A stretch of 64,000 bases of DNA from the NCBI RefSeq assembly GCF_003226255.1, contig NZ_QJST01000012.1, positions 1 through 64,000 of the forward strand. The letters run 5' to 3'. The notes under the pieces are model-generated. The model was not told where the DNA came from. It ran no database searches and saw only the letters and a list, made by a program, of their open reading frames with translations. The stretch comes from Idiomarina fontislapidosi (lineage in GTDB: Bacteria > Pseudomonadota > Gammaproteobacteria > Enterobacterales > Alteromonadaceae). Below, piece after piece: positions 1 through 64,000 of the stretch. Both the position numbers and the translations under genes were made by a program. Position 1 is the stretch's first letter. Each line of letters begins with the position of its first letter.

Positions 1-59
1 CGATCACTTAGCGTAAAAAGAGGGTTATGAAAAAGAACGGCTAACAGGTGATCGGATAA

Positions 60-329
60 CTCCGGAATCGCTGTTCGGAATCACCGAAATACGCAAGTGG
101 CGAGCGTTACAGCCATTTTGACGATACCGCGGCGCATAAAACCTTGCCGTTCGGCACCTTGGTGCGTGTGACCAATCTCGCCAATGGTGAGTCAGTGGTG
201 GTGAAGATCAATGACCGGGGCCCCTTTATCAAAGGACGTATTATTGATCTTTCACGTTCCGCTTTTGGCGAAATCGCTGACCTCGATGTCGGTATCATTG
301 ATGTAAAAATGCAAGTGATTACTGACTAA
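60..329 (+). pseudogene. RlpA-like double-psi beta-barrel protein, 5' end broken
   Basis: The translated frame matches the core of RlpA-type septal lytic transglycosylases/lipoproteins: a YASGERY segment, then TAAHKTLPFGT, VRVTNLANG, INDRGPF and a GRIIDLSR-type motif. RlpA proteins bind or cut denuded peptidoglycan at division septa. The frame is open only from base 60. TAA stops lie in frame at 42-44 and 57-59, and the only in-frame start codon is a TTG at 144, inside the conserved domain. An ATG at 27 with a lysine-rich beginning is in the same frame but stops after five codons. The signal peptide and lipobox are therefore missing or frameshifted. I read it as a decayed gene, though a sequencing error near the window edge is possible. 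Confidence 0.55.
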
Positions 330-1076
330 CTAAAGCACATGCCATGGCTCTGCGCGCAAAACGTCGCGGAGCTCTTCCTCGTAGCTCGGTTTAAGATGTG
401 TTATCCAGACGCTATGTGGCGGCTTTTCGAGTTGCTCTAATAGGCGGCTGACTAATGACGGCGTCATGTGCTGGGTTTTGATTGCCACTTCTTCGAGCCT
501 GTCAGGGAACGAACATTCCACCATCAGTGTGCTAATGGGGGGTAATTCGTTGAGCTTTGAGACAAGGGCGTCGGTCACGATGCAGTCGGCACAAAACACA
601 AAATGTGAGTGAGCACTGACTTTGGGTTGTTGCACTGCGTACCCAATGGTGGGTATGGCGTGTGGCACTTCGAACGCGGTGAGCGTCATGCCTTGATGCT
701 CAATGACCTGGCCTGGCTTAATCTCCACTAACTCGAGCATGGACGTGCCATTATCTTGCACCTGAGTAAAGTCGGGCCAAATATCATTATTAAAAATATG
801 CTGTTTAAGGCGCTCTAAGCTGTGGGCGAGACCATACACTTTAAGCGGTAAACGACTTTGGTCAAACAGGTTACTGACGAAGGTGGGTAGCGCCGCTATA
901 TGATCCATGTGGGCATGGGTCAAAAAGATATGGCGGATGGCTTTCATTTCGCTGAGTTGTAGCGACGATAAGCCGGTTCCGGCATCAATGAGCGTTTCAC
1001 CGTTTAATTGAATGCAGGTCGACCCTTTTTGCGGGTTACCACTGAGTCCACCACTACTTCCGAGCACTCGAAACAT
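330..1076 (-). CDS. Metallo-beta-lactamase-fold 3',5'-cyclic-nucleotide phosphodiesterase-like protein
   Basis: Small cytosolic MBL-fold hydrolase of about 248 residues. The metal-binding signature HAHMDHI is near residue 62, followed by further conserved histidines (VPHAIPTIGY, ITHLKPS). An N-terminal LGSSGGLSGN stretch and LIDAGTGL precede it, as in proteins annotated as bacterial class II-like cAMP phosphodiesterases. I expect hydrolysis of a cyclic nucleotide, but other phosphodiester or thioester substrates are possible. A GTG nine codons upstream (1103) is in frame. I prefer the ATG at 1076 because an AGGTG lies just before it and the conserved fold begins there. It ends right beside the RlpA-like remnant, convergently. 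Confidence 0.75.
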   Translation of the reverse strand: MFRVLGSSGGLSGNPQKGSTCIQLNGETLIDAGTGLSSLQLSEMKAIRHIFLTHAHMDHIAALPTFVSNLFDQSRLPLKVYGLAHSLERLKQHIFNNDIWPDFTQVQDNGTSMLELVEIKPGQVIEHQGMTLTAFEVPHAIPTIGYAVQQPKVSAHSHFVFCADCIVTDALVSKLNELPPISTLMVECSFPDRLEEVAIKTQHMTPSLVSRLLEQLEKPPHSVWITHLKPSYEEELRDVLRAEPWHVL

Positions 1077-1190
1077 TGCACACCTGTTATAAAAAGAGGA
1101 CACTTATCGTTACAACTATAGTATCGATTTAATTGTCAGTTCGAAATAGGATTCGCTAGGATTATTCCAGACAACTCGAAGGAGAATGAG

Positions 1191-1514
1191 ATGATAAAAA
1201 CAACAACCGCAACCATCCAAGGTCATGAAGTTGAAAAGTATCTCGATATTGTGGTGGGTGAGGCGATCTTAGGCGCCAACGTATTCAAAGATATCTTTGG
1301 TGCGGTGCGCGATATTGTGGGTGGCCGTGCGGGAGCCTACGAGCGTGAGATGACTCGGGCGCGCGAAATTGCGTTTGCAGAGGTCGAAGAAAAAGCCAAG
1401 TTATTAGGTGCTGATGCGGTGATTGGCATTGATATCGACTATGAAGTGGTTGGTCAAAAAGGTGCTATGATGATGGTCAGCGTCAGCGGTACCGCCGTTA
1501 AACTTAAAAAATAA
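1191..1514 (+). CDS. YbjQ-family (UPF0145) heavy-metal-binding-domain protein
   Basis: Protein of 107 residues typical in length and sequence of the YbjQ/UPF0145 family. It has a glycine-rich central segment ([24 protein letters not shown]), followed by the amphipathic helix and the [14 protein letters not shown] motif near residue 80. These proteins form pentameric rings, and their biochemical role is not established despite the heavy-metal domain name. The start has a good AAGGAG ribosome site eight bases upstream. It opens a run of five closely spaced genes that includes the copper ATPase, so a link to metal handling is possible but only by association. Confidence 0.85.
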
Positions 1515-1523
1515 GGAGCAACA

Positions 1524-2159
1524 GTGCAGACATCAACACCCGATCACACTTCCGCAAAACAAGCGATGATGCCACAACTTGTGGTGGTATCGATTTTTTG
1601 GCTGGGTTTACTGTTGGTGGCAAGCTGGGTTAAGCCCGATTACAGCCATATGAGCCAGTACATCAGCGAAATTAATGCCACCGGCACAACGGCAGCCGGT
1701 GTTCTAGGCTGGGTGGGCTTTGTACCCTTTGCGATTGTGGTGTTAAGTTTCTTGGTGTCTGCGCGTAGCCGAGTACGTGTTGAGGGTATCAGTGCACTCG
1801 GCTACGCATTACTGTTCTTTTACCCCTTTGCTTATTTGGGCGCAGCGCTTGCGCCTTGCGATGCGGGTTGTCCGATTGACGGTTCGGCATCGCAGACGAT
1901 TCACAATTGGATCGGTATTCTAAGTTACTTGGGCTTTGCCGCCGGTACGTTGTTGCTCGCCTTTACTCCTCGCGCGCATTGGGTGTTGCGAATTGTCTTT
2001 GTGTTATTGGCGATCATTATCGGGTTAGGCTTTTTCATCATGCCAACCGAAAACCTCGAACCCGTTCGCGGCGCAATTCAACGGTACCTCGAAATTGCCC
2101 AGTTAGCTGTATTCTGGCTCCTACTTGGAATCACCCGTAAACACTCCTCAAACGAATAG
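1524..2159 (+). CDS. DUF998-family integral membrane protein
   Basis: Protein of 211 residues with about six hydrophobic segments, a conserved SQYISEINATG-type motif after the first membrane helix, and an LAPCDAGCPIDG loop in the middle. This pattern is typical of the DUF998 family, whose function is unknown. Translation starts at GTG 1524 with AAGGAG seven bases before it. It lies nine bases after the YbjQ-like gene and eight bases before copA, so co-transcription is likely. The two cysteines in the loop could suggest metal or redox chemistry, but this is speculation. Confidence 0.75.
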   Translation: MQTSTPDHTSAKQAMMPQLVVVSIFWLGLLLVASWVKPDYSHMSQYISEINATGTTAAGVLGWVGFVPFAIVVLSFLVSARSRVRVEGISALGYALLFFYPFAYLGAALAPCDAGCPIDGSASQTIHNWIGILSYLGFAAGTLLLAFTPRAHWVLRIVFVLLAIIIGLGFFIMPTENLEPVRGAIQRYLEIAQLAVFWLLLGITRKHSSNE

Positions 2160-2167
2160 AGGGCAGT

Positions 2168-4408
2168 ATGGCACGCACACAAATACGTTTATCGGTCGAA
2201 GGAATGAACTGCGGCTCCTGTGCGAGTCGCGTTGATAAAGCGTTAAATAGTGTCAAAGGTATTGAGGATGTCAGTGTTAACTTAGCGTCTGATGCCGCAG
2301 AAATGACGTTGGTTTCGGCCTCGCAAGAGGATGCGATTCAGGCAATTCGAGATGCGGGTTATGATGCTCATGCGATTGTCGATCGTGAAGCCGAAATGGC
2401 GCGACAAGAGCAGCAGAAGGCGAGTGAGTTCAAGGAATTAAAGCGCGATCTGATTATCGCCGTGCTACTGACCCTGCCTGTGTTTGTCCTCGCGATGGGC
2501 AGTCATTTGATTCCAGTATTTGGCGAGTGGATTGATTCCACGCTTGGCCAATCGACTCATTTCTGGATACAAATGGTGTTGACTACCCTAGTGTTGGCAT
2601 GGCCGGGGCGTCGCTTTTATCAATTAGGTATACCCGCGCTATGGCGACGTGCCCCTGATATGAACTCATTGGTTGTGTTGGGCGCGACAGCCGCTTGGGG
2701 GTATTCAGTGGTTGCTACGCTAGCGCCACAATGGCTGCCAGCACACGCGGTCAACGTTTACTTTGAAGCCTCCGCGGTCATCGTCACACTGATTTTAGCC
2801 GGGCGATTTTTAGAGGCTCGGGCGAAAAGCCACACCTCCGACGCGATCAAGCGTTTATTGAACTTACAAAGCAAAACCGCACGTCGTGTGCGTGACGACG
2901 ACAGTAGCGAGACTGTCGATATCAAATCACTGAGCAAAGGCGATATGATCGAAGTGCGTCCAGGCGAACAGGTACCTGTCGACGGCACAGTCGTCAACGG
3001 CGCCAGCTATGTTAATGAATCGATGATTACCGGTGAGGCCGATCCGGTCGCGAAAGAAACGGGCGATAAGGTCGTTGGCGGCACCATTAATCAACAGGGT
3101 AGTTTCCGCTTTAAAGCTACCGCGATAGGTGAAACCACGGTGCTGGCGCAAATTATCCGCATGGTTGAACAAGCGCAAGGCGCCAAGTTACCTATCCAAG
3201 ATACCGTTAACCGAATTACGCTGTGGTTTGTTCCTGCGGTTATGGCGGCAGCGGCACTCACTTTTTTGGTGTGGTTTTTTGCTAAAGGCGACAATGCGCT
3301 CACGTTTGCCTTAATTAACGCAGTAGCGGTACTCATTATTGCATGCCCTTGTGCCATGGGGCTTGCGACGCCCACTTCTATTATGGTGGGCACGGGACGC
3401 GGCGCCGATGAGGGGGTATTATTTAGGCAAGGCAGCGCATTACAGCAAATCGAAAACGCGCGTATTGTGGTGTTTGATAAAACCGGTACCTTGACTTCAG
3501 GTCACCCAGAGGTAGTGAGTTGGGAGACAACGCAAGCAGATCATGATGCGTTAACGCTCGCGGCGAGTCTTGAGCAACGTTCAGAGCATCCAACCGCTCA
3601 GGCGCTGGTTAATTATGCTGAAGCTAAAAGCAAGCAGCTGACCCAACCCGATAATTTTAATGCCTTAGCGGGGCTTGGTGTTGAGGGCAAGGTTGATGGC
3701 CGTACGTTATTGGTTGGCTCGCGTACCTTAATGGATGAGCAGTCTATTGCGGTCGACAGCGCTCAGCAGCATACTCAAACTATCGAGCGCAACGGGCAAA
3801 CCCCACTCTATGTGGCGATTGATGGTCAGCTAGCTGCTGTGTTTTCGGTTGCGGATCCGATTCGACCGTCAGCAAAGGCATTAATTAACTATTTGGGTGA
3901 GCACAACATACACACCGCTATGGTGACTGGTGATGCCGAAGCGACCGCACAAAAAGTTGCAAAAGAGCTCGGTATCCGTGAAGTGGTGGCTGGGGTTAAA
4001 CCCGATGGTAAAGTGGACGCGGTTAAAAAACTGCAAGCACAGTATGGTACGTTAATTTTTGTCGGCGATGGTATTAATGATGCGCCCGCTTTGGCTGCTG
4101 CCGATATCGGGATCGCTGTCGGCACGGGCACCGATGTGGCGATTGAAAGTGCCGATGTGGTGATGATGTCAGATGATTTGAATGGCGTGCGTAATGCGTT
4201 TGGGTTGTCACGTCAGACAATGCGGAATATTCGCCAGAACCTATTTTGGGCATTTGCTTATAACACCGCACTGATTCCGGTGGCGGCGGGTTTACTCTAC
4301 CCATTTTGGGGCATTACCTTGTCACCTATGTTAGCTGCTGGCGCGATGGCGCTTTCAAGTGTGTTTGTCATTTCTAATGCGTTACGTCTTAAACGTATTT
4401 CTTTGTAA
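2168..4408 (+). CDS. copA: Copper-exporting P1B-type ATPase CopA
   Basis: Full-length heavy-metal P-type ATPase (746 residues) that pumps Cu(I) out of the cytoplasm. One N-terminal heavy-metal-associated domain carries GMNCGSC (C15, C18). The membrane metal site is CPC within IIACPCAMGLATP (about residue 393). The phosphorylated aspartate is in DKTGTLTSG (about 436), the nucleotide-domain motif is SEHPTAQA, and the hinge is GDGINDAPALAAADIG. Eight membrane helices are expected. E. coli CopA has two metal-binding domains and this one has a single domain, as in many bacteria. No CueR-type regulator gene is adjacent. It is nine bases upstream of murI. Confidence 0.95.
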   Translation: MARTQIRLSVEGMNCGSCASRVDKALNSVKGIEDVSVNLASDAAEMTLVSASQEDAIQAIRDAGYDAHAIVDREAEMARQEQQKASEFKELKRDLIIAVLLTLPVFVLAMGSHLIPVFGEWIDSTLGQSTHFWIQMVLTTLVLAWPGRRFYQLGIPALWRRAPDMNSLVVLGATAAWGYSVVATLAPQWLPAHAVNVYFEASAVIVTLILAGRFLEARAKSHTSDAIKRLLNLQSKTARRVRDDDSSETVDIKSLSKGDMIEVRPGEQVPVDGTVVNGASYVNESMITGEADPVAKETGDKVVGGTINQQGSFRFKATAIGETTVLAQIIRMVEQAQGAKLPIQDTVNRITLWFVPAVMAAAALTFLVWFFAKGDNALTFALINAVAVLIIACPCAMGLATPTSIMVGTGRGADEGVLFRQGSALQQIENARIVVFDKTGTLTSGHPEVVSWETTQADHDALTLAASLEQRSEHPTAQALVNYAEAKSKQLTQPDNFNALAGLGVEGKVDGRTLLVGSRTLMDEQSIAVDSAQQHTQTIERNGQTPLYVAIDGQLAAVFSVADPIRPSAKALINYLGEHNIHTAMVTGDAEATAQKVAKELGIREVVAGVKPDGKVDAVKKLQAQYGTLIFVGDGINDAPALAAADIGIAVGTGTDVAIESADVVMMSDDLNGVRNAFGLSRQTMRNIRQNLFWAFAYNTALIPVAAGLLYPFWGITLSPMLAAGAMALSSVFVISNALRLKRISL

Positions 4409-4417
4409 GGAACCTCA

Positions 4418-5164
4418 GTGAAGTTAGGAGTTTTTGATAGCGGCGTAGGGGGGCTCACCGTTGCCCGCTCATTGCAGCGCAGTCGTTACTTTTCCGAGTT
4501 GTTATATTTCGGGGATACGGCACGCGTGCCGTATGGTAGCAAAGACAGTAACACAGTGACTCGATACGCACTTGAGGCGGTTGAGTTTTTCAATGGTACT
4601 GATGTGGACGCTTTGGTTGTTGCGTGTAACACCGTGAGTGTGGTGGCGCTGGAAACCATGCAGAAGTTTTCTAATAAGCCGGTCTATGGCGTGTTAGAGC
4701 CTGGTGTAATGGCACTTGAGCAAGCGACTGAAGTTAACCACGACAGCCATGTACTGGTGATAGCAACACGCTCGACGATTCAATCGGGTGAATACCAGCG
4801 GCGTATAAAGCAGCTTGGTTTTGAGCATGCCACGGCGATGGCGACGCCTTTGTTTGTGCCGATTGTCGAGGAGGAACTTTACGACGGCGCGATTTTACAT
4901 GCCACCTTTGAGCATTACTTTAGCGCGCTAGAGCGGCCAGACGTTGTGCTGTTAGGATGTACTCACTTTCCACTGATTAGCGATGCGATCAGTGAATATT
5001 TTAGTGGCGCAAAAACGATCCATTCGGGCGAAGCAATGGTACAGTGGTTAAGTCAGCATTTAGATCTAAAGCGTCAGTTTGAGCAAACACCGATAACCAT
5101 TCACGCCTCTGAAAATGTCGATGCGGTAAGACGCGTCGCGAAACGGTGGCAATTGAGTTTATAA
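4418..5164 (+). CDS. murI: Glutamate racemase
   Basis: Cytosolic enzyme that interconverts L- and D-glutamate to supply D-Glu for peptidoglycan. The N-terminus FDSGVGGLTV is the family signature. The two catalytic cysteines are visible in VACNTVS (about residue 70) and LLGCTHFP (about residue 181). The 248-residue length is typical. It starts at GTG 4418, nine bases after copA, with an AAGGA site. Its position between a copper pump and a MAPEG gene does not suggest a shared pathway and probably reflects a dense transcription unit. Confidence 0.95.
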   Translation: MKLGVFDSGVGGLTVARSLQRSRYFSELLYFGDTARVPYGSKDSNTVTRYALEAVEFFNGTDVDALVVACNTVSVVALETMQKFSNKPVYGVLEPGVMALEQATEVNHDSHVLVIATRSTIQSGEYQRRIKQLGFEHATAMATPLFVPIVEEELYDGAILHATFEHYFSALERPDVVLLGCTHFPLISDAISEYFSGAKTIHSGEAMVQWLSQHLDLKRQFEQTPITIHASENVDAVRRVAKRWQLSL

Positions 5165-5173
5165 GGACACGTC

Positions 5174-5602
5174 ATGTTTGAAGCATATGGTGTAACATTT
5201 TTTGCAATCGCGGTTATTTTAGCAACGGTACTGGTTCAGTGGTTGATAGCCAGCGGTCAAAAAGCAAAAGAGCAAGGGGCAATACCCGGCACGCCACCGC
5301 AGCAGCAGGGACACGAAAGTTTTATCTTTAGAGCATGGCGCACACACCAAAATAGTGTAGAGAACCTGAGTGTCATGCTGGGAACGGTGTTTCTAGCCGT
5401 TATAAGCGGTGTAAGCCCGTTTTGGACTGCGCTTTTGACGGGATTATTTGCCCTAGCGCGTATTCTGCACATGATTCTCTATTACGTGATCGCCACGAAC
5501 AAGAACCCAAGCCCACGTAGCTATTTTTTTATGCTAGGTTGGCTTGCCAACGTCGCTTTATTGTTATTGACTGTGGGTCACTTAATCGGAAGCTATCTTT
5601 AA
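5174..5602 (+). CDS. MAPEG-family membrane protein
   Basis: Protein of 142 residues with four hydrophobic helices and the FRAWRTHQNSVENL motif (about residues 53-66), followed by ARILHMILYY. These are the signatures of the MAPEG superfamily (membrane-associated proteins in eicosanoid and glutathione metabolism). Bacterial members are trimeric inner-membrane proteins and some have glutathione transferase or peroxidase activity. The specific substrate here is unknown. It is the last gene of the plus-strand run, and its stop overlaps the end of the convergent gene by four bases. Confidence 0.85.
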   Translation: MFEAYGVTFFAIAVILATVLVQWLIASGQKAKEQGAIPGTPPQQQGHESFIFRAWRTHQNSVENLSVMLGTVFLAVISGVSPFWTALLTGLFALARILHMILYYVIATNKNPSPRSYFFMLGWLANVALLLLTVGHLIGSYL

Positions 5603-6006
5603 AGGGGCTTTCTATCAGGGCTGACAAACGTACGTCGGGCGGTCGCAGAGTTGAGCGTTTCGAGATTATAGTGCTGGCTTAAAATTCCGGCTAAATCATC
5701 AACTAAATCGCTATTGTGCTGTTTGAACTCGGCAAAGTCAGTGATCGGCTGTTCATTTAGACGTTGGCTCATAATACGCAGCGTTGCCACCGTTACGGTA
5801 TGGTGGTAACGCTCGTTGAGTGCCATGATGTGTTGATTAGCGCGTAGCGTGGTGACCACTTCGGCGAGAGCAATAGGCCACGGTGCTCGCTTGAGGTGTA
5901 TCCAAGCAAGTCTCAAATGCCAATTGTGATCAGTATCGCCTCTGCTAAACAGGCCCTGCTCGATGGACTCTAAAAAGCCATCGTCTGATAGTGAGCGGTT
6001 ATCCAT
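5599..6006 (-). CDS. Hypothetical protein of 135 residues
   Basis: Soluble protein without signal peptide or membrane segment. A motif of the form HxxHLRLAWIHLKR (about residues 27-39) and the later YHHTVTVATLRI recall a widespread uncharacterised proteobacterial family that has H-x-x-H-L-R-x-A-W and a YHxT motif. Several conserved histidines could bind metal, but no function is known to me. The ATG at 6006 has AAGAG just upstream. The 3' end overlaps the MAPEG gene by four bases. Confidence 0.6.
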   Translation of the reverse strand: MDNRSLSDDGFLESIEQGLFSRGDTDHNWHLRLAWIHLKRAPWPIALAEVVTTLRANQHIMALNERYHHTVTVATLRIMSQRLNEQPITDFAEFKQHNSDLVDDLAGILSQHYNLETLNSATARRTFVSPDRKPL

Positions 6007-6204
6007 AACTCTTGCTTTCTAAAAAATTTAATCTATTGTGCCTCAATTACTCGTATACTGTCGATTTAGTTCACCCTTTTTGCAAGTCCATTAACCGCAT
6101 CTGGTCAGTCCTGTTTTTAGAGTGTGTGCTTCGTTCAACCTAACCTGTTGATTTTCTGCTATCATCTCGGCAGTCAATTTATCTTGGTTTAGGAGTCCGA
6201 GCGC

Positions 6205-7896
6205 ATGTCTGACGAACAAAAACGTCCTTTGTATATTCCCTATGCGGGACCATCGTTGTTAGAAACACCGTTGCTGAATAAAGGCAGCGCGTTTAGTAAA
6301 GAAGAGCGAGCGGCATTTAACTTAACGGGCTTGTTACCGCCCCGTTATGAATCAATCGAAGAACAGGCCGAACGTGCCTATATGCAATATAAGAGCTTCG
6401 AGACTCCACTTAACAAGCACATCTATTTGCGCGCTATTCAAGATAATAATGAAACCTTGTTTTATCGTTTGCTAACGGATCATTTAGAAGAAATGATGCC
6501 GATTATTTATACCCCTACAGTGGGCGATGCGTGCGAAAAATTCTCTGACATTTACCGCAGTTCACGTGGCTTGTTTATCTCCTATTCTGAACGCGATCAG
6601 CTCGATGATATTTTGCGCAACGCGACTAAGCAGAAAGTCAAAGTGATCGTCGTCACCGACGGTGAGCGCATTCTCGGTTTAGGTGACCAAGGTATCGGTG
6701 GTATGGGCATTCCCATTGGTAAGTTGTCGCTGTACACCGCTTGTGGTGGTATCAGTCCCGCGTACACCCTGCCAGTGATGCTGGATGTCGGTACTAACAA
6801 CGAAAAATTGCTGAATGACCCGATGTACATGGGGGCTCGCCACAAGCGGATTAATCAAGAGCAATATGATGAGTTTTTGGAGAAGTTTATTAAGGCAGTG
6901 ACCCGCCGTTGGCCCGGCGTGATGCTGCAGTTTGAAGATTTCGCGCAGCCCAATGCGATGCCGTTATTACGTCGCTACCGTGATGAAGTGTGCTGTTTCA
7001 ATGATGATATTCAGGGCACCGCATCTGTCACCGTGGGCACATTGCTGGCGGCTTGTCGTCAAAAAGGCAAACAACTCAGTGAACAGAAAGTCGTCTTCGT
7101 TGGGGCAGGCTCTGCCGGCTGCGGCATCGCTGAGCAGGTGATGATTCAAATGATGGCCGAAGGACTCAGCGAAGAACAAGCGAAGAAGCAAATCTTTATG
7201 GTTGATCGCTATGGTCTTGTGGTAGATAGCATGAGCGATTTGCGTGACTTCCAACAGGCGCTAGCGCAACCTGTGGATAGTCTGGGGGATTGGCAATACA
7301 GTGGCGACTATCCATCGCTGTTAGATGTCATTCATTGTGCTGAACCCGATGTATTAATTGGGGTTTCAGGTCAGGCAGGCTTGTTTACCGAACAAGTCAT
7401 TACCACCATGGCACGGTACGTGGATCAACCGATTATTTTCCCGCTATCGAACCCGTCGAAGCATGTCGAGGCGCACCCCCATGATGTGATTAAATGGACA
7501 CAAGGTAAGGCGATTGTCGCCACCGGTAGCCCATTTGGTGAAGTCGAGTGGGAAGGCACCACGTATCCGATAGCGCAATGTAATAACAGCTATATCTTTC
7601 CGGGCATCGGTTTAGGTGTTATCGCGGTGAAGGCGACACGTGTCAGTGATGAGATGTTCCGAGTGGCCAGTAAGACGCTGGCGAAAGCCTCGCCGAGCGC
7701 CAACGGTAAGAATAAGAACTTATTACCCGGTTTTACCGAGCTGGCTCAATTGAGTAAAGACATTGCCTTTGCGGTTGCGAAAGTGGCACAAGAAGAGGGC
7801 GTTGCGCTTGAAATCGACGATGAGGTACTCAAGCAACGTATTGAGAAAAACTTCTGGTCACCTGAGTACCGTCGTTACAAGCGCGTCAGCATTTAA
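6205..7896 (+). CDS. maeA: NAD-dependent malic enzyme (oxaloacetate-decarboxylating)
   Basis: Oxidatively decarboxylates malate to pyruvate with NAD+. The 563-residue length and sequence match the E. coli MaeA (SfcA) type. Visible signatures are the catalytic tyrosine in [10 protein letters not shown], the [18 protein letters not shown] segment with the catalytic lysine, the metal-binding region [11 protein letters not shown], and the NAD-binding [15 protein letters not shown]. The ribosome site TAGGAG precedes ATG 6205. With the glyoxylate-shunt genes in the same window it fits growth on acetate or other C2/C4 substrates. Its stop overlaps the convergent PLP-enzyme gene by four bases. Confidence 0.95.
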
Positions 7897-9044
7897 GCTG
7901 ACGCCTCGATGGCATGAACTAAATCGGCGAGTAAATCTTCTTTCCGCTCAATGCCGACAGACAATCTTAGTAAGTCGTTGGGTACAGGCGTGCCCGACCC
8001 TTCAATACTGGCACGATGCTCAATGAGGCTCTCGACGCCGCCAAGCGAGGTGGCGCGGTGCCATAACCGTGTTTTGGCAGCAGTGCCGACCGCTTGGTGC
8101 TCGCCTCCGACTAATCGAATCGATAGCATGCCACCAAAGCCGCCTTGCATTTGCTTACGGGCGACTGCATAACCAGTAAAAGACGGCAACCCTGGGTAGA
8201 GCACTTCGCAAACCATGGGGTGTTGCTCCAATTGCTCAGCAAGAAACATTGCCGAGTCACAGCTTTCGCGCACACGCAGATATAAAGTACGCATCCCTCG
8301 TAATAGCTGAGCTGCATCCATCGGTGACGGTACTGCGCCGCCTTGTGCACGTATTGCCAAAATACGCTGCCAGAAATCATCTTTTTCTCGCGTGGCGAGT
8401 GCGCCGGCGATAACATCAGAGTGGCCGTTCAGATACTTAGTCGCAGAATGCATAACGATATCAGCGCCCAATTCGAGTGGACGTGTTAGTATCGGTGTGG
8501 CTACGGTTGAATCGACAGCTACTCGCGCGCCATGTTGCGTAGCAATATCGGCAATGGCGCGAATGTCACTCACGGTCCACATCGGGTTGCCGGGCGTTTC
8601 GAGCCAAATCAGTTTGGGTTGGAGCTGCATGACTTTATTTTCGACTTTATCGAGTTGCGTCATATCGACAAAGTGAACGTTAAGCCCGGCATCGGTTGCC
8701 AAACCCTTTAACCAATTACGTAATGCCCAGTACATGATGTCTGGCGCCAATACCGTGTCGCCGGGCTTCAGTGCTTGAAATACAGCGGTCGCGGCCGCCA
8801 TGCCGGAGGCAAATAATTTTGCATCCGCGGCATGTTCGAGTTGAGCAATGAGTTTTTCCGGTGCGTCGTAGGTTGGATTATCGGCGCGAGAATAGACTCT
8901 TCCGCTACGATATTGATTATCCTCATCTCTTTGGTAAGTGGTTGATGTAAAAATACCGGGGATGATCGGCTTGAATGGCGTTGTTAAGTTATCCCCGCCT
9001 TGAGCGAGGGATGTTTGGAAGCTGTCGTTGATCTTTTTTGTCAT
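7893..9044 (-). CDS. Cys/Met-metabolism PLP enzyme (cystathionine beta-lyase or gamma-synthase type)
   Basis: Fold-type I pyridoxal-phosphate enzyme of 383 residues. The cofactor lysine is K203 in [12 protein letters not shown], and the [10 protein letters not shown] loop and YSRADNPT arginine/tyrosine motif bind the phosphate. The family includes cystathionine gamma-synthase (MetB), beta-lyase (MetC) and gamma-lyase, which cannot be separated reliably by eye. The [17 protein letters not shown] beginning and VPSPMDA segment make a transsulfuration lyase/synthase likely. It is transcribed divergently from the azurin gene. No MetJ-type box was recognised in the 82-base gap. Confidence 0.85.
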
Positions 9045-9126
9045 AAATTTGTTTACTCAGTAATCTAATTTAGCTCTATTGCGTATGATCTGAGTGTATT
9101 TTGGTCTCAAAATGAGAGGTAATGCA

Positions 9127-9576
9127 ATGCGTTTGTTAAAAGCTTTATTCGCGGGTTCGGTGTTGTTGGTCGCAAACTCGGCACTTGCTAACGAATGTGA
9201 ACTGACAATTACTAGTACAGATAACATGCGTTATGATAAAAGTGAACTTTCTGTTCCAGCCAGTTGTTCTGAAGTAACCCTTACTTTAGAACACTCAGGC
9301 AAAATGGGTAAGAAAGTAATGGGTCACAACTGGGTGCTGAGTAAATCTAGCGATATGCAATCAGTTGTGCAACAGGGTATGTCGGCAGGCCTCGATAACA
9401 ACTACGTGCCTGACTCGGATACAGTGATTGCTGCAACTGACGTGATCGGTGGTGGTGAATCAACGAGTGTGACATTTTCTACTGAAGGAATGAGCGCAGA
9501 TGGAGACTACATGTTCTACTGCACATTCCCAGGTCACTCGGCAATTATGAAAGGTCAGTTCAAGCTGACTCAATAA
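9127..9576 (+). CDS. azu: Azurin (periplasmic blue copper protein)
   Basis: Small electron carrier of about 149 residues with a cleavable signal peptide (charged MRLLK, hydrophobic stretch, cut after NSALA). The mature protein starts NECELTITSTDNMRYD, as in azurins. The type 1 copper ligands are visible: His in MGHNW, and Cys, His and Met in YCTFPGHSAIM. It shuttles electrons between periplasmic redox partners. I chose ATG 9127, preceded by GAGAGG, over the longer frame from 9094, because the signal peptide begins there. A strong terminator follows, so it is probably monocistronic. Confidence 0.95.
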   Translation: MRLLKALFAGSVLLVANSALANECELTITSTDNMRYDKSELSVPASCSEVTLTLEHSGKMGKKVMGHNWVLSKSSDMQSVVQQGMSAGLDNNYVPDSDTVIAATDVIGGGESTSVTFSTEGMSADGDYMFYCTFPGHSAIMKGQFKLTQ

Positions 9577-9594
9577 TCTGAATCTAAGCGAGTT

Positions 9595-9630
9595 AAAAAA
9601 CCCGCGGCTGCTCGGCACCCGCGGGTTTTT
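9595..9630 (+). terminator. Rho-independent terminator after azurin
   Basis: Inverted repeat with ACCCGCG and CGCGGGT arms (about 9600-9606 and 9620-9626) around a 13-base loop. A-rich bases lie before it and a T5 tract follows. It ends ten bases before the next gene and separates azurin from the efflux operon. Confidence 0.9.
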
Positions 9631-9640
9631 ATAGGGAATT

Positions 9641-10702
9641 ATGAGACGTTTTACATCGTGTTTGCAGGTTACATTTCTAGCTACATTATTCACCTTATCA
9701 ACGGGTCTTCATGCGCAGAGCTTTGGTGCAAGAGAAGCACTTGTTAATGTTGCACCGGTTCAATTCGAAAATGAGAAAAATCGAGTTGAAGCTGTAGGTA
9801 CAGCTGAAGCACAGCGAGCCGTGACGTTATTCTCTCCGGTCAGTGAACGTGTAACTCAGGTTAACTTTGAACCCGGCGACCGTGTGCAAGCGGGCCAAGT
9901 ATTAGTGCAACTCGATGATCGCCGCGAACAGGTGGCATTGCGGCAAGCACAAATCAGCTTAAAAGATGCTGAACGCACCGTGAAACGTTTAAGACAAAGT
10001 TTTGAGCAGGGCGCCGTCCCGCAATCGGAACTCGATAATGCGATTTTACTGCGCGACCTTGCTGAGGTTGAGGTCGATCGTGTTAAAACAGAAATTGCTG
10101 ACCGCACCATCATTGCGCCCTTCAATGGCATCGTGGGTATTACCGATATTGAAGAAGGCGACCGCATTAATGAACAAACACAGATAGCAACGATTGACGA
10201 TCGCGACACATTGTTAATTAATTTTCAGATCCCCGAGGCAGCGGTCTATTTGCTTAAGCCGGGGGTTACTCTCGAAGTCGAACCGTGGCGCTATTCGGGG
10301 CAGCCGGTGAATGCCGAGATCGTTGAACTCGACTCACGCATTAACCCAACCACCCGGATGTTTAGAGCACGTGCAAAAGTCGATAATAAAAACGATGATT
10401 TCTTACCTGGCACAAGCTTCCGTACTGCGATAGAAGTCGCAGGTGAGGAGTTTGCCTCGATCCCCGAAGTGGCGCTTTCTTGGGGCGCTAACAACCCTTA
10501 TATTTGGCTTGCCGAAGATAACAAAGCAAAGCGGGTTGAGGTTCAAATTGAACAACGGCTTGAGGGGCGTGTACTGGTATCCGGCGAGATTAACCGTGAT
10601 GACACCTTGATTGTTGAAGGTGTGCAAAGTCTTCGTGATGGTCAACCCATTAAGTACGAGTTAAGTGAGTTAGATGCAGGCGCTGAAGAGGTGGTTGAGT
10701 AA
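9641..10702 (+). CDS. RND efflux periplasmic adaptor (HlyD/AcrA family)
   Basis: Membrane-fusion protein of 353 residues. It has an N-terminal signal sequence (MRRFTSCLQVTFLATLF, cut near LHAQS), a biotinyl-lipoyl half-motif (VSERVTQVNFEPGDRVQAG), a coiled-coil hairpin (about residues 105-145), the second half-motif (IIAPFNGIVGITDIEEGD) and beta-barrel domains. It links an inner-membrane RND pump to an outer-membrane channel. Its last base is shared with the start codon of the pump gene, so the two are translationally coupled. No outer-membrane factor is encoded nearby, so a TolC-like protein from elsewhere is probably used. Confidence 0.92.
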   Translation: MRRFTSCLQVTFLATLFTLSTGLHAQSFGAREALVNVAPVQFENEKNRVEAVGTAEAQRAVTLFSPVSERVTQVNFEPGDRVQAGQVLVQLDDRREQVALRQAQISLKDAERTVKRLRQSFEQGAVPQSELDNAILLRDLAEVEVDRVKTEIADRTIIAPFNGIVGITDIEEGDRINEQTQIATIDDRDTLLINFQIPEAAVYLLKPGVTLEVEPWRYSGQPVNAEIVELDSRINPTTRMFRARAKVDNKNDDFLPGTSFRTAIEVAGEEFASIPEVALSWGANNPYIWLAEDNKAKRVEVQIEQRLEGRVLVSGEINRDDTLIVEGVQSLRDGQPIKYELSELDAGAEEVVE

Positions 10703-13700
10703 TGTCTGACAAACAACAGCTGCCTGCACACGAGGGTAATGACCTACCATCCGTGTCAATTCGCCGGCCGGTACTTATTGTTGTACTCAATATTCTCATT
10801 GCACTGGCGGGCGTGGCTGCGCTCATGGGTGTAGAAGTACGTGAACTACCCGATGTCGACCAGCCGGTAGTTACGGTGCGTGCCTCATTACCTGGCGGGG
10901 CGCCCGAAACAGTTGATGCAGAAGTTACAAGTATCCTAGAAGGTGCCGCTGCACGCGTATCCGGGGTTAAATCGATTCGCTCGCAGTCAGAGGAAAACTC
11001 TGCTCGTACTGTGGTCGAATTTCAGCCGAGCGTTGATCTGGATGTTGTGGCGGCAGAAGTACGCGAGGCGGTTAACCAAGTTAGACGCGAATTACCTGAG
11101 GACGTTGAGCAAGTCAACGTCGTAAAAGCGGATGACGATGCCCGCGCGGTATTGGATATCGCGGTATCGAGCGAAACGCTTAGTCTAGAAGAGTTAACGC
11201 GCCGCTTAGAAACTGACTTTGCGCCAGAGTTTCTGTCGATCGAAGGCGTAGCCGACGTGCGTTTGAATGGAGCGCGTGAGCGCGTCCTCCGAGTCGCTCT
11301 TGATCCACTTCGATTAACCAGTTTTGGCCTGTCTGTCACCGATGTCGCTGACGCGTTGCGGCAAGCGCCCTTTGATGTGCCTGCTGGCAGCCTAAGGTCG
11401 ACTGACCAACGTATTATTATTCGTGCCGATGCGACGTCGGTTAACGCTGAGCAAATCGAAAATATCATCATTTCGGGTGACACCCGTATTGGCGATGTTG
11501 CACAAGCTTACTTTGGCCCCGCGGATGCCGATAGCTTTGTACGTCTGAACGGCAAGCCGGTGGTCGGTGTTGGTGTTATCCGTCAAGCGGGTTCAAATAC
11601 CATTGAAATTTCCGACCAAGCGTTAGCCATGTTGGAGCGCTTGCGTGAGCGGTTTCCTGACATGGAAATGACCGTCACCAATGATGACGCGCTATTTATT
11701 CGTAAGTCGGTCGCCGAGGTGGTGACCACGCTAGCCATTACCATTGCCTTAGTGGTTGCCACTTTGTGGGTCTTTATTGGTTCATTCCGTGCGACCATTG
11801 TGCCGGCGCTCTCAATCCCCGTGGCGTTATTTGGCGCGATTGCGGCGATTTGGCTGATGGGCTTCTCGATTAATATTCTCACCTTGCTCGCGCTGGTCTT
11901 GGCGACGGGGTTGATTGTCGATGATGCCATCGTTGTGGCGGAAAATATTCAGCGGCGTCGTGCCATGGGCTTGGGAAGCCGGGCGGCAGCAGTGCTGGCG
12001 ACGCGTGAAGTGTTCTTCGCGGTTGTCGCGACAACCGCCGTGCTGGTTGCCGTGTTTGTTCCTATCGCCTTCCTGCCTTCAACCGCCGGACGATTGTTCC
12101 GAGAGTTTGGCGGCGTGCTTGCAGCGGCGGTCGTTATCTCCTCCTTTGTCGCGCTATCATTGGTGTCCGCGTTTACTGCGAGATTGCCAAAGAATGCCGG
12201 TAAGAAGAATATTTTTGGTCCGATTGGCCATTGGTTTAAGACAGGTTATGAGCGGACGTTGAAGCTCGCGCTCAATGCGTCCTGGGTCATTGTCGCTTTC
12301 TCATTGATTGCAGCGACGGGGGCGGTTTTTGTATACGATAATGTCGCCAGTGAGCTGTTACCGAACGAGGATCGAGGCGTCGTACGTATTTTTGCTCGTG
12401 GTCCTGATGGTGTTGGTCTCAACTTTATGGACCGGCAAGCCCGTGCACTGGAAGAGGTGCTGATTCCGTATCAGCAAGAAGGTGCGTTCGAAACACTCTA
12501 CACCGTGGTGGGTCAATGGGACCCTAATATCGCGTTTATTACTGCCAACATGTATCCGTGGGAAGATCGCGATATTACGCAACAAGAAGTGATTAACGAA
12601 ATTCGTGGCCCACTGGGACAAATCCCGGGTGCTCCGGGGCGTGCTTTTGGTAGTAACTCATTGAATGTTCGCGGTGGACAAGGTGGTGGTGCCGTTGAAA
12701 TGGCTATAACGGGTGAAAGTTACGCCGAAATTTACCAAGCAGCGCGTCAGTTTACGGCGGCTGTGCAAGCGCGCTCCGAAACTTACAGTAACCCGAATAT
12801 CTCCTATCAACCGACTCAGCCTCAGTTACGGTTTAAAATTGATCGTCGCCGTGCCGCTGAATTGGGTGTTTCATTAAACGATATTTCTTCAACCTTACGC
12901 GCTGCGATCAATGGTGATGATGTCGCCGATCTGAATGTCGGAGACCAACAGATCCCGGTGATCTTACAGACGCGATTAAATGCAATTAAGTCGCCGCAGG
13001 ATATGCAAAACCTTTACGTATCATCGACCTCAGGTGAGCTCGTACCTATCTCGAGTGTTGCTGAGATTGTCGAAGAAGGCGTGTCAGCCGAACTCGAGCG
13101 TCATGCGCAACGACGTGCGATTGAGGTAGAAGTAGAGATACCACCCGAGTATCCGCTGTCTGAAGCTACTGAAGAACTGCGCGCGATTGCACAAGACGTG
13201 TTGCCTGACAGCATGGGCCTCATTTTCTTGGGCGAAGCACAAACATTTGAAGACACCAATCGTGAAGTTGCGATGACTTACATCCTGGCATTTTTGATTG
13301 TGTTGTTGGTGCTTGCTGCCCAGTTCGAGAGTGTTAACAGTGCCTTTGTCGTCATGCTTACGGTGCCCTTTGGTATTGCCGCGGCCATTTACGCATTGGC
13401 GTTAACCGGGATATCACTGAATATTTACTCTCAAATAGGTTTGGTGATGTTAATCGGGTTGTTGGCGAAAAACTCGGTATTGTTGGTCGAGTTCGCGGAC
13501 CAATTGCGCGACCGTGGACTTTCGGTGCGTGATGCGGTGGAGCAAGCGGCATCTATCCGCTTACGTCCTATTATGATGACCTTGGTCTCAACCATTTTAG
13601 GTGGATTGCCACTGATTCTCTCGACAGGCGCGGGTGCAGAGGCACGTAACTCAATTGGTTGGGTTGTATTTGGAGGACTCGGTTTAGCAACTGTCTTTAC

Positions 13701-13815
13701 GCTTTACCTCACGCCTGTGCTGTATTTGTGGTTAGCGCGCTTTACTAAACCACGGGCTGACGAAGCGCAACGTCTGCACGATGAACTCGAAGCGGCTAAT
13801 CAGCAGGGTCATTAA
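10702..13815 (+). CDS. RND multidrug efflux pump, HAE-1 type inner-membrane subunit
   Basis: Proton-driven pump of 1037 residues, the usual length for AcrB-type proteins. It has the expected pattern of one N-terminal helix (SIRRPVLIVVLNILIALAG), a large periplasmic loop, six helices, a second loop and five helices. The proton-relay aspartates are in GLIVDDAIVVAENIQRR (about residue 410). The C-terminal half has the GLLAKNSVLLVEFA motif. Substrates cannot be predicted, but drug, bile or lipid-like compounds are typical. It is coupled to the adaptor gene upstream. Its last 20 bases overlap the convergent solute-binding protein gene. Confidence 0.93.
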   Translation: MSDKQQLPAHEGNDLPSVSIRRPVLIVVLNILIALAGVAALMGVEVRELPDVDQPVVTVRASLPGGAPETVDAEVTSILEGAAARVSGVKSIRSQSEENSARTVVEFQPSVDLDVVAAEVREAVNQVRRELPEDVEQVNVVKADDDARAVLDIAVSSETLSLEELTRRLETDFAPEFLSIEGVADVRLNGARERVLRVALDPLRLTSFGLSVTDVADALRQAPFDVPAGSLRSTDQRIIIRADATSVNAEQIENIIISGDTRIGDVAQAYFGPADADSFVRLNGKPVVGVGVIRQAGSNTIEISDQALAMLERLRERFPDMEMTVTNDDALFIRKSVAEVVTTLAITIALVVATLWVFIGSFRATIVPALSIPVALFGAIAAIWLMGFSINILTLLALVLATGLIVDDAIVVAENIQRRRAMGLGSRAAAVLATREVFFAVVATTAVLVAVFVPIAFLPSTAGRLFREFGGVLAAAVVISSFVALSLVSAFTARLPKNAGKKNIFGPIGHWFKTGYERTLKLALNASWVIVAFSLIAATGAVFVYDNVASELLPNEDRGVVRIFARGPDGVGLNFMDRQARALEEVLIPYQQEGAFETLYTVVGQWDPNIAFITANMYPWEDRDITQQEVINEIRGPLGQIPGAPGRAFGSNSLNVRGGQGGGAVEMAITGESYAEIYQAARQFTAAVQARSETYSNPNISYQPTQPQLRFKIDRRRAAELGVSLNDISSTLRAAINGDDVADLNVGDQQIPVILQTRLNAIKSPQDMQNLYVSSTSGELVPISSVAEIVEEGVSAELERHAQRRAIEVEVEIPPEYPLSEATEELRAIAQDVLPDSMGLIFLGEAQTFEDTNREVAMTYILAFLIVLLVLAAQFESVNSAFVVMLTVPFGIAAAIYALALTGISLNIYSQIGLVMLIGLLAKNSVLLVEFADQLRDRGLSVRDAVEQAASIRLRPIMMTLVSTILGGLPLILSTGAGAEARNSIGWVVFGGLGLATVFTLYLTPVLYLWLARFTKPRADEAQRLHDELEAANQQGH

Positions 13816-14545
13816 TCGACCATTTAGCCTTGATACGTTGCAAAGTGCCGTTAGCACGCAGGGTATCAAGGCTACGATTAATCCGCTTAACCAGCTCAGG
13901 GTTAGTACTGGTCACACCGAAGCCGACGGGCGTTGGCTGCGGTGATTCCCATAACACTTTCAACTTAATATTAAGTTTATCTGCGATATAAAAAGCGACG
14001 CGTTTGGGCATAATAACGGCTTTAACCTTGCCTTTAGCCAACGCATTCATCGCCTCTGATTTGGAACTCATCTGCTCGATACGAAACTGACTTTTTAATC
14101 CCAATTGGCTCAAATACGACTCTAACGAGGAATGACGATCGCCCGTAATATGCTCACCGACCAAGTCTTTTACGCGCCGAATGTTTTGATTATTCGCCAG
14201 TGTGAGTAAGGCGGGCTGACGAGTGTAATACGAGTCGGTAAATAGAAAATAGGGCTTTCTGGCGGCACTGACTTCGGCGCCCACGGCAATATCGATAGCG
14301 TGATGGCGGAGTAAACTCATGACGTCATCCCATGTGTGGGCTTCAAAGCGATAGTCCGCTTGCAGTTCATTGAGTATTGCTTTCGCGACATCAACATCGA
14401 ATCCAGTTGCTTGCCCCTCAGTACTAACAAACTGATAGGGTTCAAAGCCTGTGGCGAGTCCAACGGTGAGTGGGTCCTGCGCACTGACTGAGGTCGATAC
14501 GAGTGATATGAGTGAGGTCATACCCAGCCAGCAGCGACGGTTCAT
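13796..14545 (-). CDS. Periplasmic solute-binding protein, family 3 (amino-acid type)
   Basis: Protein of 249 residues with a signal peptide (MNRRCWLGMTSLISLVSTSVSAQ) and a type II periplasmic binding fold: PLTVGLATGFEPYQF, TGFDVDVAKAIL, WDDVMSLL, DIAVGAE and VGFGVTS are standard SBP_bac_3 landmarks. Such proteins bind amino acids for ABC importers or act as ligand sensors. No transporter permease or ATPase is encoded beside it. Instead it is the last gene of a unit with a TerB protein (four-base overlap) and a soluble histidine kinase. A sensory or scavenging role is therefore as likely as transport. Confidence 0.85.
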   Translation of the reverse strand: MNRRCWLGMTSLISLVSTSVSAQDPLTVGLATGFEPYQFVSTEGQATGFDVDVAKAILNELQADYRFEAHTWDDVMSLLRHHAIDIAVGAEVSAARKPYFLFTDSYYTRQPALLTLANNQNIRRVKDLVGEHITGDRHSSLESYLSQLGLKSQFRIEQMSSKSEAMNALAKGKVKAVIMPKRVAFYIADKLNIKLKVLWESPQPTPVGFGVTSTNPELVKRINRSLDTLRANGTLQRIKAKWSINDPAD

Positions 14546-15003
14546 TGAACGGACTCTTGCGCCGCTAACTTACAACGAATGTAGTCGGCGTGATCAATAT
14601 AAAGTAAGTCGGCTAATTTGCGCAGCATGCTCTCTTCATGTGGGTCGAGCGCGCCATCGGCATATGCAACTTGCCATAACGACTCGAGTAACATGACCTT
14701 ATCATCGTAAGCGAGTGCCTTTAAGGGGGCTGTAGCGTCATAGAGAGAGGCCGCATCGCGGACATGCGCTTTGGCATGGGCGATAAGTTCATTGGCCGAC
14801 TCCGCCGACTGTTTAAAGTCTTGTTGTAACTCGTGTACGAGGTAATCGTGCTCGCTCTGTTCAAATTGGCCATCGGCTAAGGCAACTTCCATCATCAAAA
14901 TGAGGCTTAATGTCTCATTCGCGTCCAAGTTACCAAAGTGAGGGCGAGTGTCACTTTCGTCCGCAACGCGGGTATTCAACCATGTTTTCAATTTTTGTAG
15001 CAT
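14542..15003 (-). CDS. TerB-family (tellurite resistance B-like) protein
   Basis: Cytosolic all-helical protein of 153 residues. It shows the two-fold TerB pattern of acidic, metal-binding helix pairs: LILMMEVALADGQFEQSEHDYL (about residues 34-55) and ESLWQVAYADGALDPHEESML (about 110-130). TerB-like domains occur in stress and membrane-associated complexes and bind Ca2+, but their biochemical role is unclear. No other ter genes are present, so tellurite resistance should not be assumed. It is 22 bases after the histidine kinase gene and overlaps the binding-protein gene by four bases. Confidence 0.85.
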   Translation of the reverse strand: MLQKLKTWLNTRVADESDTRPHFGNLDANETLSLILMMEVALADGQFEQSEHDYLVHELQQDFKQSAESANELIAHAKAHVRDAASLYDATAPLKALAYDDKVMLLESLWQVAYADGALDPHEESMLRKLADLLYIDHADYIRCKLAAQESVQ

Positions 15004-15025
15004 GATACTTCGTTCACTCTCGTGT

Positions 15026-16390
15026 TCAGTCTAAAATATTGGGTAAACGCACAATAAAGGTAGTGCCTTCATTGAGTTGCGATTGCACCTCTATGGTTCC
15101 ATTCAGTTTGCGTTGAACCAAATTGTAAACAATGGACAAGCCCAAACCTGAGCCACCATCGTCGCGAGCAGTGGTATAAAACGGCTCGAATATCTTATGC
15201 TGAATAGCCGGATCGATGCCTGCGCCATTATCGGTAATACGTAGCAACGCATCGTTATCTTGCTTTTCTACGAAAATATCAATCTGATGGTTCTTATCGG
15301 GCGCTTTAAAAGCATGCTCGGCACAGTTGCTGATCAGGTTGGTGATAACTTGAGCTAAGGCGCCCCGATAGGTTTTAATGGTGAGCTCTTGTTTGCAGTG
15401 CGTATTGATACTGACTTTTTTATTTTTCACCATCGGTCGCAAGCTCATCACGAGCGAACTAATGTAATCGCAAAGAGCGCATTCAACGAGCTCAAAGCTC
15501 GATTGGTCAACCGCAGTTTTTTTGAAGTTCTGAATTAAACTTGCCGCTCGCTCTAAATTGCTGTTCATCAGTGTGTAAGCATCGAGCGTGTCGTCGATAT
15601 ACTGGGTGAGTGCATTGCGTGAAATTTTGCCGTCTTCAAAACTCTGCTTGAGCTTTTTTAGTCGATGTTCGCAGTGTGTGGTGGCGGTGACTGCGATACC
15701 GAGTGGCGTATTGACCTCATGTGCGACGCCCGCTACCAGCTTGCCTAAGGCGGCCATTTTTTCAGTTTCTACGAGACGATCTTGTGCCTGCTTGAAATTG
15801 CTCAGCGCATCTTCTAACGATTGTGTTCGTTCTGCCACCCGTTGCTCGAGTTGCTCGTTGTGGCTAATTAACAGTTGCTCATATTTGACACGCTCGGCAG
15901 CACTGACGGCGCGACCATAAATATCGGCAAGGATACCGACAAAGGCGACTTCATCGCTGCTCCACTGGCGATTCTTTTGAATGCTTTCGCAGCACATCAC
16001 GCCTATCATTTTGCCTTTATGGCGCAGAGGAACATCGAGCATGGCAACAATGCCATAATGCGCTAGGTAATCTTTGAGTTCAGATGTCGCTGGGTGCTCG
16101 ATTGCGCGATTAGCGATAATAGTGCGCTCTTGTTTGAGTGCGTTGAAATAATTAGGGAAATCGACTGCGCAGACCGTCGCGGATGACTGTTCGCCCTGAT
16201 TGGCATCAAGTAAGTAATCACTTTTGATGCATGCGCTCTCGTCATCATAGAGCCAAACACCAACGCGACTAATATCGAGCCCTTCAATGACAGACTTTAC
16301 TATCAGCTGCGTTGCTTGTTCGAGTTTTCCTTCGTCGATAATCGGCGACTTAGAAACCTGCAAGAGGATGTTCTCGAGTTTCTCGACCAT
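15026..16390 (-). CDS. Soluble GAF-domain sensor histidine kinase
   Basis: Protein of 454 residues without membrane segments. An N-terminal GAF domain (about residues 5-170, with GVWLYDDE and MLDVPLRHKGKMIGVMCCE) is followed by a coiled coil (EQLEQRVAERTQSLEDAL) and a HisKA helix whose phospho-acceptor histidine is in LVAGVAHEVNTPLG. The ATPase domain has N-box NLISNCAEHAF, G1 ITDNGAGID and G2 GGSGLGLSIV. It should sense a cytosolic small molecule and phosphorylate an unlinked regulator. No receiver gene is adjacent. It appears to head a three-gene operon with TerB and a binding protein. Confidence 0.9.
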   Translation of the reverse strand: MVEKLENILLQVSKSPIIDEGKLEQATQLIVKSVIEGLDISRVGVWLYDDESACIKSDYLLDANQGEQSSATVCAVDFPNYFNALKQERTIIANRAIEHPATSELKDYLAHYGIVAMLDVPLRHKGKMIGVMCCESIQKNRQWSSDEVAFVGILADIYGRAVSAAERVKYEQLLISHNEQLEQRVAERTQSLEDALSNFKQAQDRLVETEKMAALGKLVAGVAHEVNTPLGIAVTATTHCEHRLKKLKQSFEDGKISRNALTQYIDDTLDAYTLMNSNLERAASLIQNFKKTAVDQSSFELVECALCDYISSLVMSLRPMVKNKKVSINTHCKQELTIKTYRGALAQVITNLISNCAEHAFKAPDKNHQIDIFVEKQDNDALLRITDNGAGIDPAIQHKIFEPFYTTARDDGGSGLGLSIVYNLVQRKLNGTIEVQSQLNEGTTFIVRLPNILD

Positions 16391-16455
16391 GATATTAGGT
16401 ATCGATTGCTTGTAACCCCACTATACAACAGTGGGGACTATTGTCGAACCCTTCA

Positions 16456-17397
16456 TCAAAAGGCTTCATTTGCCGCTGTGTCAGCGACCAGCTGTCGGAA
16501 CCAGCGGTGCCCAGCATCATGTTGTAATAACGGGCTCCATATCATGGTCAAAGTGAGTCCAGGAATGCGGAATGGCGGTTCCTTCGTGACAAGATAGTCA
16601 TCGTCCTTGTAGAGCGCCGCCGCACGGGTTGGTAGGGTTGCAATCAGCCCTTGGCGAGCGAGGTACATCGCTACGTGGTAGTTTCGTGTAAACACTTTAA
16701 TTTGTCGGCGTTTACCCAGCTCTGCGAGTGCTTCATCGACCCAGCCCAGCTTTTGCACATCTTGTGGATCCATACCTACGCCCACGCCAAATCCGGTTTT
16801 TGAGACCCACACGTGTTGTGCTTTTAAATACTCGTCTAGGGTATAGTTGTTAAGTAAAGGGTGCTGGTGATGGATTAAACAGGAGAACTCGTCTTGCCAA
16901 AGTACCTTTTGGTGAAAGGATTGTGGCAGCTTTTCAAAGCGGTTAATGGCTAAATCAACTTTACCATTTTCGACGTCGTGAAAGCTGATATCACTGGGAG
17001 TCATGATATCAAGCGAAACGTTGGGTGCTTGCTCTTCGAGTTGGCTCAGTAATCGTGGCATCAGTGTCGATGCAGCATAATCCGAAGCCATGATACGGAA
17101 CACACGCTTGCTAGTCGGCGCATCAAATTCACGTACGGGTTGGATCATCTCCTCTACAGAATACAAAACAGTGCGTAATGACTCTTGCATATCCAAAGCG
17201 CGCTGTGTTGGCGTCATGCCGTCAGACGTGCGCACTAAGATAGGGTCATTGAGTAAGTTGCGTAGCCGTTTGAGACCATTGCTCATTGCCGGCTGGGTAA
17301 TATTTAATTGCGCAGCTGCGCGCGTGACGTTGCGCTCTCTAAGCAATACGTCTAGATAAACCAGAAGGTTAAGGTCGATATCCTTGATGGTATTCAT
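16456..17397 (-). CDS. LysR-family transcriptional regulator
   Basis: Protein of 313 residues with an N-terminal winged helix-turn-helix (DLNLLVYLDVLLRERNVTRA, then AAQLNITQPAMSNGLKRLR, about residues 7-50) and a C-terminal effector-binding domain. The N-terminus resembles the NahR/NodD-like branch of the family. The co-inducer is unknown. I chose ATG 17397 over an upstream TTG at 17406. No clear ribosome site is seen because the terminator hairpin of the ABC operon ends 11 bases upstream. Transcription may come from read-through of that terminator or from a very short leader. The target may be the neighbouring exporter operon, but this is only positional. Confidence 0.88.
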   Translation of the reverse strand: MNTIKDIDLNLLVYLDVLLRERNVTRAAAQLNITQPAMSNGLKRLRNLLNDPILVRTSDGMTPTQRALDMQESLRTVLYSVEEMIQPVREFDAPTSKRVFRIMASDYAASTLMPRLLSQLEEQAPNVSLDIMTPSDISFHDVENGKVDLAINRFEKLPQSFHQKVLWQDEFSCLIHHQHPLLNNYTLDEYLKAQHVWVSKTGFGVGVGMDPQDVQKLGWVDEALAELGKRRQIKVFTRNYHVAMYLARQGLIATLPTRAAALYKDDDYLVTKEPPFRIPGLTLTMIWSPLLQHDAGHRWFRQLVADTAANEAF

Positions 17398-17407
17398 AAA
17401 ACGCAAA

Positions 17408-17436
17408 AATCCCGATACAAAGCATGTATCGGGATT
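17408..17436 (-). terminator. Terminator of the ABC exporter operon
   Basis: Perfect 12-base inverted repeat (AATCCCGATACA / TGTATCGGGATT) with a 5-base loop. On the minus strand it is followed by a run of T, as expected for rho-independent termination. It lies between the last permease gene and the LysR gene, only 11 bases before the LysR start. Confidence 0.88.
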
Positions 17437-17465
17437 ATAAATGTTATGAATGTGTAACGCTAGTG

Positions 17466-18683
17466 TTATACATTACGTGTTGCCGTCGCTGGTGAAATCT
17501 GTGCAGCACGCAGCGCAGGACCCCAGACAGCAAGTATACCAATCACCCACATCGTTAGCATTGCGATGGGTAAGTAGATATAGCTTAATCGTGGCAGATT
17601 AAAGCTGCTCACTAACCACATATTAAGTGCTATGCTGCCTGCGACGCCCACAAAAATGCCGACACTTGTTACTAGGATGTTTTCTGTTAAAAAGTAACTC
17701 ATGATGTCACTTTTTTGTGCGCCTAATGCGCGGCGCGTGCCAATTTGACGGCGGCGACGGTTAATTGAGAAGCTCACTAGGCCGACAATACCTAACGCAG
17801 TGATGATGCAAAGAATGACAATAATGGTCCATAGAATGGCTTGTAATGCCGAGTCGCCGCGGTAGCTATCCATGCGTACTTGCGTCATGGTTTCGGTTTC
17901 TCGCACCATACGACCTACATCCCTTTGTTTCATAAATTGCTCAACTTGTGCAATCGCTTCATCTCGTTGTCCAGGCTTGGCTCTGACCAAATAACGAGAA
18001 TAGGGCGAATCAAACTTGTTTGGCACCAGCATGGCATGGTTAATGGTTGTCCATCCGGTCCATGGCGCTTGCAAGTGGTCCATGATGCCAATAATCGTTA
18101 ACGGCTCGTTACTTTGGATATAAACCGTTTGCCCAACGATCTCTGTTGGACTCAGATCAGGAAATAAGCTAGTTGCTAACGCTTCAGTCAATAAGACAGA
18201 CTGCGGCCAGTCGCGTGTGTTGCGATCGCGATAACTGACTTCTGTTGCTTTGAAATTCTCGCCTGCAATCAGCTCAACATCCAAAGTATTTAAACCGTGC
18301 TCATCGGTCATATACAGCGCAGTCGGCACGGAGTTTTCGCCCTCGCCCGCTTTGGTTTGTAAGCCCATCGACCAACCTCCATTACTCATGGGGATAGCGT
18401 TAATCTGGACGGCATCAGTCACACTCGGAAGCTTGCGAATAGCGTCTAAATCGGTATCGATGACATAAGGGGCGTCAAAGTCTGTCGCGTAACCCACACT
18501 GGTAACGTAAAACTGGTTGTCCTCATCAAGACCCGATGAGCGGCTAATTAAGTCACCACGTGCGTTGATCAGGTGTATGGCGTTGACGATGATGGTCATG
18601 GTGACAGCCACTTGCAGGGCAATCAGCAGTGCACCTACCTTGTTGCGCATCAGAGATCTAAAAATCGGTCCTATCTGACTCAT
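17466..18683 (-). CDS. ABC exporter permease, MacB/FtsX type (second copy)
   Basis: Membrane protein of 405 residues. It has one N-terminal helix, a large extracytoplasmic domain of about 240 residues (MacB periplasmic core type), and three C-terminal helices carrying the FtsX-like domain (INRRRRQIGTRRALGAQKSDIMSYF coupling motif, about residue 305). Such permeases transmit ATP hydrolysis as mechanical motion to export peptides, toxins or lipoproteins. It follows a different permease of 437 residues in the same operon, so the complex may be a heterodimer. A ribosome site GAGGAGAG precedes the ATG. Confidence 0.88.
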   Translation of the reverse strand: MSQIGPIFRSLMRNKVGALLIALQVAVTMTIIVNAIHLINARGDLISRSSGLDEDNQFYVTSVGYATDFDAPYVIDTDLDAIRKLPSVTDAVQINAIPMSNGGWSMGLQTKAGEGENSVPTALYMTDEHGLNTLDVELIAGENFKATEVSYRDRNTRDWPQSVLLTEALATSLFPDLSPTEIVGQTVYIQSNEPLTIIGIMDHLQAPWTGWTTINHAMLVPNKFDSPYSRYLVRAKPGQRDEAIAQVEQFMKQRDVGRMVRETETMTQVRMDSYRGDSALQAILWTIIVILCIITALGIVGLVSFSINRRRRQIGTRRALGAQKSDIMSYFLTENILVTSVGIFVGVAGSIALNMWLVSSFNLPRLSYIYLPIAMLTMWVIGILAVWGPALRAAQISPATATRNV

Positions 18684-18697
18684 GGTTCTCTCCTCAA

Positions 18698-20011
18698 TTA
18701 CTCTGATTTAAGTTGTGAAGCAGGTGGAATACGGCAGGTTCGCCAGGTCGGGTAGGCACCCGCGAGCACGCTACTGATAATCGCGAGTAAGATACCAATA
18801 CCGAGTAACGGTAGGTTGAGCGACGCGAGATCGTTGACTTGCTCACCATATAAGTACTCAATACCAAGGAGCCCTAGCGCGGCTAAAATCAGTCCGCCAA
18901 TACCGCCGGCGATACCAATCAATACCGTCTCAACGAACTGTTGCTGATAAAGCTGCATACGGGTTGCACCGACTGCCCGTCGTAAGGCAATTTCGCCGGT
19001 TTTAAAGCTGAATTTAGTGAGTAATAGACCGATGGTGTTAAGTAAGCAGACAGCCAAGAACATCAATGACAAGTACATCATCACTTCTGCATCGTCATCG
19101 ACGACATTTTCATGTTCCATCCAACCCATGACGTCGGTCAAACGGTTGTTCAGCGGGCGAGGGAAGCGACCAAGCTTCTTCTGCTCCTCAACATAAGCAT
19201 TCAGAAAACTCATGTATTCTTGTTTTGCTTGTGTACTGTCGAGCTGTGCCCAGAACTGAAAGTTCACACACTCGGAGGTTAAAAAGGATTTAAACCCTTC
19301 ACCTTCGGGCATTTTCCAACAGTTGGTATTACCGCTATTCGGCAGCTCCATGGTCTCCTTAAGTTTGAACGGGAGATAGGCATCCTCCATCTCATTGAAG
19401 GCACCTGTCGTCACGTCGTAAAAGCGCGGCTTCAGCACCCATTCATCGAGCACACCGACGACACGGAACTCTTTACCTTCTAAACGTACGGTACGACCCA
19501 CTGAGTTTTCACCGGCAAATATCTCTTCATTCGCGGATTTGCTCAGTACGATGCTCCTATCACCGGTTTCGTCGGCACTATCACTCCAGCCTTGCCCATA
19601 TAAAAAGGGTGAGTTGAACATCGAAAAGAAGTCGTTATGGGTGAGTCGTAAGCGAGCCAAGAAGGGCTCCTTGCCCAAACCTTGCGGCTCGATGACGCCA
19701 CCTGACTGCGCCATCGCCGTTTGCAGTTGCGCAGGCGCTTGTGCTTTAAGTGCCGTGGCATCGGTATAAGTCAGTTGATCCGGTGGCTCGTTAGGCTCGT
19801 CATAGGGTTCATTGGGCGACCAGTTATCTAATTGAACATAAAACAAGCGGTCACTTTTTTCAGGAATAGGGTCGGCCGACATTAAATAATTAATGGTGAT
19901 GGTTGTCATCGCCGCGCCAATCCCCAGCGCAATAGCGCCACTCATCAGTAAGGAAAGTAATGGATGGCGTTTTAAGCTGAGCCATGCAAGCCGGGTGTAA
20001 TATAACCACAT
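18698..20011 (-). CDS. ABC exporter permease, MacB/FtsX type (first copy)
   Basis: Membrane protein of 437 residues with the same plan as its downstream neighbour: an N-terminal helix, a long periplasmic domain (about residues 45-305) and three C-terminal helices with the FtsX coupling motif (GEIALRRAVGATRMQLYQQQF). The two permeases are clearly diverged, and the coupling helix is the easiest common part to see. GGAGG lies upstream of the ATG at 20011. It is nine bases after the ATPase gene, in an operon of adaptor, ATPase and two permeases. Confidence 0.88.
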   Translation of the reverse strand: MWLYYTRLAWLSLKRHPLLSLLMSGAIALGIGAAMTTITINYLMSADPIPEKSDRLFYVQLDNWSPNEPYDEPNEPPDQLTYTDATALKAQAPAQLQTAMAQSGGVIEPQGLGKEPFLARLRLTHNDFFSMFNSPFLYGQGWSDSADETGDRSIVLSKSANEEIFAGENSVGRTVRLEGKEFRVVGVLDEWVLKPRFYDVTTGAFNEMEDAYLPFKLKETMELPNSGNTNCWKMPEGEGFKSFLTSECVNFQFWAQLDSTQAKQEYMSFLNAYVEEQKKLGRFPRPLNNRLTDVMGWMEHENVVDDDAEVMMYLSLMFLAVCLLNTIGLLLTKFSFKTGEIALRRAVGATRMQLYQQQFVETVLIGIAGGIGGLILAALGLLGIEYLYGEQVNDLASLNLPLLGIGILLAIISSVLAGAYPTWRTCRIPPASQLKSE

Positions 20012-20020
20012 AAGCGCCTC

Positions 20021-20722
20021 CTATGCGTTGACGGTGGCAAGCTCAGGCTTGCTTAGTTGTTGTTCAGTTACTTGACCGTCCAGTACCTGAATATGACGGT
20101 GGGCACGTTCAGCCTGTGACAAATCGTGCGTCACCATCACGATAGTGGTACCTGTTTGATTAATGTCCTCAAGTAAACTCATGACACTGTCCGCCATTTT
20201 GCTATCAAGGTTACCGGTTGGCTCATCGGCGAGAAGAAACAGCGGATTACCTGCAAGCGCGCGAGCAATGGCGACACGCTGCTGTTGCCCACCCGAAAGT
20301 TGCGACGGCAGATGACGCATCCGGTTGGCGAGTCCCACCACATCCAAGCTGTGTTCAATGCGCTCTTTGCGTTCAGCTTTGCTAAGTTTGCGATAACGCA
20401 AAGGAACGTCCACATTATCGAACAAGTTGAGATCGGGAATTAGGTTAAAGCTCTGGAAGATAAAACCTATTTTCTCGTTTCGCAATTGCGAAAGTTGCTT
20501 GTCGTTGAGGTGTTTAACCGAACGTCCGTCGAGGGTGTATTCACCGTCGTCGAACGACTCGAGTAAACCGGCAATATTCAAGAATGTTGTCTTACCCGAC
20601 CCCGAAGGGCCGGTGACAGCAACAAAGTCGCCTTCATTTACCGTTAAGCTAAATTGCTTAAGGGCATGGGTTTCGACGGTTTCGGTACGAAATACTTTGG
20701 TGATGTTGTTCATTACGAGCAT
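20021..20722 (-). CDS. ABC exporter ATPase (LolD/MacB type)
   Basis: ATP-binding subunit of about 233 residues. Visible motifs are Walker [11 protein letters not shown]-loop [12 protein letters not shown], signature [17 protein letters not shown], Walker [15 protein letters not shown], and the switch histidine in [10 protein letters not shown]. Sequence style matches the LolD/MacB/YknY group that pairs with FtsX-type permeases. I chose ATG 20722, with AAGGAA eight bases upstream, rather than the longer frame to 20761, which would overlap the adaptor gene. Confidence 0.92.
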
Positions 20723-20732
20723 GGTGTATTCC

Positions 20733-22004
20733 TTATTGATTAATGACGACGCTTTCGGCACCGTTAAATGATTGGGTATCGGAGATAATCACGCGATCGC
20801 CAGCGGTTAGACCCGAAATGATTTCAACTTTAGAGAGGCTGCTGGCGCCGGTTTGAATCGGTGTTTTTAAGGCAATGCCATCGGTGACTACATAAGCAAC
20901 GCGGCCGCCTTGGTTTTGCAGAAAAGGACCTCGTTGCAAGGTGAGGACATCATCTTTTTGATCAAGAATAATCCGACTGGTGAGGCGTTGGTTTTGACGC
21001 AAACCCGCCGGTGTCTCGTTGCTGAATCGCAGCGTACCGATGACCTCGTTATTGCGAATTTCAGGTGAGACAGCGACTAAGGTGGCGCTATGTAGTTGAC
21101 CGTTGTAATTGATTTCGGCCGCCATACCAATCGCCAGGTCGTCCGCATAACTTTCTGGGATACCAAGCTCAACTTCAAACTCGGATAAGTCGACGACACC
21201 GAGCACCGCTTGGTTTTTCGCCACTTGATTCTTTTGGTCGACTTCGAGGTTACCGACGATCCCGCTGACAGGAGAGACAATCGTTAACCCATTAACTTGA
21301 CGCTGCAGTTCGTTGACTAACAGCTGTTGGCGATCGACTTTAAGTTGCAGTGATTGAATGTCAAACGCAAGGCTTTCGCTATTGAGCTTGGCATCCTGTA
21401 CCGCATGTTGATAAACGACTTGTGCGTTGTTTAACTCATCTTGTGCTTGTTCGTAGTCGATTTCGCTGATGGCTTGTTTTTCCCACGCGCGATCGGCGCG
21501 GCGCTTCTCGCGATCAGCCGCGGTTAGCGTCACGTGCGCTAAATCAACGAGCTTTTGGTTCTCAAGAGCGGCTTTCTTTGAGTTAATGCGCTGGCGATCA
21601 AGTTCCATTTTTAAACTCGCCAAGCTTGCCTGCTCTTGCTCAAGTTTGCTCTTTAGTTCGGGGCTCTCAATGGTGGCAAGCGCTTGCCCCTGCTCGACCG
21701 CATCACCCGCACCGACATGATAGGTGATGACACCTTCAGCAGGCGCATACAGGGTTGGGCTTACAGCAGCCACTACTTTGCCCTGTATCGATACATCGCG
21801 AGTAAAGTTACCCTGTTCGACGGTAGCAAAGCGAAGCTCACTTGATTCGACCGCGGCTTCGGCGGATGACCAAGTCACGAGCATCGGGATGGCACTTGCA
21901 ATAAAAGCAGCGACGACGGCGCCGCTGATGCCCCATTTTAGCCAAGGCTTTTTTTTAGGTGCACGAACAACGTCTTGTCCGCTGGTATCTGATATCTTAG
22001 TCAT
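20733..22004 (-). CDS. Periplasmic adaptor of ABC exporter (HlyD/MacA family)
   Basis: Protein of 423 residues with a cytoplasmic N-terminal tail, one membrane helix (WGISGAVVAAFIASAIPMLV, about residues 22-42), lipoyl half-motifs (PAEGVITYHVGAGDAVEQGQ and IVSPVSGIVGNLEVDQ), a long coiled-coil hairpin (about residues 120-240) and a beta-barrel domain. It should join the ABC permeases to an outer-membrane channel such as TolC. It is the first gene of the four-gene minus-strand operon and has an AGAGGGAA ribosome site. The exported substrate is unknown. Confidence 0.9.
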   Translation of the reverse strand: MTKISDTSGQDVVRAPKKKPWLKWGISGAVVAAFIASAIPMLVTWSSAEAAVESSELRFATVEQGNFTRDVSIQGKVVAAVSPTLYAPAEGVITYHVGAGDAVEQGQALATIESPELKSKLEQEQASLASLKMELDRQRINSKKAALENQKLVDLAHVTLTAADREKRRADRAWEKQAISEIDYEQAQDELNNAQVVYQHAVQDAKLNSESLAFDIQSLQLKVDRQQLLVNELQRQVNGLTIVSPVSGIVGNLEVDQKNQVAKNQAVLGVVDLSEFEVELGIPESYADDLAIGMAAEINYNGQLHSATLVAVSPEIRNNEVIGTLRFSNETPAGLRQNQRLTSRIILDQKDDVLTLQRGPFLQNQGGRVAYVVTDGIALKTPIQTGASSLSKVEIISGLTAGDRVIISDTQSFNGAESVVINQ

Positions 22005-22115
22005 AAGGTTCCCTCTGATTTAACTTGATTAGTAAGTCGCTATGGGGGAGAAAAGGGTTGTATTTTGATGTGTGTAAGAATGTAAGCAGATATATCAACG
22101 ACGAGAAAAAGCCGA

Positions 22116-23816
22116 ATGAGCACTGATTTAAACCGCGCCGATGAACTTGCACGACTTATTTTAGCGGGCTTTCATAGCCACTTTAGCCGTTTTCAATTAT
22201 TGACTCAGGGTGCGCCTGAACGGTTTCTTGGGCAGCGCTGGCAGGATGTGATTGGCGCAGCGGCGGAGCGAATTAGTTACTACGATAAGCAGGTGGCACT
22301 CACAAGTGACGAGCTATTGCAGTATCAAACACAGTTTGATGAGACGCTTTGGTTAAGTGTTCGTCAACGGTATCAATCGCTGTTACAGTTTCACCCTCAG
22401 GCGGATTTAGCCGAAACGTTTTATAACTCGGTTTTTTGTCGTGCGTTTGAAAGACAGTATTTTCATAATGCTTTTATCTTCGTCGAATCAACACTGGAAG
22501 AACGCACACCTGTCCCAGTTGAACATGTTTATCAATCCTACTTCCCGGTTTATCAAGGTTTTACACAAACGTTAGAGCAGCTATTTTTGGATTTAGGTTT
22601 AGGCGATACTTTTGAGAACCTCAAACACGATGTTGAACAACTCAGAGCCACGTTTTTACAGCGTGCGGTCGAGGATGATGTCGAACCTCATGAGGTACGT
22701 ATTGATGTGCTTAAAACGCCTTTCTATCGAAACAAAGCGGCTTACGTGGTTGGGCGCATCGTCACACAACAGCACAGTTACCCATTTATCGTACCGATTT
22801 TAATTAACCCTGAAGGGCGTCTTTACGTTGACGCATTTATTACGCAATCAGACCGAATGGCCGCGATATTTGGTTTTGCGCGTTCATACTTCATGGTAAA
22901 TACCGAAGCACCCTCGGCACTGGTGCGTTTTTTAAAGCAACTGATGCCGCGCAAAACGTTTTCTGAGCTGTATTCGTCGATTGGGTTCCATAAGCAAGCC
23001 AAAACTGAGTTCTATCGTGACTTCCTCAAACAGCTTGCCAGCTCTAATGAACAATTGACTGCGGCACCTGGTGTGAAGGGAATGGTGATGACAGTATTCA
23101 CGCTGCCCTCATTCCCTTACGTATTTAAAGTTATCAAAGATGAACTGGGAGACACTAAGAGTTTTGGGCGCGATACAGTGGTGAAGCGCTACCGTATGGT
23201 TAAGCAGCATGATCGTGTAGGGCGCATGGCAGACACGCTCGAGTTCTCTGATGTCGCGATTCCGAAACACCGCATTGCTGACGACCTAATGGATGAGCTT
23301 TTAGCGACCGTGGCGAGCAGTATTCGCTTTGAGGGTGATTTGCTGGTCATTAGCCAGTGTTTTATTGAACGGCGAATGATACCGCTGAATATGTATTTAG
23401 AGTACGCCAGTGAAGCGGAGCAGGCGGCAGCGATTGATGACTACGGTCGTGCCATCAAGGATATGATTGCGGCGAATATATTCCCCGGCGACATGCTGTT
23501 GAAGAACTTTGGTGTGACACGTCATAAGCGCGTCGTGTTTTATGATTATGACGAAGTTCGCTACCTAACCGATATGAACTTTAAAGCACTGGCTAAAGCC
23601 GATCACGAAGTGTCGTTTGCCCCCGACGATGTGTTCCCCGAACAGCTTGCGGTCTTTGCTGTGCCTCAGCCACGTTATCGTGAGCTGTTACTCAGTGCAC
23701 ATCCCGAGTTAATCGATCCAAATTATTGGCGGCAGCGCCAGCAAGATATCAAGGAGGGGGTGATTAAAGATATCTTCCCGTACGCTGCCGACTTACGTTT
23801 TACGCGGTCGTTTTAA
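22116..23816 (+). CDS. aceK: Isocitrate dehydrogenase kinase/phosphatase
   Basis: Bifunctional enzyme (566 residues) that inactivates isocitrate dehydrogenase by phosphorylation on acetate, sending isocitrate to the glyoxylate shunt, and reverses this otherwise. The ATP-binding segment around [26 protein letters not shown] (about residues 315-345) and the [13 protein letters not shown] metal-binding region (about residue 480) are the family hallmarks. In enterobacteria aceK is the last gene of aceBAK. Here it is on the opposite strand, converging on aceA with a 17-base overlap, so it must have its own promoter. Confidence 0.95.
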
Positions 23817-25134
23817 ATTGATCTTCCTCGGTTGAGCCCGTCAAGGCAGTCACTGATGAGGCGCCACCTTGAATCGCATTGGTGAGCGCGTCGAAGTAGC
23901 CCGTGCCAACTTCTTGTTGGTGTGCAACAAAGGTGTAGCCCTTGTCAGCGGCATCAAATTCTTGCTGCTGCAAACGGACATAGGCTGACATATCATTACG
24001 GGCGTAATCGTGAGCAAGCTCAAACATGTGGTACCACATATTGTGCACACCCGCTAACGTGATGAACTGAAACTTGTATCCCATCGCTGCCAGCTCGCGT
24101 TGGAACTTAGCGATTGTTGCGTCGTCGAGGTTACGTTTCCAGTTAAACGAAGGCGAGCAGTTGTAGGCTAATAGCTTGCCTGGATATTTAGCGTGGACAG
24201 CCTCGGCGAACTGACGTGCCTCGTCAAGATCCGGTTTCGCCGTTTCACACCAAATGAGGTCAGCATAAGGCGCGTAGGCAAGACCGCGCGAAATGGCTTG
24301 CTCAATGCCTGGCTTAACGCGGTAGAAGCCCTCTGCGGTGCGCTCACCGGTGACAAATGGCTTGTCATTGTCGTCAAAATCCGAGGTCAGTAGGTCGGCC
24401 GCGTTGGCATCTGTACGCGCGACAATCAGCGTCGGCACGCCCTCGACGTCGGCCGCAAAACGCGCCGCAATTAATTTTTGCACCGCTTCTTGCGTAGGAA
24501 CGAGTACTTTACCGCCCATATGACCGCATTTTTTGACTGACGCCAGTTGATCTTCAAAGTGCACGCCCGCTGCCCCACATTGAATCATTCGCTTCATTAA
24601 TTCATAGGCGTTTAAGACGCCGCCAAAGCCTGCTTCAGCATCGGCAACGATAGGCGCAAAGTAATCCACGTAGCGTTCGTCGTCTGGGCTAATACCTTTT
24701 GACCACTGGATCTGGTCAGCGCGGGCAAATGAGTTATTGATGCGTTCAACCACCGTAGGCACAGAGTCAACGGGATACAGCGATTGGTCCGGATACATGT
24801 TACGTGATGAGTTATTATCCGCGGCGACTTGCCAACCGGAGAGGTAAATCGCCTGTAAACCCGCTTTGACTTGCTGCACCGCTTGGCCGCCGGTGAGCGC
24901 GCCGAGCGCGTTCACATAGTCCTTGCCAAACTTTTGTTGTGCTTCGCCATTAATCAATCGCCAAAGTTTTTGTGCGCCCTGTTGCGCATAGGTGTGCTGA
25001 ACTTGCAACGAACCACGTAGTTTGACCACCTCTTCTGCGCTATAGGGGCGCTGAACCTGTGCCCAACGTGGGTCGTTTTTCCAACTTTGTTCAAGCGCTT
25101 TTGCTTGTTCGGCTTGTTGTGTTGATATAGTCAT
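23800..25134 (-). CDS. aceA: Isocitrate lyase
   Basis: Cleaves isocitrate to glyoxylate and succinate, the first step of the glyoxylate shunt. The 444-residue length fits the short bacterial form. The catalytic motif KKCGHMGGK contains the active-site cysteine C203. Other signatures are DAEAGFGG (metal site), [15 protein letters not shown] and CETAKPD, and the NCSPSFNW loop near the C-terminus. It lies 24 bases after aceB on the minus strand with CAGGA before the ATG, forming an aceBA operon. Confidence 0.96.
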
Positions 25135-25158
25135 GATGTTGTCCTGTTATTTGAGTAA

Positions 25159-26742
25159 TTAATCGAGTTGTTGGTAGCCGGGAAGTGTGAGGAAATCCAC
25201 TAACTCATCGGCGGTTGTGATCGCTTCAAGCAGTGCTACTGCTTTATCAAACGGTTGTTGTTGCCAGGTCGACTCGCTTACTTCTTGCTTCACGTTGTTT
25301 GCTTCTTCAGCGAGCATTTGCGTGAACAGGGCTTTAGTGACCGGCGTACCGTCACTGAGCTGTTTCTGATGCTTAATCCACTGCCAAATTGATGCACGCG
25401 AGATTTCGGCGGTGGCGGCATCTTCCATCAGTCCGTAAATAGGGACACAGCCGCGTCCATCGAGCCACGCGCTGATGTACTGTAATGCCACGCGAATATT
25501 GGTACGCATACCTGCCTCGGTGCGCTCGCCCTGACATGGGGTCAGCAATTGAGATGCGGTGATGTGTTGATCAGATTCGCGGAGTACGTGTAGTTGGTTG
25601 TCCCCTTTGAGTTGGTCAACAAAAATGGCACGTACCGTATCGGCGAGACCTGGATGCGCAATCCAGGTGCCATCGTGACCATTGTCGAACTCAAGTTGTT
25701 TGTCCTTCGCGACTTTGGCGAGAATTTGCTCGTTCTCTGCACTGTCTTTGCTGGGAATAAACGCCGCCATGCCGCCCATCGCGAGTGCGCCACGTTTGTG
25801 GCATGTGTGAACCAACAAGCGTGAGTAGGCGTTGAGAAAGGGCTGTGACATAGTGACTTGTTGGCGATCAGGTAGCACGCGATCGGGATGATGTTTGAGG
25901 GTCTTGATATAGCTAAAGATGTAATCCCAGCGACCGCAGTTTAAAGCGGCGATATGATCGCGTAGCGCGTGCAGAATTTCATCCATCTGAAATACCGCGG
26001 GTAGTGTTTCGATAAGCACCGTCGCACGTATGGTGCCCGGCTTAAGCTGAAAGCGTTGTTCTGAGTAATGGAACACATCGCTCCACCACTGTGCTTCGCT
26101 GCTGTGCTCTAACTTCGGCAAGTAAAGGTAAACACCTGTTCCTTCGTCTAATCGAACGCGGTAGTTATGATAAAAATATAAAGCGAAATCGAGCAGTGCT
26201 CCAGGCACCGCATGGCCCTCAAAGGTTAAGTGCTTTTCGGGTAAATGAAGTCCGCGCACGCGTGCAATTAACAGCGCAGGGTTCGGTGCAACGTTGTACT
26301 CTTTGCCGCTGTTGGGATCGGTGAAGCTGAGCGTATTGCGATTAGCGTCAATTAAATTGATTTGTCCATCCAGCAGACCCTGCCAGGTGGGCGACTGAGA
26401 GTCCTCAAAGTCAGCCATATAACAGTCGACGTTGGCGTTGAGTGCATTGATAACCATTTTCCGGTCAACAGGACCTGTAATTTCGATACGTCGACGGGTG
26501 AGATCTTTGGGTAATGGCCGAATTTGCCAATCGGCCTCACGTATTGCAGAAGTCGCAGGATCAAAGTCAGGGAGTGTACCTGCGTCAATAGCTTGCTGCC
26601 GCTTTGAACGAGCCTCTAGGAGTTGCGCGTGACGAGGCATAAACCGCTCGCATAAGTCGACAAAATAGGACATGAATTGTGGTGTAAATAAACGCGCTTG
26701 GTGGGGCACGTGTTCCACAGTAAATGAGAGTCGAGATGTCAT
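25159..26742 (-). CDS. aceB: Malate synthase A
   Basis: Condenses glyoxylate with acetyl-CoA to malate. The 527-residue length and sequence match the A isoform: ADFEDSQSPTW (catalytic region), RATVLIETLPAVFQMDEILH, GRWDYIFSYIKT, AMGGMAAFIP and NGHDGTWIAHPG are all present in order. It precedes aceA in an operon. The 160-base gap to the chemotaxis receptor gene contains the promoter region of aceB and the terminator of the receptor gene. Confidence 0.96.
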   Translation of the reverse strand: MTSRLSFTVEHVPHQARLFTPQFMSYFVDLCERFMPRHAQLLEARSKRQQAIDAGTLPDFDPATSAIREADWQIRPLPKDLTRRRIEITGPVDRKMVINALNANVDCYMADFEDSQSPTWQGLLDGQINLIDANRNTLSFTDPNSGKEYNVAPNPALLIARVRGLHLPEKHLTFEGHAVPGALLDFALYFYHNYRVRLDEGTGVYLYLPKLEHSSEAQWWSDVFHYSEQRFQLKPGTIRATVLIETLPAVFQMDEILHALRDHIAALNCGRWDYIFSYIKTLKHHPDRVLPDRQQVTMSQPFLNAYSRLLVHTCHKRGALAMGGMAAFIPSKDSAENEQILAKVAKDKQLEFDNGHDGTWIAHPGLADTVRAIFVDQLKGDNQLHVLRESDQHITASQLLTPCQGERTEAGMRTNIRVALQYISAWLDGRGCVPIYGLMEDAATAEISRASIWQWIKHQKQLSDGTPVTKALFTQMLAEEANNVKQEVSESTWQQQPFDKAVALLEAITTADELVDFLTLPGYQQLD

Positions 26743-26880
26743 AATCTGAACCTAATGTTAGTGATTTGTTAACACAGATTCAGCTTAGAGGGGATTTAGT
26801 GTATTCGTCTAATTTATGCCAATGATTATGGCTATTTCTGAGAGTTATTTTACTTCTTTCAATGGTGTGGTTAAAAATTG

Positions 26881-26902
26881 TGCGGGGACCTTCGTCCCCG
26901 CA
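26881..26902 (-). terminator. Terminator of the chemotaxis receptor gene
   Basis: Perfect 9-base stem (TGCGGGGAC / GTCCCCGCA) with a four-base loop. On the minus strand a T5-containing tract follows. It starts seven bases after the stop of the receptor gene. Confidence 0.9.
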
Positions 26903-26908
26903 TACTGA

Positions 26909-28537
26909 TCATGAGACTTTAAAGCGCTCAACCAAGTTGTTTAGCTCTACCGCTAAGCGAGAAAGCTCTTGGCTTGAGGCACTTGTTTGTTCGGCGCCTG
27001 AAGCTGTAGAGTTGGATAGGTCGCGAATACTCACTAAGTTCTTATCAACATCACGTGCAACATTAGCTTGTTGTTCAGCCGCACTTGCAATCGAAGTATT
27101 GTGTGTATTTATTTCACTCACTGCGGTAGCAATTTGCTTGAGTGCCGAACCGGCTTCACGCGCTATATCAAGTGTTTTAGCGGCACGTTCAAGGCTTTGC
27201 TTCATGGTTGTCACTGAACGATCACTTGAGGCATTAATGGCAGACACCATTTCCTCAATTTCGACGGTTGACTGCTGAGTTTTGTGAGCCAGTGAGCGCA
27301 CTTCATCGGCGACCACCGCAAAGCCTCGACCCGATTCGCCCGCTCGTGCAGCTTCTATCGCAGCGTTAAGTGCAAGCAAGTTGGTTTGTTCAGCGATGCC
27401 GCGAATAACCTCAAGCACTTTGGTAATGCCAGTGACCTTGTTAGCGAGCTCAGTGACGTTGTTCGATGAGTCGCCGATTTCCTGAGAAAGCTCTTCAATT
27501 GCCGTCACTGTTTTAGATACGCGGTCGTTACCGTACTGTGCTTGTTCGTCGGCAGCCTCTGAAGCTTCAGATGCGCTTTGTGCATCTTGTGCCACGTTTT
27601 CGACAGCGGCAGTAAGCTCGTTGACTGCGGTGGCTGCTTGCTCTAACTCTTCTGTTTGCTGTTGGATAGTGCGTGTCGAGTCATCCGTGACTGAGCTGAG
27701 CTCCTCTGAAGTCGAGGCAAGCTGTTGTGATGATTGCGCAATTTGACCAATGGACTCACGTAACTCACGCTGTGTGTTAATAAGCTGACGAAGTAACTGG
27801 GCTGGCTCATCTTTGCCTTGTACATCTATCTGTTGCGTTAAGTCTCGCTGTGCGATGGTCTCAGCAAAGTCCAAAGCGCCGCGCAATGGCGTAACAATGC
27901 TCTTCGTTAGTAAGACTGCAAAACATGCTACTAGTATGATCGACACGACTATGGCGATAATCACTGCTGTTTGGGCTGCGCTCGCAATATCACGTGCCTT
28001 AGCAGAAACTCGATCGACTTGTGTCATCTCTTCGGACAGGATTTCATCAAGCGTTGCAGAAATTTTGTCGGTCAGCGGAAGAATCGTGTTTTCACGCAAC
28101 GAGGCAACGGGTTCTTCGAGATTGGCATTAACGAGCTTCATAAATTGTTCGTCATGCTTCCAAAACTCCGTCAGTAAGCTCTTTAGCTTTTTAAACTGAC
28201 TGGCAATCGCCTCTCTCTGGATAAGTGCTTCATACTCTGAGAGGTTTCTTTCGAGGTTAGTTTTTGCATCGTTGTATTTCTTTAGATAACCCTCTAACCG
28301 CGCAGCATCATCCATGTAAGTGGTAATGTTTGCGGCATGGACGCGCACACGCAAAAATTCGCGGTCAAGGTCGTTCACATTATCAATAGCTGGCATCTGT
28401 TGTTCGGTAATTGAGTCTAGTTGCGTCACAACATTATCGAGTCGCATCAATGAGAAAACACCGAGCAGCAACACGATTGCTCCAAGCATCCCAAAGGTGA
28501 CAGCTAATCTCGCTCCAATCGAGAAATTTCTAAACAT
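26909..28537 (-). CDS. Methyl-accepting chemotaxis protein
   Basis: Chemoreceptor of 542 residues. TM1 (about residues 11-31) and TM2 (about 190-212) flank a periplasmic four-helix-bundle sensor of the 4HB_MCP type. A HAMP domain follows ([24 protein letters not shown]), then the signalling domain with the highly conserved hairpin tip region ([34 protein letters not shown]). It relays periplasmic ligand binding to CheA/CheW at the cell pole. The ligand is unknown and the C-terminus has no CheR pentapeptide. It is monocistronic, with its own terminator. Confidence 0.93.
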
Positions 28538-28577
28538 AAGTCCCTCTAAAAAGTTTAGTCTTTATCTAACAAACAAC

Positions 28578-29738
28578 TTATCGGCCTGTTTCTGCGAAAC
28601 ATAAGTGATTAATTAAAGTGTTAAATCGTTTACTGGCTGTTTCGATATCACTTAACTCTAAAAACTCGTTCGGCTGGTGTGCTTGGTTTATAGAGCCAGG
28701 TCCCATGACCAGTGTTTGACAGCCAAGTTGTTGTAAAAATGGCGCTTCAGTACAGTAGTTTACTGCGCATGAGGGACTCGCTGCAATTTTCTCTGCGAGT
28801 GAAACGAGTGCAGAGTCGGCTTGTTCCAAAAAGCCCGGAATGGGTTCGTGCATTGGCACTAAATCAATGGCATTGGGATATTCTTTCATGATTGGTTGAA
28901 GTAGTTGCAAGAGTTCGGCGTAGAGATGATCAATGTGCATGCCAGGTAAAGGACGAATATCTAACTGCAGTTCGCAACATCCACAAATACGATTGGCGTT
29001 ATCCCCGCCATGGATAGAGCCTAAATTCATCGTGGGAAAGCTCACATCAAATAGCTTATTTGAATACTTATGCGAAATCCTGTTTTTAAATTCAAGCAGC
29101 TGAGTCGTCACCTTATGCATGATTTCTATCGCGTTCAATCCGAGCCGAGGATCGGAGCTATGACCAGTACGGCCGATGACTTTGATTGCTTCTGTCATGT
29201 GCCCTTTGTGGGCTCGGATAGGCTGCATTTGGGTGGGTTCGCCAATGATGCAGTAATCGGGTTTTAAATCAGGAAAGTGATGTAATTCCCGTGCGCCCGC
29301 CATGGTTGTCTCTTCATCTGCGGTTGCCAATATCATAATAGGTTTTGTCTGATACTGCTCGGGTAGACGCTTTAGCTCCTCAATAATAAATGCAAAAAAG
29401 CCTTTCATATCAATGGACCCAAGACCATACCAGCGATTATCCCGTTCAGTTAATTTGAAGGGATCAGAATGCCAACGGTGCTCGTCGAACGGCACGGTAT
29501 CAGTGTGACCCGAGAGGAGAAGGCCACCCTTGCCGGATCCTCGTCTAGCGAGCAAGTTGTATTTATTAGGGTTGTCATTTAAAGGCTGTATCTCAACCTT
29601 AAAATTAAGCGCCTCTAACCACTCTGCAAGTAAGTCGATGACCGCCTTATTGGAATGATCCCAACTGGGATCGAGTGAACTGATCGACGGGCGAGCAATG
29701 AGTGCTTGGTACATATTAAAAAAGGAGGGGATCGACAT
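28578..29738 (-). CDS. argE: Acetylornithine deacetylase
   Basis: Zinc enzyme of the M20 family (386 residues) that converts N-acetylornithine to ornithine. The metal ligands are in LLSGHTDTVPFD (about residue 79), the DMKGFFAF motif (about 112) and the catalytic glutamate pair in DEETTMAG (about 146). A GHSSDPRLGLNA segment marks the dimerisation domain. It is divergent from argCBFGH(A), and the 92-base gap carries two ArgR-like boxes, the usual gammaproteobacterial arrangement. Presence of ArgE together with the fused ArgA domain implies the linear arginine pathway. Confidence 0.95.
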   Translation of the reverse strand: MSIPSFFNMYQALIARPSISSLDPSWDHSNKAVIDLLAEWLEALNFKVEIQPLNDNPNKYNLLARRGSGKGGLLLSGHTDTVPFDEHRWHSDPFKLTERDNRWYGLGSIDMKGFFAFIIEELKRLPEQYQTKPIMILATADEETTMAGARELHHFPDLKPDYCIIGEPTQMQPIRAHKGHMTEAIKVIGRTGHSSDPRLGLNAIEIMHKVTTQLLEFKNRISHKYSNKLFDVSFPTMNLGSIHGGDNANRICGCCELQLDIRPLPGMHIDHLYAELLQLLQPIMKEYPNAIDLVPMHEPIPGFLEQADSALVSLAEKIAASPSCAVNYCTEAPFLQQLGCQTLVMGPGSINQAHQPNEFLELSDIETASKRFNTLINHLCFAETGR

Positions 29739-29762
29739 AGATAATTATCCATAAAAGTTGCA

Positions 29763-29801
29763 TAAATATATTTATTCAGTTAGTCTGCATATAAATTTAG
29801 C
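29763..29801. promoter_or_regulatory. Tandem ArgR (ARG) boxes between argE and argC
   Basis: Two 18-base elements at 29763-29780 and 29784-29801, separated by exactly three bases, as in E. coli ArgR operators. Against the consensus WNTGAATWWWWATTCANW each has three mismatches. The first keeps a perfect ATTCA right half, and the second reads TCTGCATATAAATTTAGC. A TATAAA hexamer (29790-29795) inside the second box could be the -10 of argC. Arginine-dependent repression of both directions is expected. Confidence 0.75.
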
Positions 29802-29830
29802 GAGATGCAAATAACTAAGCAGACTTTGAG

Positions 29831-30868
29831 ATGGAAAGAAAGCAGGCAAGCAAAAAATATTCGCTCCAGAATGTCGTGGTGATTGGTGCCAGTGGTTACG
29901 CCGGTGTCGAGCTTGTGACGCTGTTGAGTGAACATCCTCTGGTCGGCGAACTGACACTGTACGTTTCGGAGCAAAGCCAAGACCGCAATACATCGATTTC
30001 TGATCTCTACCCTCGTCTCAAAGGTCGCGTTGAACAGTCTTTAATGGGGCTGCCTATTGGAAAGGTAACTGATGAACTGGCGAGTGCCGATGCTATTTTT
30101 TTGTGTACCTCTCATGAGGTGAGTTGCCAATGGCATGCGCAATTGAGCCAGCTCAAGGCGACTGTATTTGATTTGTCAGGCGGTTTTCGGCTGCCGGATG
30201 CGAAGTTATACCCCGATTATTATGGTTTTGAACACCCCGCAGCGGATGCTTTGTCATCGGCAGCATATGGTCTTGCCGAGTGGTTAGATGAGCGTTTTGA
30301 TAGCGCGCACTGGGTCGCGGTACCCGGTTGTTATCCAACGGCAGCACTGTTGGCACTTAAGCCACTCGCTTTGTTTAATAAAGATGTGAGTCATGTCGTG
30401 ATAAACGCGGTATCGGGGGTGACCGGAGCAGGGCGTTCGCCGAGTCTTAAAACACAGGGTGCGGAACTCTCGTTGCAAGGCTATGGTGCCGGTGTTCACC
30501 GTCATCAACCTGAGATTGATCACTACTGCGGTCTAAACACTCTGTTTTTACCGCACTTAGGCGATTTTAAGCGGGGTATCTTAGCGACGATTACCGTGCA
30601 TTTCACTGCGCCGCCTACGCAAGCGCAAGTCGAAGATGTTTACCAAGTGTATCAGGCCAGTGAACTTGTTCATGTGACCAAGGCAGGCTATCCGGCGTTG
30701 AAGGATGTCGTGAATAGCGGTCAGTGCCACATCGGTTGGCACCTACAGGGACACTCGCTTGTGGTGTATAGCGCGATCGATAATTTATTGAAAGGCGCAG
30801 CCAGCCAAGCCCTGCAGTGCTTCAATATTAAGCTAGGTTTGCCGAGCGCTGAGGGAGTACCGCTATGA
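29831..30868 (+). CDS. argC: N-acetyl-gamma-glutamyl-phosphate reductase
   Basis: NADPH-dependent reductase of arginine synthesis (345 residues). The Rossmann motif VIGASGYAGVELVTLL (about residues 18-33) and the catalytic cysteine in VAVPGCYPTAALLALKPL (about 160) are clear, and GVTGAGRSPS follows. There is a short lysine-rich N-terminal extension of about 12 residues before the Rossmann fold, so the true start could lie slightly downstream, but no good alternative start was found. Its last four bases overlap argB, indicating translational coupling. Confidence 0.94.
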   Translation: MERKQASKKYSLQNVVVIGASGYAGVELVTLLSEHPLVGELTLYVSEQSQDRNTSISDLYPRLKGRVEQSLMGLPIGKVTDELASADAIFLCTSHEVSCQWHAQLSQLKATVFDLSGGFRLPDAKLYPDYYGFEHPAADALSSAAYGLAEWLDERFDSAHWVAVPGCYPTAALLALKPLALFNKDVSHVVINAVSGVTGAGRSPSLKTQGAELSLQGYGAGVHRHQPEIDHYCGLNTLFLPHLGDFKRGILATITVHFTAPPTQAQVEDVYQVYQASELVHVTKAGYPALKDVVNSGQCHIGWHLQGHSLVVYSAIDNLLKGAASQALQCFNIKLGLPSAEGVPL

Positions 30869-31608
30869 ATGTGATTAAACTCGGCGGAAGGGTGCTTGAC
30901 GACCCACAAGGTTTGGCTGCCCTGTTTCAACAAATTACGCAGCAGCAAAACTTCCAACCCACGCTCATCGTGCATGGTGGCGGACAACAGGTGGATGACT
31001 TGTTTGCCAAACTCAACCTATCAGTCGTTAAGTATCAGGGGCTGCGGGTGAGTGTTGCCGAACAAATGCCGCTGATTGTCGGTGCGCTCGCTGGCACTGT
31101 CAATAAACAGTTACTGACTATTGCGATTAAACAAGGATTGCAACCCGTCGGCCTAACACTTTATGAAACAGGGCTTCATGTGCAACAGGGCAAACCTGAG
31201 CTAGGTCTAACGGGTCACTGTGTTGCACCCTTTGAAGTGAGCACGTTGTTGCTGACTTTGCTAGAGCAACGCTACCTACCAATTGTTAGTTGTGTCGGCT
31301 TTGATGCTGATGGGCAGTGGCTCAATGTAAACGCAGATGAGGCGGCTGCAGGGTTGGCTAAGGCACTGTCGGCGACGTTGACCTTTGTAAGTGATGTGCC
31401 CGCCGTGCTGGATGAGCACCAACAGCCTATTGATGAGTTAGACAGTGACACGTTACAGCAACTTATTGACGCTGGGACGCTGAACGGTGGTATGCGAGTC
31501 AAAGTGGAGCATGCGTTGACCGTTGCTCGATTTCTACAAAAACAAGTGCGAATCTGCGGGTGTTCGTGCGACACCCGTCATCACTCCGGCACACTGATTA
31601 ATCCTTAA
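30865..31608 (+). CDS. argB: Acetylglutamate kinase
   Basis: Phosphorylates N-acetylglutamate (247 residues, the E. coli-like short form). The amino-acid kinase fold is marked by IKLGG at the N-terminus, LIVHGGGQQVDDL (about residues 33-45), and the C-terminal FVSDVPAVLD and GGMRVKVEHAL segments that form the nucleotide site. It starts inside the argC stop (ATGA overlap). The short form lacks the N-terminal helix associated with arginine feedback in other bacteria, so control probably acts at the synthase step. Confidence 0.94.
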   Translation: MNVIKLGGRVLDDPQGLAALFQQITQQQNFQPTLIVHGGGQQVDDLFAKLNLSVVKYQGLRVSVAEQMPLIVGALAGTVNKQLLTIAIKQGLQPVGLTLYETGLHVQQGKPELGLTGHCVAPFEVSTLLLTLLEQRYLPIVSCVGFDADGQWLNVNADEAAAGLAKALSATLTFVSDVPAVLDEHQQPIDELDSDTLQQLIDAGTLNGGMRVKVEHALTVARFLQKQVRICGCSCDTRHHSGTLINP

Positions 31609-31629
31609 TTTTTAGTATTCGAGATTCGT

Positions 31630-32562
31630 ATGAACAAGCACTTTTTAACGGGTAATGAGCTTACCCAAACTCAACTCACACAGTTAATTGAAACTGCGAT
31701 ACAGCAAAAAGCAGCTCCGCAAAATTATACCCAAAGTTTAGCGGGCAAGAGCATTGTAACCTTGTTTGAAAAACCCAGTCTTCGTACGCGGTTATCATTC
31801 GACGTTGGTATTCAACGTTTAGGTGGTCACTGTGTGTACCTCGATGAGCAAAATGGACAGCTCGGTAAGCGCGAAACAATTGCTGACTACGCCAAAAACT
31901 TGTCGTGCTGGTGTGATGCCATCGTGGCGCGTGTCAATCAACATGAAACCTTACAAGAACTCGCCAAACATGCCTCGGTCCCGGTGATTAACAGTTTGTG
32001 CGATCAGTTTCATCCTTGCCAAGCTCTTGCCGACTGTCTGACGCTGGTAGAGACCTACGGAGAGGTCAGTGGTAAGCAGTTGAGCTACTGGGGGGACGGT
32101 AACAATGTGGCGCGTTCGTTAGCGCTTTATGCCGCGTTGCTCGGTATGGATGTGACGTTGGTTACGCCACCTCACCATGGCTTAAGTGATGCAGATATTG
32201 AGCTGCTCAATAAAGCGGGGATCGGTTCAGTCAAGCAGATACATGATCCCAATGCGTGTCAACAGAGCGACATTGTCTACACCGATACGTGGGTTTCGAT
32301 GGGGCAACAGCAAAGTCTTGATGACGTAAAGGCGACCTTTATGCCGTATCAAGTCAACGCATCCTTGATAAAGCGTTTGGGTGCCACCGCCGTGATGCAT
32401 TGTCAGCCGGCTCACCGCGACTACGAAATAACCTCTGAGGTAATGGATAGCGATTACTCACTGTGTTTGCAGCAAGCAGAAAACCGGCTTTTTGCGCAAA
32501 ATGCCTTGTTGCATCTTCTATTAAATTCAAGTGCCACACTCACCCTACAACACGCGAGCTAA
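31630..32562 (+). CDS. argF: Ornithine carbamoyltransferase
   Basis: Makes citrulline from ornithine and carbamoyl phosphate (310 residues). The carbamoyl-phosphate loop is [12 protein letters not shown], where the usual STRT is SLRT. The HPCQALAD motif and the ornithine-loop [10 protein letters not shown] replace the common HCLPAHRG. These variants are what I recall from Shewanella and related ArgF proteins, so I read them as lineage-specific rather than as a change of substrate to acetylornithine or succinylornithine. It lies 21 bases after argB in the arginine operon. Confidence 0.93.
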
Positions 32563-32572
32563 GGAGCGAGTA

Positions 32573-33775
32573 ATGAACAAAGTAGTATTGGCTTATTCAG
32601 GTGGTTTAGATACATCCGTCATCGTACCTTGGTTACGTGAAAATTATGGCTGCGAGGTGGTGGCGTTTGTCGCCGATGTAGGGCAGGGCGCTGAAGAACT
32701 CGAAGGGGTCGAGGCGAAAGCAAAAGCATCGGGCGCAAGTGAGTGCCATATTGTCGACCTCAAAGATGAGTTCGCCGCAAACTATATTTACCCGAGCTTA
32801 AAAACCGGCGCAGTGTATGAGCAAAGTTATCTGTTAGGTACGGCGATGGCTCGCCCTGTCATTGCTAAGGCTCAAGTTGAACTCGCGCGTAAAGTAAACG
32901 CGGATGCGCTGGCACATGGTTGTACCGGTAAAGGTAATGATCAGATTCGGTTTGAATCATGCTATGCGGCGTTGGCGCCGGATCTCACTGTGATAGCGCC
33001 TTGGCGTGAGTGGGACTTAAGTAGCCGCGAGAGCCTGTTAGATTATCTCGCTGAACGCAATATCCCATGCTCAGCTTCGCTGAAGAAAATTTACAGCCGA
33101 GATGCCAATGCATGGCATATATCGCATGAGGGTGGAGAGCTTGAAGATCCGTGGTGTGAACCCAGTGACGAAGTGTGGACGTTAACCTGTGCACCCGAAC
33201 AAGCGCCTGACCGACCTGAATATGTGAAAGTAGGTATTGAACAGGGAGCGGTTGTCAGGGTAAACGGCGAGGCGCTTTCGCCGCTGCAGTGTTTAGCACA
33301 GTTGAATGCGCTTGGCGCGAAACACGGCATTGGGCGCGTTGATATTGTCGAAAACCGTTTAGTGGGCATGAAAAGTCGCGGGTGTTATGAAACGCCTGGA
33401 GGCACCATTATGATGCATGCGCTGCGCGGTATCGATGAATTGGTGCTCGATAAAATGACGCGCTCATGGAAAACCCAGCTCAGCGAGCAATTTGCACAAT
33501 TGCTATACGATGGGCGCTGGTTTACGCCTAACCAAGCATCCGTGTTGGCCGCAGCAGAGAGCCTGAGTCACGTTGCTACGGGTGAGGTGGTGATTAAGTT
33601 ATATAAAGGTAACGTAACTGTCACGCAAAAATGTTCTCCTTATTCTCTTTACAGTGAGGCATTTGCCACGTTTGGTGCGGATAATGTTTATGACCAAAAG
33701 CATGCCGCTGGGTTTATTCGCCTTTACTCATTGTCGAGCCGGATCCGTGCCTTAAAGCAAACGGATAACGTGTAG
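32573..33775 (+). CDS. argG: Argininosuccinate synthase
   Basis: Joins citrulline and aspartate using ATP (400 residues). The N-terminal PP-loop [19 protein letters not shown] is diagnostic. Further signatures are [15 protein letters not shown] (about residues 116-130) and [12 protein letters not shown] chose ATG 32573, with AAGGAG six bases upstream, rather than an in-frame codon at 32531 that overlaps argF. It is nine bases before argH(A). Confidence 0.96.
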
Positions 33776-33784
33776 GAGGCGATT

Positions 33785-35614
33785 ATGACCAATGGACTTT
33801 GGGGAGGCCGGTTTAGCGCGCCTCCTAGCCAAGCCTTTCAGCAGTTTAATGACTCCTTGCCATTTGACTGTGTCCTGCTTGAATTTGATATTCGGGGCAG
33901 TATTGCTTGGGCGCAATCATTGCAACACGTGGGTGTGTTAACGGCTGATGAATACAGCCATATTCAACACGCGCTACATGACATCTTGCAGCATTGGAGT
34001 GGTTGCTTAGGCGATGTCGCGGTTGCTGGTGATGAGGATATTCATGCGTTTATTGAGCGTCAACTGATTGAGCGTATTGGCGATCTCGGCAAAAAGCTAC
34101 ACACGGGACGAAGCCGTAATGACCAAGTGGCTACCGATATTCGACTGTGGTGTCGTGCGCAAGTTGAAACCCAGTGGCAGCGTCTCCAGCAACTCATTGC
34201 AGCGCTTGCCGACTTAGCTGAGCGCGAAGCAACCACGGTCATCCCTGGTTATACTCATTTACAAAGAGCGCAACCGGTGCTGTTTTCGCACTGGTGTTTA
34301 GCCTATGTTGAGATGTTTAAGCGCGACCAGGCGCGATTAAAAGATGCATTAACGCGCATTAATGTGTGCCCATTGGGAGCTGGCGCCCTGGCAGGCACGG
34401 CTTATCCCGTAGATAGAACCGACTTAGCACATCGCTTAGGTTTCAGTGAACCCGCTACAAACAGTCTTGATGCGGTGTCGGATCGCGACTTTATTGTAGA
34501 GCTGTTATCGATCGCCTCGTTGTCAATGATCCACCTATCTCGTATGGCAGAAGACCTTATTTTCTATGCGAGCGGTGAAGCGGGTTTCGTTGAATTAGCC
34601 GATGATGTGAGCAGTGGCTCTTCGCTGATGCCACAGAAGAAAAACCCCGACGCATTGGAACTTATTCGTGGTAAGTCGGGACGTGTCGTGGGCGCGCACG
34701 TGGGCCTGCTGATGACGCTGAAAGCATTGCCGCTGGCCTATAACAAAGATATGCAAGAAGACAAAGAAGGTCTGTTTACAAGTTTCACACAGTGGGGCGC
34801 CTCTATCGATATCGCGCAACAGTGTGTCAATGGACTGACTGTGAATCGACCACGTGCACTGCAGGCGGCACAAGGCGGCTATTCTAATGCCACTGAACTT
34901 GCCGACTACCTGGTGAGTAAGGGCGTGCCTTTTCGGCATGCTCATGAGGTGGTGGGCGAGTGTGTACAAATTGGACTGCAACAGCAAACGCCGTTAGAAG
35001 CTCTCCCATTGGCGACGTTGCAGAGCGTCCATTCGGCTATTGAAGACGACGTTTACGATTGGCTAAGCATTGATGCATTGCTTTCTAAACGCAACGCCTT
35101 GGGTGGCACCAGTGTTGAACAAACGCAATCTGCACTGAAAATGCTGCAACAAGAGCTTCGTATTGTTGTACGTGATGCAACACTTGATGATATCGACGCA
35201 ATCGTAGGACTCGTTGGACACTGGGCCGGGGCTGGCGAAAACTTGCCGCGAGCGAAAGACGATATCGTGCACTCGATTAACGAGTTCGCTGTTACCGAAG
35301 TGGATGGACAAGTCACGGGGTGTGCCTCACTCTACATCTATACAACAGGTTTAGCTGAAATTCGGTCGTTAGGTGTGAACCCTAAAAGCCAAGTGCGTGG
35401 GCAAGGGCGCATGCTGGTGAAGCATTTATGTCATAAAGCACGACAGATCCGTTTAAAGCGTGTAATCGTTTTAACACGTGTCCCAGATTTCTTTAAGCAG
35501 CAAGGCTTTAGTGTGTGTGAAAAAGCACAATTGCCAGAGAAAGTCATGAAAGACTGTGAGCTGTGTCCTAAAAAGCATTGTTGTGACGAAATCGCCATGG
35601 AGTATGGGCTGTAG
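33785..35614 (+). CDS. argH: Fused argininosuccinate lyase / N-acetylglutamate synthase ArgH(A)
   Basis: Protein of 609 residues combining two enzymes. Residues 1 to about 455 are argininosuccinate lyase: LWGGRF start, [15 protein letters not shown], and the fumarase-family signature [12 protein letters not shown] (about residue 280). Residues about 460-609 form a GNAT acetyltransferase domain ([26 protein letters not shown], the acetyl-CoA loop [10 protein letters not shown]) with a cysteine-rich tail ([10 protein letters not shown]). This fusion is known from Moritella, Vibrio and Alteromonas relatives, where it performs both the first committed and the last step of the pathway. No separate argA is visible in the window. 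Confidence 0.95.
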
Positions 35615-35624
35615 AGCAGCCCAT
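35604..35624 (+). terminator. Possible terminator hairpin at the end of argH(A)
   Basis: Perfect 8-base inverted repeat (ATGGGCTG / CAGCCCAT) with a five-base loop that contains the argH(A) stop codon. No T-tract follows, so it may be an RNA-stabilising hairpin or part of a rho-dependent end rather than a classical terminator. Confidence 0.4.
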
Positions 35625-35687
35625 CGACTTCACCCGCTACGTTTCAGTTGGGTTACTCTATTATGAAGATTTGATGACAGTTCGTGT

Positions 35688-35721
35688 TTGTCACAAATTT
35701 GTCACGCTTGCTCTCTAACAT
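35688..35721 (+). promoter_or_regulatory. Pho box and -10 of the lipoprotein/receptor operon
   Basis: Two identical TTGTCAC heptamers at 35688-35694 and 35699-35705, separated by AAAT, give an 11-base direct repeat like the PhoB consensus (CTGTCAT-N4-CTGTCAY). A -10-like TAACAT lies at 35716-35721, ten bases after the second repeat, which is the spacing of PhoB class promoters that lack a -35. The start codon of the lipoprotein gene is about 50 bases further on. I infer activation by PhoB at low phosphate. Confidence 0.8.
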
Positions 35722-35769
35722 TCTCCTCGACTTTTAACCTATGGATAACATCCAAGTCGGGAGAACCCA

Positions 35770-38532
35770 ATGAATCTGAATTCTTTGTTCAAAGCATCTG
35801 CAATCGCAGCAGCCTTAGCGCTTGCTGGTTGTGGCGGCGACATCAACATCAACTCAGGCGCTGACGTAGAGCAGCCAGACAACGGCAACGGCGGCGACAA
35901 TGGTGGCGATAACGGCGGCGACAACGGCGCTGACTTGCCGGGCACTACAAGCGGCTCACTTTCGTTAGCAGCGTCGGAAGCGCTGGGCGAAGAAGTACAA
36001 GTTCAAGTAATCTCTGGTCGTATCACAGCTGACACCACGTTGGTTAACAGCTTAGATGACGGCACTACTGTTATGTACGCTATCGATGGACCTACTTTCG
36101 TTGGTGGCGATAACACCGACTCAGCAACACTGACTATCGAGCCAGGTACAGTAGTATTTGGTCGTCAAGGTAACGACTACCTTGTCATCAGCCGTGGCTC
36201 ACAAATCATGGCAGACGGTACTGCCGAAGCGCCAATCATCATGACTTCATCACAAGACGTTTTGGGTGAAGAGACTGGCGCAGGCCAATGGGGTGGTTTG
36301 GTTATCTTAGGTAACGCATCAAGCAACAAGTGCCCTGCAGACGGCTCTGATTGTGCATTGCAAGTTGAGGGTGCTGAAGAAGGCGCAGTATTCGGCGGAA
36401 CTCAAGACGACGATAACTCTGGTACGCTTCGTTATTTCGTTGTTAAGCACGCTGGTTTCGAAATCGCACCTGATAACGAATTAAACGGTATCACTTTTGG
36501 TGGCGTAGGTTCAGGCACGACTGTTGACTACTTACAAGTTCACGGTAACGCGGACGACGGTATCGAAATGTTCGGTGGTACGGTTAACTTCAAGCACGTT
36601 GTATTAACCAGCATGCAAGATGACAGCATCGACTGGGATAACGGCTATCGCGGTAAGATGCAATACGTTTACGTTGAGCAAGATCCAAACGGTGGCGACG
36701 CTAACCGTGGTATCGAAGCAGATAACGACGGCAGCGATCCGGCTGCAACCCCAATGTCTAACCCAACGATTGCTAACCTGACTATCATCGGTAATAACTT
36801 CCAAGGTGAAGATTCATCTGAAGGTATCTACCTACGTGAAGGTACTGGCGCGCAATTGTACAACGTTGTTGTAACCGGTCCATCTGAAATGGGCGAGTGT
36901 TTAGAAATCGAAGGCAGCCCGCAATCACAAGCTAATCTCGGCGATGGCACTATCACCATGGAAAACTCTTTCATGGCGTGTAACAACGGCGAAAACTTCA
37001 AGTTTGGTGCCAACGACGTAGACCTTGAAGACTGGTTCCTTAACCAGCAAGAAGCTAACGAAGTAAGCACTTCAATTATGCTAGGTGCGAACGGTCAGCC
37101 AATGGCTAACTCACCGCTATTAGGTGCAGGTCAAGACGTTGCGAATACCGTTGACGGTAGCTTCTTCGAATCAGTTGATTTTGTGGGTGCAGTACCGGGT
37201 GACAGTGATTGGCGTCAAGGTTGGGCATTTGGTTTCGGCGGCGGTGAAGTCACTGCGGGCGGTTCAGAAGCACCTGTAGCAGGTTGCCCAGCGGGTACTG
37301 AAGCAATTACTCCAGTTGACGGCTCAACCACAACGTGTGAGTTAGAAGGTGCTTACACTAGCGACTTGACCTTAACAGCTGGCAACATCTACGCGTTAAG
37401 CGGTCCAGTATTCATGGGTGGCGACAATGCTGACTCTATGACGCTGACTATCGAGCCAGGTGTGACGCTTTACGGCCGTACTGGTGGTGATTACTTAGTG
37501 ATTAGCCGTGGTTCTGACATCATGGCAGAAGGTACTGCAGAAGAACCTATCACTTTAACTTCAGCAGCTTATGTTGAAACGGGCGAAGGTCAGCCTGGTC
37601 AGTGGGGTGGTTTGGTTATCTTGGGTAACGCACCAAGCAACAAATGTCCATCTGACGGTTCTGACTGCGCATTGCAAGTTGAAGGTGCAGCAGAAGGCGC
37701 TGTATTCGGTGGTACAGACTCAGCTGATAACTCAGGTACGTTGCGCTATGTTCGCGTAATGAACGGCGGTTTCGAAATCGCACCTGATAACGAATTGAAC
37801 GGTATCACCTTTGGTGGTGTTGGTTCTGCAACAACAGTTGAGTACTTGCAAGTTCACAACAACTCAGACGACGGCATCGAAATGTTCGGTGGTGCAGTTA
37901 ACTTCAAGTATGTTGTGTTAACTAACATGCAAGACGACAGCATTGACTGGGATAACGGTTATCAAGGTAAATTGCAGTATGTATTGGTTCGCCAGAACCC
38001 AGACAACTCTGATGCAAACCGTGGTATCGAAGCAGATAACGACGGTAGCAACCCAGCTGCAACGCCAATGTCTAACCCAACGATTGCTAACTTGACTATT
38101 ATTGGTAACACGTTCGAAGGTGAAGACTCTTCTGAAGGTATCTACCTACGTGAAGGTACTCAGGCTACTTTCTACAACACTATCGTTTCAGGTCCTGCAG
38201 GCATGGGCGAGTGTTTGGAAGTTGAGAGCAACCCAGTGAGCCAGCAGCACTTGCAAGACGGTGGCATCGCGATGACTCACTCAGTTATGGCATGTGACAA
38301 CGGCGAGAACTTCAAGTTCGGTGCGGGTGATGTTGACTTGGAAACTTGGTTCACCGGTCAAGAAGGCAACAGCATTGTTGCAGCAGCTGATGCACTTAAC
38401 GGTATCTTCAGCATCTCTGACGCAACTGCAGCAGACCTCAGCGGCGATACATTCTTCGATAACGCATCATTCGTAGGTGCAGTTGAAGAAGGTAACGACT
38501 GGACTGCAGGTTGGACTGTAGGATTAGAGTAA
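35770..38532 (+). CDS. Large duplicated surface lipoprotein, probable parallel beta-helix, partner of TonB receptor
   Basis: Protein of 920 residues with a lipoprotein signal (ALALAGC, Cys21; Gly at +2 favours the outer membrane). A tether of GGDN repeats follows (about residues 36-55). Two homologous units, about residues 80-500 and 520-920, are offset by exactly 438 residues. Each has a TLTIEPGT start, a DYLVISRGS strand, GQWGGLVILGNA, GTLRYVRV, DDGIEMFGG, DDSIDWDNGY, GIEADNDGS and an EGIYLREG motif. These resemble the rungs of a right-handed beta-helix with acidic loops. Relatives occur beside TonB-dependent receptors in marine Gammaproteobacteria and Bacteroidetes, without a proven function that I know of. 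A Pho box lies upstream, so I infer a substrate-capturing partner for uptake of phosphate or a phosphorylated compound. The acidic loops may bind Ca2+. Confidence 0.85.
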   Translation: MNLNSLFKASAIAAALALAGCGGDININSGADVEQPDNGNGGDNGGDNGGDNGADLPGTTSGSLSLAASEALGEEVQVQVISGRITADTTLVNSLDDGTTVMYAIDGPTFVGGDNTDSATLTIEPGTVVFGRQGNDYLVISRGSQIMADGTAEAPIIMTSSQDVLGEETGAGQWGGLVILGNASSNKCPADGSDCALQVEGAEEGAVFGGTQDDDNSGTLRYFVVKHAGFEIAPDNELNGITFGGVGSGTTVDYLQVHGNADDGIEMFGGTVNFKHVVLTSMQDDSIDWDNGYRGKMQYVYVEQDPNGGDANRGIEADNDGSDPAATPMSNPTIANLTIIGNNFQGEDSSEGIYLREGTGAQLYNVVVTGPSEMGECLEIEGSPQSQANLGDGTITMENSFMACNNGENFKFGANDVDLEDWFLNQQEANEVSTSIMLGANGQPMANSPLLGAGQDVANTVDGSFFESVDFVGAVPGDSDWRQGWAFGFGGGEVTAGGSEAPVAGCPAGTEAITPVDGSTTTCELEGAYTSDLTLTAGNIYALSGPVFMGGDNADSMTLTIEPGVTLYGRTGGDYLVISRGSDIMAEGTAEEPITLTSAAYVETGEGQPGQWGGLVILGNAPSNKCPSDGSDCALQVEGAAEGAVFGGTDSADNSGTLRYVRVMNGGFEIAPDNELNGITFGGVGSATTVEYLQVHNNSDDGIEMFGGAVNFKYVVLTNMQDDSIDWDNGYQGKLQYVLVRQNPDNSDANRGIEADNDGSNPAATPMSNPTIANLTIIGNTFEGEDSSEGIYLREGTQATFYNTIVSGPAGMGECLEVESNPVSQQHLQDGGIAMTHSVMACDNGENFKFGAGDVDLETWFTGQEGNSIVAAADALNGIFSISDATAADLSGDTFFDNASFVGAVEEGNDWTAGWTVGLE
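36000..38532 (+). repeat. Internal tandem duplication, 1314-base period, in the lipoprotein gene
   Basis: The same blocks recur 1314 bases apart (438 codons). The ACTATCGAGCCAGG block at 36133 recurs at 37447, and the TGGGGTGGTTTGGTTATC block near 36287 recurs near 37601. Long stretches are close to identical at DNA level, which points to a fairly recent duplication, ongoing gene conversion, or strong shared codon bias. The unit joins are marked by a short linker with two cysteines (about residues 500-515). Confidence 0.85.
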
Positions 38533-38561
38533 CCCCTTAAACAGCACATCGTGCTCTTTAA

Positions 38562-38596
38562 AAGCCGTGAGGTGTTCTTCGGGACACCTCCGGCTT
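38562..38596 (+). promoter_or_regulatory. Intergenic stem-loop between lipoprotein and receptor genes
   Basis: Arms AAGCCG-T-GAGGTGT (38562-38575) and ACACCTC-CGGCTT (38584-38596) form a 13-base-pair stem with one bulged T and an eight-base loop. No T-tract follows, so it is not an ordinary terminator. It may protect the 3' end of the lipoprotein message, or partly attenuate transcription so that less receptor than lipoprotein is made. Confidence 0.65.
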
Positions 38597-38623
38597 CCAT
38601 AGTAACAAGAGGTAACTAATATC

Positions 38624-41290
38624 ATGCGTGCCAACCGATTCCCTCTGGCAAATATTTCTCTCGCAGTGCTTGCGTGTTTAGCAACACCTGCGGCTCTCGC
38701 TTGGCAAGATGCTGAGCAAACTGAAACTGAAACAGAGCAACAAGCCAGCAATCCTGAACAAGTCATCGAGGAAGTGGTCACCACGGGCACTCGTTTGCAA
38801 GGTAGCGCGGCCGCCGTTGTTCAAGAACGTAAAGAGCAGGCGTTCGTTGCTGATATCATGGGTGCAGATCAAATCTCGCGTACCGGTGACTCGGACGCTG
38901 CAGCTGCATTACGCCGTATCACTGGCTTAACGCTGGTTGATGGCAAGTTTATCTATGTACGTGGTTTGGGTGAGCGTTATTCAAGTACTCAGTTGAACGG
39001 TATGTCGGTACCGAGTCCTGACCCAACACGTGCTGTTATTCCACTGGATTTATTCCCTGCTGATATCATTTCAAGCTTGGCAGTTCAGAAGTCTTATTCG
39101 GCATCAATGCCTGCCAATTTTGGTGGTGGTAACGTTGATATCCGTTTGAAGTCGGCACCTTCAGAAGAAGTGTTTAACGCCTCGGTTAAAGTGGGTGGCA
39201 ACTCTGAGAATTTTGATGACGCCTACTGGTATGACGGTGGAAGTAGCTGGAAAGGTAAAGATGACGGCACTCGTGCAGCACCGCAAGTGTTGCAGAACTT
39301 GTGGGGACAACGCACGTTTCTTGATGAAATTAGCATCGAGGAAAACCGCGACGTCGCTTTAGCGCTTAACCGTGACTATGACCCAACGTTACAGTCAATC
39401 GATCCAGACTATGGCATCGACTTGACCTACGGTAACCGCTACGATTTGACTGACAAATGGGCGGTAGGCTTTTTAGCGACCGCTGCATACGATAATGAAT
39501 GGGAAGTGTCTGAGCAGTTTTTGGGTGAAAACTTCCGTTTGAACCCCGACGATACATACACTTTGGTTCGTGGCTGGGATGACGTTGAATCAACCGAACA
39601 CCAAGTGACATGGTCGGGTATGTTTACCTTTGGCTTAAACTACGGCGCTAACCATAAAGTTGATTTCAGTCACGTTATTTTAAACGATACCGAAGATCGC
39701 CTGCGTGAGAAGTTGGGTAATAACAACAACATCAACTTTGGTTCAAACCAGCGTATTCGCGAGTTTGATGTGAACTACCAAGAGCGTCGCATGGTGGCAA
39801 ACCAAATTAAGGGTATGCACACCTTCACCGACTGGAACTTCTTGGGTGTTGATTGGAAATACTCAAAATCTCGTTCTAGCCGTTACGCACCAGGCAACTT
39901 AGAAACGCGCTTCATTATCACGGACCGTAATGAAGATGGCGTATTCGATCGTGAAGGCGAGAGTAACTTAACTAACGCGACAACCGCCGCGCGTTACTCA
40001 TTCCAAGACCTTAATGACGAAGTTGAAAACTGGGGTGGTAATGTGACCCTGCCTATCATGCTTGATGATTGGGATATCACATTGAAAGCGGGCGCAGATT
40101 TCGTACAGAAAACGCGTTATGCGACTAACCGTCGTTTTGACATCAATACCCGTGCGTTCTCAGACTCAAGCGTTTTGAATGGCTATCAGTTAGGCGAAAT
40201 ACTTAATGATGACCTCATCGCGAATACGGAGCTGAGTTTCACGCCTATCTTAAACGACACCACTGTTGCGGGCGATGATTACATCTCTGCACAGACGATT
40301 GATGCCTACTATTTTGAAGGCGACGTGTTCTTGAAAGATGAGTGGCGTATCACCGCGGGTGTGCGTTGGGAAGATTTCCGTCAAGTAGTCGTACCTTTGG
40401 TACCCACTAACGGTCAAATTGATTTACCAACGAATCCAACGACGGATGATTTAGCTGACTTAGCGTTCCAAGAAGATGACTTCTATCCATCACTGGCGCT
40501 GACTTACTTCTTAACTGACGAACAGCAGTTGCGTTTTAGTTACGGACAAACGGTCGTACGTCCTGACTTACGTGAAGTTTCAAGCTCGACGTACTTGGAT
40601 CCGCTGACTCTGTTCCCAGTAGGCGGTACGCCAGGTCTACGTACAACGTCTATTAAGAACTATGATGCACGTTGGGAATGGTACCAAGAAAACGGCGATA
40701 CCTTGTCACTGGGTATGTTCTACAAAGACATGACCGACCCGATTGAATCGGTTCAGTCACCTGGGCAGGATGGTCCGCCATTGGTGCGTATCGCGAACGC
40801 GGAAACGGGTGAAGTCTACGGTGTCGAGATGGAGTGGTTGAAGTCAATCAGCAACAACTTCTTCGCATCAGGTAACGTTACGTTGAGTGATTCAGAAATT
40901 CAGCTGAATACTCAGAACATCGTGGAACAAACCGGTGTTTCGACCTCGATTACTAATACTGAGCGTCGTTTGACAGGTCACTCAAAATGGGTCGTGAACA
41001 GCCAGCTAGGCTTTGACTCTGACAATGGTAAGCACTCTGCCTCGTTGGTTTACAACGTATTTGGTGAGCGCATTATCATTCCAGGTATCGATGGCCGTGG
41101 TGACTCATTCGAGCAACCGTTCCATAGTTTAGATGCGGTTTACAGCTACTACCCAGACTTTAATTCTCAGATCACGGTTAAGGTGCAAAACATCTTAAAC
41201 CAAGATAAAGAGATTGAGTTTGATGATACCTTGCTTCGTTCAGAAACACGTGGTGTTAGCTTCTCGTTAACCTACAAACGTGAATTCTAA
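38624..41290 (+). CDS. TonB-dependent outer-membrane receptor of the Pho-box operon
   Basis: Protein of 888 residues. The signal peptide is cut after AALA (about residue 26). A short Glu/Gln/Thr-rich stretch and a TonB-box-like IEEVVTTGTR (about residues 49-58) precede the plug domain (DSDAAAALRRITGLTLVDG, IYVRGLGERYSSTQLNG, ANFGGGNVDI). A 22-strand barrel follows, ending in aromatic FSLTYKREF. There is no N-terminal carboxypeptidase-like or signalling domain. It lies 91 bases after the lipoprotein gene with AGAGG before the ATG. Genomic context indicates energy-dependent uptake of the compound the lipoprotein captures. Expression under phosphate limitation is inferred. Confidence 0.9.
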   Translation: MRANRFPLANISLAVLACLATPAALAWQDAEQTETETEQQASNPEQVIEEVVTTGTRLQGSAAAVVQERKEQAFVADIMGADQISRTGDSDAAAALRRITGLTLVDGKFIYVRGLGERYSSTQLNGMSVPSPDPTRAVIPLDLFPADIISSLAVQKSYSASMPANFGGGNVDIRLKSAPSEEVFNASVKVGGNSENFDDAYWYDGGSSWKGKDDGTRAAPQVLQNLWGQRTFLDEISIEENRDVALALNRDYDPTLQSIDPDYGIDLTYGNRYDLTDKWAVGFLATAAYDNEWEVSEQFLGENFRLNPDDTYTLVRGWDDVESTEHQVTWSGMFTFGLNYGANHKVDFSHVILNDTEDRLREKLGNNNNINFGSNQRIREFDVNYQERRMVANQIKGMHTFTDWNFLGVDWKYSKSRSSRYAPGNLETRFIITDRNEDGVFDREGESNLTNATTAARYSFQDLNDEVENWGGNVTLPIMLDDWDITLKAGADFVQKTRYATNRRFDINTRAFSDSSVLNGYQLGEILNDDLIANTELSFTPILNDTTVAGDDYISAQTIDAYYFEGDVFLKDEWRITAGVRWEDFRQVVVPLVPTNGQIDLPTNPTTDDLADLAFQEDDFYPSLALTYFLTDEQQLRFSYGQTVVRPDLREVSSSTYLDPLTLFPVGGTPGLRTTSIKNYDARWEWYQENGDTLSLGMFYKDMTDPIESVQSPGQDGPPLVRIANAETGEVYGVEMEWLKSISNNFFASGNVTLSDSEIQLNTQNIVEQTGVSTSITNTERRLTGHSKWVVNSQLGFDSDNGKHSASLVYNVFGERIIIPGIDGRGDSFEQPFHSLDAVYSYYPDFNSQITVKVQNILNQDKEIEFDDTLLRSETRGVSFSLTYKREF

Positions 41291-41309
41291 ATAAGCCGAG
41301 GCTCTTGAT

Positions 41310-41342
41310 AAAAAGCGATGCTAACTAGCATCGCTTTTTTTT
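41310..41342. terminator. Bidirectional terminator between receptor and mscS genes
   Basis: Stem GCGATGCT / AGCATCGC with loop AACT, flanked by A5 on the left and T8 on the right, so it works on both strands. The stop codon of the minus-strand MscS gene lies inside the stem. Confidence 0.9.
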
Positions 41343-42244
41343 GCCCGTTGAATAGATACTTCGAGTGGTTTTAAGGTATCAAGATGGATGTCACGTTGTG
41401 GGAAGGCGATAACGATATCGTTTTCAGCAAAAAGTGCATCGATCTTATAGCGTAAGTCTGACTGAACTCTGCGTAAGTCCATCGGGGCGCTGACTGAAGT
41501 CCAAAAAAGTAAATTAAAAGTAAGACTGTTGTCCCCAAAGTTTTCGAACAACACCTCTATCGGATACTCCGTATTAATTTTGGTGTGTTCTTTTGCCGCT
41601 TCTAACATCAAGTCACGCACTTTCTCCGTGGGTGAACCATATGCCACGCCGACACTGACAATGCTTCGAATATCCTTAGAAACCAGTGTCCAGTTAACGA
41701 CTCGCTGCTCTAAAAAGTAGCTGTTTGGGACCAGCACATGGATGCCATCGAAACGACGAATACGTACGCAACGATTGCCAATCTCTTCAATACGACCTTG
41801 CTCGTTCTCTAACTCAACGATGTCGCCAATCCGAATTGGACTCTCGGTTAATAGGATAAAGCCGGATATTAGATTGTTGAGTAAGTTCTGCGCACCAAAA
41901 CCCACACCAATGGCAAACGCGCCACCGAGTACCGCAAATATCGTAATGGGGATACCGGCTAGCGGCAAAGCGAGTAAGACCAGTAGCAAATAGGCGACAA
42001 ACTGGAATAGGCGACGAAAGGTAAACAGGGTGTTTTCTGATGCGCCGTTGCGTACCAGCGCTCTGTTCAGTAAATGTCGTCCGATAATTCTGACAACAAT
42101 GACACCGATAATAATAATCGATAGTGCGATGACGACCTGACTAAAATGGATTTTAGTATCAGCGGAGGTATACAGTGGCATTTGCCATAGTGTTGAAAAG
42201 GCGGAGCTAAAGTCCGCCCATAAACTCGAAGCTTCTTCTTGCAT
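41321..42244 (-). CDS. MscS-family small-conductance mechanosensitive channel
   Basis: Inner-membrane channel of 307 residues that opens under membrane tension in hypo-osmotic shock. Three membrane helices end in the pore helix AVLGGAFAIGVGFGAQNLLNNLISGFIL (about residues 118-146). A beta domain follows with PIRIGDIVELENEQGRIEEI and VPNSYFLEQRVVNWT, then an alpha/beta C-terminal domain. The sequence is closer to the YbdG/YnaI-like larger conductance group than to short MscS, but I would not assign a paralogue. It lies 12 bases after the GST gene. Confidence 0.9.
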   Translation of the reverse strand: MQEEASSLWADFSSAFSTLWQMPLYTSADTKIHFSQVVIALSIIIIGVIVVRIIGRHLLNRALVRNGASENTLFTFRRLFQFVAYLLLVLLALPLAGIPITIFAVLGGAFAIGVGFGAQNLLNNLISGFILLTESPIRIGDIVELENEQGRIEEIGNRCVRIRRFDGIHVLVPNSYFLEQRVVNWTLVSKDIRSIVSVGVAYGSPTEKVRDLMLEAAKEHTKINTEYPIEVLFENFGDNSLTFNLLFWTSVSAPMDLRRVQSDLRYKIDALFAENDIVIAFPQRDIHLDTLKPLEVSIQRAKKSDAS

Positions 42245-42256
42245 ATAAGGCTCGTA

Positions 42257-42874
42257 TTAAACTTTAGCAGAAGCGCGTTGCTTCATCGCTTGATACCAGC
42301 GGTATAAATTAGGACGACTATCATCAACGCGAAGGTTAACAACCTTACCAAAGTCGACCGAACAAAAAGCATTGATGTCAGCCACGGTGAGCTGACCGCA
42401 GGCAATAAAGTCTTTACCCTCGAGCTGGTCGTTCAGAAAATCAAAAAAGCGCTCGGCTTCCTTGATATTGTGCTGACCCCACTCGCGAATTGGCTGCATG
42501 CGGTGCTTGAAATAATCGGTGGTGTGCTGAAAACCCATGCCAATAGGATAGAACAGATAAAAGTCTATCCAGCGCGTCCACTGTTCGATAATCGCTTTAT
42601 CGTTGGCATTCTCACCGAGTAGTTTGGGCGTATCTGGGAACTGGTTCTCAAAATAATGACAAATTGCCGTGGTTTCGCACACATAGGTCCCGTCATCAAG
42701 TTCTAACACGGGTACTTTTTGCATCGGATTTTTTGCCTTGAAGGATTCACTCAGGTTTTCGCCTTTTGCTAAATCAATCTCGACGCGCTCGACTTTATCG
42801 AGCAAGCCCTTTTCGGCTAAATACATTCTCACACGGCGTGGGTTAGGGGCTTTCGCCATTTCGTATAACTTCAT
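42257..42874 (-). CDS. Glutathione S-transferase family protein
   Basis: Cytosolic protein of 205 residues. An N-terminal thioredoxin-fold domain (KLYEMAKAPNPRRVRMYLAE, then PMQKVPVLELDDGTYVCETTAIC, about residues 1-78) holds the glutathione-binding cis-proline and ETTAI motif. The helical C-terminal domain contains the conserved LTVADINAFCSVDFGK. The catalytic residue may be the serine or cysteine class, as no tyrosine is evident at the start. Substrate unknown. A GGAG site precedes the ATG. It is upstream of mscS in the same direction. Confidence 0.9.
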   Translation of the reverse strand: MKLYEMAKAPNPRRVRMYLAEKGLLDKVERVEIDLAKGENLSESFKAKNPMQKVPVLELDDGTYVCETTAICHYFENQFPDTPKLLGENANDKAIIEQWTRWIDFYLFYPIGMGFQHTTDYFKHRMQPIREWGQHNIKEAERFFDFLNDQLEGKDFIACGQLTVADINAFCSVDFGKVVNLRVDDSRPNLYRWYQAMKQRASAKV

Positions 42875-42898
42875 TGATTAGACTCCATGTTGTTGTTT

Positions 42899-43543
42899 TT
42901 AGGCGGTCCAAGTGCGCTTTAACTTATCAGCAAATGCAATAAAACGCTCGCGCATGGTTTGGCGCACTTTGATATCAATAGAAGAGAGTACGGAATAACC
43001 TGAAATATGGATGTGAACCTTAGGTTCTTGCACAGGCGCCTCGAGATGATTATCGAGAGAGCTGATGATGTTGGCGACATTACAGGTCACACGAGCAAAC
43101 TCAGGTACGAAAATTTTGATGTCGCCCACAAGGTCGAGTAATTGAACATGAATCTCATTGCTCTCAAAGTGCGCATCAGTGAAGTCGATCTTGAGTGAAC
43201 CAAGTACGCTGTAGGCTTTAATTTTAGCGGGTACTTGCCAAGCACCTTTCATGCTTTGCGATGAGAGTACCGCTACAATCGAGTGCTCGCTGCCGGCGAA
43301 TATTTTGGTGGAGTGTGCGTCAAAGCGCGCGGCTTTGCTTTGCTCGTATTTCGCATCAACCTGCAGGGGCAAGTCTTCAACCAAGTCGGCGAGCTGCTGA
43401 TGAGTCGTGGAATCAAATGCGTGATCGAGTCGCGCCTCAAAAGCCTCTTGCGATAACTCACCATGACTGTAATTCATAACCAGTTGGTCTATCACCTCTT
43501 CGCGGACTTTATCCAGCGGACGGTCTTCAAATTTTACAGCCAT
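42899..43543 (-). CDS. DUF1707/LiaF-like domain protein
   Basis: Cytosolic protein of 214 residues. Residues about 9-60 match the DUF1707 helical domain (VIDQLVMNYSHGELSQEAFEARLDHAFD). The remainder resembles the cell-wall-active antibiotic response domain of LiaF/VraT proteins (VAVLSSQSMKGAWQVPAKIKAYSVLGSLKIDF). There is no membrane segment. In Firmicutes LiaF represses a two-component envelope-stress system. The role in Gram-negative bacteria is not established. TTGGAG precedes the ATG. Confidence 0.75.
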   Translation of the reverse strand: MAVKFEDRPLDKVREEVIDQLVMNYSHGELSQEAFEARLDHAFDSTTHQQLADLVEDLPLQVDAKYEQSKAARFDAHSTKIFAGSEHSIVAVLSSQSMKGAWQVPAKIKAYSVLGSLKIDFTDAHFESNEIHVQLLDLVGDIKIFVPEFARVTCNVANIISSLDNHLEAPVQEPKVHIHISGYSVLSSIDIKVRQTMRERFIAFADKLKRTWTA

Positions 43544-43681
43544 AATGGCTCCAAATGTTAATAAGATGTTTAGTTATAAAAGTATGGATCGCTTCGAGCG
43601 CTTTTCAAAGCACATTTTTACACATTTCATACAAATGCTAGTATTAAAGTTAGAATGGAGCGGCAGGCGCCGCTCTATTCA

Positions 43682-44689
43682 TTATTGTAACGACGGAAGC
43701 TTGTTCAGTAGCGCTGGAGGTAGTTTTGACACCAAAGCGCTGCGGAGCGGGTGCCAGAACACCGACACAAGCAGTAAGCCGGCACCGACGATTAGCCCCA
43801 TAACCGCACTGCCTAAGTCCACCAAACCGACACTGGTGAGTACCTGACTGAAGATAAAGATCACGTACGCGAGCGCAGAAACCATTAATGCGCGACGGTC
43901 GATAATCAGTGACACAACACTTAAAACCAAGTAAAGCACCAGTGTGGCTGCTGCCTGAGTGACACCAATTTCAAAATCACTGCCAAGGATCACATTGAAC
44001 AACGGGTGGATCATCAGTGGTGCTGCCAGCAGATGAAGCCAAAATGCGACATCCGAACGGCGACTGGTGCGATCAACGTCTGAGGCATCCCAGTACATGG
44101 CAATGCCAAAAGTCACCAGCCCGCCCGTCATGATCACTAAGTCAATTAAGATACTGTCTAACAGCCAGGTGGTGCTTAAGAACGACACAATGATACCAAT
44201 GACCGTAGCGACCCCAGCCGCGAGTGTGATAGGAACGCGGAACCGGAACCAATGCGCTGTGGCAACCGCACTGCTGGCAATAAACGCAACACCACTGGCG
44301 ATGTCGGGTCGTACTGCCATGGCAAGCAATTGCATAATCACGCCACCCAAAGTGCCGCCCAACGCGGTAACTAATAGCACGATGGATGGCAGTGCCATAT
44401 GTCGGCGACGGGTGAAGTATTCCGACAACAGCCAACTTGCAACGGCCACTAGACCACCACCGATCAGCGGCGATACGGTATTACCAATTGTCCAGAGACC
44501 GGCTAACGCAATCACTGCGGCGATCACGACAAAAATGTCGTTAAATCCGTGCACTAAAGGAATATATTCTTGATCCTGATTGAGCACGCCACCGCGTTGT
44601 TGTTGTATAAAATCACGAAACGCATTCGCCGTTTGTTTAGGCATGACGCCCGCTTCTACAGCCGCGCGAATATCTTTGTCACTGTACAT
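43682..44689 (-). CDS. Polytopic inner-membrane protein of unknown function
   Basis: Protein of 335 residues. A soluble N-terminal segment (MYSDKDIRAAVEAGVMPKQTANAF, QQQRG) resembles the beginning of DUF2157-type proteins, and about ten hydrophobic helices follow. No catalytic motif is recognised. I chose ATG 44689, with GAGGG upstream, over a TTG at 44722. It is followed by a 138-base gap containing only the leader of the DUF1707 gene. Confidence 0.65.
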   Translation of the reverse strand: MYSDKDIRAAVEAGVMPKQTANAFRDFIQQQRGGVLNQDQEYIPLVHGFNDIFVVIAAVIALAGLWTIGNTVSPLIGGGLVAVASWLLSEYFTRRRHMALPSIVLLVTALGGTLGGVIMQLLAMAVRPDIASGVAFIASSAVATAHWFRFRVPITLAAGVATVIGIIVSFLSTTWLLDSILIDLVIMTGGLVTFGIAMYWDASDVDRTSRRSDVAFWLHLLAAPLMIHPLFNVILGSDFEIGVTQAAATLVLYLVLSVVSLIIDRRALMVSALAYVIFIFSQVLTSVGLVDLGSAVMGLIVGAGLLLVSVFWHPLRSALVSKLPPALLNKLPSLQ

Positions 44690-44885
44690 GTCAACGCCCT
44701 CATAATGACTTTGATTAAACAATAATCACGCGCGCGTAGAAAAGCGAATCTGCTTTGTTACAAACTGTAAGCGGTGAAACAAATCCGGCGCGGCGACTGT
44801 GCCGAGTGCAAAAGAGTGACGCGATCTTGATATAAAGTTGATGTACTCTGGTTAGAATGAATCATTTAAATGAGGAGCATGAACA

Positions 44886-45224
44886 ATGAAAACTGATATA
44901 CAGGGCACTGAGCAAGACTACGCGGAAGAAACATTAACGTTTGAGCAAGTCAGTGAGCTATCGGGTGATGTTGTGCTTGAGTTCGGTGCGCCATGGTGTG
45001 GATATTGTCAGGCTGCACAACCGGCGATAACAGCGGCGGTTAACGAACAGAAGGCGATGCGCCACATAAAAATATATGACGGCAAGGGTAAGCCGTTGGG
45101 CAGGGCATTTAAAGTGAAGCTTTGGCCCACATTGATATTTTTGCGTGATGGCCAGGAAGTCGCGCGCATCGCAAGGCCATCGAGCGCGGATGAGATCCGT
45201 CAGTTAATTGCAAAAAGCGATTAG
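44886..45224 (+). CDS. Thioredoxin-family protein
   Basis: Protein of 112 residues with the active site FGAPWCGYCQ (Cys-Gly-Tyr-Cys, about residues 37-40) and the cis-proline in KLWPTLIFLRDG. Canonical thioredoxin has CGPC. The CGYC centre should be more oxidising and is also found in thioredoxin-like and DsbC-type proteins. No signal peptide, so it acts in the cytosol on unknown thiols. GAGGAG precedes the ATG. It is the last gene before the tRNA-Phe-related region. Confidence 0.9.
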   Translation: MKTDIQGTEQDYAEETLTFEQVSELSGDVVLEFGAPWCGYCQAAQPAITAAVNEQKAMRHIKIYDGKGKPLGRAFKVKLWPTLIFLRDGQEVARIARPSSADEIRQLIAKSD

Positions 45225-45515
45225 CGCGTAACACGGCAAGGATAGACGACGAGGAGGGTAAGCATTTGGATGTTATTAGGAGAGTGGTGTCCAGAGGCGG
45301 AATCGAAAAGATCTTTCAACTTTACTCACTCCTAATGAAAAAGACGATACAGCGACAATCGTACAAATAAGAATCGTTTGTAATATAAGGTTTGGGTGTA
45401 ATCCAGTCTTAATGATCATGTAGCGTTCATATTATGGCGACTTTTTAGTCACATCAGTTTTGCTAGCCTCGCAGCGATCCATAAAAAATGACAGTGGGTG
45501 TGAGAGGGTAACAAC
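45225..45515. other. Intergenic region with tRNA 3'-end remnant and upstream region of receptor gene
   Basis: No coding sequence is supported in these 291 bases. Left of 45308 lies a 23-base remnant of a tRNA-Phe 3' end. Right of it is AT-rich DNA likely to hold the promoter of the receptor/two-component operon. I could not define -35/-10 elements or a Fur box with confidence. Confidence 0.6.
45285..45307 (-). repeat. Putative attachment-site remnant: degenerate tRNA-Phe 3' end
   Basis: TGGTGTCCAGAGGCGGAATC plus GAA matches the 3' end of the tRNA-Phe gene at 50028-50050 at 21 of 23 positions, in the same (minus) orientation. It covers the acceptor arm and part of the T arm only. Such remnants mark the distal end of elements integrated into tRNA 3' ends. 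Confidence 0.6.
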
Positions 45516-47909
45516 ATGAGTAGACAATTTAGTACGGTATGGTGGCTTGCGCTGTGGGCAGCTTTGGTCAGTTTTCCATTTTTTACCTACGCAGCAGAAT
45601 CGCCCGGGGCGTTGACTTTTATCATTAAAGATCAGACCACAGACAGGCCGCTGGCGAATGTGGCGATTACGCTGATAGAGCGGGAAACAAGATCTACAAA
45701 GTCGATAGAAACTGACGCCGAGGGCCGTGTCATCATTGAACAACTCGATCCGGGCTTATATTCCGTGGCTGTGAATAAAAGCGGGTTTGCATCACTTTAT
45801 GAGCCGAGTGTGCGCGTGGTGACGCGGAAAAACCTCAAAATTACGTTTGAACTGCTCGAAGTTAGAGCGGAGGCTTTAGAAAGAATCTCGGTCGAAGGTC
45901 AGCGAGCTGAGGCTTATGCATCCGCTAGCAGCACCTACTTGGACAGAGAAGCGTTGCGCAGTGCCGTTGGAGGAGGAGCCGATCCGCTGCTCTCCTTGGA
46001 CGGCTTGCCGGGCTTGGCATCCGCCAGTGAATTTGCCAGTTTTAGTGTTCGCGGCCGCGGACCCAGAGATAATTTGCTGTTCGTTGACGAGTTTCCTTTT
46101 GATAAAGCAATTCACTTTGATGCAACGTTAGGTGAAGAGGAAGATGTTGGCGGTGGTGGTCGTTTCTCGATTTTTGCACCCAACGTCATCAGTGGTGCCG
46201 AGTTCTCGCCGGGTGGCTGGAGCGCCGCTTATGGCGGCCGGGCTGCGTCGCTACTCAAACTGGAAGTGGCTGACGGAAACCCAAGCCCTTCCGCTAGCTT
46301 TCGCTACGATCTGGCAGGCTATGAAGTGGGCTATGACGGCCCTAGCGGTATTACCGAAGATGCCACAATGCTGGTCTCGGCACGGCGACTGGATTTTGGT
46401 TCGCTGTTCGAAACTATCGACGAGCTCGACATTGGCGAACCGGTGTTGAGAGATGTCATCATCAAGTCGGTCACCCCCATTAACGATAAACACACGTTAG
46501 AGGTGTTGCTTATCGACACTCACGAAGATTATACGCGCGGCGTGACTCACGTAGCCGAATCGCCTAATTTTGAAGATGTTGCGTTGCAAGACTCTGAGCA
46601 AGACAGTGACCTGTACGGTCTGACGTTGCGCTCGTGGGTTGGTGACGACTCGGTGTGGAGTAACAAGATCTACTATCGCCAAAGCGATAAACTGAGCTCC
46701 GAAGGCGAGGCGTTCCCTGATCTGGTACCCGAGGGCTCACCCGCGTCCAGCTTTCCGGTACGTGAAAACATCATTACCATCGGTGAAGGTGAAACGGAGA
46801 TTGGCTGGCGCAGCGACTTTGAAACATTGAACCAATGGGGCGTATTAAGTGCCGGTATTCGATTAACCCAGCTTGAGCTGGATTATGATACGGTTTTGGA
46901 TGGTACCTGGACTCGGTTTGTTTATGACGACGATGACTTCAGAGCCGACCCGGATCAAAAGTATATCGTGTTGACGCCTGAGAACATCAATTCGTCACTG
47001 AACCGGAAAGAAACCAATTATGCGGGTTATGTCGAGCAGGTTTTTGAGCGCGGCGATTGGGATTTTAGCACGGGACTGAGGTTAGAGCGGGACGGCTTTG
47101 CAGACGAAAGCCTGGTCTCGCCTCGCTTTAGCGTTAACTGGCGGCCGAGTGCAAAAGTACGATACTTTGCGACTGCTGGCCTCTTTCATCAGTCACCTCG
47201 GTTTTTAGAGCTGGCCGCAAACGAGTCGAACAACCTTAAGAACGAGGACATCAGGCACAGTAGTGTCGGTTTTCAGTTTTTTCCTAGTGAGCGTTGGTCG
47301 GTGTTAACGGAAGCCTATTATCAAAGCCTCGATAATCTGGTGGTGGATCTGGATCGCGCAAACGGAACCTTTGCCAACATTGGCGAGGGCTCGTCCTACG
47401 GTGTGGATATTGTCGCAAACGGCATGATCAGAGAGGGTTTATACGCGACCGCAACATACTCCTATAATGATGCGGTCGTCGACCGCAAAGATGGTCGCGG
47501 TGATGTAGCGGCTGAGTTTAGTCGTGAGCATGTTGCCACGCTCGGTTTGACCTGGGAAATTAACGACCGCTGGAAAGTGGCGGGTCGCTACAAATACCTG
47601 TCCGGTCGGCCTGATGATCAATTTATCATTCATGCTGACGTGTTGGGACCGGGGCAACCGGTGCGCTATTCAAAAGAAATCACCGAGCGTAATATCGGTC
47701 GTAAAAGCGGTTCCGGCTTGTTCAATGTCCGCGTTGACTATCGGCGTGCGTTTGGCCCAATCGATGTAACGGCCTTTCTAGACGTTATCAACGTAACGGC
47801 AGCGTCCTCGAGCGACGACGCAGAGTTTGACTATCGACGAGGTGTGCAAGTAAAAGACGAAAGCGAAGCAGAGCCTCTGATTGGCCTGCGAGTGGATTAT
47901 GCCTGGTAA
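45516..47909 (+). CDS. TonB-dependent receptor with N-terminal carboxypeptidase-regulatory-like domain
   Basis: Outer-membrane protein of 797 residues. The signal peptide ends near FTYAA (residue 27). An Ig-like regulatory domain (about residues 32-115, FIIKDQTTDRPLANVAITL, TDAEGRVIIEQLDPGLYSV) precedes the plug (GGGADPLLSLDGLPGLASASEF, SVRGRGPRDNLLFVDEF, YGGRAASLLKLEV). The barrel ends in RVDYAW. Unlike most SusC proteins there is no SusD-like neighbour. Two-component genes follow 13 bases downstream, so the receptor and the sensor probably share a substrate. GAGAGGG precedes the ATG. Confidence 0.88.
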   Translation: MSRQFSTVWWLALWAALVSFPFFTYAAESPGALTFIIKDQTTDRPLANVAITLIERETRSTKSIETDAEGRVIIEQLDPGLYSVAVNKSGFASLYEPSVRVVTRKNLKITFELLEVRAEALERISVEGQRAEAYASASSTYLDREALRSAVGGGADPLLSLDGLPGLASASEFASFSVRGRGPRDNLLFVDEFPFDKAIHFDATLGEEEDVGGGGRFSIFAPNVISGAEFSPGGWSAAYGGRAASLLKLEVADGNPSPSASFRYDLAGYEVGYDGPSGITEDATMLVSARRLDFGSLFETIDELDIGEPVLRDVIIKSVTPINDKHTLEVLLIDTHEDYTRGVTHVAESPNFEDVALQDSEQDSDLYGLTLRSWVGDDSVWSNKIYYRQSDKLSSEGEAFPDLVPEGSPASSFPVRENIITIGEGETEIGWRSDFETLNQWGVLSAGIRLTQLELDYDTVLDGTWTRFVYDDDDFRADPDQKYIVLTPENINSSLNRKETNYAGYVEQVFERGDWDFSTGLRLERDGFADESLVSPRFSVNWRPSAKVRYFATAGLFHQSPRFLELAANESNNLKNEDIRHSSVGFQFFPSERWSVLTEAYYQSLDNLVVDLDRANGTFANIGEGSSYGVDIVANGMIREGLYATATYSYNDAVVDRKDGRGDVAAEFSREHVATLGLTWEINDRWKVAGRYKYLSGRPDDQFIIHADVLGPGQPVRYSKEITERNIGRKSGSGLFNVRVDYRRAFGPIDVTAFLDVINVTAASSSDDAEFDYRRGVQVKDESEAEPLIGLRVDYAW

Positions 47910-47922
47910 AGGAGAATAACAA

Positions 47923-48627
47923 ATGGCACACGTTCTTGGTGCAGAGCCTAGCAGAGTGTTGATTGTCGAAGACAATCGCGACATCTGCGGCAACATTGCG
48001 GCATACCTCGAAAAGCATTGTTACCTACTGGATTTTGCCTACGATGGTATCAGTGCATTGCACCTGGCGTTGACTCACCCATTTGACGTGATTGTTCTCG
48101 ATCTTATGCTTCCAGGGATGGATGGCTTAAGCTTTTGTCAAAAGTTGCGTGCTGAGGGCAATTTAGATACGCCGGTACTTATGCTGACGGCGAGAGACAC
48201 ATTGGATGATAAAATTAAGGGGTTCGCAGCGGGAGCGGACGACTATTTAGTGAAACCTTTCGCCTTACAGGAACTGCATGCACGACTGCAGGCGCTTCGT
48301 AAACGCAACCGCGGAAGAACCGACAACCTGTTAACGGTGGGGGACTTGACCTTGAACCGCTCCACCCGACAAGTTCATCGCGCGGGACAACGAATCGAGC
48401 TCAACCCTGCGGGCATGAAACTGCTGCAGCGACTGATGGAGGAGGCACCCTCGGTTGTTACACGTGATGCGCTCGAAACCTTATTGTGGGCTGATGAGCC
48501 GCCAGACGGTGACGCACTTCGATCGCATATGTACAAACTGCGGCAGGCGATTGATCGGCCATTTGAGCGAGCCTTAATTCACACCGTACATCGTATTGGG
48601 TACCGAATCGCAGAAGGTGCTGAGTAA
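47923..48627 (+). CDS. OmpR-family response regulator
   Basis: Protein of 234 residues. The receiver domain has the acidic pair in IVEDNRD, the phospho-acceptor aspartate in VIVLDLMLPGMDG (about residue 65), T in LMLTARD and K in YLVKPF. The C-terminal winged-helix domain (LTVGDLTLNRSTRQVHRAGQ to HTVHRIGYRIA) binds DNA. It starts 13 bases after the receptor gene, and its stop overlaps the kinase start (TAATG). It probably controls the receptor gene, as is common for such clusters. Confidence 0.93.
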   Translation: MAHVLGAEPSRVLIVEDNRDICGNIAAYLEKHCYLLDFAYDGISALHLALTHPFDVIVLDLMLPGMDGLSFCQKLRAEGNLDTPVLMLTARDTLDDKIKGFAAGADDYLVKPFALQELHARLQALRKRNRGRTDNLLTVGDLTLNRSTRQVHRAGQRIELNPAGMKLLQRLMEEAPSVVTRDALETLLWADEPPDGDALRSHMYKLRQAIDRPFERALIHTVHRIGYRIAEGAE

Positions 48628-49856
48628 TGTATCGGCACAGTTTGCGTAAGCGTGTCGCGATTGCATTTGCTATTTGTGTGGCGGTGCTTAGCGTGGTCTG
48701 GGGGTTTGCCTTTTTCGCCGCGATTAAGTTAAGCGAAGACCGTGTTATGACGCATCAGCTACAGCGTGCCGTTGAGAGCTACCCGTCCATGCCAATAAAC
48801 CTGCGCGGATACGAATCGATTGAGAGCTTGCCGGCATCCATCAGGCCGTGGGCACGAACAAACCCCGGTGAGGGGATTTACGAGTTTGAGAAAGAAGAGT
48901 TACATGTTGCGGTAATACCCGGTGGTGAAGAACAACGACACGCCTTTGTGGTGTTCGATGTTGCCGGTATTGAGGCGGAGTCCTCAGAGGATTGGTGGTG
49001 GCTCCTGGTGATCACCGGCGTTGTGGGTACGTTAGGGATTCTTGGTTTTGGGCTGGGGATTGTTGTTATGCGCAGGGCTGTTGCGCCAGTCGCGCACCTG
49101 GCCAAAGCTGTTGCCAACATTGATCCTAAGCAGCTGTCGGTTGATGATCATAAACGCATCGCGTCCGGCCGGTTCGGTGACGATGAGGTTGGGCTGCTCG
49201 CCAGAACCATTGAGCAAACTCTAAAGCGCATCAGTGCGTTTGTCGAGAGAGAGCGTTACTTTACTAGTTCAGCCAGCCACGAGTTACGCACCCCCATTAC
49301 AGTGATAACTGGAGCGCTTGAGCTGCTTGAGCAAAGTGATTTACCCGCCGATGACGTAAAAGCTTTAGAGCGCGTGAGAAGAGCCACACTCGACATGAGA
49401 ACGACCATTGAAATGTTTTTATGCCTATCTCGGGAGATGGACGATGGGCTGTATAACCAACAATTCTTAGTCATGCCGCTGGTAAACCAGGCCGTTGAGC
49501 AACAGCACTATCTGTTAAAAGACAAATTCGTCAGCGTGGATATAGAGGAACTCGCAAACCCAACCGTTTGCGGGCATCCACAAGCTTTCTATATCGCCGT
49601 GAATAACCTGATACGTAATGCGTTTGAACATACGCTTAGCGGACATGGGCCCATCACGGTTCGCGTTAAGCAGAATGAGCTGTTAGTCACCAATCAGGTG
49701 AGTAGTGTCGCTAACGAGCAGACCCCATCAGCCGAGGCATCATCTAACGGGTATGGTCTCGGGTTAGGTATCGTGGAGCGGCTGTGCGAGCGCAACGGGT
49801 GGTCCTTTTCGCTGCTCTTTGGTGAGCAGCGTGTGATGGCCCGGCTTTCTTGGTGA
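48627..49856 (+). CDS. Membrane sensor histidine kinase with atypical ATP-binding G1 box
   Basis: Protein of 409 residues. TM1 lies at about residues 10-32, a short periplasmic domain of about 95 residues follows, then TM2 (about 128-150, WWWLLVITGVVGTLGILGFG), a HAMP-like linker and a HisKA helix with the acceptor histidine in SSASHELRTPITV (about 216). The ATPase domain has N-box NNLIRNAFEHT and G2 GYGLGLGIV. The place of the G1 DxGxG motif reads LLVTNQVSSV, without the aspartate and glycines. The small sensor domain has no recognised ligand. It is the last gene of the receptor/regulator operon. Confidence 0.9.
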   Translation: MYRHSLRKRVAIAFAICVAVLSVVWGFAFFAAIKLSEDRVMTHQLQRAVESYPSMPINLRGYESIESLPASIRPWARTNPGEGIYEFEKEELHVAVIPGGEEQRHAFVVFDVAGIEAESSEDWWWLLVITGVVGTLGILGFGLGIVVMRRAVAPVAHLAKAVANIDPKQLSVDDHKRIASGRFGDDEVGLLARTIEQTLKRISAFVERERYFTSSASHELRTPITVITGALELLEQSDLPADDVKALERVRRATLDMRTTIEMFLCLSREMDDGLYNQQFLVMPLVNQAVEQQHYLLKDKFVSVDIEELANPTVCGHPQAFYIAVNNLIRNAFEHTLSGHGPITVRVKQNELLVTNQVSSVANEQTPSAEASSNGYGLGLGIVERLCERNGWSFSLLFGEQRVMARLSW

Positions 49857-49876
49857 TAGTCTAGAGAGTCGATCAG

Positions 49877-49943
49877 ACAAAAAAGCCCCGCTATTGCTAG
49901 CAGGGCTTTTTCAGAATAGTGGTGCCCGGAGGCGGAATCGAAC
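49877..49943. repeat. 67-base direct repeat, copy 1 (terminator plus tRNA-Phe 3' end)
   Basis: Identical over 67 bases to 49985-50051, at an offset of 108 bases. It contains a terminator hairpin and the last 24 bases of tRNA-Phe, and then diverges. Only the second copy continues into a complete tRNA gene. Confidence 0.9.
49879..49911. terminator. Duplicated terminator, serving the histidine kinase operon
   Basis: A6 then stem GCCC..GCTA / TAGC..GGGC and T5. It is symmetrical enough to work in both directions. It lies 22 bases after the kinase stop and is a copy of the tRNA-Phe terminator. Confidence 0.8.
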
Positions 49944-49958
49944 GCGTCGTGCAACAGC

Positions 49959-49976
49959 ACCGACACGCGTGTCGGT
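49959..49976. repeat. Perfect 18-base palindrome between the repeat copies
   Basis: ACCGACACGCGTGTCGGT is fully self-complementary. Its left half (CACCGACACG with the preceding base) also occurs in the tRNA-Phe anticodon-arm region, so the palindrome may have arisen by inverted duplication of tRNA sequence. Confidence 0.75.
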
Positions 49977-49984
49977 ATGCAGAT

Positions 49985-50051
49985 ACAAAAAAGCCCCGCT
50001 ATTGCTAGCAGGGCTTTTTCAGAATAGTGGTGCCCGGAGGCGGAATCGAAC
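49985..50051. repeat. 67-base direct repeat, copy 2 (part of the intact tRNA-Phe locus)
   Basis: Second copy of the repeat at 49877-49943. It comprises the natural terminator of tRNA-Phe and the 3' part of the intact tRNA gene. Confidence 0.9.
49987..50019 (-). terminator. Terminator of tRNA-Phe
   Basis: Stem GCCC..GCTA / TAGC..GGGC bordered by A6 and T5. On the minus strand it begins eight bases after the tRNA CCA end and is followed by T residues. Confidence 0.88.
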
Positions 50052-50103
50052 CACCGACACGAGGATTTTCAATCCTCTGCTCTACCGACTGAGCTATCCG
50101 GGC
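50028..50103 (-). tRNA. tRNA-Phe (GAA)
   Basis: The minus strand gives a complete 76-base cloverleaf: acceptor GCCCGGA / TCCGGGC, D-loop AGCTCAGTCGGTAGAGC, anticodon arm with TTGAAAA (anticodon GAA), T-arm with GGTTCGATTCC, and an encoded CCA end. It lies just upstream of its terminator and downstream of a strong promoter. Confidence 0.97.
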
Positions 50104-50113
50104 GACGAGGCGT

Positions 50114-50142
50114 ATTAAACGTTTTTTTCGTCTTCGAGTCAA
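50114..50142 (-). promoter_or_regulatory. Sigma-70 promoter of tRNA-Phe
   Basis: On the minus strand TTGACT (50142-50137) and TTTAAT (50119-50114) are spaced by 17 bases. A GC-rich discriminator (GCCTCGTC) then leads into the tRNA, typical of stringently controlled stable-RNA promoters. Confidence 0.8.
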
Positions 50143-50193
50143 CCGCTTTTCTTAGGTTTTTTACCGTTTGGTCAGTAAATCACCGTTTTGCGG

Positions 50194-52104
50194 TTAATCT
50201 ACGCGCAAATAGGTGCTGCCCGCCAAACATTTCTCGTAAAAGTTAGTCCAGCGCACGCCTTCACGCGGTTGCAGGTGACCTTTACGTACCTGACGATCAA
50301 TATGCTTTTTAACCGTCTTAGCCATATATTCGGTGTTGTATTGCATCGTCGTCAGCACTTTTTCAGCGGATGTACCCGGTACAACTTCCTCAATATAAAA
50401 GTCACCTGGTTCGTCGTCATGACAATACACGTGCACTTCGGTTAAACGGCCAAACAAGTTATGCATGTCACCCATGACATCCTGATAGGCGCCCGTTAAG
50501 AATAAACCAACATGATAGGCTTCATCCTTCTTCAGTTTATGCATCGGGATGTTTTCACGAATTTCTGTGCCTTCAATGTACTTACTCAGCTTACCGTCAC
50601 TGTCGCAGGTAATATCAGCAATAGAGCAACGCACTTCGGGCTTCTCGTCAAGGCGCGAGATAGGCACAATCGGCAGTACTTGACCAATTGCCCAGGTGTC
50701 CGCAGCTGACTGGAAAATCGAGAAGTTACACAGGTACTGACTCGCCAGCATGTCTTCAAGCTCATCCAGCTCTTGAATAAAAGCACTTTCTTCATCAAGG
50801 CCGGTGTGGATATCGGCGAGAATACGCCAATACATGGTATCTAGCTTAGCCATCTCTTTCAGCGAGAGGATACCGAGCTTAAATGCCTCGTATGCGCTTT
50901 GCTTGTAGCCTGCCGCGTCGTTATAGCGCTCTTGAGGGTGATATTGTGCGCCATTAATGAATAGGTCGCGCATGTTTTTCACCAAGATGTGCTCATCCTC
51001 GGTGGCACTCAAGTCAAAGTCGGTGCCTGATGGGTTTACTTCACCCACAATATTCGAGACCACACAGCTGTGATGCGCGGTCATGGCACGGCCACTTTCG
51101 CTAACGATATTAGGATGAGGGACGTTCTCGAGGTCACAGACCTGCTTAATGCCCCATACCACGTCGGCAACATATTCCTCGGTTGAGTAGTTACGCGATG
51201 AGTCGGTGGTAGAACTGGTGCCGTCGTAATCGATGCCCAAACCGCCACCGATGTCTAAGTACTCAAGTTCAACGCCTTCTTGTACCAATTTGGCGTACAA
51301 ACGCGCGCCCTCAGATACCGCTTCTTTAATTTTGCGAATATCCGAGAGCTGACTGCCGATATGAAAGTGTAATAACTTCGCGCAATGCAGCATGTCTTCT
51401 TCGCGCAAACGTTCAATGGCATTAAGAATTTCGGCAATACTCAGACCAAACTTAGCGCGATCGCCGCTTGAGCCCGCCCATTTACCGGAGCTACGCACCA
51501 TCATTTTTGAGCGCAAGCCAATCATTGGCTCAACACCGAGCTGCTTCGCAAGCGGGATCAGCATTTCGAGTTCACTGAACTTCTCGACAACGATGATCAT
51601 CTTACGCTTCAACTGACGTCCAAGCAGCGCCAATGTCAGGTAGTCTTTATCTTTGTAGCCATTTAAGACTGTGAGCGCCTCGGGATTGTCATTATAGGCC
51701 ATGACAGCCATGAGCTCTGGCTTAGAACCCGCCTCTAATCCATAGTTGTAGGGTTCGCCTGCGTCCATGATCTCTTCGACCACCTCGCGCATCTGGTTGA
51801 CCTTAATCGGGAACACACCACAGTACTTGCCCTTGTATTCAGCTTCTTCAATACATTTGCTGAACGTTTCATTTATAATCTCAACCTGAGATCGCAGAAT
51901 GTCGTGAAAACGAATCACTGCCGGTAACTCAATACCTTCAGCAATAATTTCATCCACGACTTCGCGCATGTCGATGGTGATATCCGGTAAACGATGGTTG
52001 GGTGCAATTTTGATGTTACCGTTCTCGCCAATCGAGAAATAACCTGCGCCCCAACGATTCACACCGTAAAGTTCTTCAGCTTGGTCGATAGTCCAATCTG
52101 CCAT
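50194..52104 (-). CDS. speA: Biosynthetic arginine decarboxylase
   Basis: PLP enzyme (636 residues) that decarboxylates arginine to agmatine for polyamine synthesis. The cofactor lysine is in CGVFPIKVNQMREVVE (about residue 93). HIGSQLSDI, LDIGGGLGIDYDG and ESGRAMTAHH are the alanine-racemase-fold landmarks, and NFSIFQSAADTWAIGQ lies in the C-terminal beta domain. I chose ATG 52104, preceded by AGGAG, over an in-frame TTG at 52128 that would overlap speB. It is four bases downstream of speB, so the two form a unit that makes putrescine. Confidence 0.96.
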   Translation of the reverse strand: MADWTIDQAEELYGVNRWGAGYFSIGENGNIKIAPNHRLPDITIDMREVVDEIIAEGIELPAVIRFHDILRSQVEIINETFSKCIEEAEYKGKYCGVFPIKVNQMREVVEEIMDAGEPYNYGLEAGSKPELMAVMAYNDNPEALTVLNGYKDKDYLTLALLGRQLKRKMIIVVEKFSELEMLIPLAKQLGVEPMIGLRSKMMVRSSGKWAGSSGDRAKFGLSIAEILNAIERLREEDMLHCAKLLHFHIGSQLSDIRKIKEAVSEGARLYAKLVQEGVELEYLDIGGGLGIDYDGTSSTTDSSRNYSTEEYVADVVWGIKQVCDLENVPHPNIVSESGRAMTAHHSCVVSNIVGEVNPSGTDFDLSATEDEHILVKNMRDLFINGAQYHPQERYNDAAGYKQSAYEAFKLGILSLKEMAKLDTMYWRILADIHTGLDEESAFIQELDELEDMLASQYLCNFSIFQSAADTWAIGQVLPIVPISRLDEKPEVRCSIADITCDSDGKLSKYIEGTEIRENIPMHKLKKDEAYHVGLFLTGAYQDVMGDMHNLFGRLTEVHVYCHDDEPGDFYIEEVVPGTSAEKVLTTMQYNTEYMAKTVKKHIDRQVRKGHLQPREGVRWTNFYEKCLAGSTYLRVD

Positions 52105-52108
52105 CGGC

Positions 52109-53023
52109 TTATGCTCCTGCTTGCTCAAGGGTTAACAATACTTCGCGAACAATTTTTGCTGCGAATACATCTGAGTTGCCCGTTGGGTCAATTTTGGGGG
52201 ATAACTCAACAATATCTGCGCCAATAAAGTTTTTCTCGCGCAGGATCTTCATCAAACTGACGAATGAATGAAAGTCCTCTCCCCCCGGTTCTGGTGTGCC
52301 TGTACCGGGCATAAAGGCCGGGTCAAAGTAGTCAAGGTCGAGTGTCAGATAAATAGGGCGGTCGCCGGCTATGTCCTGAACTGACTTAAGAAAGTCCTGA
52401 CGTGACTTGCGGATCGTGCCTTGTTGGTTCATCCAGGTGTATTCGTCTCGGGTACCTGAGCGGATGCCGTACTGAATGAGTTGGTGTTCGGGACCAAAAT
52501 GGTCGACCACGCGACGGATAATCGACGCGTGCGAGAAATGATAGCCCAAGAAGCCATCTCGCAAATCCGCGTGTGCATCGAGGTGCAACAATACCATATT
52601 GGGGTATTGCTTAAGATGCTTGACGATAGGGGCATACGAAATCGAATGCTCACCCCCTAAGGTGATGAGCTTGGTCTTAGTTGCCGCTAAATCAAGCGGT
52701 TCAAAAATCTGATTAAAGTCATTATTGGCGTGGTGCCATTGTGCTTCGACATCGTCGTCAAAACCCAAGCGCAGGTTACCCAAGTCAAAAAACTCGTAAT
52801 CTTCCAGATCGGCATCCAGATAGGGGGAATAAGACTCTATATCTTCTGAGACCGAGCGAAGTCCATCAGGACCTTCTTTGGTTCCCTTACGAAAACATGC
52901 GGTTCCATCAAAGCCAAAGCCAATGATGTGGATACTGCCAGGATGGATCGAAAATGAACGTTCGGCGCCAAAAAATGGGCGAACAGGATCATTGGTAGCC
53001 ACTGGTAGTGAAATTTCTGACAT
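52109..53023 (-). CDS. speB: Agmatinase
   Basis: Manganese ureohydrolase (304 residues) that converts agmatine to putrescine and urea. Metal ligands are in TLGGEHSISY, LHLDAHADLRD and LTLDLDYFDPAFMPGTGTPE. I chose ATG 53023 over a GTG two codons upstream because the AAGG site is better spaced. It precedes speA, so SpeA and SpeB perform consecutive steps. No urease gene is visible here. Confidence 0.94.
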   Translation of the reverse strand: MSEISLPVATNDPVRPFFGAERSFSIHPGSIHIIGFGFDGTACFRKGTKEGPDGLRSVSEDIESYSPYLDADLEDYEFFDLGNLRLGFDDDVEAQWHHANNDFNQIFEPLDLAATKTKLITLGGEHSISYAPIVKHLKQYPNMVLLHLDAHADLRDGFLGYHFSHASIIRRVVDHFGPEHQLIQYGIRSGTRDEYTWMNQQGTIRKSRQDFLKSVQDIAGDRPIYLTLDLDYFDPAFMPGTGTPEPGGEDFHSFVSLMKILREKNFIGADIVELSPKIDPTGNSDVFAAKIVREVLLTLEQAGA

Positions 53024-53039
53024 GGGCACAATACCTTAC

Positions 53040-54083
53040 TTACGCTTTATCGACCGTGGCTTTATGGCGATCTTTTTTGATCGGGTTAAACCATTTGGTC
53101 TGTATATCTATTAATTCCTGGCTCAGCACTTTGCGCTTGACCCAAGTGTCTTCGAGCGGGGTGGTGACCAGCTCGTTTCTCTCAATACCGGCCATCACGC
53201 CGGTAATTCCTTCTTGCACTAGTTGTACGGCATAAACGCCTAAACGGGTCGCTAAAATACGATCCATTGCGGTAGGACGCCCACCGCGTTGCACGTGGCC
53301 GAGTAAACAGGGGCGGCAAGGGAAGTTCAGTCGATCTTCTAATTGCTCCGCCAAACGTACGGCGCCACCGGGCCATTGGTTTTCGCAGAGTACCATCACG
53401 TAGCTCGAGTCGCCTCGTACGCGATTAACACCTTCGACGTGTTTAACCAATGCATCGATGGTGAGCGGTTTATCTTTTTGTAACTCAGGCAAAATCATAC
53501 GTTCGGCACCACTCGCCATGGCGCTACTGATAGCAATATAGCCTGCATTACGGCCCATCACCTCGACAATGAATACGCGGTCCATGGCTTCTGCTGTATC
53601 ACGAATTTTATCGAGTGCGTCCATCGCGGTTTCTACCGCGGTGTCATAGCCTATCGTGTGGTCAGTTCCGTAGAGATCGTTGTCGATGGTGCCGGGGATG
53701 CCAATAATAGGACCTTGCCAAAATTTAGCAAGGTGATTTGCACCTCTAAATGAACCGTCGCCACCAATGACAATAAACGCATCGACATGCTGAGCATCAA
53801 GATTGCGAGCCGCCTCGATACCCCCCTCATCGGATTTAAAACGTTCGCTACGCGCACTCTTTATAATAGTGCCCGAATACTGCAGTATATGTTCGACTTC
53901 ATGACGACCGAGTTTCATATAGTCATTGTTCAGCAAGCCTTCATAACCATGACGAAAACCCACGACGTCGATGCCGTCGTGTTCAGCAGCTAATACCACT
54001 GCGCGTAGCGCGGCATTCATACCGGGCGCGTCGCCGCCGCTGGTAATTACGGCAATGCGTTCAATTGATCGACTAGATGACAC
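53040..54083 (-). CDS. pfkA: ATP-dependent 6-phosphofructokinase
   Basis: Key glycolytic enzyme, 347 residues, slightly longer than E. coli PfkA (320). Motifs are ITSGGDAPGMNAALR (ATP site), VIGGDGSFRGA, the catalytic GIPGTIDNDLYGTDHTIGYDTA, EVMGRNAGYIA and GHVQRGGRPTAMDRILA. The glycine and serine in GGDGS indicate use of ATP rather than pyrophosphate. The GTG start at 54083 has AAGGAGT nine bases upstream. It lies 16 bases upstream of speB but serves a different pathway. Confidence 0.95.
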   Translation of the reverse strand: MSSSRSIERIAVITSGGDAPGMNAALRAVVLAAEHDGIDVVGFRHGYEGLLNNDYMKLGRHEVEHILQYSGTIIKSARSERFKSDEGGIEAARNLDAQHVDAFIVIGGDGSFRGANHLAKFWQGPIIGIPGTIDNDLYGTDHTIGYDTAVETAMDALDKIRDTAEAMDRVFIVEVMGRNAGYIAISSAMASGAERMILPELQKDKPLTIDALVKHVEGVNRVRGDSSYVMVLCENQWPGGAVRLAEQLEDRLNFPCRPCLLGHVQRGGRPTAMDRILATRLGVYAVQLVQEGITGVMAGIERNELVTTPLEDTWVKRKVLSQELIDIQTKWFNPIKKDRHKATVDKA

Positions 54084-54155
54084 CTGTTCTACTCCTTGCT
54101 ATGGTCATTAGTGTAAGCTTACCGTTAGTAGTGTCGCTGACCAAGAGGAAATTTG

Positions 54156-55223
54156 ATGAGCGAGCGTGATTGTCTGTTTGATTACAATGAACTGTTAGAT
54201 TGGGCATCGGAATGCCTGCAAACGGCGGGTGCGTCTGGCGAAGTAGCGCGTCACGTGGCGTATTACCTTTTAGAAGGGGATTTGTTGGGTTATAGCACCC
54301 ATGGACTTATCCGTCTCCTTAATAACTGCCAGTGGCTAGACCGTGGTGAGAGCCTGCCTAAAGGGCAACCTCAGGTATTGCAACAGCGGGCGGCAGTGGC
54401 CAACTGGGATGCTCAGCGCTTACCAGGGCCTTATGTTGTGCCGATGGCGATAAACGAAGCGATTCTTATGGCGAAGCAAGCGGGTACGGGGACTATCACC
54501 GTGCGCCGCAGTCAACATATTGCTTCGCTAGCCGCTTATTTAAGTCTCGCCACTGAGCAAGGGATGATGATAAGCCTTATGTGCTCGACCCCAGGACAGC
54601 GTGCGGTTGCGCCGTTTGGTGCTAAACAAGCGGTGTATTCGCCGAATCCGTTTGCAGTGGGTGTGCCGAGCTCAAGCGACCCTATTCTGTTGGATATCAG
54701 TTTATCCATGACTGCCGCAGGTAAGGTGCGCCAAGCAAAAGCGAATCAGCAAAAACTACCTTACAAAGCACTGGTGACCGAGCATGGCGAGTGGACGGAT
54801 GATCCTGAGACCTTTTTCTCGGAGCCCGCAAGCGCCATTGCTCCCTTAGGTGGCGAGCTACTCGGTTATAAAGGGTATGGCTTAACCTTGTTCAGTGAGT
54901 TGTGGACGATGGCACTGGCACAGTATGGTCGTAGTCAGGGCAAAGACGAGGGGGATGCCAACACCGTTTGGATCCAAGTGATTGATCCCTCGGCATTTGG
55001 TGAGCAGAAAACCTTTATTGCGCAGGTCGATGAATTGATCCGCGATACGCTATCAGCCGAGGCTATTGATGCCAATAACCCCGTGCGTATTCCTGGTCAT
55101 CAAGCGTTGGCGCGAAAACGACAACAGATGGAGCTGGGAGTACGTTATGCGCCCGCGACGCTCAAGGTGCTCAATAAATGCGCTGAGTTCTGTCAGCAAC
55201 CGTTACCCAACGCAATCCGTTAA
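54156..55223 (+). CDS. Ldh-family (malate/L-lactate/ureidoglycolate type) oxidoreductase
   Basis: NAD(P)-dependent dehydrogenase of 355 residues of the YiaK/YbiC/Ldh_2 fold. Landmarks are the STHGLIRLL motif (about residue 48), the RRSQHIASLAAYLSLA segment with the catalytic histidine, CSTPGQRAVAPFGAKQAVYSPNPFAVG (cofactor site) and LLGYKGYGLTLFSELW. Family members reduce malate, lactate, ureidoglycolate or 2-keto acids, so the substrate cannot be named. I chose ATG 54156, preceded by AAGAGGAA. The 3' end overlaps the convergent pdxH by four bases. Confidence 0.88.
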   Translation: MSERDCLFDYNELLDWASECLQTAGASGEVARHVAYYLLEGDLLGYSTHGLIRLLNNCQWLDRGESLPKGQPQVLQQRAAVANWDAQRLPGPYVVPMAINEAILMAKQAGTGTITVRRSQHIASLAAYLSLATEQGMMISLMCSTPGQRAVAPFGAKQAVYSPNPFAVGVPSSSDPILLDISLSMTAAGKVRQAKANQQKLPYKALVTEHGEWTDDPETFFSEPASAIAPLGGELLGYKGYGLTLFSELWTMALAQYGRSQGKDEGDANTVWIQVIDPSAFGEQKTFIAQVDELIRDTLSAEAIDANNPVRIPGHQALARKRQQMELGVRYAPATLKVLNKCAEFCQQPLPNAIR

Positions 55224-55861
55224 GGTTGTAGTCGCTGCACGACCCAATCGCCGTTACTTTCTAAGCGATACAAGAAACGGTCGTGCAGGCGATGTTCGCC
55301 ACCTTGCCAAAACTCAACCTCGCTGGGTACGATGCGGTAACCGCCCCAGTGTTTAGGGCGCGGTACTTGCTTACCTTGGTACTGCTCAAGTTGATCCTGA
55401 TAGTACTTTACGAGCTCATCACGACTGCCAATCGGCTGACTTTGGTTCGAAATCAGTGCAGCGATTTGACTCTCGAATGGGCGCGAATAAAAGTAATCGT
55501 CGTTTTGTTGTTCGCTGAGCGGCTCAGCATGACCACGGAAGTGCACCTGGCGCTCGAGTGCAAGCCACGCAAAGTGGCAGGATACCTTGGGGTTAAGTGC
55601 AAGGTCTTTGCCTTTATGGCTTTGCTTGTTGGTGAAAAAACGCAGTCCAGACTCGTCGAAACCTTTGAGTAGAACGATACGCTGACTCGGCTGACCTTGA
55701 CTGTCAACGGTCGCCACGGTCATCGCAGTGGGGTCGCTATTTAAACCACACTCCACGGCATTGCTAAGCCAACTTTCGAATAATGTAAACGGCGTATTGG
55801 GTACGTCCGCTTCTGTTAAGTGCCCAATATTATAATCCCGACGAATGGACTGTAGATCCAT
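55220..55861 (-). CDS. pdxH: Pyridoxamine 5'-phosphate oxidase
   Basis: FMN enzyme (213 residues) forming pyridoxal 5'-phosphate. Signatures are PSQRIVLLKGFDESGLRFFTN (FMN site), SHKGKDLALNP, ERQVHFRGHAEPL, and the C-terminal PSEVEFWQGGEHRLHDRF. I chose ATG 55861, with GAGG upstream, since the family begins MDLQSIRRDY. The longer frame to 55930 would overlap the regulator gene. It is 13 bases downstream of that gene. Confidence 0.95.
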   Translation of the reverse strand: MDLQSIRRDYNIGHLTEADVPNTPFTLFESWLSNAVECGLNSDPTAMTVATVDSQGQPSQRIVLLKGFDESGLRFFTNKQSHKGKDLALNPKVSCHFAWLALERQVHFRGHAEPLSEQQNDDYFYSRPFESQIAALISNQSQPIGSRDELVKYYQDQLEQYQGKQVPRPKHWGGYRIVPSEVEFWQGGEHRLHDRFLYRLESNGDWVVQRLQP

Positions 55862-55874
55862 GATAGCCTCGCAA

Positions 55875-57422
55875 TTAAATGATATCTGAGTAGCGTTGTC
55901 TGATTTTTTCCATCGCATCAATGTGGTCAATCATAATCCCCACGAGCTCTGGGTCGAAAAACTCGCCCGAGTGCAGCGTGAGATAGTCAATGGCGGCACC
56001 TGTATCTTGCGCTTCGCGATAAGAACGTTGCGTCCGCAGTGCATCGTATTGACTAGTGATTGACAGGATACGCGCATTGATATCAATGGCTTTTCCCTTT
56101 TTCCGACTGGGAAAACCGCGTCCATCCCAACGCTCATGAATGTCCTGAGCAATACGGGCGGCAAGTTGAGCGATCTCGGTATCGGTTTGACTCAGGTAGT
56201 CATGGCCTTTGATCACATTACTCATAATTTCTTCGTAATCGTGAATCGAAAGGGCGTCGGCACTTTGCGCCAACTCCATTTGCACGGATACTTTGCCGAT
56301 ATCATAGACTGATGCCGCTTGTTTCAGCTTTTCAGCTTCCTCACTGCCGGCGCCTGTGGCAATTAATAATTGCCCCGCCATCTCTGCCGACCGTTTGACA
56401 TGATGACTGATATTATCCACCGAGCGTTTTTCGATTGCTTCACCCACGGAGTAAAGTAATTCGCGTTGCGCTTCACGTTCTGTTTCGCGCAAATTCAAGT
56501 TGTCGATAGCAATAGAGCTATTATTCACAAATAGACCGAGCAAGTTTTGATCGAGCTCAGAAAGTTCGCGAACATCTTTGATGACCAATAGATATTGACG
56601 ACCACCGGTGGTTTTGTAGAGACCATAGTAATCATTATTATGGATCCTAAAAACAACCGAACGCTCTAAGTTCTGTAATTCGTTAACCAGCGTCCAATCA
56701 ATGTCTTGCGTGACCGATTGACCAACGGCTCGGGCGTAATCGCCGGTACCACCAATAATTTCAAACTCTTGGTTGTCACGCGTTTTAGCGGTCAAGCCGT
56801 GCGTACGACAGTACATGGCATCGTCAGAGTGCGTGATAAGGGCGACCAACTGTTCCAAAATACCTTGGCACAACGAGTGCATAGAGCGGGCGCTGAATAC
56901 CTCGGCAGATGCGTTAATCACCTTTTCTAAGCCGCGTTTGTTGCGCTCAATAGCATTGAGATCGCGATATGCACGTAAGCATGAGTACATTAGGGTTACC
57001 AGCTTACGGTAGGTGAGTTCCGTCTTCTCTTTGTAGTCATCAATATCGTATCGGGCGATGACATCTTCTTCTGGGGCTTGGCCCGGTTGTCCAGTACGCA
57101 ATACGATACGGATCAGGCGGTTCTGCAATTCTTGGCGGATCCAACGCGCCACATCGAGTCCGGCATGGTCGGTTTCCATCACGACATCAAGCAGTGTCAT
57201 CGCGATCTGTTTATTATCTGCCAAAAATGCCTTCGCCTGTTCGCCTGAATAGACGGAATGAAACTTAAGTGGGCGGCCATCCAGTTTAAAGTCGGCGAGC
57301 GCCATCTTGGTGATGGTATGAATTTCTTCATCATCATCCACGATTAAAATTTCATAAGGAGGGGCTGTCGAGACAACCTCCTCCTCTGGCTCGTCCTCAG
57401 AAAATAGGAAATCATCATTCAT
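55875..57422 (-). CDS. Response regulator with DUF3369 and degenerate HD domain
   Basis: Cytosolic protein of 515 residues. An acidic N-terminus is followed by a receiver domain (ILIVDDDEEIH, phospho-Asp D79 in TLLDVVMETDHAG, LRTGQPG). A DUF3369/GAF-like domain (about residues 155-315) and a C-terminal HD-GYP-like helical domain follow. In the latter the HD pair reads ASVYDIGKV, with Y373 replacing the metal-binding histidine. HERWDGRGFP keeps most of the second motif. c-di-GMP phosphodiesterase activity is therefore doubtful. I chose ATG 57422. It overlaps the upstream amidohydrolase stop by eight bases, indicating coupling. Confidence 0.88.
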   Translation of the reverse strand: MNDDFLFSEDEPEEEVVSTAPPYEILIVDDDEEIHTITKMALADFKLDGRPLKFHSVYSGEQAKAFLADNKQIAMTLLDVVMETDHAGLDVARWIRQELQNRLIRIVLRTGQPGQAPEEDVIARYDIDDYKEKTELTYRKLVTLMYSCLRAYRDLNAIERNKRGLEKVINASAEVFSARSMHSLCQGILEQLVALITHSDDAMYCRTHGLTAKTRDNQEFEIIGGTGDYARAVGQSVTQDIDWTLVNELQNLERSVVFRIHNNDYYGLYKTTGGRQYLLVIKDVRELSELDQNLLGLFVNNSSIAIDNLNLRETEREAQRELLYSVGEAIEKRSVDNISHHVKRSAEMAGQLLIATGAGSEEAEKLKQAASVYDIGKVSVQMELAQSADALSIHDYEEIMSNVIKGHDYLSQTDTEIAQLAARIAQDIHERWDGRGFPSRKKGKAIDINARILSITSQYDALRTQRSYREAQDTGAAIDYLTLHSGEFFDPELVGIMIDHIDAMEKIRQRYSDII

Positions 57423-59091
57423 TTGAAAATACCTGTTCACCAGCGACAAAGGTTTGTTCAACACCCACTTGCCAAATTTCTTTTGCATCAATGGCGAACG
57501 GGTCACGGTCTAAGACGATGAAGTCGGCCCATTTACCAGGTTCAATCGAACCGAGGGTGTCCTCTTGCCATCCAGCATACGCCGCATCGATGGTAAACGC
57601 ACGTAGCGCTTGTTCAAGAGACATTGATTCTTCCGCGTACCAACCGCCGGCTGGCATGTCTTGGCGATCTTGGCGAGTCACGGCTGCATGCAAACCATAA
57701 AATGGGTTCGCAAGCTCTACTGGAAAATCAGAACCAGCAGCAATGATAGTCCCCTGCTCAAGTAAGGTATGCCACGCATATGCGCCTTCCATACGTGCCT
57801 TACCCAGTCGAGCTTCTGCCATATTTTTGTCACTTGTGGCGTGCGTTGGCTGCATTGAAGCGATGATATTTAAGTCTTTAAACCGGTTGAGGTCGTCAAC
57901 GTTGACGATCTGCGCGTGTTCAATACGATTACGCAGGTTACGACCGCCTAGGGTTTGATAAAACTCGGCAAAGGCGTCAAGGGCAATACGGTTCGCACGG
58001 TCGCCAATGGCGTGAGTATTTATTTGGAAGCCATAAGGGATGATAAGCTCGTACAGTTGACGAATGTTATCAACCGAGGTGACCAACAGACCATGGTTGT
58101 CATGGTCGTCACTGTAAGGTTCTAGTAACGCCGCACCGCGACTGCCCAATGCGCCATCGGCATAGATTTTAACGCTACGAATAAACAGTTTGTCGTCATC
58201 ACTGCGGTAAGGGCCCTCAGCAAGTAACTGGGGTAATTGCGGTTCAGTCGCTGCAATCATCGGATAGACGCGCATTGGCATGGCACCTTGATGTTGCATG
58301 CCTTTGTAAATTGACAGGTCGACGGCAGGCACACCCGCATCATGTACCGAGGTAATACCGACTGATAGCAAATGATCGAATGCTAACTGAAACGCTTGTT
58401 TCTTCTCACTGGCTGAAGGCTCTGGAATGTGCGCTTCAATTAAGTTCATTGCATTATCGATTAGAATACCGGTGGGATTGCCTTCAGCATCCTTAATAAT
58501 CTGTCCGCCATCAGGCGCGACTGTCTCACTAGTGATACCTGCGACTTCGAGCGCTTTTGAGTTAAGCCATACCGCGTGAGCATCAACTCGCGTTAAAACG
58601 ACAGGACGATCAGCTACGAATTCGTCGAGCTGTTTGGCGGTAGGAAAACGTTTACTCGGCCAGTTTTCTTGGTTCCAGCCACGCCCTTTAATCCATTTAA
58701 GGTCACCGTGCTGCTGGGCATACGCATTGACGGCGCTGACTGCATCAGAAGCCGATTTGCTCTCACGAAGATCAACTTGCAACAGGCTCAAACCTAATCC
58801 AAGCACATGGCCATGGGCATCGATAAGCCCCGGCAGTACGGTCTTACCGTTTAAATCAACCTGTTTGAAATTAGGAAATTGCTGCGTCAGGTTTGCGTCA
58901 CCCATGGCGGTAAACTTGCCATTGCGGACGGCAAATGCGCTGAATTGCTCAAGTTGCGCATCCTGCCCAGCAGGGCTTGTTAGCGTGTATCCGTTAACAT
59001 TTGTATAAACTGTCTGTGCTTTAATTGAGGTAGTTGATAGAGCACTGACCGCAATCAATGAGGTCAGAATTAAATGACTGAGTAATCTCAT
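57415..59091 (-). CDS. Secreted amidohydrolase, YtcJ/AepA-like
   Basis: Metal-dependent amidohydrolase of 558 residues with a signal peptide (MRLLSHLILTSLIAVSALST, cut near SIKAQ), so probably periplasmic or exported. The fold shows the N-terminal beta-sandwich, LPGLIDAHGHVLGLG (metal-binding His-x-His), the carbamylation/second metal region, RIEHAQIV, AAGSDFPVELANP and the C-terminal GSIEPGKWADFIVLDRDPF. Members hydrolyse amides or cyclic imides, and substrate assignment by eye is not possible. The ATG at 59091 has AGGGA upstream. It heads the amidohydrolase-regulator-pdxH operon. Confidence 0.88.
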   Translation of the reverse strand: MRLLSHLILTSLIAVSALSTTSIKAQTVYTNVNGYTLTSPAGQDAQLEQFSAFAVRNGKFTAMGDANLTQQFPNFKQVDLNGKTVLPGLIDAHGHVLGLGLSLLQVDLRESKSASDAVSAVNAYAQQHGDLKWIKGRGWNQENWPSKRFPTAKQLDEFVADRPVVLTRVDAHAVWLNSKALEVAGITSETVAPDGGQIIKDAEGNPTGILIDNAMNLIEAHIPEPSASEKKQAFQLAFDHLLSVGITSVHDAGVPAVDLSIYKGMQHQGAMPMRVYPMIAATEPQLPQLLAEGPYRSDDDKLFIRSVKIYADGALGSRGAALLEPYSDDHDNHGLLVTSVDNIRQLYELIIPYGFQINTHAIGDRANRIALDAFAEFYQTLGGRNLRNRIEHAQIVNVDDLNRFKDLNIIASMQPTHATSDKNMAEARLGKARMEGAYAWHTLLEQGTIIAAGSDFPVELANPFYGLHAAVTRQDRQDMPAGGWYAEESMSLEQALRAFTIDAAYAGWQEDTLGSIEPGKWADFIVLDRDPFAIDAKEIWQVGVEQTFVAGEQVFSNE

Positions 59092-59291
59092 AATAATTCC
59101 CTGTAAATGAGCCGTTCGCTTACTATACAAGGTTTTTGCACGAATGCATAAAGTGCAAAGATCACATACCTGTTAATAAACTTAACAAATGGTCTAACAA
59201 AGCATATTAAATTGCTTGAAGACTTGCTCTGTTGTCTAATTCGGGTATGCTAAAAGTTAAATAGGCAAGGATTTTAAACGAGAGAAACCAG

Positions 59292-59915
59292 ATGAAGATT
59301 TTAATAATTGATCCATCGTTCTTCATGCGTTCAGGGCTCATACAATTACTGACCAACTATGCAACACAGCCAGCAATTTACGAGGCTGATTCGTTTGCAG
59401 TCGCCGAGAACTATCTTAAGGCGGATGAGTTCAATATCATCTTCGTAGAGATGGAATTGCCCGATGAAGAAATCCGCCCGGCGTTACAGCGCCTTAAGCG
59501 ACTCGCACCTTCCGCGCACTTGGTCCTTTTTACCAAGGCGAAGGCGATTGGTGATGTACGTCAAGTAATGGCGGCGGGTGTGCGTAGTTATTTACCCAAA
59601 GACGCTACCGCTGAACAGGCAAAGATGGCTATTCGTGGATTGTTAAACGGAGATCGCTATTTGCCAGACGATCCTAATCTTAACGAGCCCCGCAACAAAA
59701 GTAGCGGTGCCGAGAGCTTTTTATCGCCACGCCAACTTGAAATTATGCAGCTATTAGCTCAAGGTCTATCTAATAAAGAAATTGCAAACATTTTGGGTAT
59801 TACAGAGGGTACTATCCGTGTCCATTTGTCTGCGATTTTTAAAGCGATTAAGGTATCGAACCGTACGGAAGCGACGCTTTGGTACTTATTACGTCAGAAA
59901 AAACTTGTTGATTAG
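59292..59915 (+). CDS. LuxR/NarL-type regulator with Glu in place of the phospho-aspartate
   Basis: Protein of 207 residues. The receiver domain keeps the general fold (ILIIDPSFFMRSG, LFTKAK, SYLPKDA with the lysine), but the phosphorylation site reads IIFVEMELP, with E53 where Asp is expected, and the first acidic pocket has a single Asp (D7). The C-terminal LuxR helix-turn-helix is intact (LSPRQLEIMQLLAQGLSNKEI, GTIRVHLSAIFKAI). It probably acts without phosphorylation, perhaps constitutively. It begins a plus-strand series with a DUF1285 protein and flrA. Confidence 0.88.
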   Translation: MKILIIDPSFFMRSGLIQLLTNYATQPAIYEADSFAVAENYLKADEFNIIFVEMELPDEEIRPALQRLKRLAPSAHLVLFTKAKAIGDVRQVMAAGVRSYLPKDATAEQAKMAIRGLLNGDRYLPDDPNLNEPRNKSSGAESFLSPRQLEIMQLLAQGLSNKEIANILGITEGTIRVHLSAIFKAIKVSNRTEATLWYLLRQKKLVD

Positions 59916-59921
59916 TTGCCT

Positions 59922-60452
59922 ATGTCACTAAGCGATTTAGCTAAACAGCTTGAGTCGTATCATCATGCTCCCACTGAAAAGTGGGATCCGCCGTACTGTG
60001 GCGAAATTCCGATGCACATTAACGCTCAGGGCGAGTGGCTATACCAAGACTCTCCCATAACGCGCTCAGCGCTCGTGAAGCTTTTTGCATCAGTACTGAC
60101 TTTTGAGGCGGGCGAGTATTTTCTGATAACCCCCGCAGAAAAAGTTAAAATAAGTGTCGAGGACGCTCCATTTCTGATTGTTGACTGGCAATTTTACGAT
60201 TACGAGGGTGAAACAGTAATTCAAGTTGTCACTAATATTGATGAACGATATATTTTGAATCAGCAACTGTTAAGTTATGTTAAGGATGACATACCTTATT
60301 TCGAACTTCCGACAGGCTTGACAGCAAAAGTTCATCGCAATGTTTTTTATCAATGGGTAGAAGTTGCGAAGCAACGAACGCTCGGTGATGTAACAGAATT
60401 ATTTCTTCATAGCGCTGGATATGACTTTGTGATTGGTCGGCTGAAAAATTAA
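59922..60452 (+). CDS. DUF1285-family protein
   Basis: Cytosolic protein of 176 residues. The N-terminal WDPPYCGEIPMHINAQGEWLYQDSPI segment and central YFLITPAEKVKISVEDAPFLIVD are the DUF1285 signature. Structures in the family show two small beta domains, and the role is unknown. I chose ATG 59922. A TTG at 59916 overlaps nothing, and both start positions lack a strong ribosome site, so coupling to the upstream regulator (six bases away) is likely. flrA follows after 11 bases. Confidence 0.78.
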   Translation: MSLSDLAKQLESYHHAPTEKWDPPYCGEIPMHINAQGEWLYQDSPITRSALVKLFASVLTFEAGEYFLITPAEKVKISVEDAPFLIVDWQFYDYEGETVIQVVTNIDERYILNQQLLSYVKDDIPYFELPTGLTAKVHRNVFYQWVEVAKQRTLGDVTELFLHSAGYDFVIGRLKN

Positions 60453-60463
60453 AGGGTTGATTT

Positions 60464-61921
60464 GTGGTAAAATCCTCAACTAGAGATGCTCGAGTCATTT
60501 ACGTACTTGAGTCCAATACAGAGCGTAAGAAGCAACTACAGACAGTGCTCGACTTTATGGGCGAACTCGTTGAATGCCATACCCAGTGGTTAACCGATGA
60601 GCAGTTAGACAATGCGCTATGCATTATTGCTGGCGATTGTATTGATGACCTCGAGTCATTGGCTAATGAGTATCCCAACCTGCCCTTTATCCGTGCTAAT
60701 GAACGCCACGAGAGTGCGTTTCGAAAAGCCAATGTTGTCGGGCAAATCACCGATTCGTTAAGCTACGATGAGCTCTCGCACCTAATTCGATATTGCCAAG
60801 CCTATCACCGCCATTTACCTAGCCAACGCGCGCAATCCGGTCAGGTTGCTGATGTGCTTGAAACCAAATTAGTAGGTCAAAGCTACGATATCCGCGAGAT
60901 TCGTAAACTCATCCAGCAGGTGGCGGGCAGCGAGGCAAACGTACTTGTGTTAGGAGAGTCCGGTACAGGTAAAGAGGTGGTGGCACGCGGCATACACCAG
61001 CTGTCATCGCGCTGTCATGGACCCTTCGTACCGGTTAACTGCGGTGCGATCCCCCCAGATTTGCTTGAAAGTGAACTCTTCGGACATGAAAAAGGCGCGT
61101 TTACTGGCGCTATTGGCGTGCGCAAGGGCCGTTTCGAGTTAGCCCAGGGTGGCACACTATTTTTGGACGAAATTGGTGATATGCCTTTGCCTATGCAGGT
61201 GAAGCTATTACGTGTTTTGCAAGAGCGCATTTTCGAACGCATTGGTGGTAGCAAAAGTATAACTGCTGACGTTCGAGTCGTTGCGGCAACACACCGTCAA
61301 TTAGAAGACATGATTGCCGATGGAAGATTTCGTGAGGACCTTTATTACCGCCTAAACGTGTTTCCTATCGAGGTGCCTGCGCTCCGTGAACGCTCAGAGG
61401 ACGTGCCTTTATTACTGCGTGAAATTGCTCGGCGCTTTAAAGAAGAGCGCGGTATTGGGATACGCTTTACCGAGCGTGCGATGCAGTCTCTAGAGGCTCA
61501 CCCTTGGCCGGGCAACGTTCGGGAGCTATCTAACTTGATTGAGCGACTCTCTATTACTCACCCTAATCAGTTGGTTGATGTAAGTGATTTACCGCACAAA
61601 TATAGGCACATCGATAGTGAAGAAATCACGCCAGAATACCCAGACGAGTTGCAGGAAAGAGATGCGCTGAACGCCATTTTTTCTGATGACGACGAAGATG
61701 ATCTCGACGAAGAAGAACTTGTTTCGTTACCGACTTCTGCTGCCGAAATCCCGGAAACGGGACTCAATCTAAAAGATATGCTGGCTGAGATTGAAGTTGA
61801 AATGATTAAACAAGCACTTGAACGTGCAGACGGAGTGGTTGCTAAAGCCGCTGAGTTACTGAGTATGAGACGCACAACTTTGGTTGAAAAAATGAAGAAG
61901 TACGACATCGCTAAAGTATAG
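60464..61921 (+). CDS. flrA: Sigma-54-dependent flagellar master regulator FlrA/FleQ
   Basis: Protein of 485 residues. An N-terminal FleQ-type receiver-like domain without a phospho-Asp is followed by an AAA+ domain: Walker [16 protein letters not shown], sigma-54 contact loop [16 protein letters not shown], Walker [12 protein letters not shown], and the arginine-rich sensor region. After an acidic linker of about 40 residues comes a Fis-type helix-turn-helix ([26 protein letters not shown]). It activates class II flagellar operons. Starts at GTG 60464 with AAAGGG before it. The sigma-54 promoter of flrB lies just downstream. Confidence 0.93.
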
Positions 61922-61970
61922 TGATGGAATTTTGACGCGTCTAAGTATCTGAAATAAATAATAAAAATCA

Positions 61971-61984
61971 GGCATATCTTTTGC
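61971..61984 (+). promoter_or_regulatory. Sigma-54 promoter of flrBC
   Basis: AGGCATATCTTTTGCAT has the GG at 61971-61972 and GC at 61983-61984, 12 bases apart, with the TTGCA of the -12 element intact. It resembles TGGCAC-N5-TTGCA with two mismatches in the -24 element. FlrA, encoded just upstream, activates flrBC through sigma-54 in Vibrio. Confidence 0.75.
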
Positions 61985-61986
61985 AT

Positions 61987-62020
61987 GGTTAGCGTAGAAC
62001 TTTTTTAGGATGCGCTAACC
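61987..62020 (+). repeat. Inverted repeat at the flrB start region
   Basis: GGTTAGCG (61987-61994) and CGCTAACC (62013-62020) are perfect inverted repeats around 18 bases that contain the ribosome site AGGA. The right arm ends one base before the flrB ATG. With a predicted start site near 61996 the left arm would not be transcribed, so it may be an operator rather than an RNA hairpin. Confidence 0.6.
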
Positions 62021-62021
62021 A

Positions 62022-63020
62022 ATGCAATCTAATCATGCACTTATTGATGCAATGCCGAATGCCGTCATTTTGGTGAATGGGCAGGGCATTGTCGATTACT
62101 GTAACCCCAATAGTGTCAAATTGATGGGGGCCAATCTATGTGGTGAATTATGGCGCGACTGTGTCGCCCGTACATTCACACCCAAAGCCGATGACTGGCA
62201 TGAAGTGTCTTTGCATAACGGACGCCGTGTGCGGGTTGATGTGTCGAGTCTGCCAGATCAGCCTGGTCAGCTTGTTGTGCTGACTGACTTGACTGAAACT
62301 CGCGATCTGCAAGCTCAACTTGCCCACTTACAACGCCTTTCGTCAATGGGCAGAATGGTTGCTTCGTTAGCTCACCAAATACGTACTCCGTTAGCTACTG
62401 CTTTACTTTACGCAGAACACCTTTCGACAAGTAATCTAGATACAGAAAAACGTGTCAACTTTAGCGGAAAACTCAAAGCGCGGTTACATGACCTTGAGCA
62501 TCATGTAAATGACATGCTGTTGTTTGCCAAAAGTGGTCAACAAAGTACGCTTTCGAATGTCAGCGCCAACAAGCTAATGACACACATAGAGCAAACGGTT
62601 GAAGCATATGCCAAACAGCGAAGCATTGCTATCCAATGGCGCCACGACACTTCAACACCCACCTTAAAAATCAACAAGACAGCGGTCGCTGGCGCAATCC
62701 AAAACCTGATTACCAATGCCATTGATGCAAGCAGCCCAGGGCAATCGATAGTTGTTGAGGCTTCTAGTCATGGCGGTCAGTGGCGCTGTCGTGTCAGTGA
62801 CCAGGGTAAGGGGATTGATGAAGCCATGAAAGCCCGACTATTTACGCCATTTGCGACCAATAAACCTCACGGCACAGGGCTGGGCCTCGCCGTAGTCGAT
62901 ACGGTGGTAAAAGCCCACGGCGGTGAGATCGAATGGCGGTCTGAAAAAGGTCGCGGCAGTGACTTTATTGTCTTGTTTCCCACAATTCAGCAACCTGACT
63001 TGGAGGTGCGTTATGGATAG
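62022..63020 (+). CDS. flrB: Flagellar sensor histidine kinase FlrB
   Basis: Soluble kinase of 332 residues. An N-terminal PAS domain (AMPNAVILVNGQGIVDYCNPNS) is followed by HisKA with the acceptor histidine in ASLAHQIRTPLA (about residue 118) and an ATPase domain with NLITNAIDA, VSDQGKGID and GTGLGLAVV. It phosphorylates FlrC to switch on class III flagellar genes. The stop overlaps flrC by eight bases. Confidence 0.92.
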   Translation: MQSNHALIDAMPNAVILVNGQGIVDYCNPNSVKLMGANLCGELWRDCVARTFTPKADDWHEVSLHNGRRVRVDVSSLPDQPGQLVVLTDLTETRDLQAQLAHLQRLSSMGRMVASLAHQIRTPLATALLYAEHLSTSNLDTEKRVNFSGKLKARLHDLEHHVNDMLLFAKSGQQSTLSNVSANKLMTHIEQTVEAYAKQRSIAIQWRHDTSTPTLKINKTAVAGAIQNLITNAIDASSPGQSIVVEASSHGGQWRCRVSDQGKGIDEAMKARLFTPFATNKPHGTGLGLAVVDTVVKAHGGEIEWRSEKGRGSDFIVLFPTIQQPDLEVRYG

Positions 63021-64000
63021 TCCTACTGTATTAGTGGTAGAGGACGACGCGGCTTTAAGAGAGGCCATCACCGATACACTTGAGCTCGCAAATTATCAGT
63101 GCTTGCATGCAGATAGCGGTGAGTCGGCATTACTTAAGCTAAAGAAACATAAAGTCGATTTGGTCGTCAGTGACGTGCAAATGCCTGGTATGAATGGCTT
63201 GCAGCTACTTCGAAACATAAAGCATCTGCAGATTAATGTACCGATCGTGATGATGACCGCTTACGCTAAAGTCGATGATGCCGTCGTCGCGATGCGCGAA
63301 GGCGCAATTGATTACCTAAGTAAACCCTTTTCGATCGACGAATTGACGCATTTGGTACAACGCTACGCCCCGATAGACGAAGCTGCAAGTGACGGGATTG
63401 TGGTGCGTGATAAGTCGAGTTTAGCGCTGCTGGAACTGGCCAAAAAAGTGGCACGCACGAACGCAACCGTCCTTATAACGGGCCCCAGTGGTACAGGTAA
63501 GGAAGTACTTGCAAGGTACATCCATCAGCAGTCGGGGCGCGGTCAGCGTCCTTTTGTCGCGGTGAATTGTGCAGCGATCCCTGAAACTATGCTGGAATCA
63601 CTGTTGTTTGGTTATGAAAAAGGAGCTTTCACTGGCGCCACACAATCCTCGCCCGGCAAATTTGAGCTGGCGCAAGGGGGGACGCTCTTGCTGGATGAAG
63701 TGACGGAAATGGATATCGCTCTGCAAGCCAAGCTTTTGCGTGTGATTCAAGAGCGTCAAGTCGAGCGTTTGGGCGCTCGCCAAGCAATACGGTTAGACGT
63801 GCGCATTATTGCAACCTCAAACCGTGATATAAAAACAGCAGTCGCCGAAGGAACATTTCGTGAAGATCTGATGTACCGCTTGAACGTTTTTCCTCTGCAT
63901 TGGCTCCCTCTCGCTCAGCGGCGCGACGATATCGAGCCGATTGCTGAATCGCTAATTGCACGACACCGTCAACGACTCGGTATCCGAGAGCCCGTAAAGC
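63013..64000 (+). CDS. flrC: Sigma-54-dependent response regulator FlrC (3' end outside window)
   Basis: The first 329 codons are present. The receiver has VVEDDAAL, the phospho-Asp in LVVSDVQMPGMNG (about residue 54), T in VMMTAYA and K in YLSKPF. The AAA+ domain has Walker A GPSGTGKEVLARYIH, the sigma-54 loop KGAFTGAT and Walker B GGTLLLDEV. The helix-turn-helix lies beyond the window. ATG 63013 is preceded by TGGAGGTG and overlaps the flrB stop. It activates late flagellar genes once FlrB phosphorylates it. Confidence 0.92.
   Translation, partial: MDSPTVLVVEDDAALREAITDTLELANYQCLHADSGESALLKLKKHKVDLVVSDVQMPGMNGLQLLRNIKHLQINVPIVMMTAYAKVDDAVVAMREGAIDYLSKPFSIDELTHLVQRYAPIDEAASDGIVVRDKSSLALLELAKKVARTNATVLITGPSGTGKEVLARYIHQQSGRGQRPFVAVNCAAIPETMLESLLFGYEKGAFTGATQSSPGKFELAQGGTLLLDEVTEMDIALQAKLLRVIQERQVERLGARQAIRLDVRIIATSNRDIKTAVAEGTFREDLMYRLNVFPLHWLPLAQRRDDIEPIAESLIARHRQRLGIREPVK

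Follow-up and report, generated by a model that had tools for sequence, protein, structure and literature searches.

The adjacent genes for a lipoprotein (Lip) and a TonB-dependent receptor (TBDR) in a 64,000-nucleotide stretch of Idiomarina fontislapidosi DNA (the window) probably form an operon of the ElpS/CC0171 kind that scavenges phosphorus at the outer membrane under the control of PhoB. Its most likely function would be the capture and TonB-driven import, or the surface mobilisation, of a phosphorus compound. Control by PhoB is supported by comparative sequence evidence, which is set out below.

The Pho box and its conservation

The preliminary description claimed a pair of TTGTCAC heptamers on an 11-base period with TAACAT ten bases later, and this geometry was confirmed. 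The candidate Pho box, TTGTCAC-N4-TTGTCAC, occupies 35688..35705 on the forward strand, the strand of all promoter elements, hairpins and the two genes described here, with identical heptamers starting at 35688 and 35699. The -10-like TAACAT (35716..35721, read by eye) lies 10 bases past the second heptamer, and similar hexamers were seen by eye at about equal spacing in homologous promoters. Upstream of the box, the element TTTGATGACA (35670..35679) can be read by eye as an inverted PhoB-type half-site, and many homologous promoters have TTTTGTGACA or TTTTATGACA at this position. An RBS-like GGGAGAA (35759..35765) is retained in both of the cassette types found in the genus. A simple sigma-70 scan found no promoter at the Pho-box site, the outcome to be expected where PhoB stands in for a -35 element.

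The 18-mer is the sole match in the window at no more than two mismatches, where shuffled sequences give an expectation of 0.62, and the exact 18-mer is unique in the 2.86-Mb genome. At up to three mismatches there is no genome-wide excess of boxes (119+135 versus 141+145 for the reversed control). Taken alone, the motif is weak evidence; it is conservation across homologues that makes the reading convincing and that led us to reject a chance motif, despite the lack of a genome-wide excess. Near-matches elsewhere in the genome include C2:162258 (inside a 457-aa ORF), C9:43669 (inside a 534-aa ORF) and C1:432612. A second site in the window, at position 61001, outscores the Pho box (22.1 versus 18.4 bits), but lies within the coding ORF 60464-61921 and was taken as a chance occurrence.

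The same description proposed scanning homologous operons for Pho boxes, and stated that a lack of enrichment would refute the reading. The scan was run with a matrix trained solely on pstS promoters (n=30) and a threshold at the 95th percentile of 161 controls, with L058 and L060 left out as the gene start is missing. The threshold was exceeded by the Lip promoters of 18 of 18 same-genus loci, 30 of 33 other relatives and 26 of 29 named gammaproteobacterial (near) loci, these locus sets being related and overlapping in species. A box at promoter distance is therefore conserved in the orthologues of near relatives, and the refuting outcome did not arise among them. Among distant homologues the enrichment is weak, with just 13 of 45 promoters passing. 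At the stricter 99th percentile, 8 of 18 same-genus promoters, 1 of 33 from other relatives and 3 of 29 from named near loci pass. Passes on the opposite strand, in 22 of 51 Lip upstream regions, are probably due to the inverted upstream half-site. An earlier version of the test, which used 699 controls including Pho genes and a trained spacer, gave 18/18, 25/34, 24/29 and 8/45 for the four sets and is superseded by the version with 161 controls.

The lipoprotein and its receptor

Lip (35770..38532) is an ElpS-like protein of 920 aa, defined by its ORF, Pfam and structure prediction. It begins with a lipoprotein signal peptide and the lipobox LAGC (residues 18-21, Cys21; 35770..35832), and the motif CGGDI does not vary across the 11 rows of an alignment of relatives from Gammaproteobacteria. 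The protein is a tandem duplication, the halves of which are 65% identical over 409 aa. The predicted model and the alignment of the two halves place beta-helix domain 1 at residues 81-489 (36010..37236) and domain 2 at residues 525-919 (37342..38526); homologues carry one, two or three such domains. The previously proposed beta-helix character of the lipoprotein is borne out by its sole Pfam match, PF13229 (Beta_helix), which falls just over the cut-off (27.4 versus 25.9 bits), and by the predicted model (mean pLDDT 86.8, pTM 0.55), which is beta-rich, in two halves, and closest to right-handed beta-helix proteins in the PDB. PL6 enzymes take ranks 1-7 (E 5e-6 to 6e-4), with TM-scores of 0.13-0.20 over the two-domain model. 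Farther down are chondroitinase B and pectate lyases, together with Ag43 and phage tailspikes. By this model, Lip would share the right-handed beta-helix fold with polysaccharide lyase families (PL6, pectate lyase).

These matches raise the rather unlikely alternative that Lip binds or cleaves polysaccharides and that the pair imports phosphorylated glycans, so obtaining phosphorus together with carbon. The nearest solved folds are indeed those of PL6 alginate lyases, and binding or hydrolysis of plant glycans has been proposed by the authors for FI and FII, the Flavobacterium lipoproteins discussed below (PMC8115612). The beta-helix is nevertheless a generic fold, as the matches to Ag43 and tailspikes illustrate, and the TM-scores are low; by sequence, Lip matches no lyase family in Pfam, and PDB searches, among them a profile search with the Lip alignment, gave no significant homologue. 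The genes around Lip also argue against this reading. Neighbouring ORFs were scanned against Pfam at E <= 1e-8 (130 in all: 60 of the 120 near ones and 70 of the 217 far ones), excluding those matching Pho, TonB or type II secretion system (T2SS) reference proteins. Carbohydrate-active families matching at least two of the scanned neighbours were absent except for the glucose/sorbosone dehydrogenase family, found twice. Phosphatase and phytase families likewise reached at most one of the 130 ORFs each, which counts against the scavenging reading. Among the neighbour families listed (the first 25 of 69 and of 59, including every family with at least two ORFs), PHO4 and PhoX occur once each, and PBP_like_2 and RdgC twice each.

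TBDR (38624..41290; 888 aa) has Plug and TonB_dep_Rec domains and a match to TIGR01782 below the cut-off of that model; a PDB profile search with its alignment gave no significant match. The gap between the two genes is 91 bases and contains a predicted RNA hairpin (38562..38596; whole-gap fold z -6.3); in relatives the fold z of this gap is below -3 in 23 of 42. A terminator-like hairpin followed by a T run (41310..41339) was found by RNA folding beyond the receptor gene, although a consensus terminator scan does not list it. Downstream lies an MscS-like gene on the opposite strand, with no T2SS genes directly downstream. The pairing of lipoprotein and receptor put forward in the preliminary description is well supported by the comparative data. 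Of the 80 named loci, 71 contain a TBDR match, as do 51 of the 53 loci from relatives. Within the genus, the whole Lip/TBDR pair has been replaced together behind a conserved Pho promoter.

Linkage to phoB and to a TonB operon

A phoBR-pstSCAB-phoU cluster is present on contig C3 of the genome. Boxes also precede pstSCAB-phoU, ppk-ppx and a PhoD phosphatase gene, and the Lip box resembles that of pstS. In the 80 named homologue loci (3-20 kb), phoB (at least 50% identity) was found in 12: eight have the order phoB-phoR-pstS-Lip-TBDR, with one extra ORF between pstS and Lip in three of them (L117, L118 and L135), and four have phoBR divergent from Lip. Lip-TBDR follows phoB-phoR-pstS in Alteromonas, Aliiglaciecola, Glaciecola and others. 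Of the 36 genomes compared, 31 bear Lip, and in 6 of these it lies no more than 12 kb from phoB; none of the 6 is among the 18 Lip-bearing genomes of the same genus, which counts against the proposal.

At a distance of 7 kb from phoB, the genome also encodes the operon TtpB-TtpC-ExbB-ExbD-TonB-TtpD, which is preceded by PhoB-type half-sites. In all 19 same-genus genomes, 7.0-8.7 kb separate the DUF3450/TtpB gene from phoB, and half-sites were found upstream of the operon in all 10 phoB-linked copies read in the genus, this one included. In 14 of the 80 named loci the operon adjoins Lip-TBDR, either in full or, at contig ends, with its first genes. The same kinds of gene (DUF3450, large ExbB-like, ExbB, ExbD, TonB and TPR protein) make up the TtpB2-TtpC2-ExbB2-ExbD2-TonB2-TtpD2 operon of Vibrio vulnificus, which is described as iron regulated (PMC6957404), whereas the copy here is distinguished by its PhoB-type half-sites and its proximity to phoB. 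A TonB operon preceded by such half-sites suggests energised transport, and the operon may serve TBDR.

Half-sites of OmpR-family regulators are alike, and carbohydrates are the presumed substrates of many TIGR01782 receptors. It is conceivable, if very improbable, that the box is read by another regulator of this family or is fortuitous, and that the operon serves a different nutrient; the PhoB model matches 39 regions of the genome, one of them above its cut-off. Against this stand the likeness to the pstS box, the recurrence of the box with phoB-phoR-pstS synteny, and the response to phosphate of ElpS and FI/FII (PMC2996285; PMC8115612). The conserved box, the phoBR-pstS synteny and the TonB operon together leave the original Pho-box reading well supported.

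Published relatives and the proposed system

The preliminary description regarded the relatives of Lip as uncharacterised. This is only partly accurate, as ElpS (PMC2996285) and FI, FII and FIII (PMC8115612) are published phosphate-starvation lipoproteins and ElpS, FI and FII lie beside TBDRs. The kind of system is thus already known. ElpS (CC0170) and CC0171 of Caulobacter crescentus have in common with Lip/TBDR the LAGC lipobox, a TBDR immediately downstream and a link to phosphate starvation, by which ElpS is induced; ElpS is also surface exposed (PMC2996285). At ~50 kDa, ElpS would be about one domain to the two of Lip, the proteins being likened by description rather than by sequence. The presence of T2SS genes downstream of the Caulobacter pair is reported as a feature shared by a few species (PMC2996285), and we do not treat this synteny as obligatory for membership of the ElpS/CC0171 type. 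It recurs in alphaproteobacterial homologues of Lip: T2SS genes follow Lip-TBDR in 11 of the 80 named loci and on a Sphingomonas plasmid, in an order matching cc0170-cc0171-gsp and, among the loci found, in Alphaproteobacteria only. Queries with Sphingomonas GspC/D/E found no T2SS gene beside Lip in gammaproteobacterial loci. A Sphingomonas homologue with the order TBDR-gspC/N-D-E-F shares 34-37% identity with Lip (best E 8e-50), and one from an uncultured Caulobacterales (L148) shares 40%.

In Flavobacterium johnsoniae, FI, FII and FIII are Pi-starvation lipoproteins that were likened to polygalacturonase/pectate lyase; FI and FII are induced by Pi starvation and adjoin TBDTs, and FII and a TBDT sit in the PhoBR cluster, much as Lip-TBDR does in Alteromonas (PMC8115612). 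These are Bacteroidetes proteins, however; two of the lipoproteins lie downstream of TBDTs, the opposite order to Lip-TBDR, and the TBDTs carry PF13715, which was not found in TBDR. The systems are compared here by description. SusCD/PusCD likewise combine a surface lipoprotein with a TonB-dependent receptor, but Lip has a beta-helix instead of a SusD Pfam domain (PF07980/PF14322) and TBDR has no CarbopepD-type domain.

The Caulobacter data also speak for a further, unlikely alternative, in which Lip is a shed surface factor that, like ElpS, stimulates extracellular phosphatase and TBDR is separate or sensory. According to the Caulobacter study, ElpS is cleaved and released, and its overproduction raised alkaline phosphatase activity in supernatants (PMC2996285). 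Expression of cc0171 was reported as constitutive and independent, differing from the two-gene unit proposed here; ElpS was still produced after deletion of cc0171, and intracellular phosphate was unchanged (data not shown in that paper). These results argue against a simple co-regulated importer. ElpS preparations, however, showed no intrinsic phosphatase activity, and elpS deletion left activity unchanged (PMC2996285). The frequency of a TBDR match in the Lip loci, the joint replacement of the pair within the genus and the half-sites of the TonB operon are also at odds with a shed factor.

We therefore prefer a scavenging operon. At low phosphate, phosphorylated PhoB would bind the tandem TTGTCAC half-sites and recruit RNA polymerase. 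From the two-gene transcript, Lip, in its versions with one to three beta-helix domains, would be made in abundance and displayed at the surface, and TBDR would probably be less plentiful because of the intergenic hairpin. On the cell surface, Lip would bind a molecule that contains phosphorus, or help to mobilise it, and TBDR would import it with energy from the TtpB-TtpC-ExbB-ExbD-TonB-TtpD proteins, whose genes neighbour phoBR-pst; the remaining steps would fall to periplasmic enzymes and PstSCAB. More tentatively, this may be a complete PhoB-run importer, in which a swappable Lip/TBDR cassette is combined with a fixed Pho promoter and its own Pho-controlled TonB motor, and in which lineages swap pairs and vary beta-helix number to follow substrates or escape phages. 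A search of titles and abstracts of open-licence PMC papers, which body-text mentions could escape, found no Pho-box TtpB-TonB operon and no such pair in Alteromonadales. Neither variation between one, two and three Lip domains nor in-genus replacement of the pair behind a conserved Pho promoter was found in print, and the parts examined of papers on low-phosphate Pseudoalteromonas and on Alteromonas transcriptomes hold no data on the pair.

Marine heterotrophs are often phosphorus limited, and how larger phosphorus compounds cross their outer membrane is poorly understood. If the proposal is correct, a conserved, phosphate-linked Lip/TBDR pair that has a TonB motor to itself would provide a concrete and testable route across this membrane, and ElpS and the FI/FII lipoproteins would become parts of a defined system. 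Because Lip-TBDR is linked to phoBR-pst in genera that can be cultured, such as Alteromonas, Aliiglaciecola and Rheinheimera, the system is open to direct tests.

The lipoprotein, its receptor and the gap between them

The lipoprotein gene (Lip, 35770-38532, + strand) encodes 920 amino acids and, as the preliminary description held, is of beta-helix type. The protein matches Pfam Beta_helix (27.4 bits, cut-off 25.9), and Foldseek with an AlphaFold2 model (mean pLDDT 86.8, pTM 0.55; 29-row alignment) placed PL6 alginate lyases at the top, Ag43 next and pectate lyase and chondroitinase B lower, all TM-scores being low over the two-domain model. The model consists of two beta-rich halves, whose sequences are 65% identical to each other over 409 amino acids, and the predicted fold is a generic right-handed beta-helix. 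Relatives fall into length classes of approximately 420-610, 740-1050 and 1170-1370 amino acids and, from length and a repeated motif, appear to hold one, two or three such domains. The lengths of three distant Bacteroidota homologues (L162, L168 and L169; 1458-2475 amino acids) suggest still further copies. A tree was built from 62 domains (the row pair from locus L186 being a single domain entered twice); copies in it frequently cluster by lineage, suggesting that duplication or homogenisation has recurred within Lip genes. The CGGDI that follows the lipobox does not vary in 11 gammaproteobacterial rows; across the 29-row alignment only the Cys and one Gly are near-invariant.

The TonB-dependent receptor gene (TBDR, 38624-41290, + strand; 888 amino acids) lies 91 bases beyond Lip, as had been claimed, and matches Pfam Plug and TonB_dep_Rec; its match to NCBIfam TIGR01782 falls under the model cut-off. 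A terminator-like hairpin is present 3' of it at 41310-41339. The gap between the two genes folds at -34.1 kcal/mol (z -6.3). In a survey of 48 loci, five others being omitted, the 42 gaps of at least 40 nt had a median z of -3.55 and fell below -3 in 23 cases; control gaps had a median of -0.7, with 20 of 112 below -3. This fold likely results in more Lip than TBDR, an effect on expression that we infer. A further TonB-dependent protein of the outer membrane, carrying a carboxypeptidase-regulatory domain, is encoded at 45516-48627, and a response-regulator-like gene comes after it.

The Pho box upstream of Lip

The paired TTGTCAC heptamers on an 11-base period and the TAACAT hexamer reported earlier are indeed present: TTGTCACAAATTTGTCAC at 35688-35705 contains two identical heptamers 11 bases apart, and TAACAT follows downstream at 35716-35721. 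With as many as two mismatches allowed, nothing else in the window matches (0.62 expected from shuffles), and the 2.86-Mb genome contains no second exact copy of the 18-mer. When up to three are allowed there is no genome-wide excess (119+135 matches versus 141+145 for the reversed control), and the motif taken alone therefore proves little. A spacer-neutral matrix, trained on 30 pstS promoters and nothing else, was compared with 161 control upstreams left after removal of ORFs matching Pho, TBDR, TonB and type II secretion (T2SS) references. Lip promoters reached the control 95th percentile at 18/18 loci of the genus, in 30/33 of the other relatives and at 26/29 named near loci, as did 27 of 30 phoB promoters. 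The loci compared share ancestry and the sets overlap in species; these counts are therefore not independent. At the 99th percentile only 8/18, 1/33 and 3/29 Lip promoters remained. The proposed enrichment of Pho boxes upstream of homologues thus held at the 95th percentile for near loci and was weak among distant homologues, where 13 of 45 promoters reached that percentile of their own 264 controls. Four top-scoring controls (L129, L130, L156 and L158) carry Pho-box-like sites too. On the opposite strand 22 of 51 Lip promoters reached the 95th percentile, a signal that probably reflects an inverted half-site, TTTTGTGACA, found upstream of the Pho box in many loci and at 35670-35679 in the window. 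A high-scoring match inside a coding ORF at 61001-61018 (sigma-54 activator type, by eye) is a caution for matrix scans.

Elsewhere in the genome Pho boxes lie upstream of pstS, ppk-ppx and a PhoD phosphatase. A Pho-box-like site 5' of a PhoD-type phosphatase gene (L201, G000:C2:22131-22148) is flanked on both sides by ORFs that by eye resemble TonB receptors. At L196 (G000:C6:130883-130900) TTGTCACAAATTCGTCAC is situated about 50 bases 5' of a gene for an EAL-CBS-GGDEF protein, and a link between phosphate status and cyclic-di-GMP is possible there.

Distribution and replacement of the pair

Lip matches were found in 53 of 98 genomes searched and in 18 of 19 same-genus genomes (own genome counted); the closest named homologues among the matches listed were from an Idiomarinaceae MAG (92%) and Idiomarina aquatica (85%). 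Scanning GTDB genomes yielded at least 531 confirmed stretches, of which the best 80 were retained as named loci, from Gammaproteobacteria, Alphaproteobacteria, Bacteroidota and others. A TBDR match accompanies Lip in 51 of the 53 relative loci, the remaining two having almost no downstream DNA, and in 71 of these best 80, immediate adjacency not holding in every one; L175, L177 and L178 have no such match although they are not short on both sides. In 12 of the same best 80, phoB (at least 50% identity) lies within the fetched stretch. The order phoB-phoR-pstS-Lip-TBDR was seen in Aliiglaciecola lipolytica (two records), Alteromonas marina, A. abrolhosensis, Alteromonas sp. IB21, Ningiella, Glaciecola pallidula and Salinimonas, and in both Aliiglaciecola records and A. 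abrolhosensis (L117, L118 and L135) one additional ORF separates pstS from Lip, that of L135 belonging to the 2OG-Fe(II) oxygenase family (PF13640). One-, two- and three-domain Lip types all occur at the phoR-pstS site in other genera. phoBR and Lip-TBDR are divergently oriented in Rheinheimera (two), Arsukibacterium and one MAG, and the distant homologues of Kordiimonas (L141, L151), L173, L175 and L187 have Pst or PhoU matches nearby.

In the genome under study Lip lies away from phoB and is preceded by argH. The 609-amino acid ORF at 33785-35614 is argininosuccinate lyase-like with an acetyltransferase-like C-terminal extension, and is presumably of the ArgHA fusion type. Seven genus genomes carry a two-domain Lip and a TBDR 84-100% identical to that of the window (about 470 residues compared); in eleven more, Lip has a single domain and is 30-33% identical to the window Lip, and the TBDR is 42-43% identical. 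Compared with the window, the 95-bp promoter shows 71-85% identity in one-domain loci; for the remaining two-domain loci the figure is 77-95%. Matches to argH lie upstream in 9/11 one-domain (69-73%) and 6/7 two-domain loci and, as in the window, MscS is matched downstream in 8/11 one-domain loci (72-80%); several one-domain loci have about 1 kb of additional DNA between argH and Lip. Judged from these sequences, Lip and TBDR were replaced as a unit, with promoter and neighbours largely retained. In a tree of phoB and the following 900 bases from 13 genus members, in which outgroup branches are long, the six two-domain genomes form one clade (98/97), consistent with a single replacement event.

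A Pho-linked TonB operon and the probable role of the pair

Genes for DUF3450, ExbB, ExbB, ExbD, TonB and TPR proteins adjoin Lip-TBDR in 14 of the best 80 of the at least 531 stretches (two of these, L126 and L127, stop before the last genes) and also on two Pseudoalteromonas plasmids. This is the same gene set as TtpB-TtpC-ExbB-ExbD-TonB-TtpD, described for iron uptake in V. vulnificus (PMC6957404). Eight distant loci (L160, L167, L172, L180, L184, L186, L187 and L188) also have an ExbB/ExbD/TonB set of lower similarity close to Lip, L186 being assigned by a match to the second ExbB query only. The genome under study has two TtpB-TonB operons. One (G000:C3:183451-188552; L244:4952-10053) starts 7.1 kb before phoB, with a porin and a permease-like gene between them, and has three 11-spaced PhoB-type half-sites upstream (ATGACAT, GCGTCAT and CTGTCAC). 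For the second (C7:36082-41101), nothing in the first 1 kb upstream exceeds the threshold; the sole site in its 12-kb stretch lies further away, at 3.1 kb upstream, and falls within a coding ORF. The distance from DUF3450 gene to phoB is 7.0-8.7 kb in 19/19 same-genus genomes. Read by eye, nine more phoB-linked genus copies have GTCAT-N4-[CT]TGTCA[CT] upstream and six copies away from phoB lack it.

Two or more DUF3450 copies were present in 30 of 31 family genomes with Lip versus 2 of 5 without (36 compared; Fisher p 0.005, uncorrected for kinship). The second copy in G034, which has no Lip, is divergent; G028 has Lip and a single copy. In G014, which alone among the same-genus genomes lacks a Lip match, the phoB-linked DUF3450 gene and TtpC carry one premature stop each, while phoB, phoR, pstS and the remaining TonB-operon genes are open (L276, G014:C15:151000-168000). 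This single case may possibly represent co-decay of Lip and the operon, with assembly error as an alternative.

A comparable pair is known from Caulobacter. ElpS is a phosphate-starvation surface lipoprotein adjoining the TBDR CC0171 and T2SS genes; its authors, who describe it as conserved in Shewanella and Bacteroides, propose that it may help to mobilise phosphate (PMC2996285). Three Pi-starvation lipoproteins of Flavobacterium johnsoniae (FI, FII and FIII) are described as 31-36% identical to ElpS, with FI and FII adjoining induced TBDTs and FII within the PhoBR cluster (PMC8115612), and various TBDRs belong to the PhoB regulon according to a 2024 Caulobacter study (PMC11208175). The lipoprotein-TBDR-gsp order of ElpS/CC0171 also occurs in alphaproteobacterial Lip homologues, and a Sphingomonas homologue is 34-37% identical to Lip. 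On this order and homologue we place Lip-TBDR as a variant of the ElpS kind, a likeness drawn through the description of ElpS and the alphaproteobacterial homologues rather than the ElpS sequence.

Among the neighbouring ORFs scanned at Lip-TBDR loci, no enzyme indicates the substrate compound. Specialists may find two features new, no published report of either having been found in the available texts of the literature searched: the Pho-linked TonB motor, and the exchange of Lip and TBDR as a pair while the Pho promoter in front of them stays fixed. The most likely function of the pair is PhoB-induced capture of a phosphorus compound with TonB-driven import, or its mobilisation at the surface.
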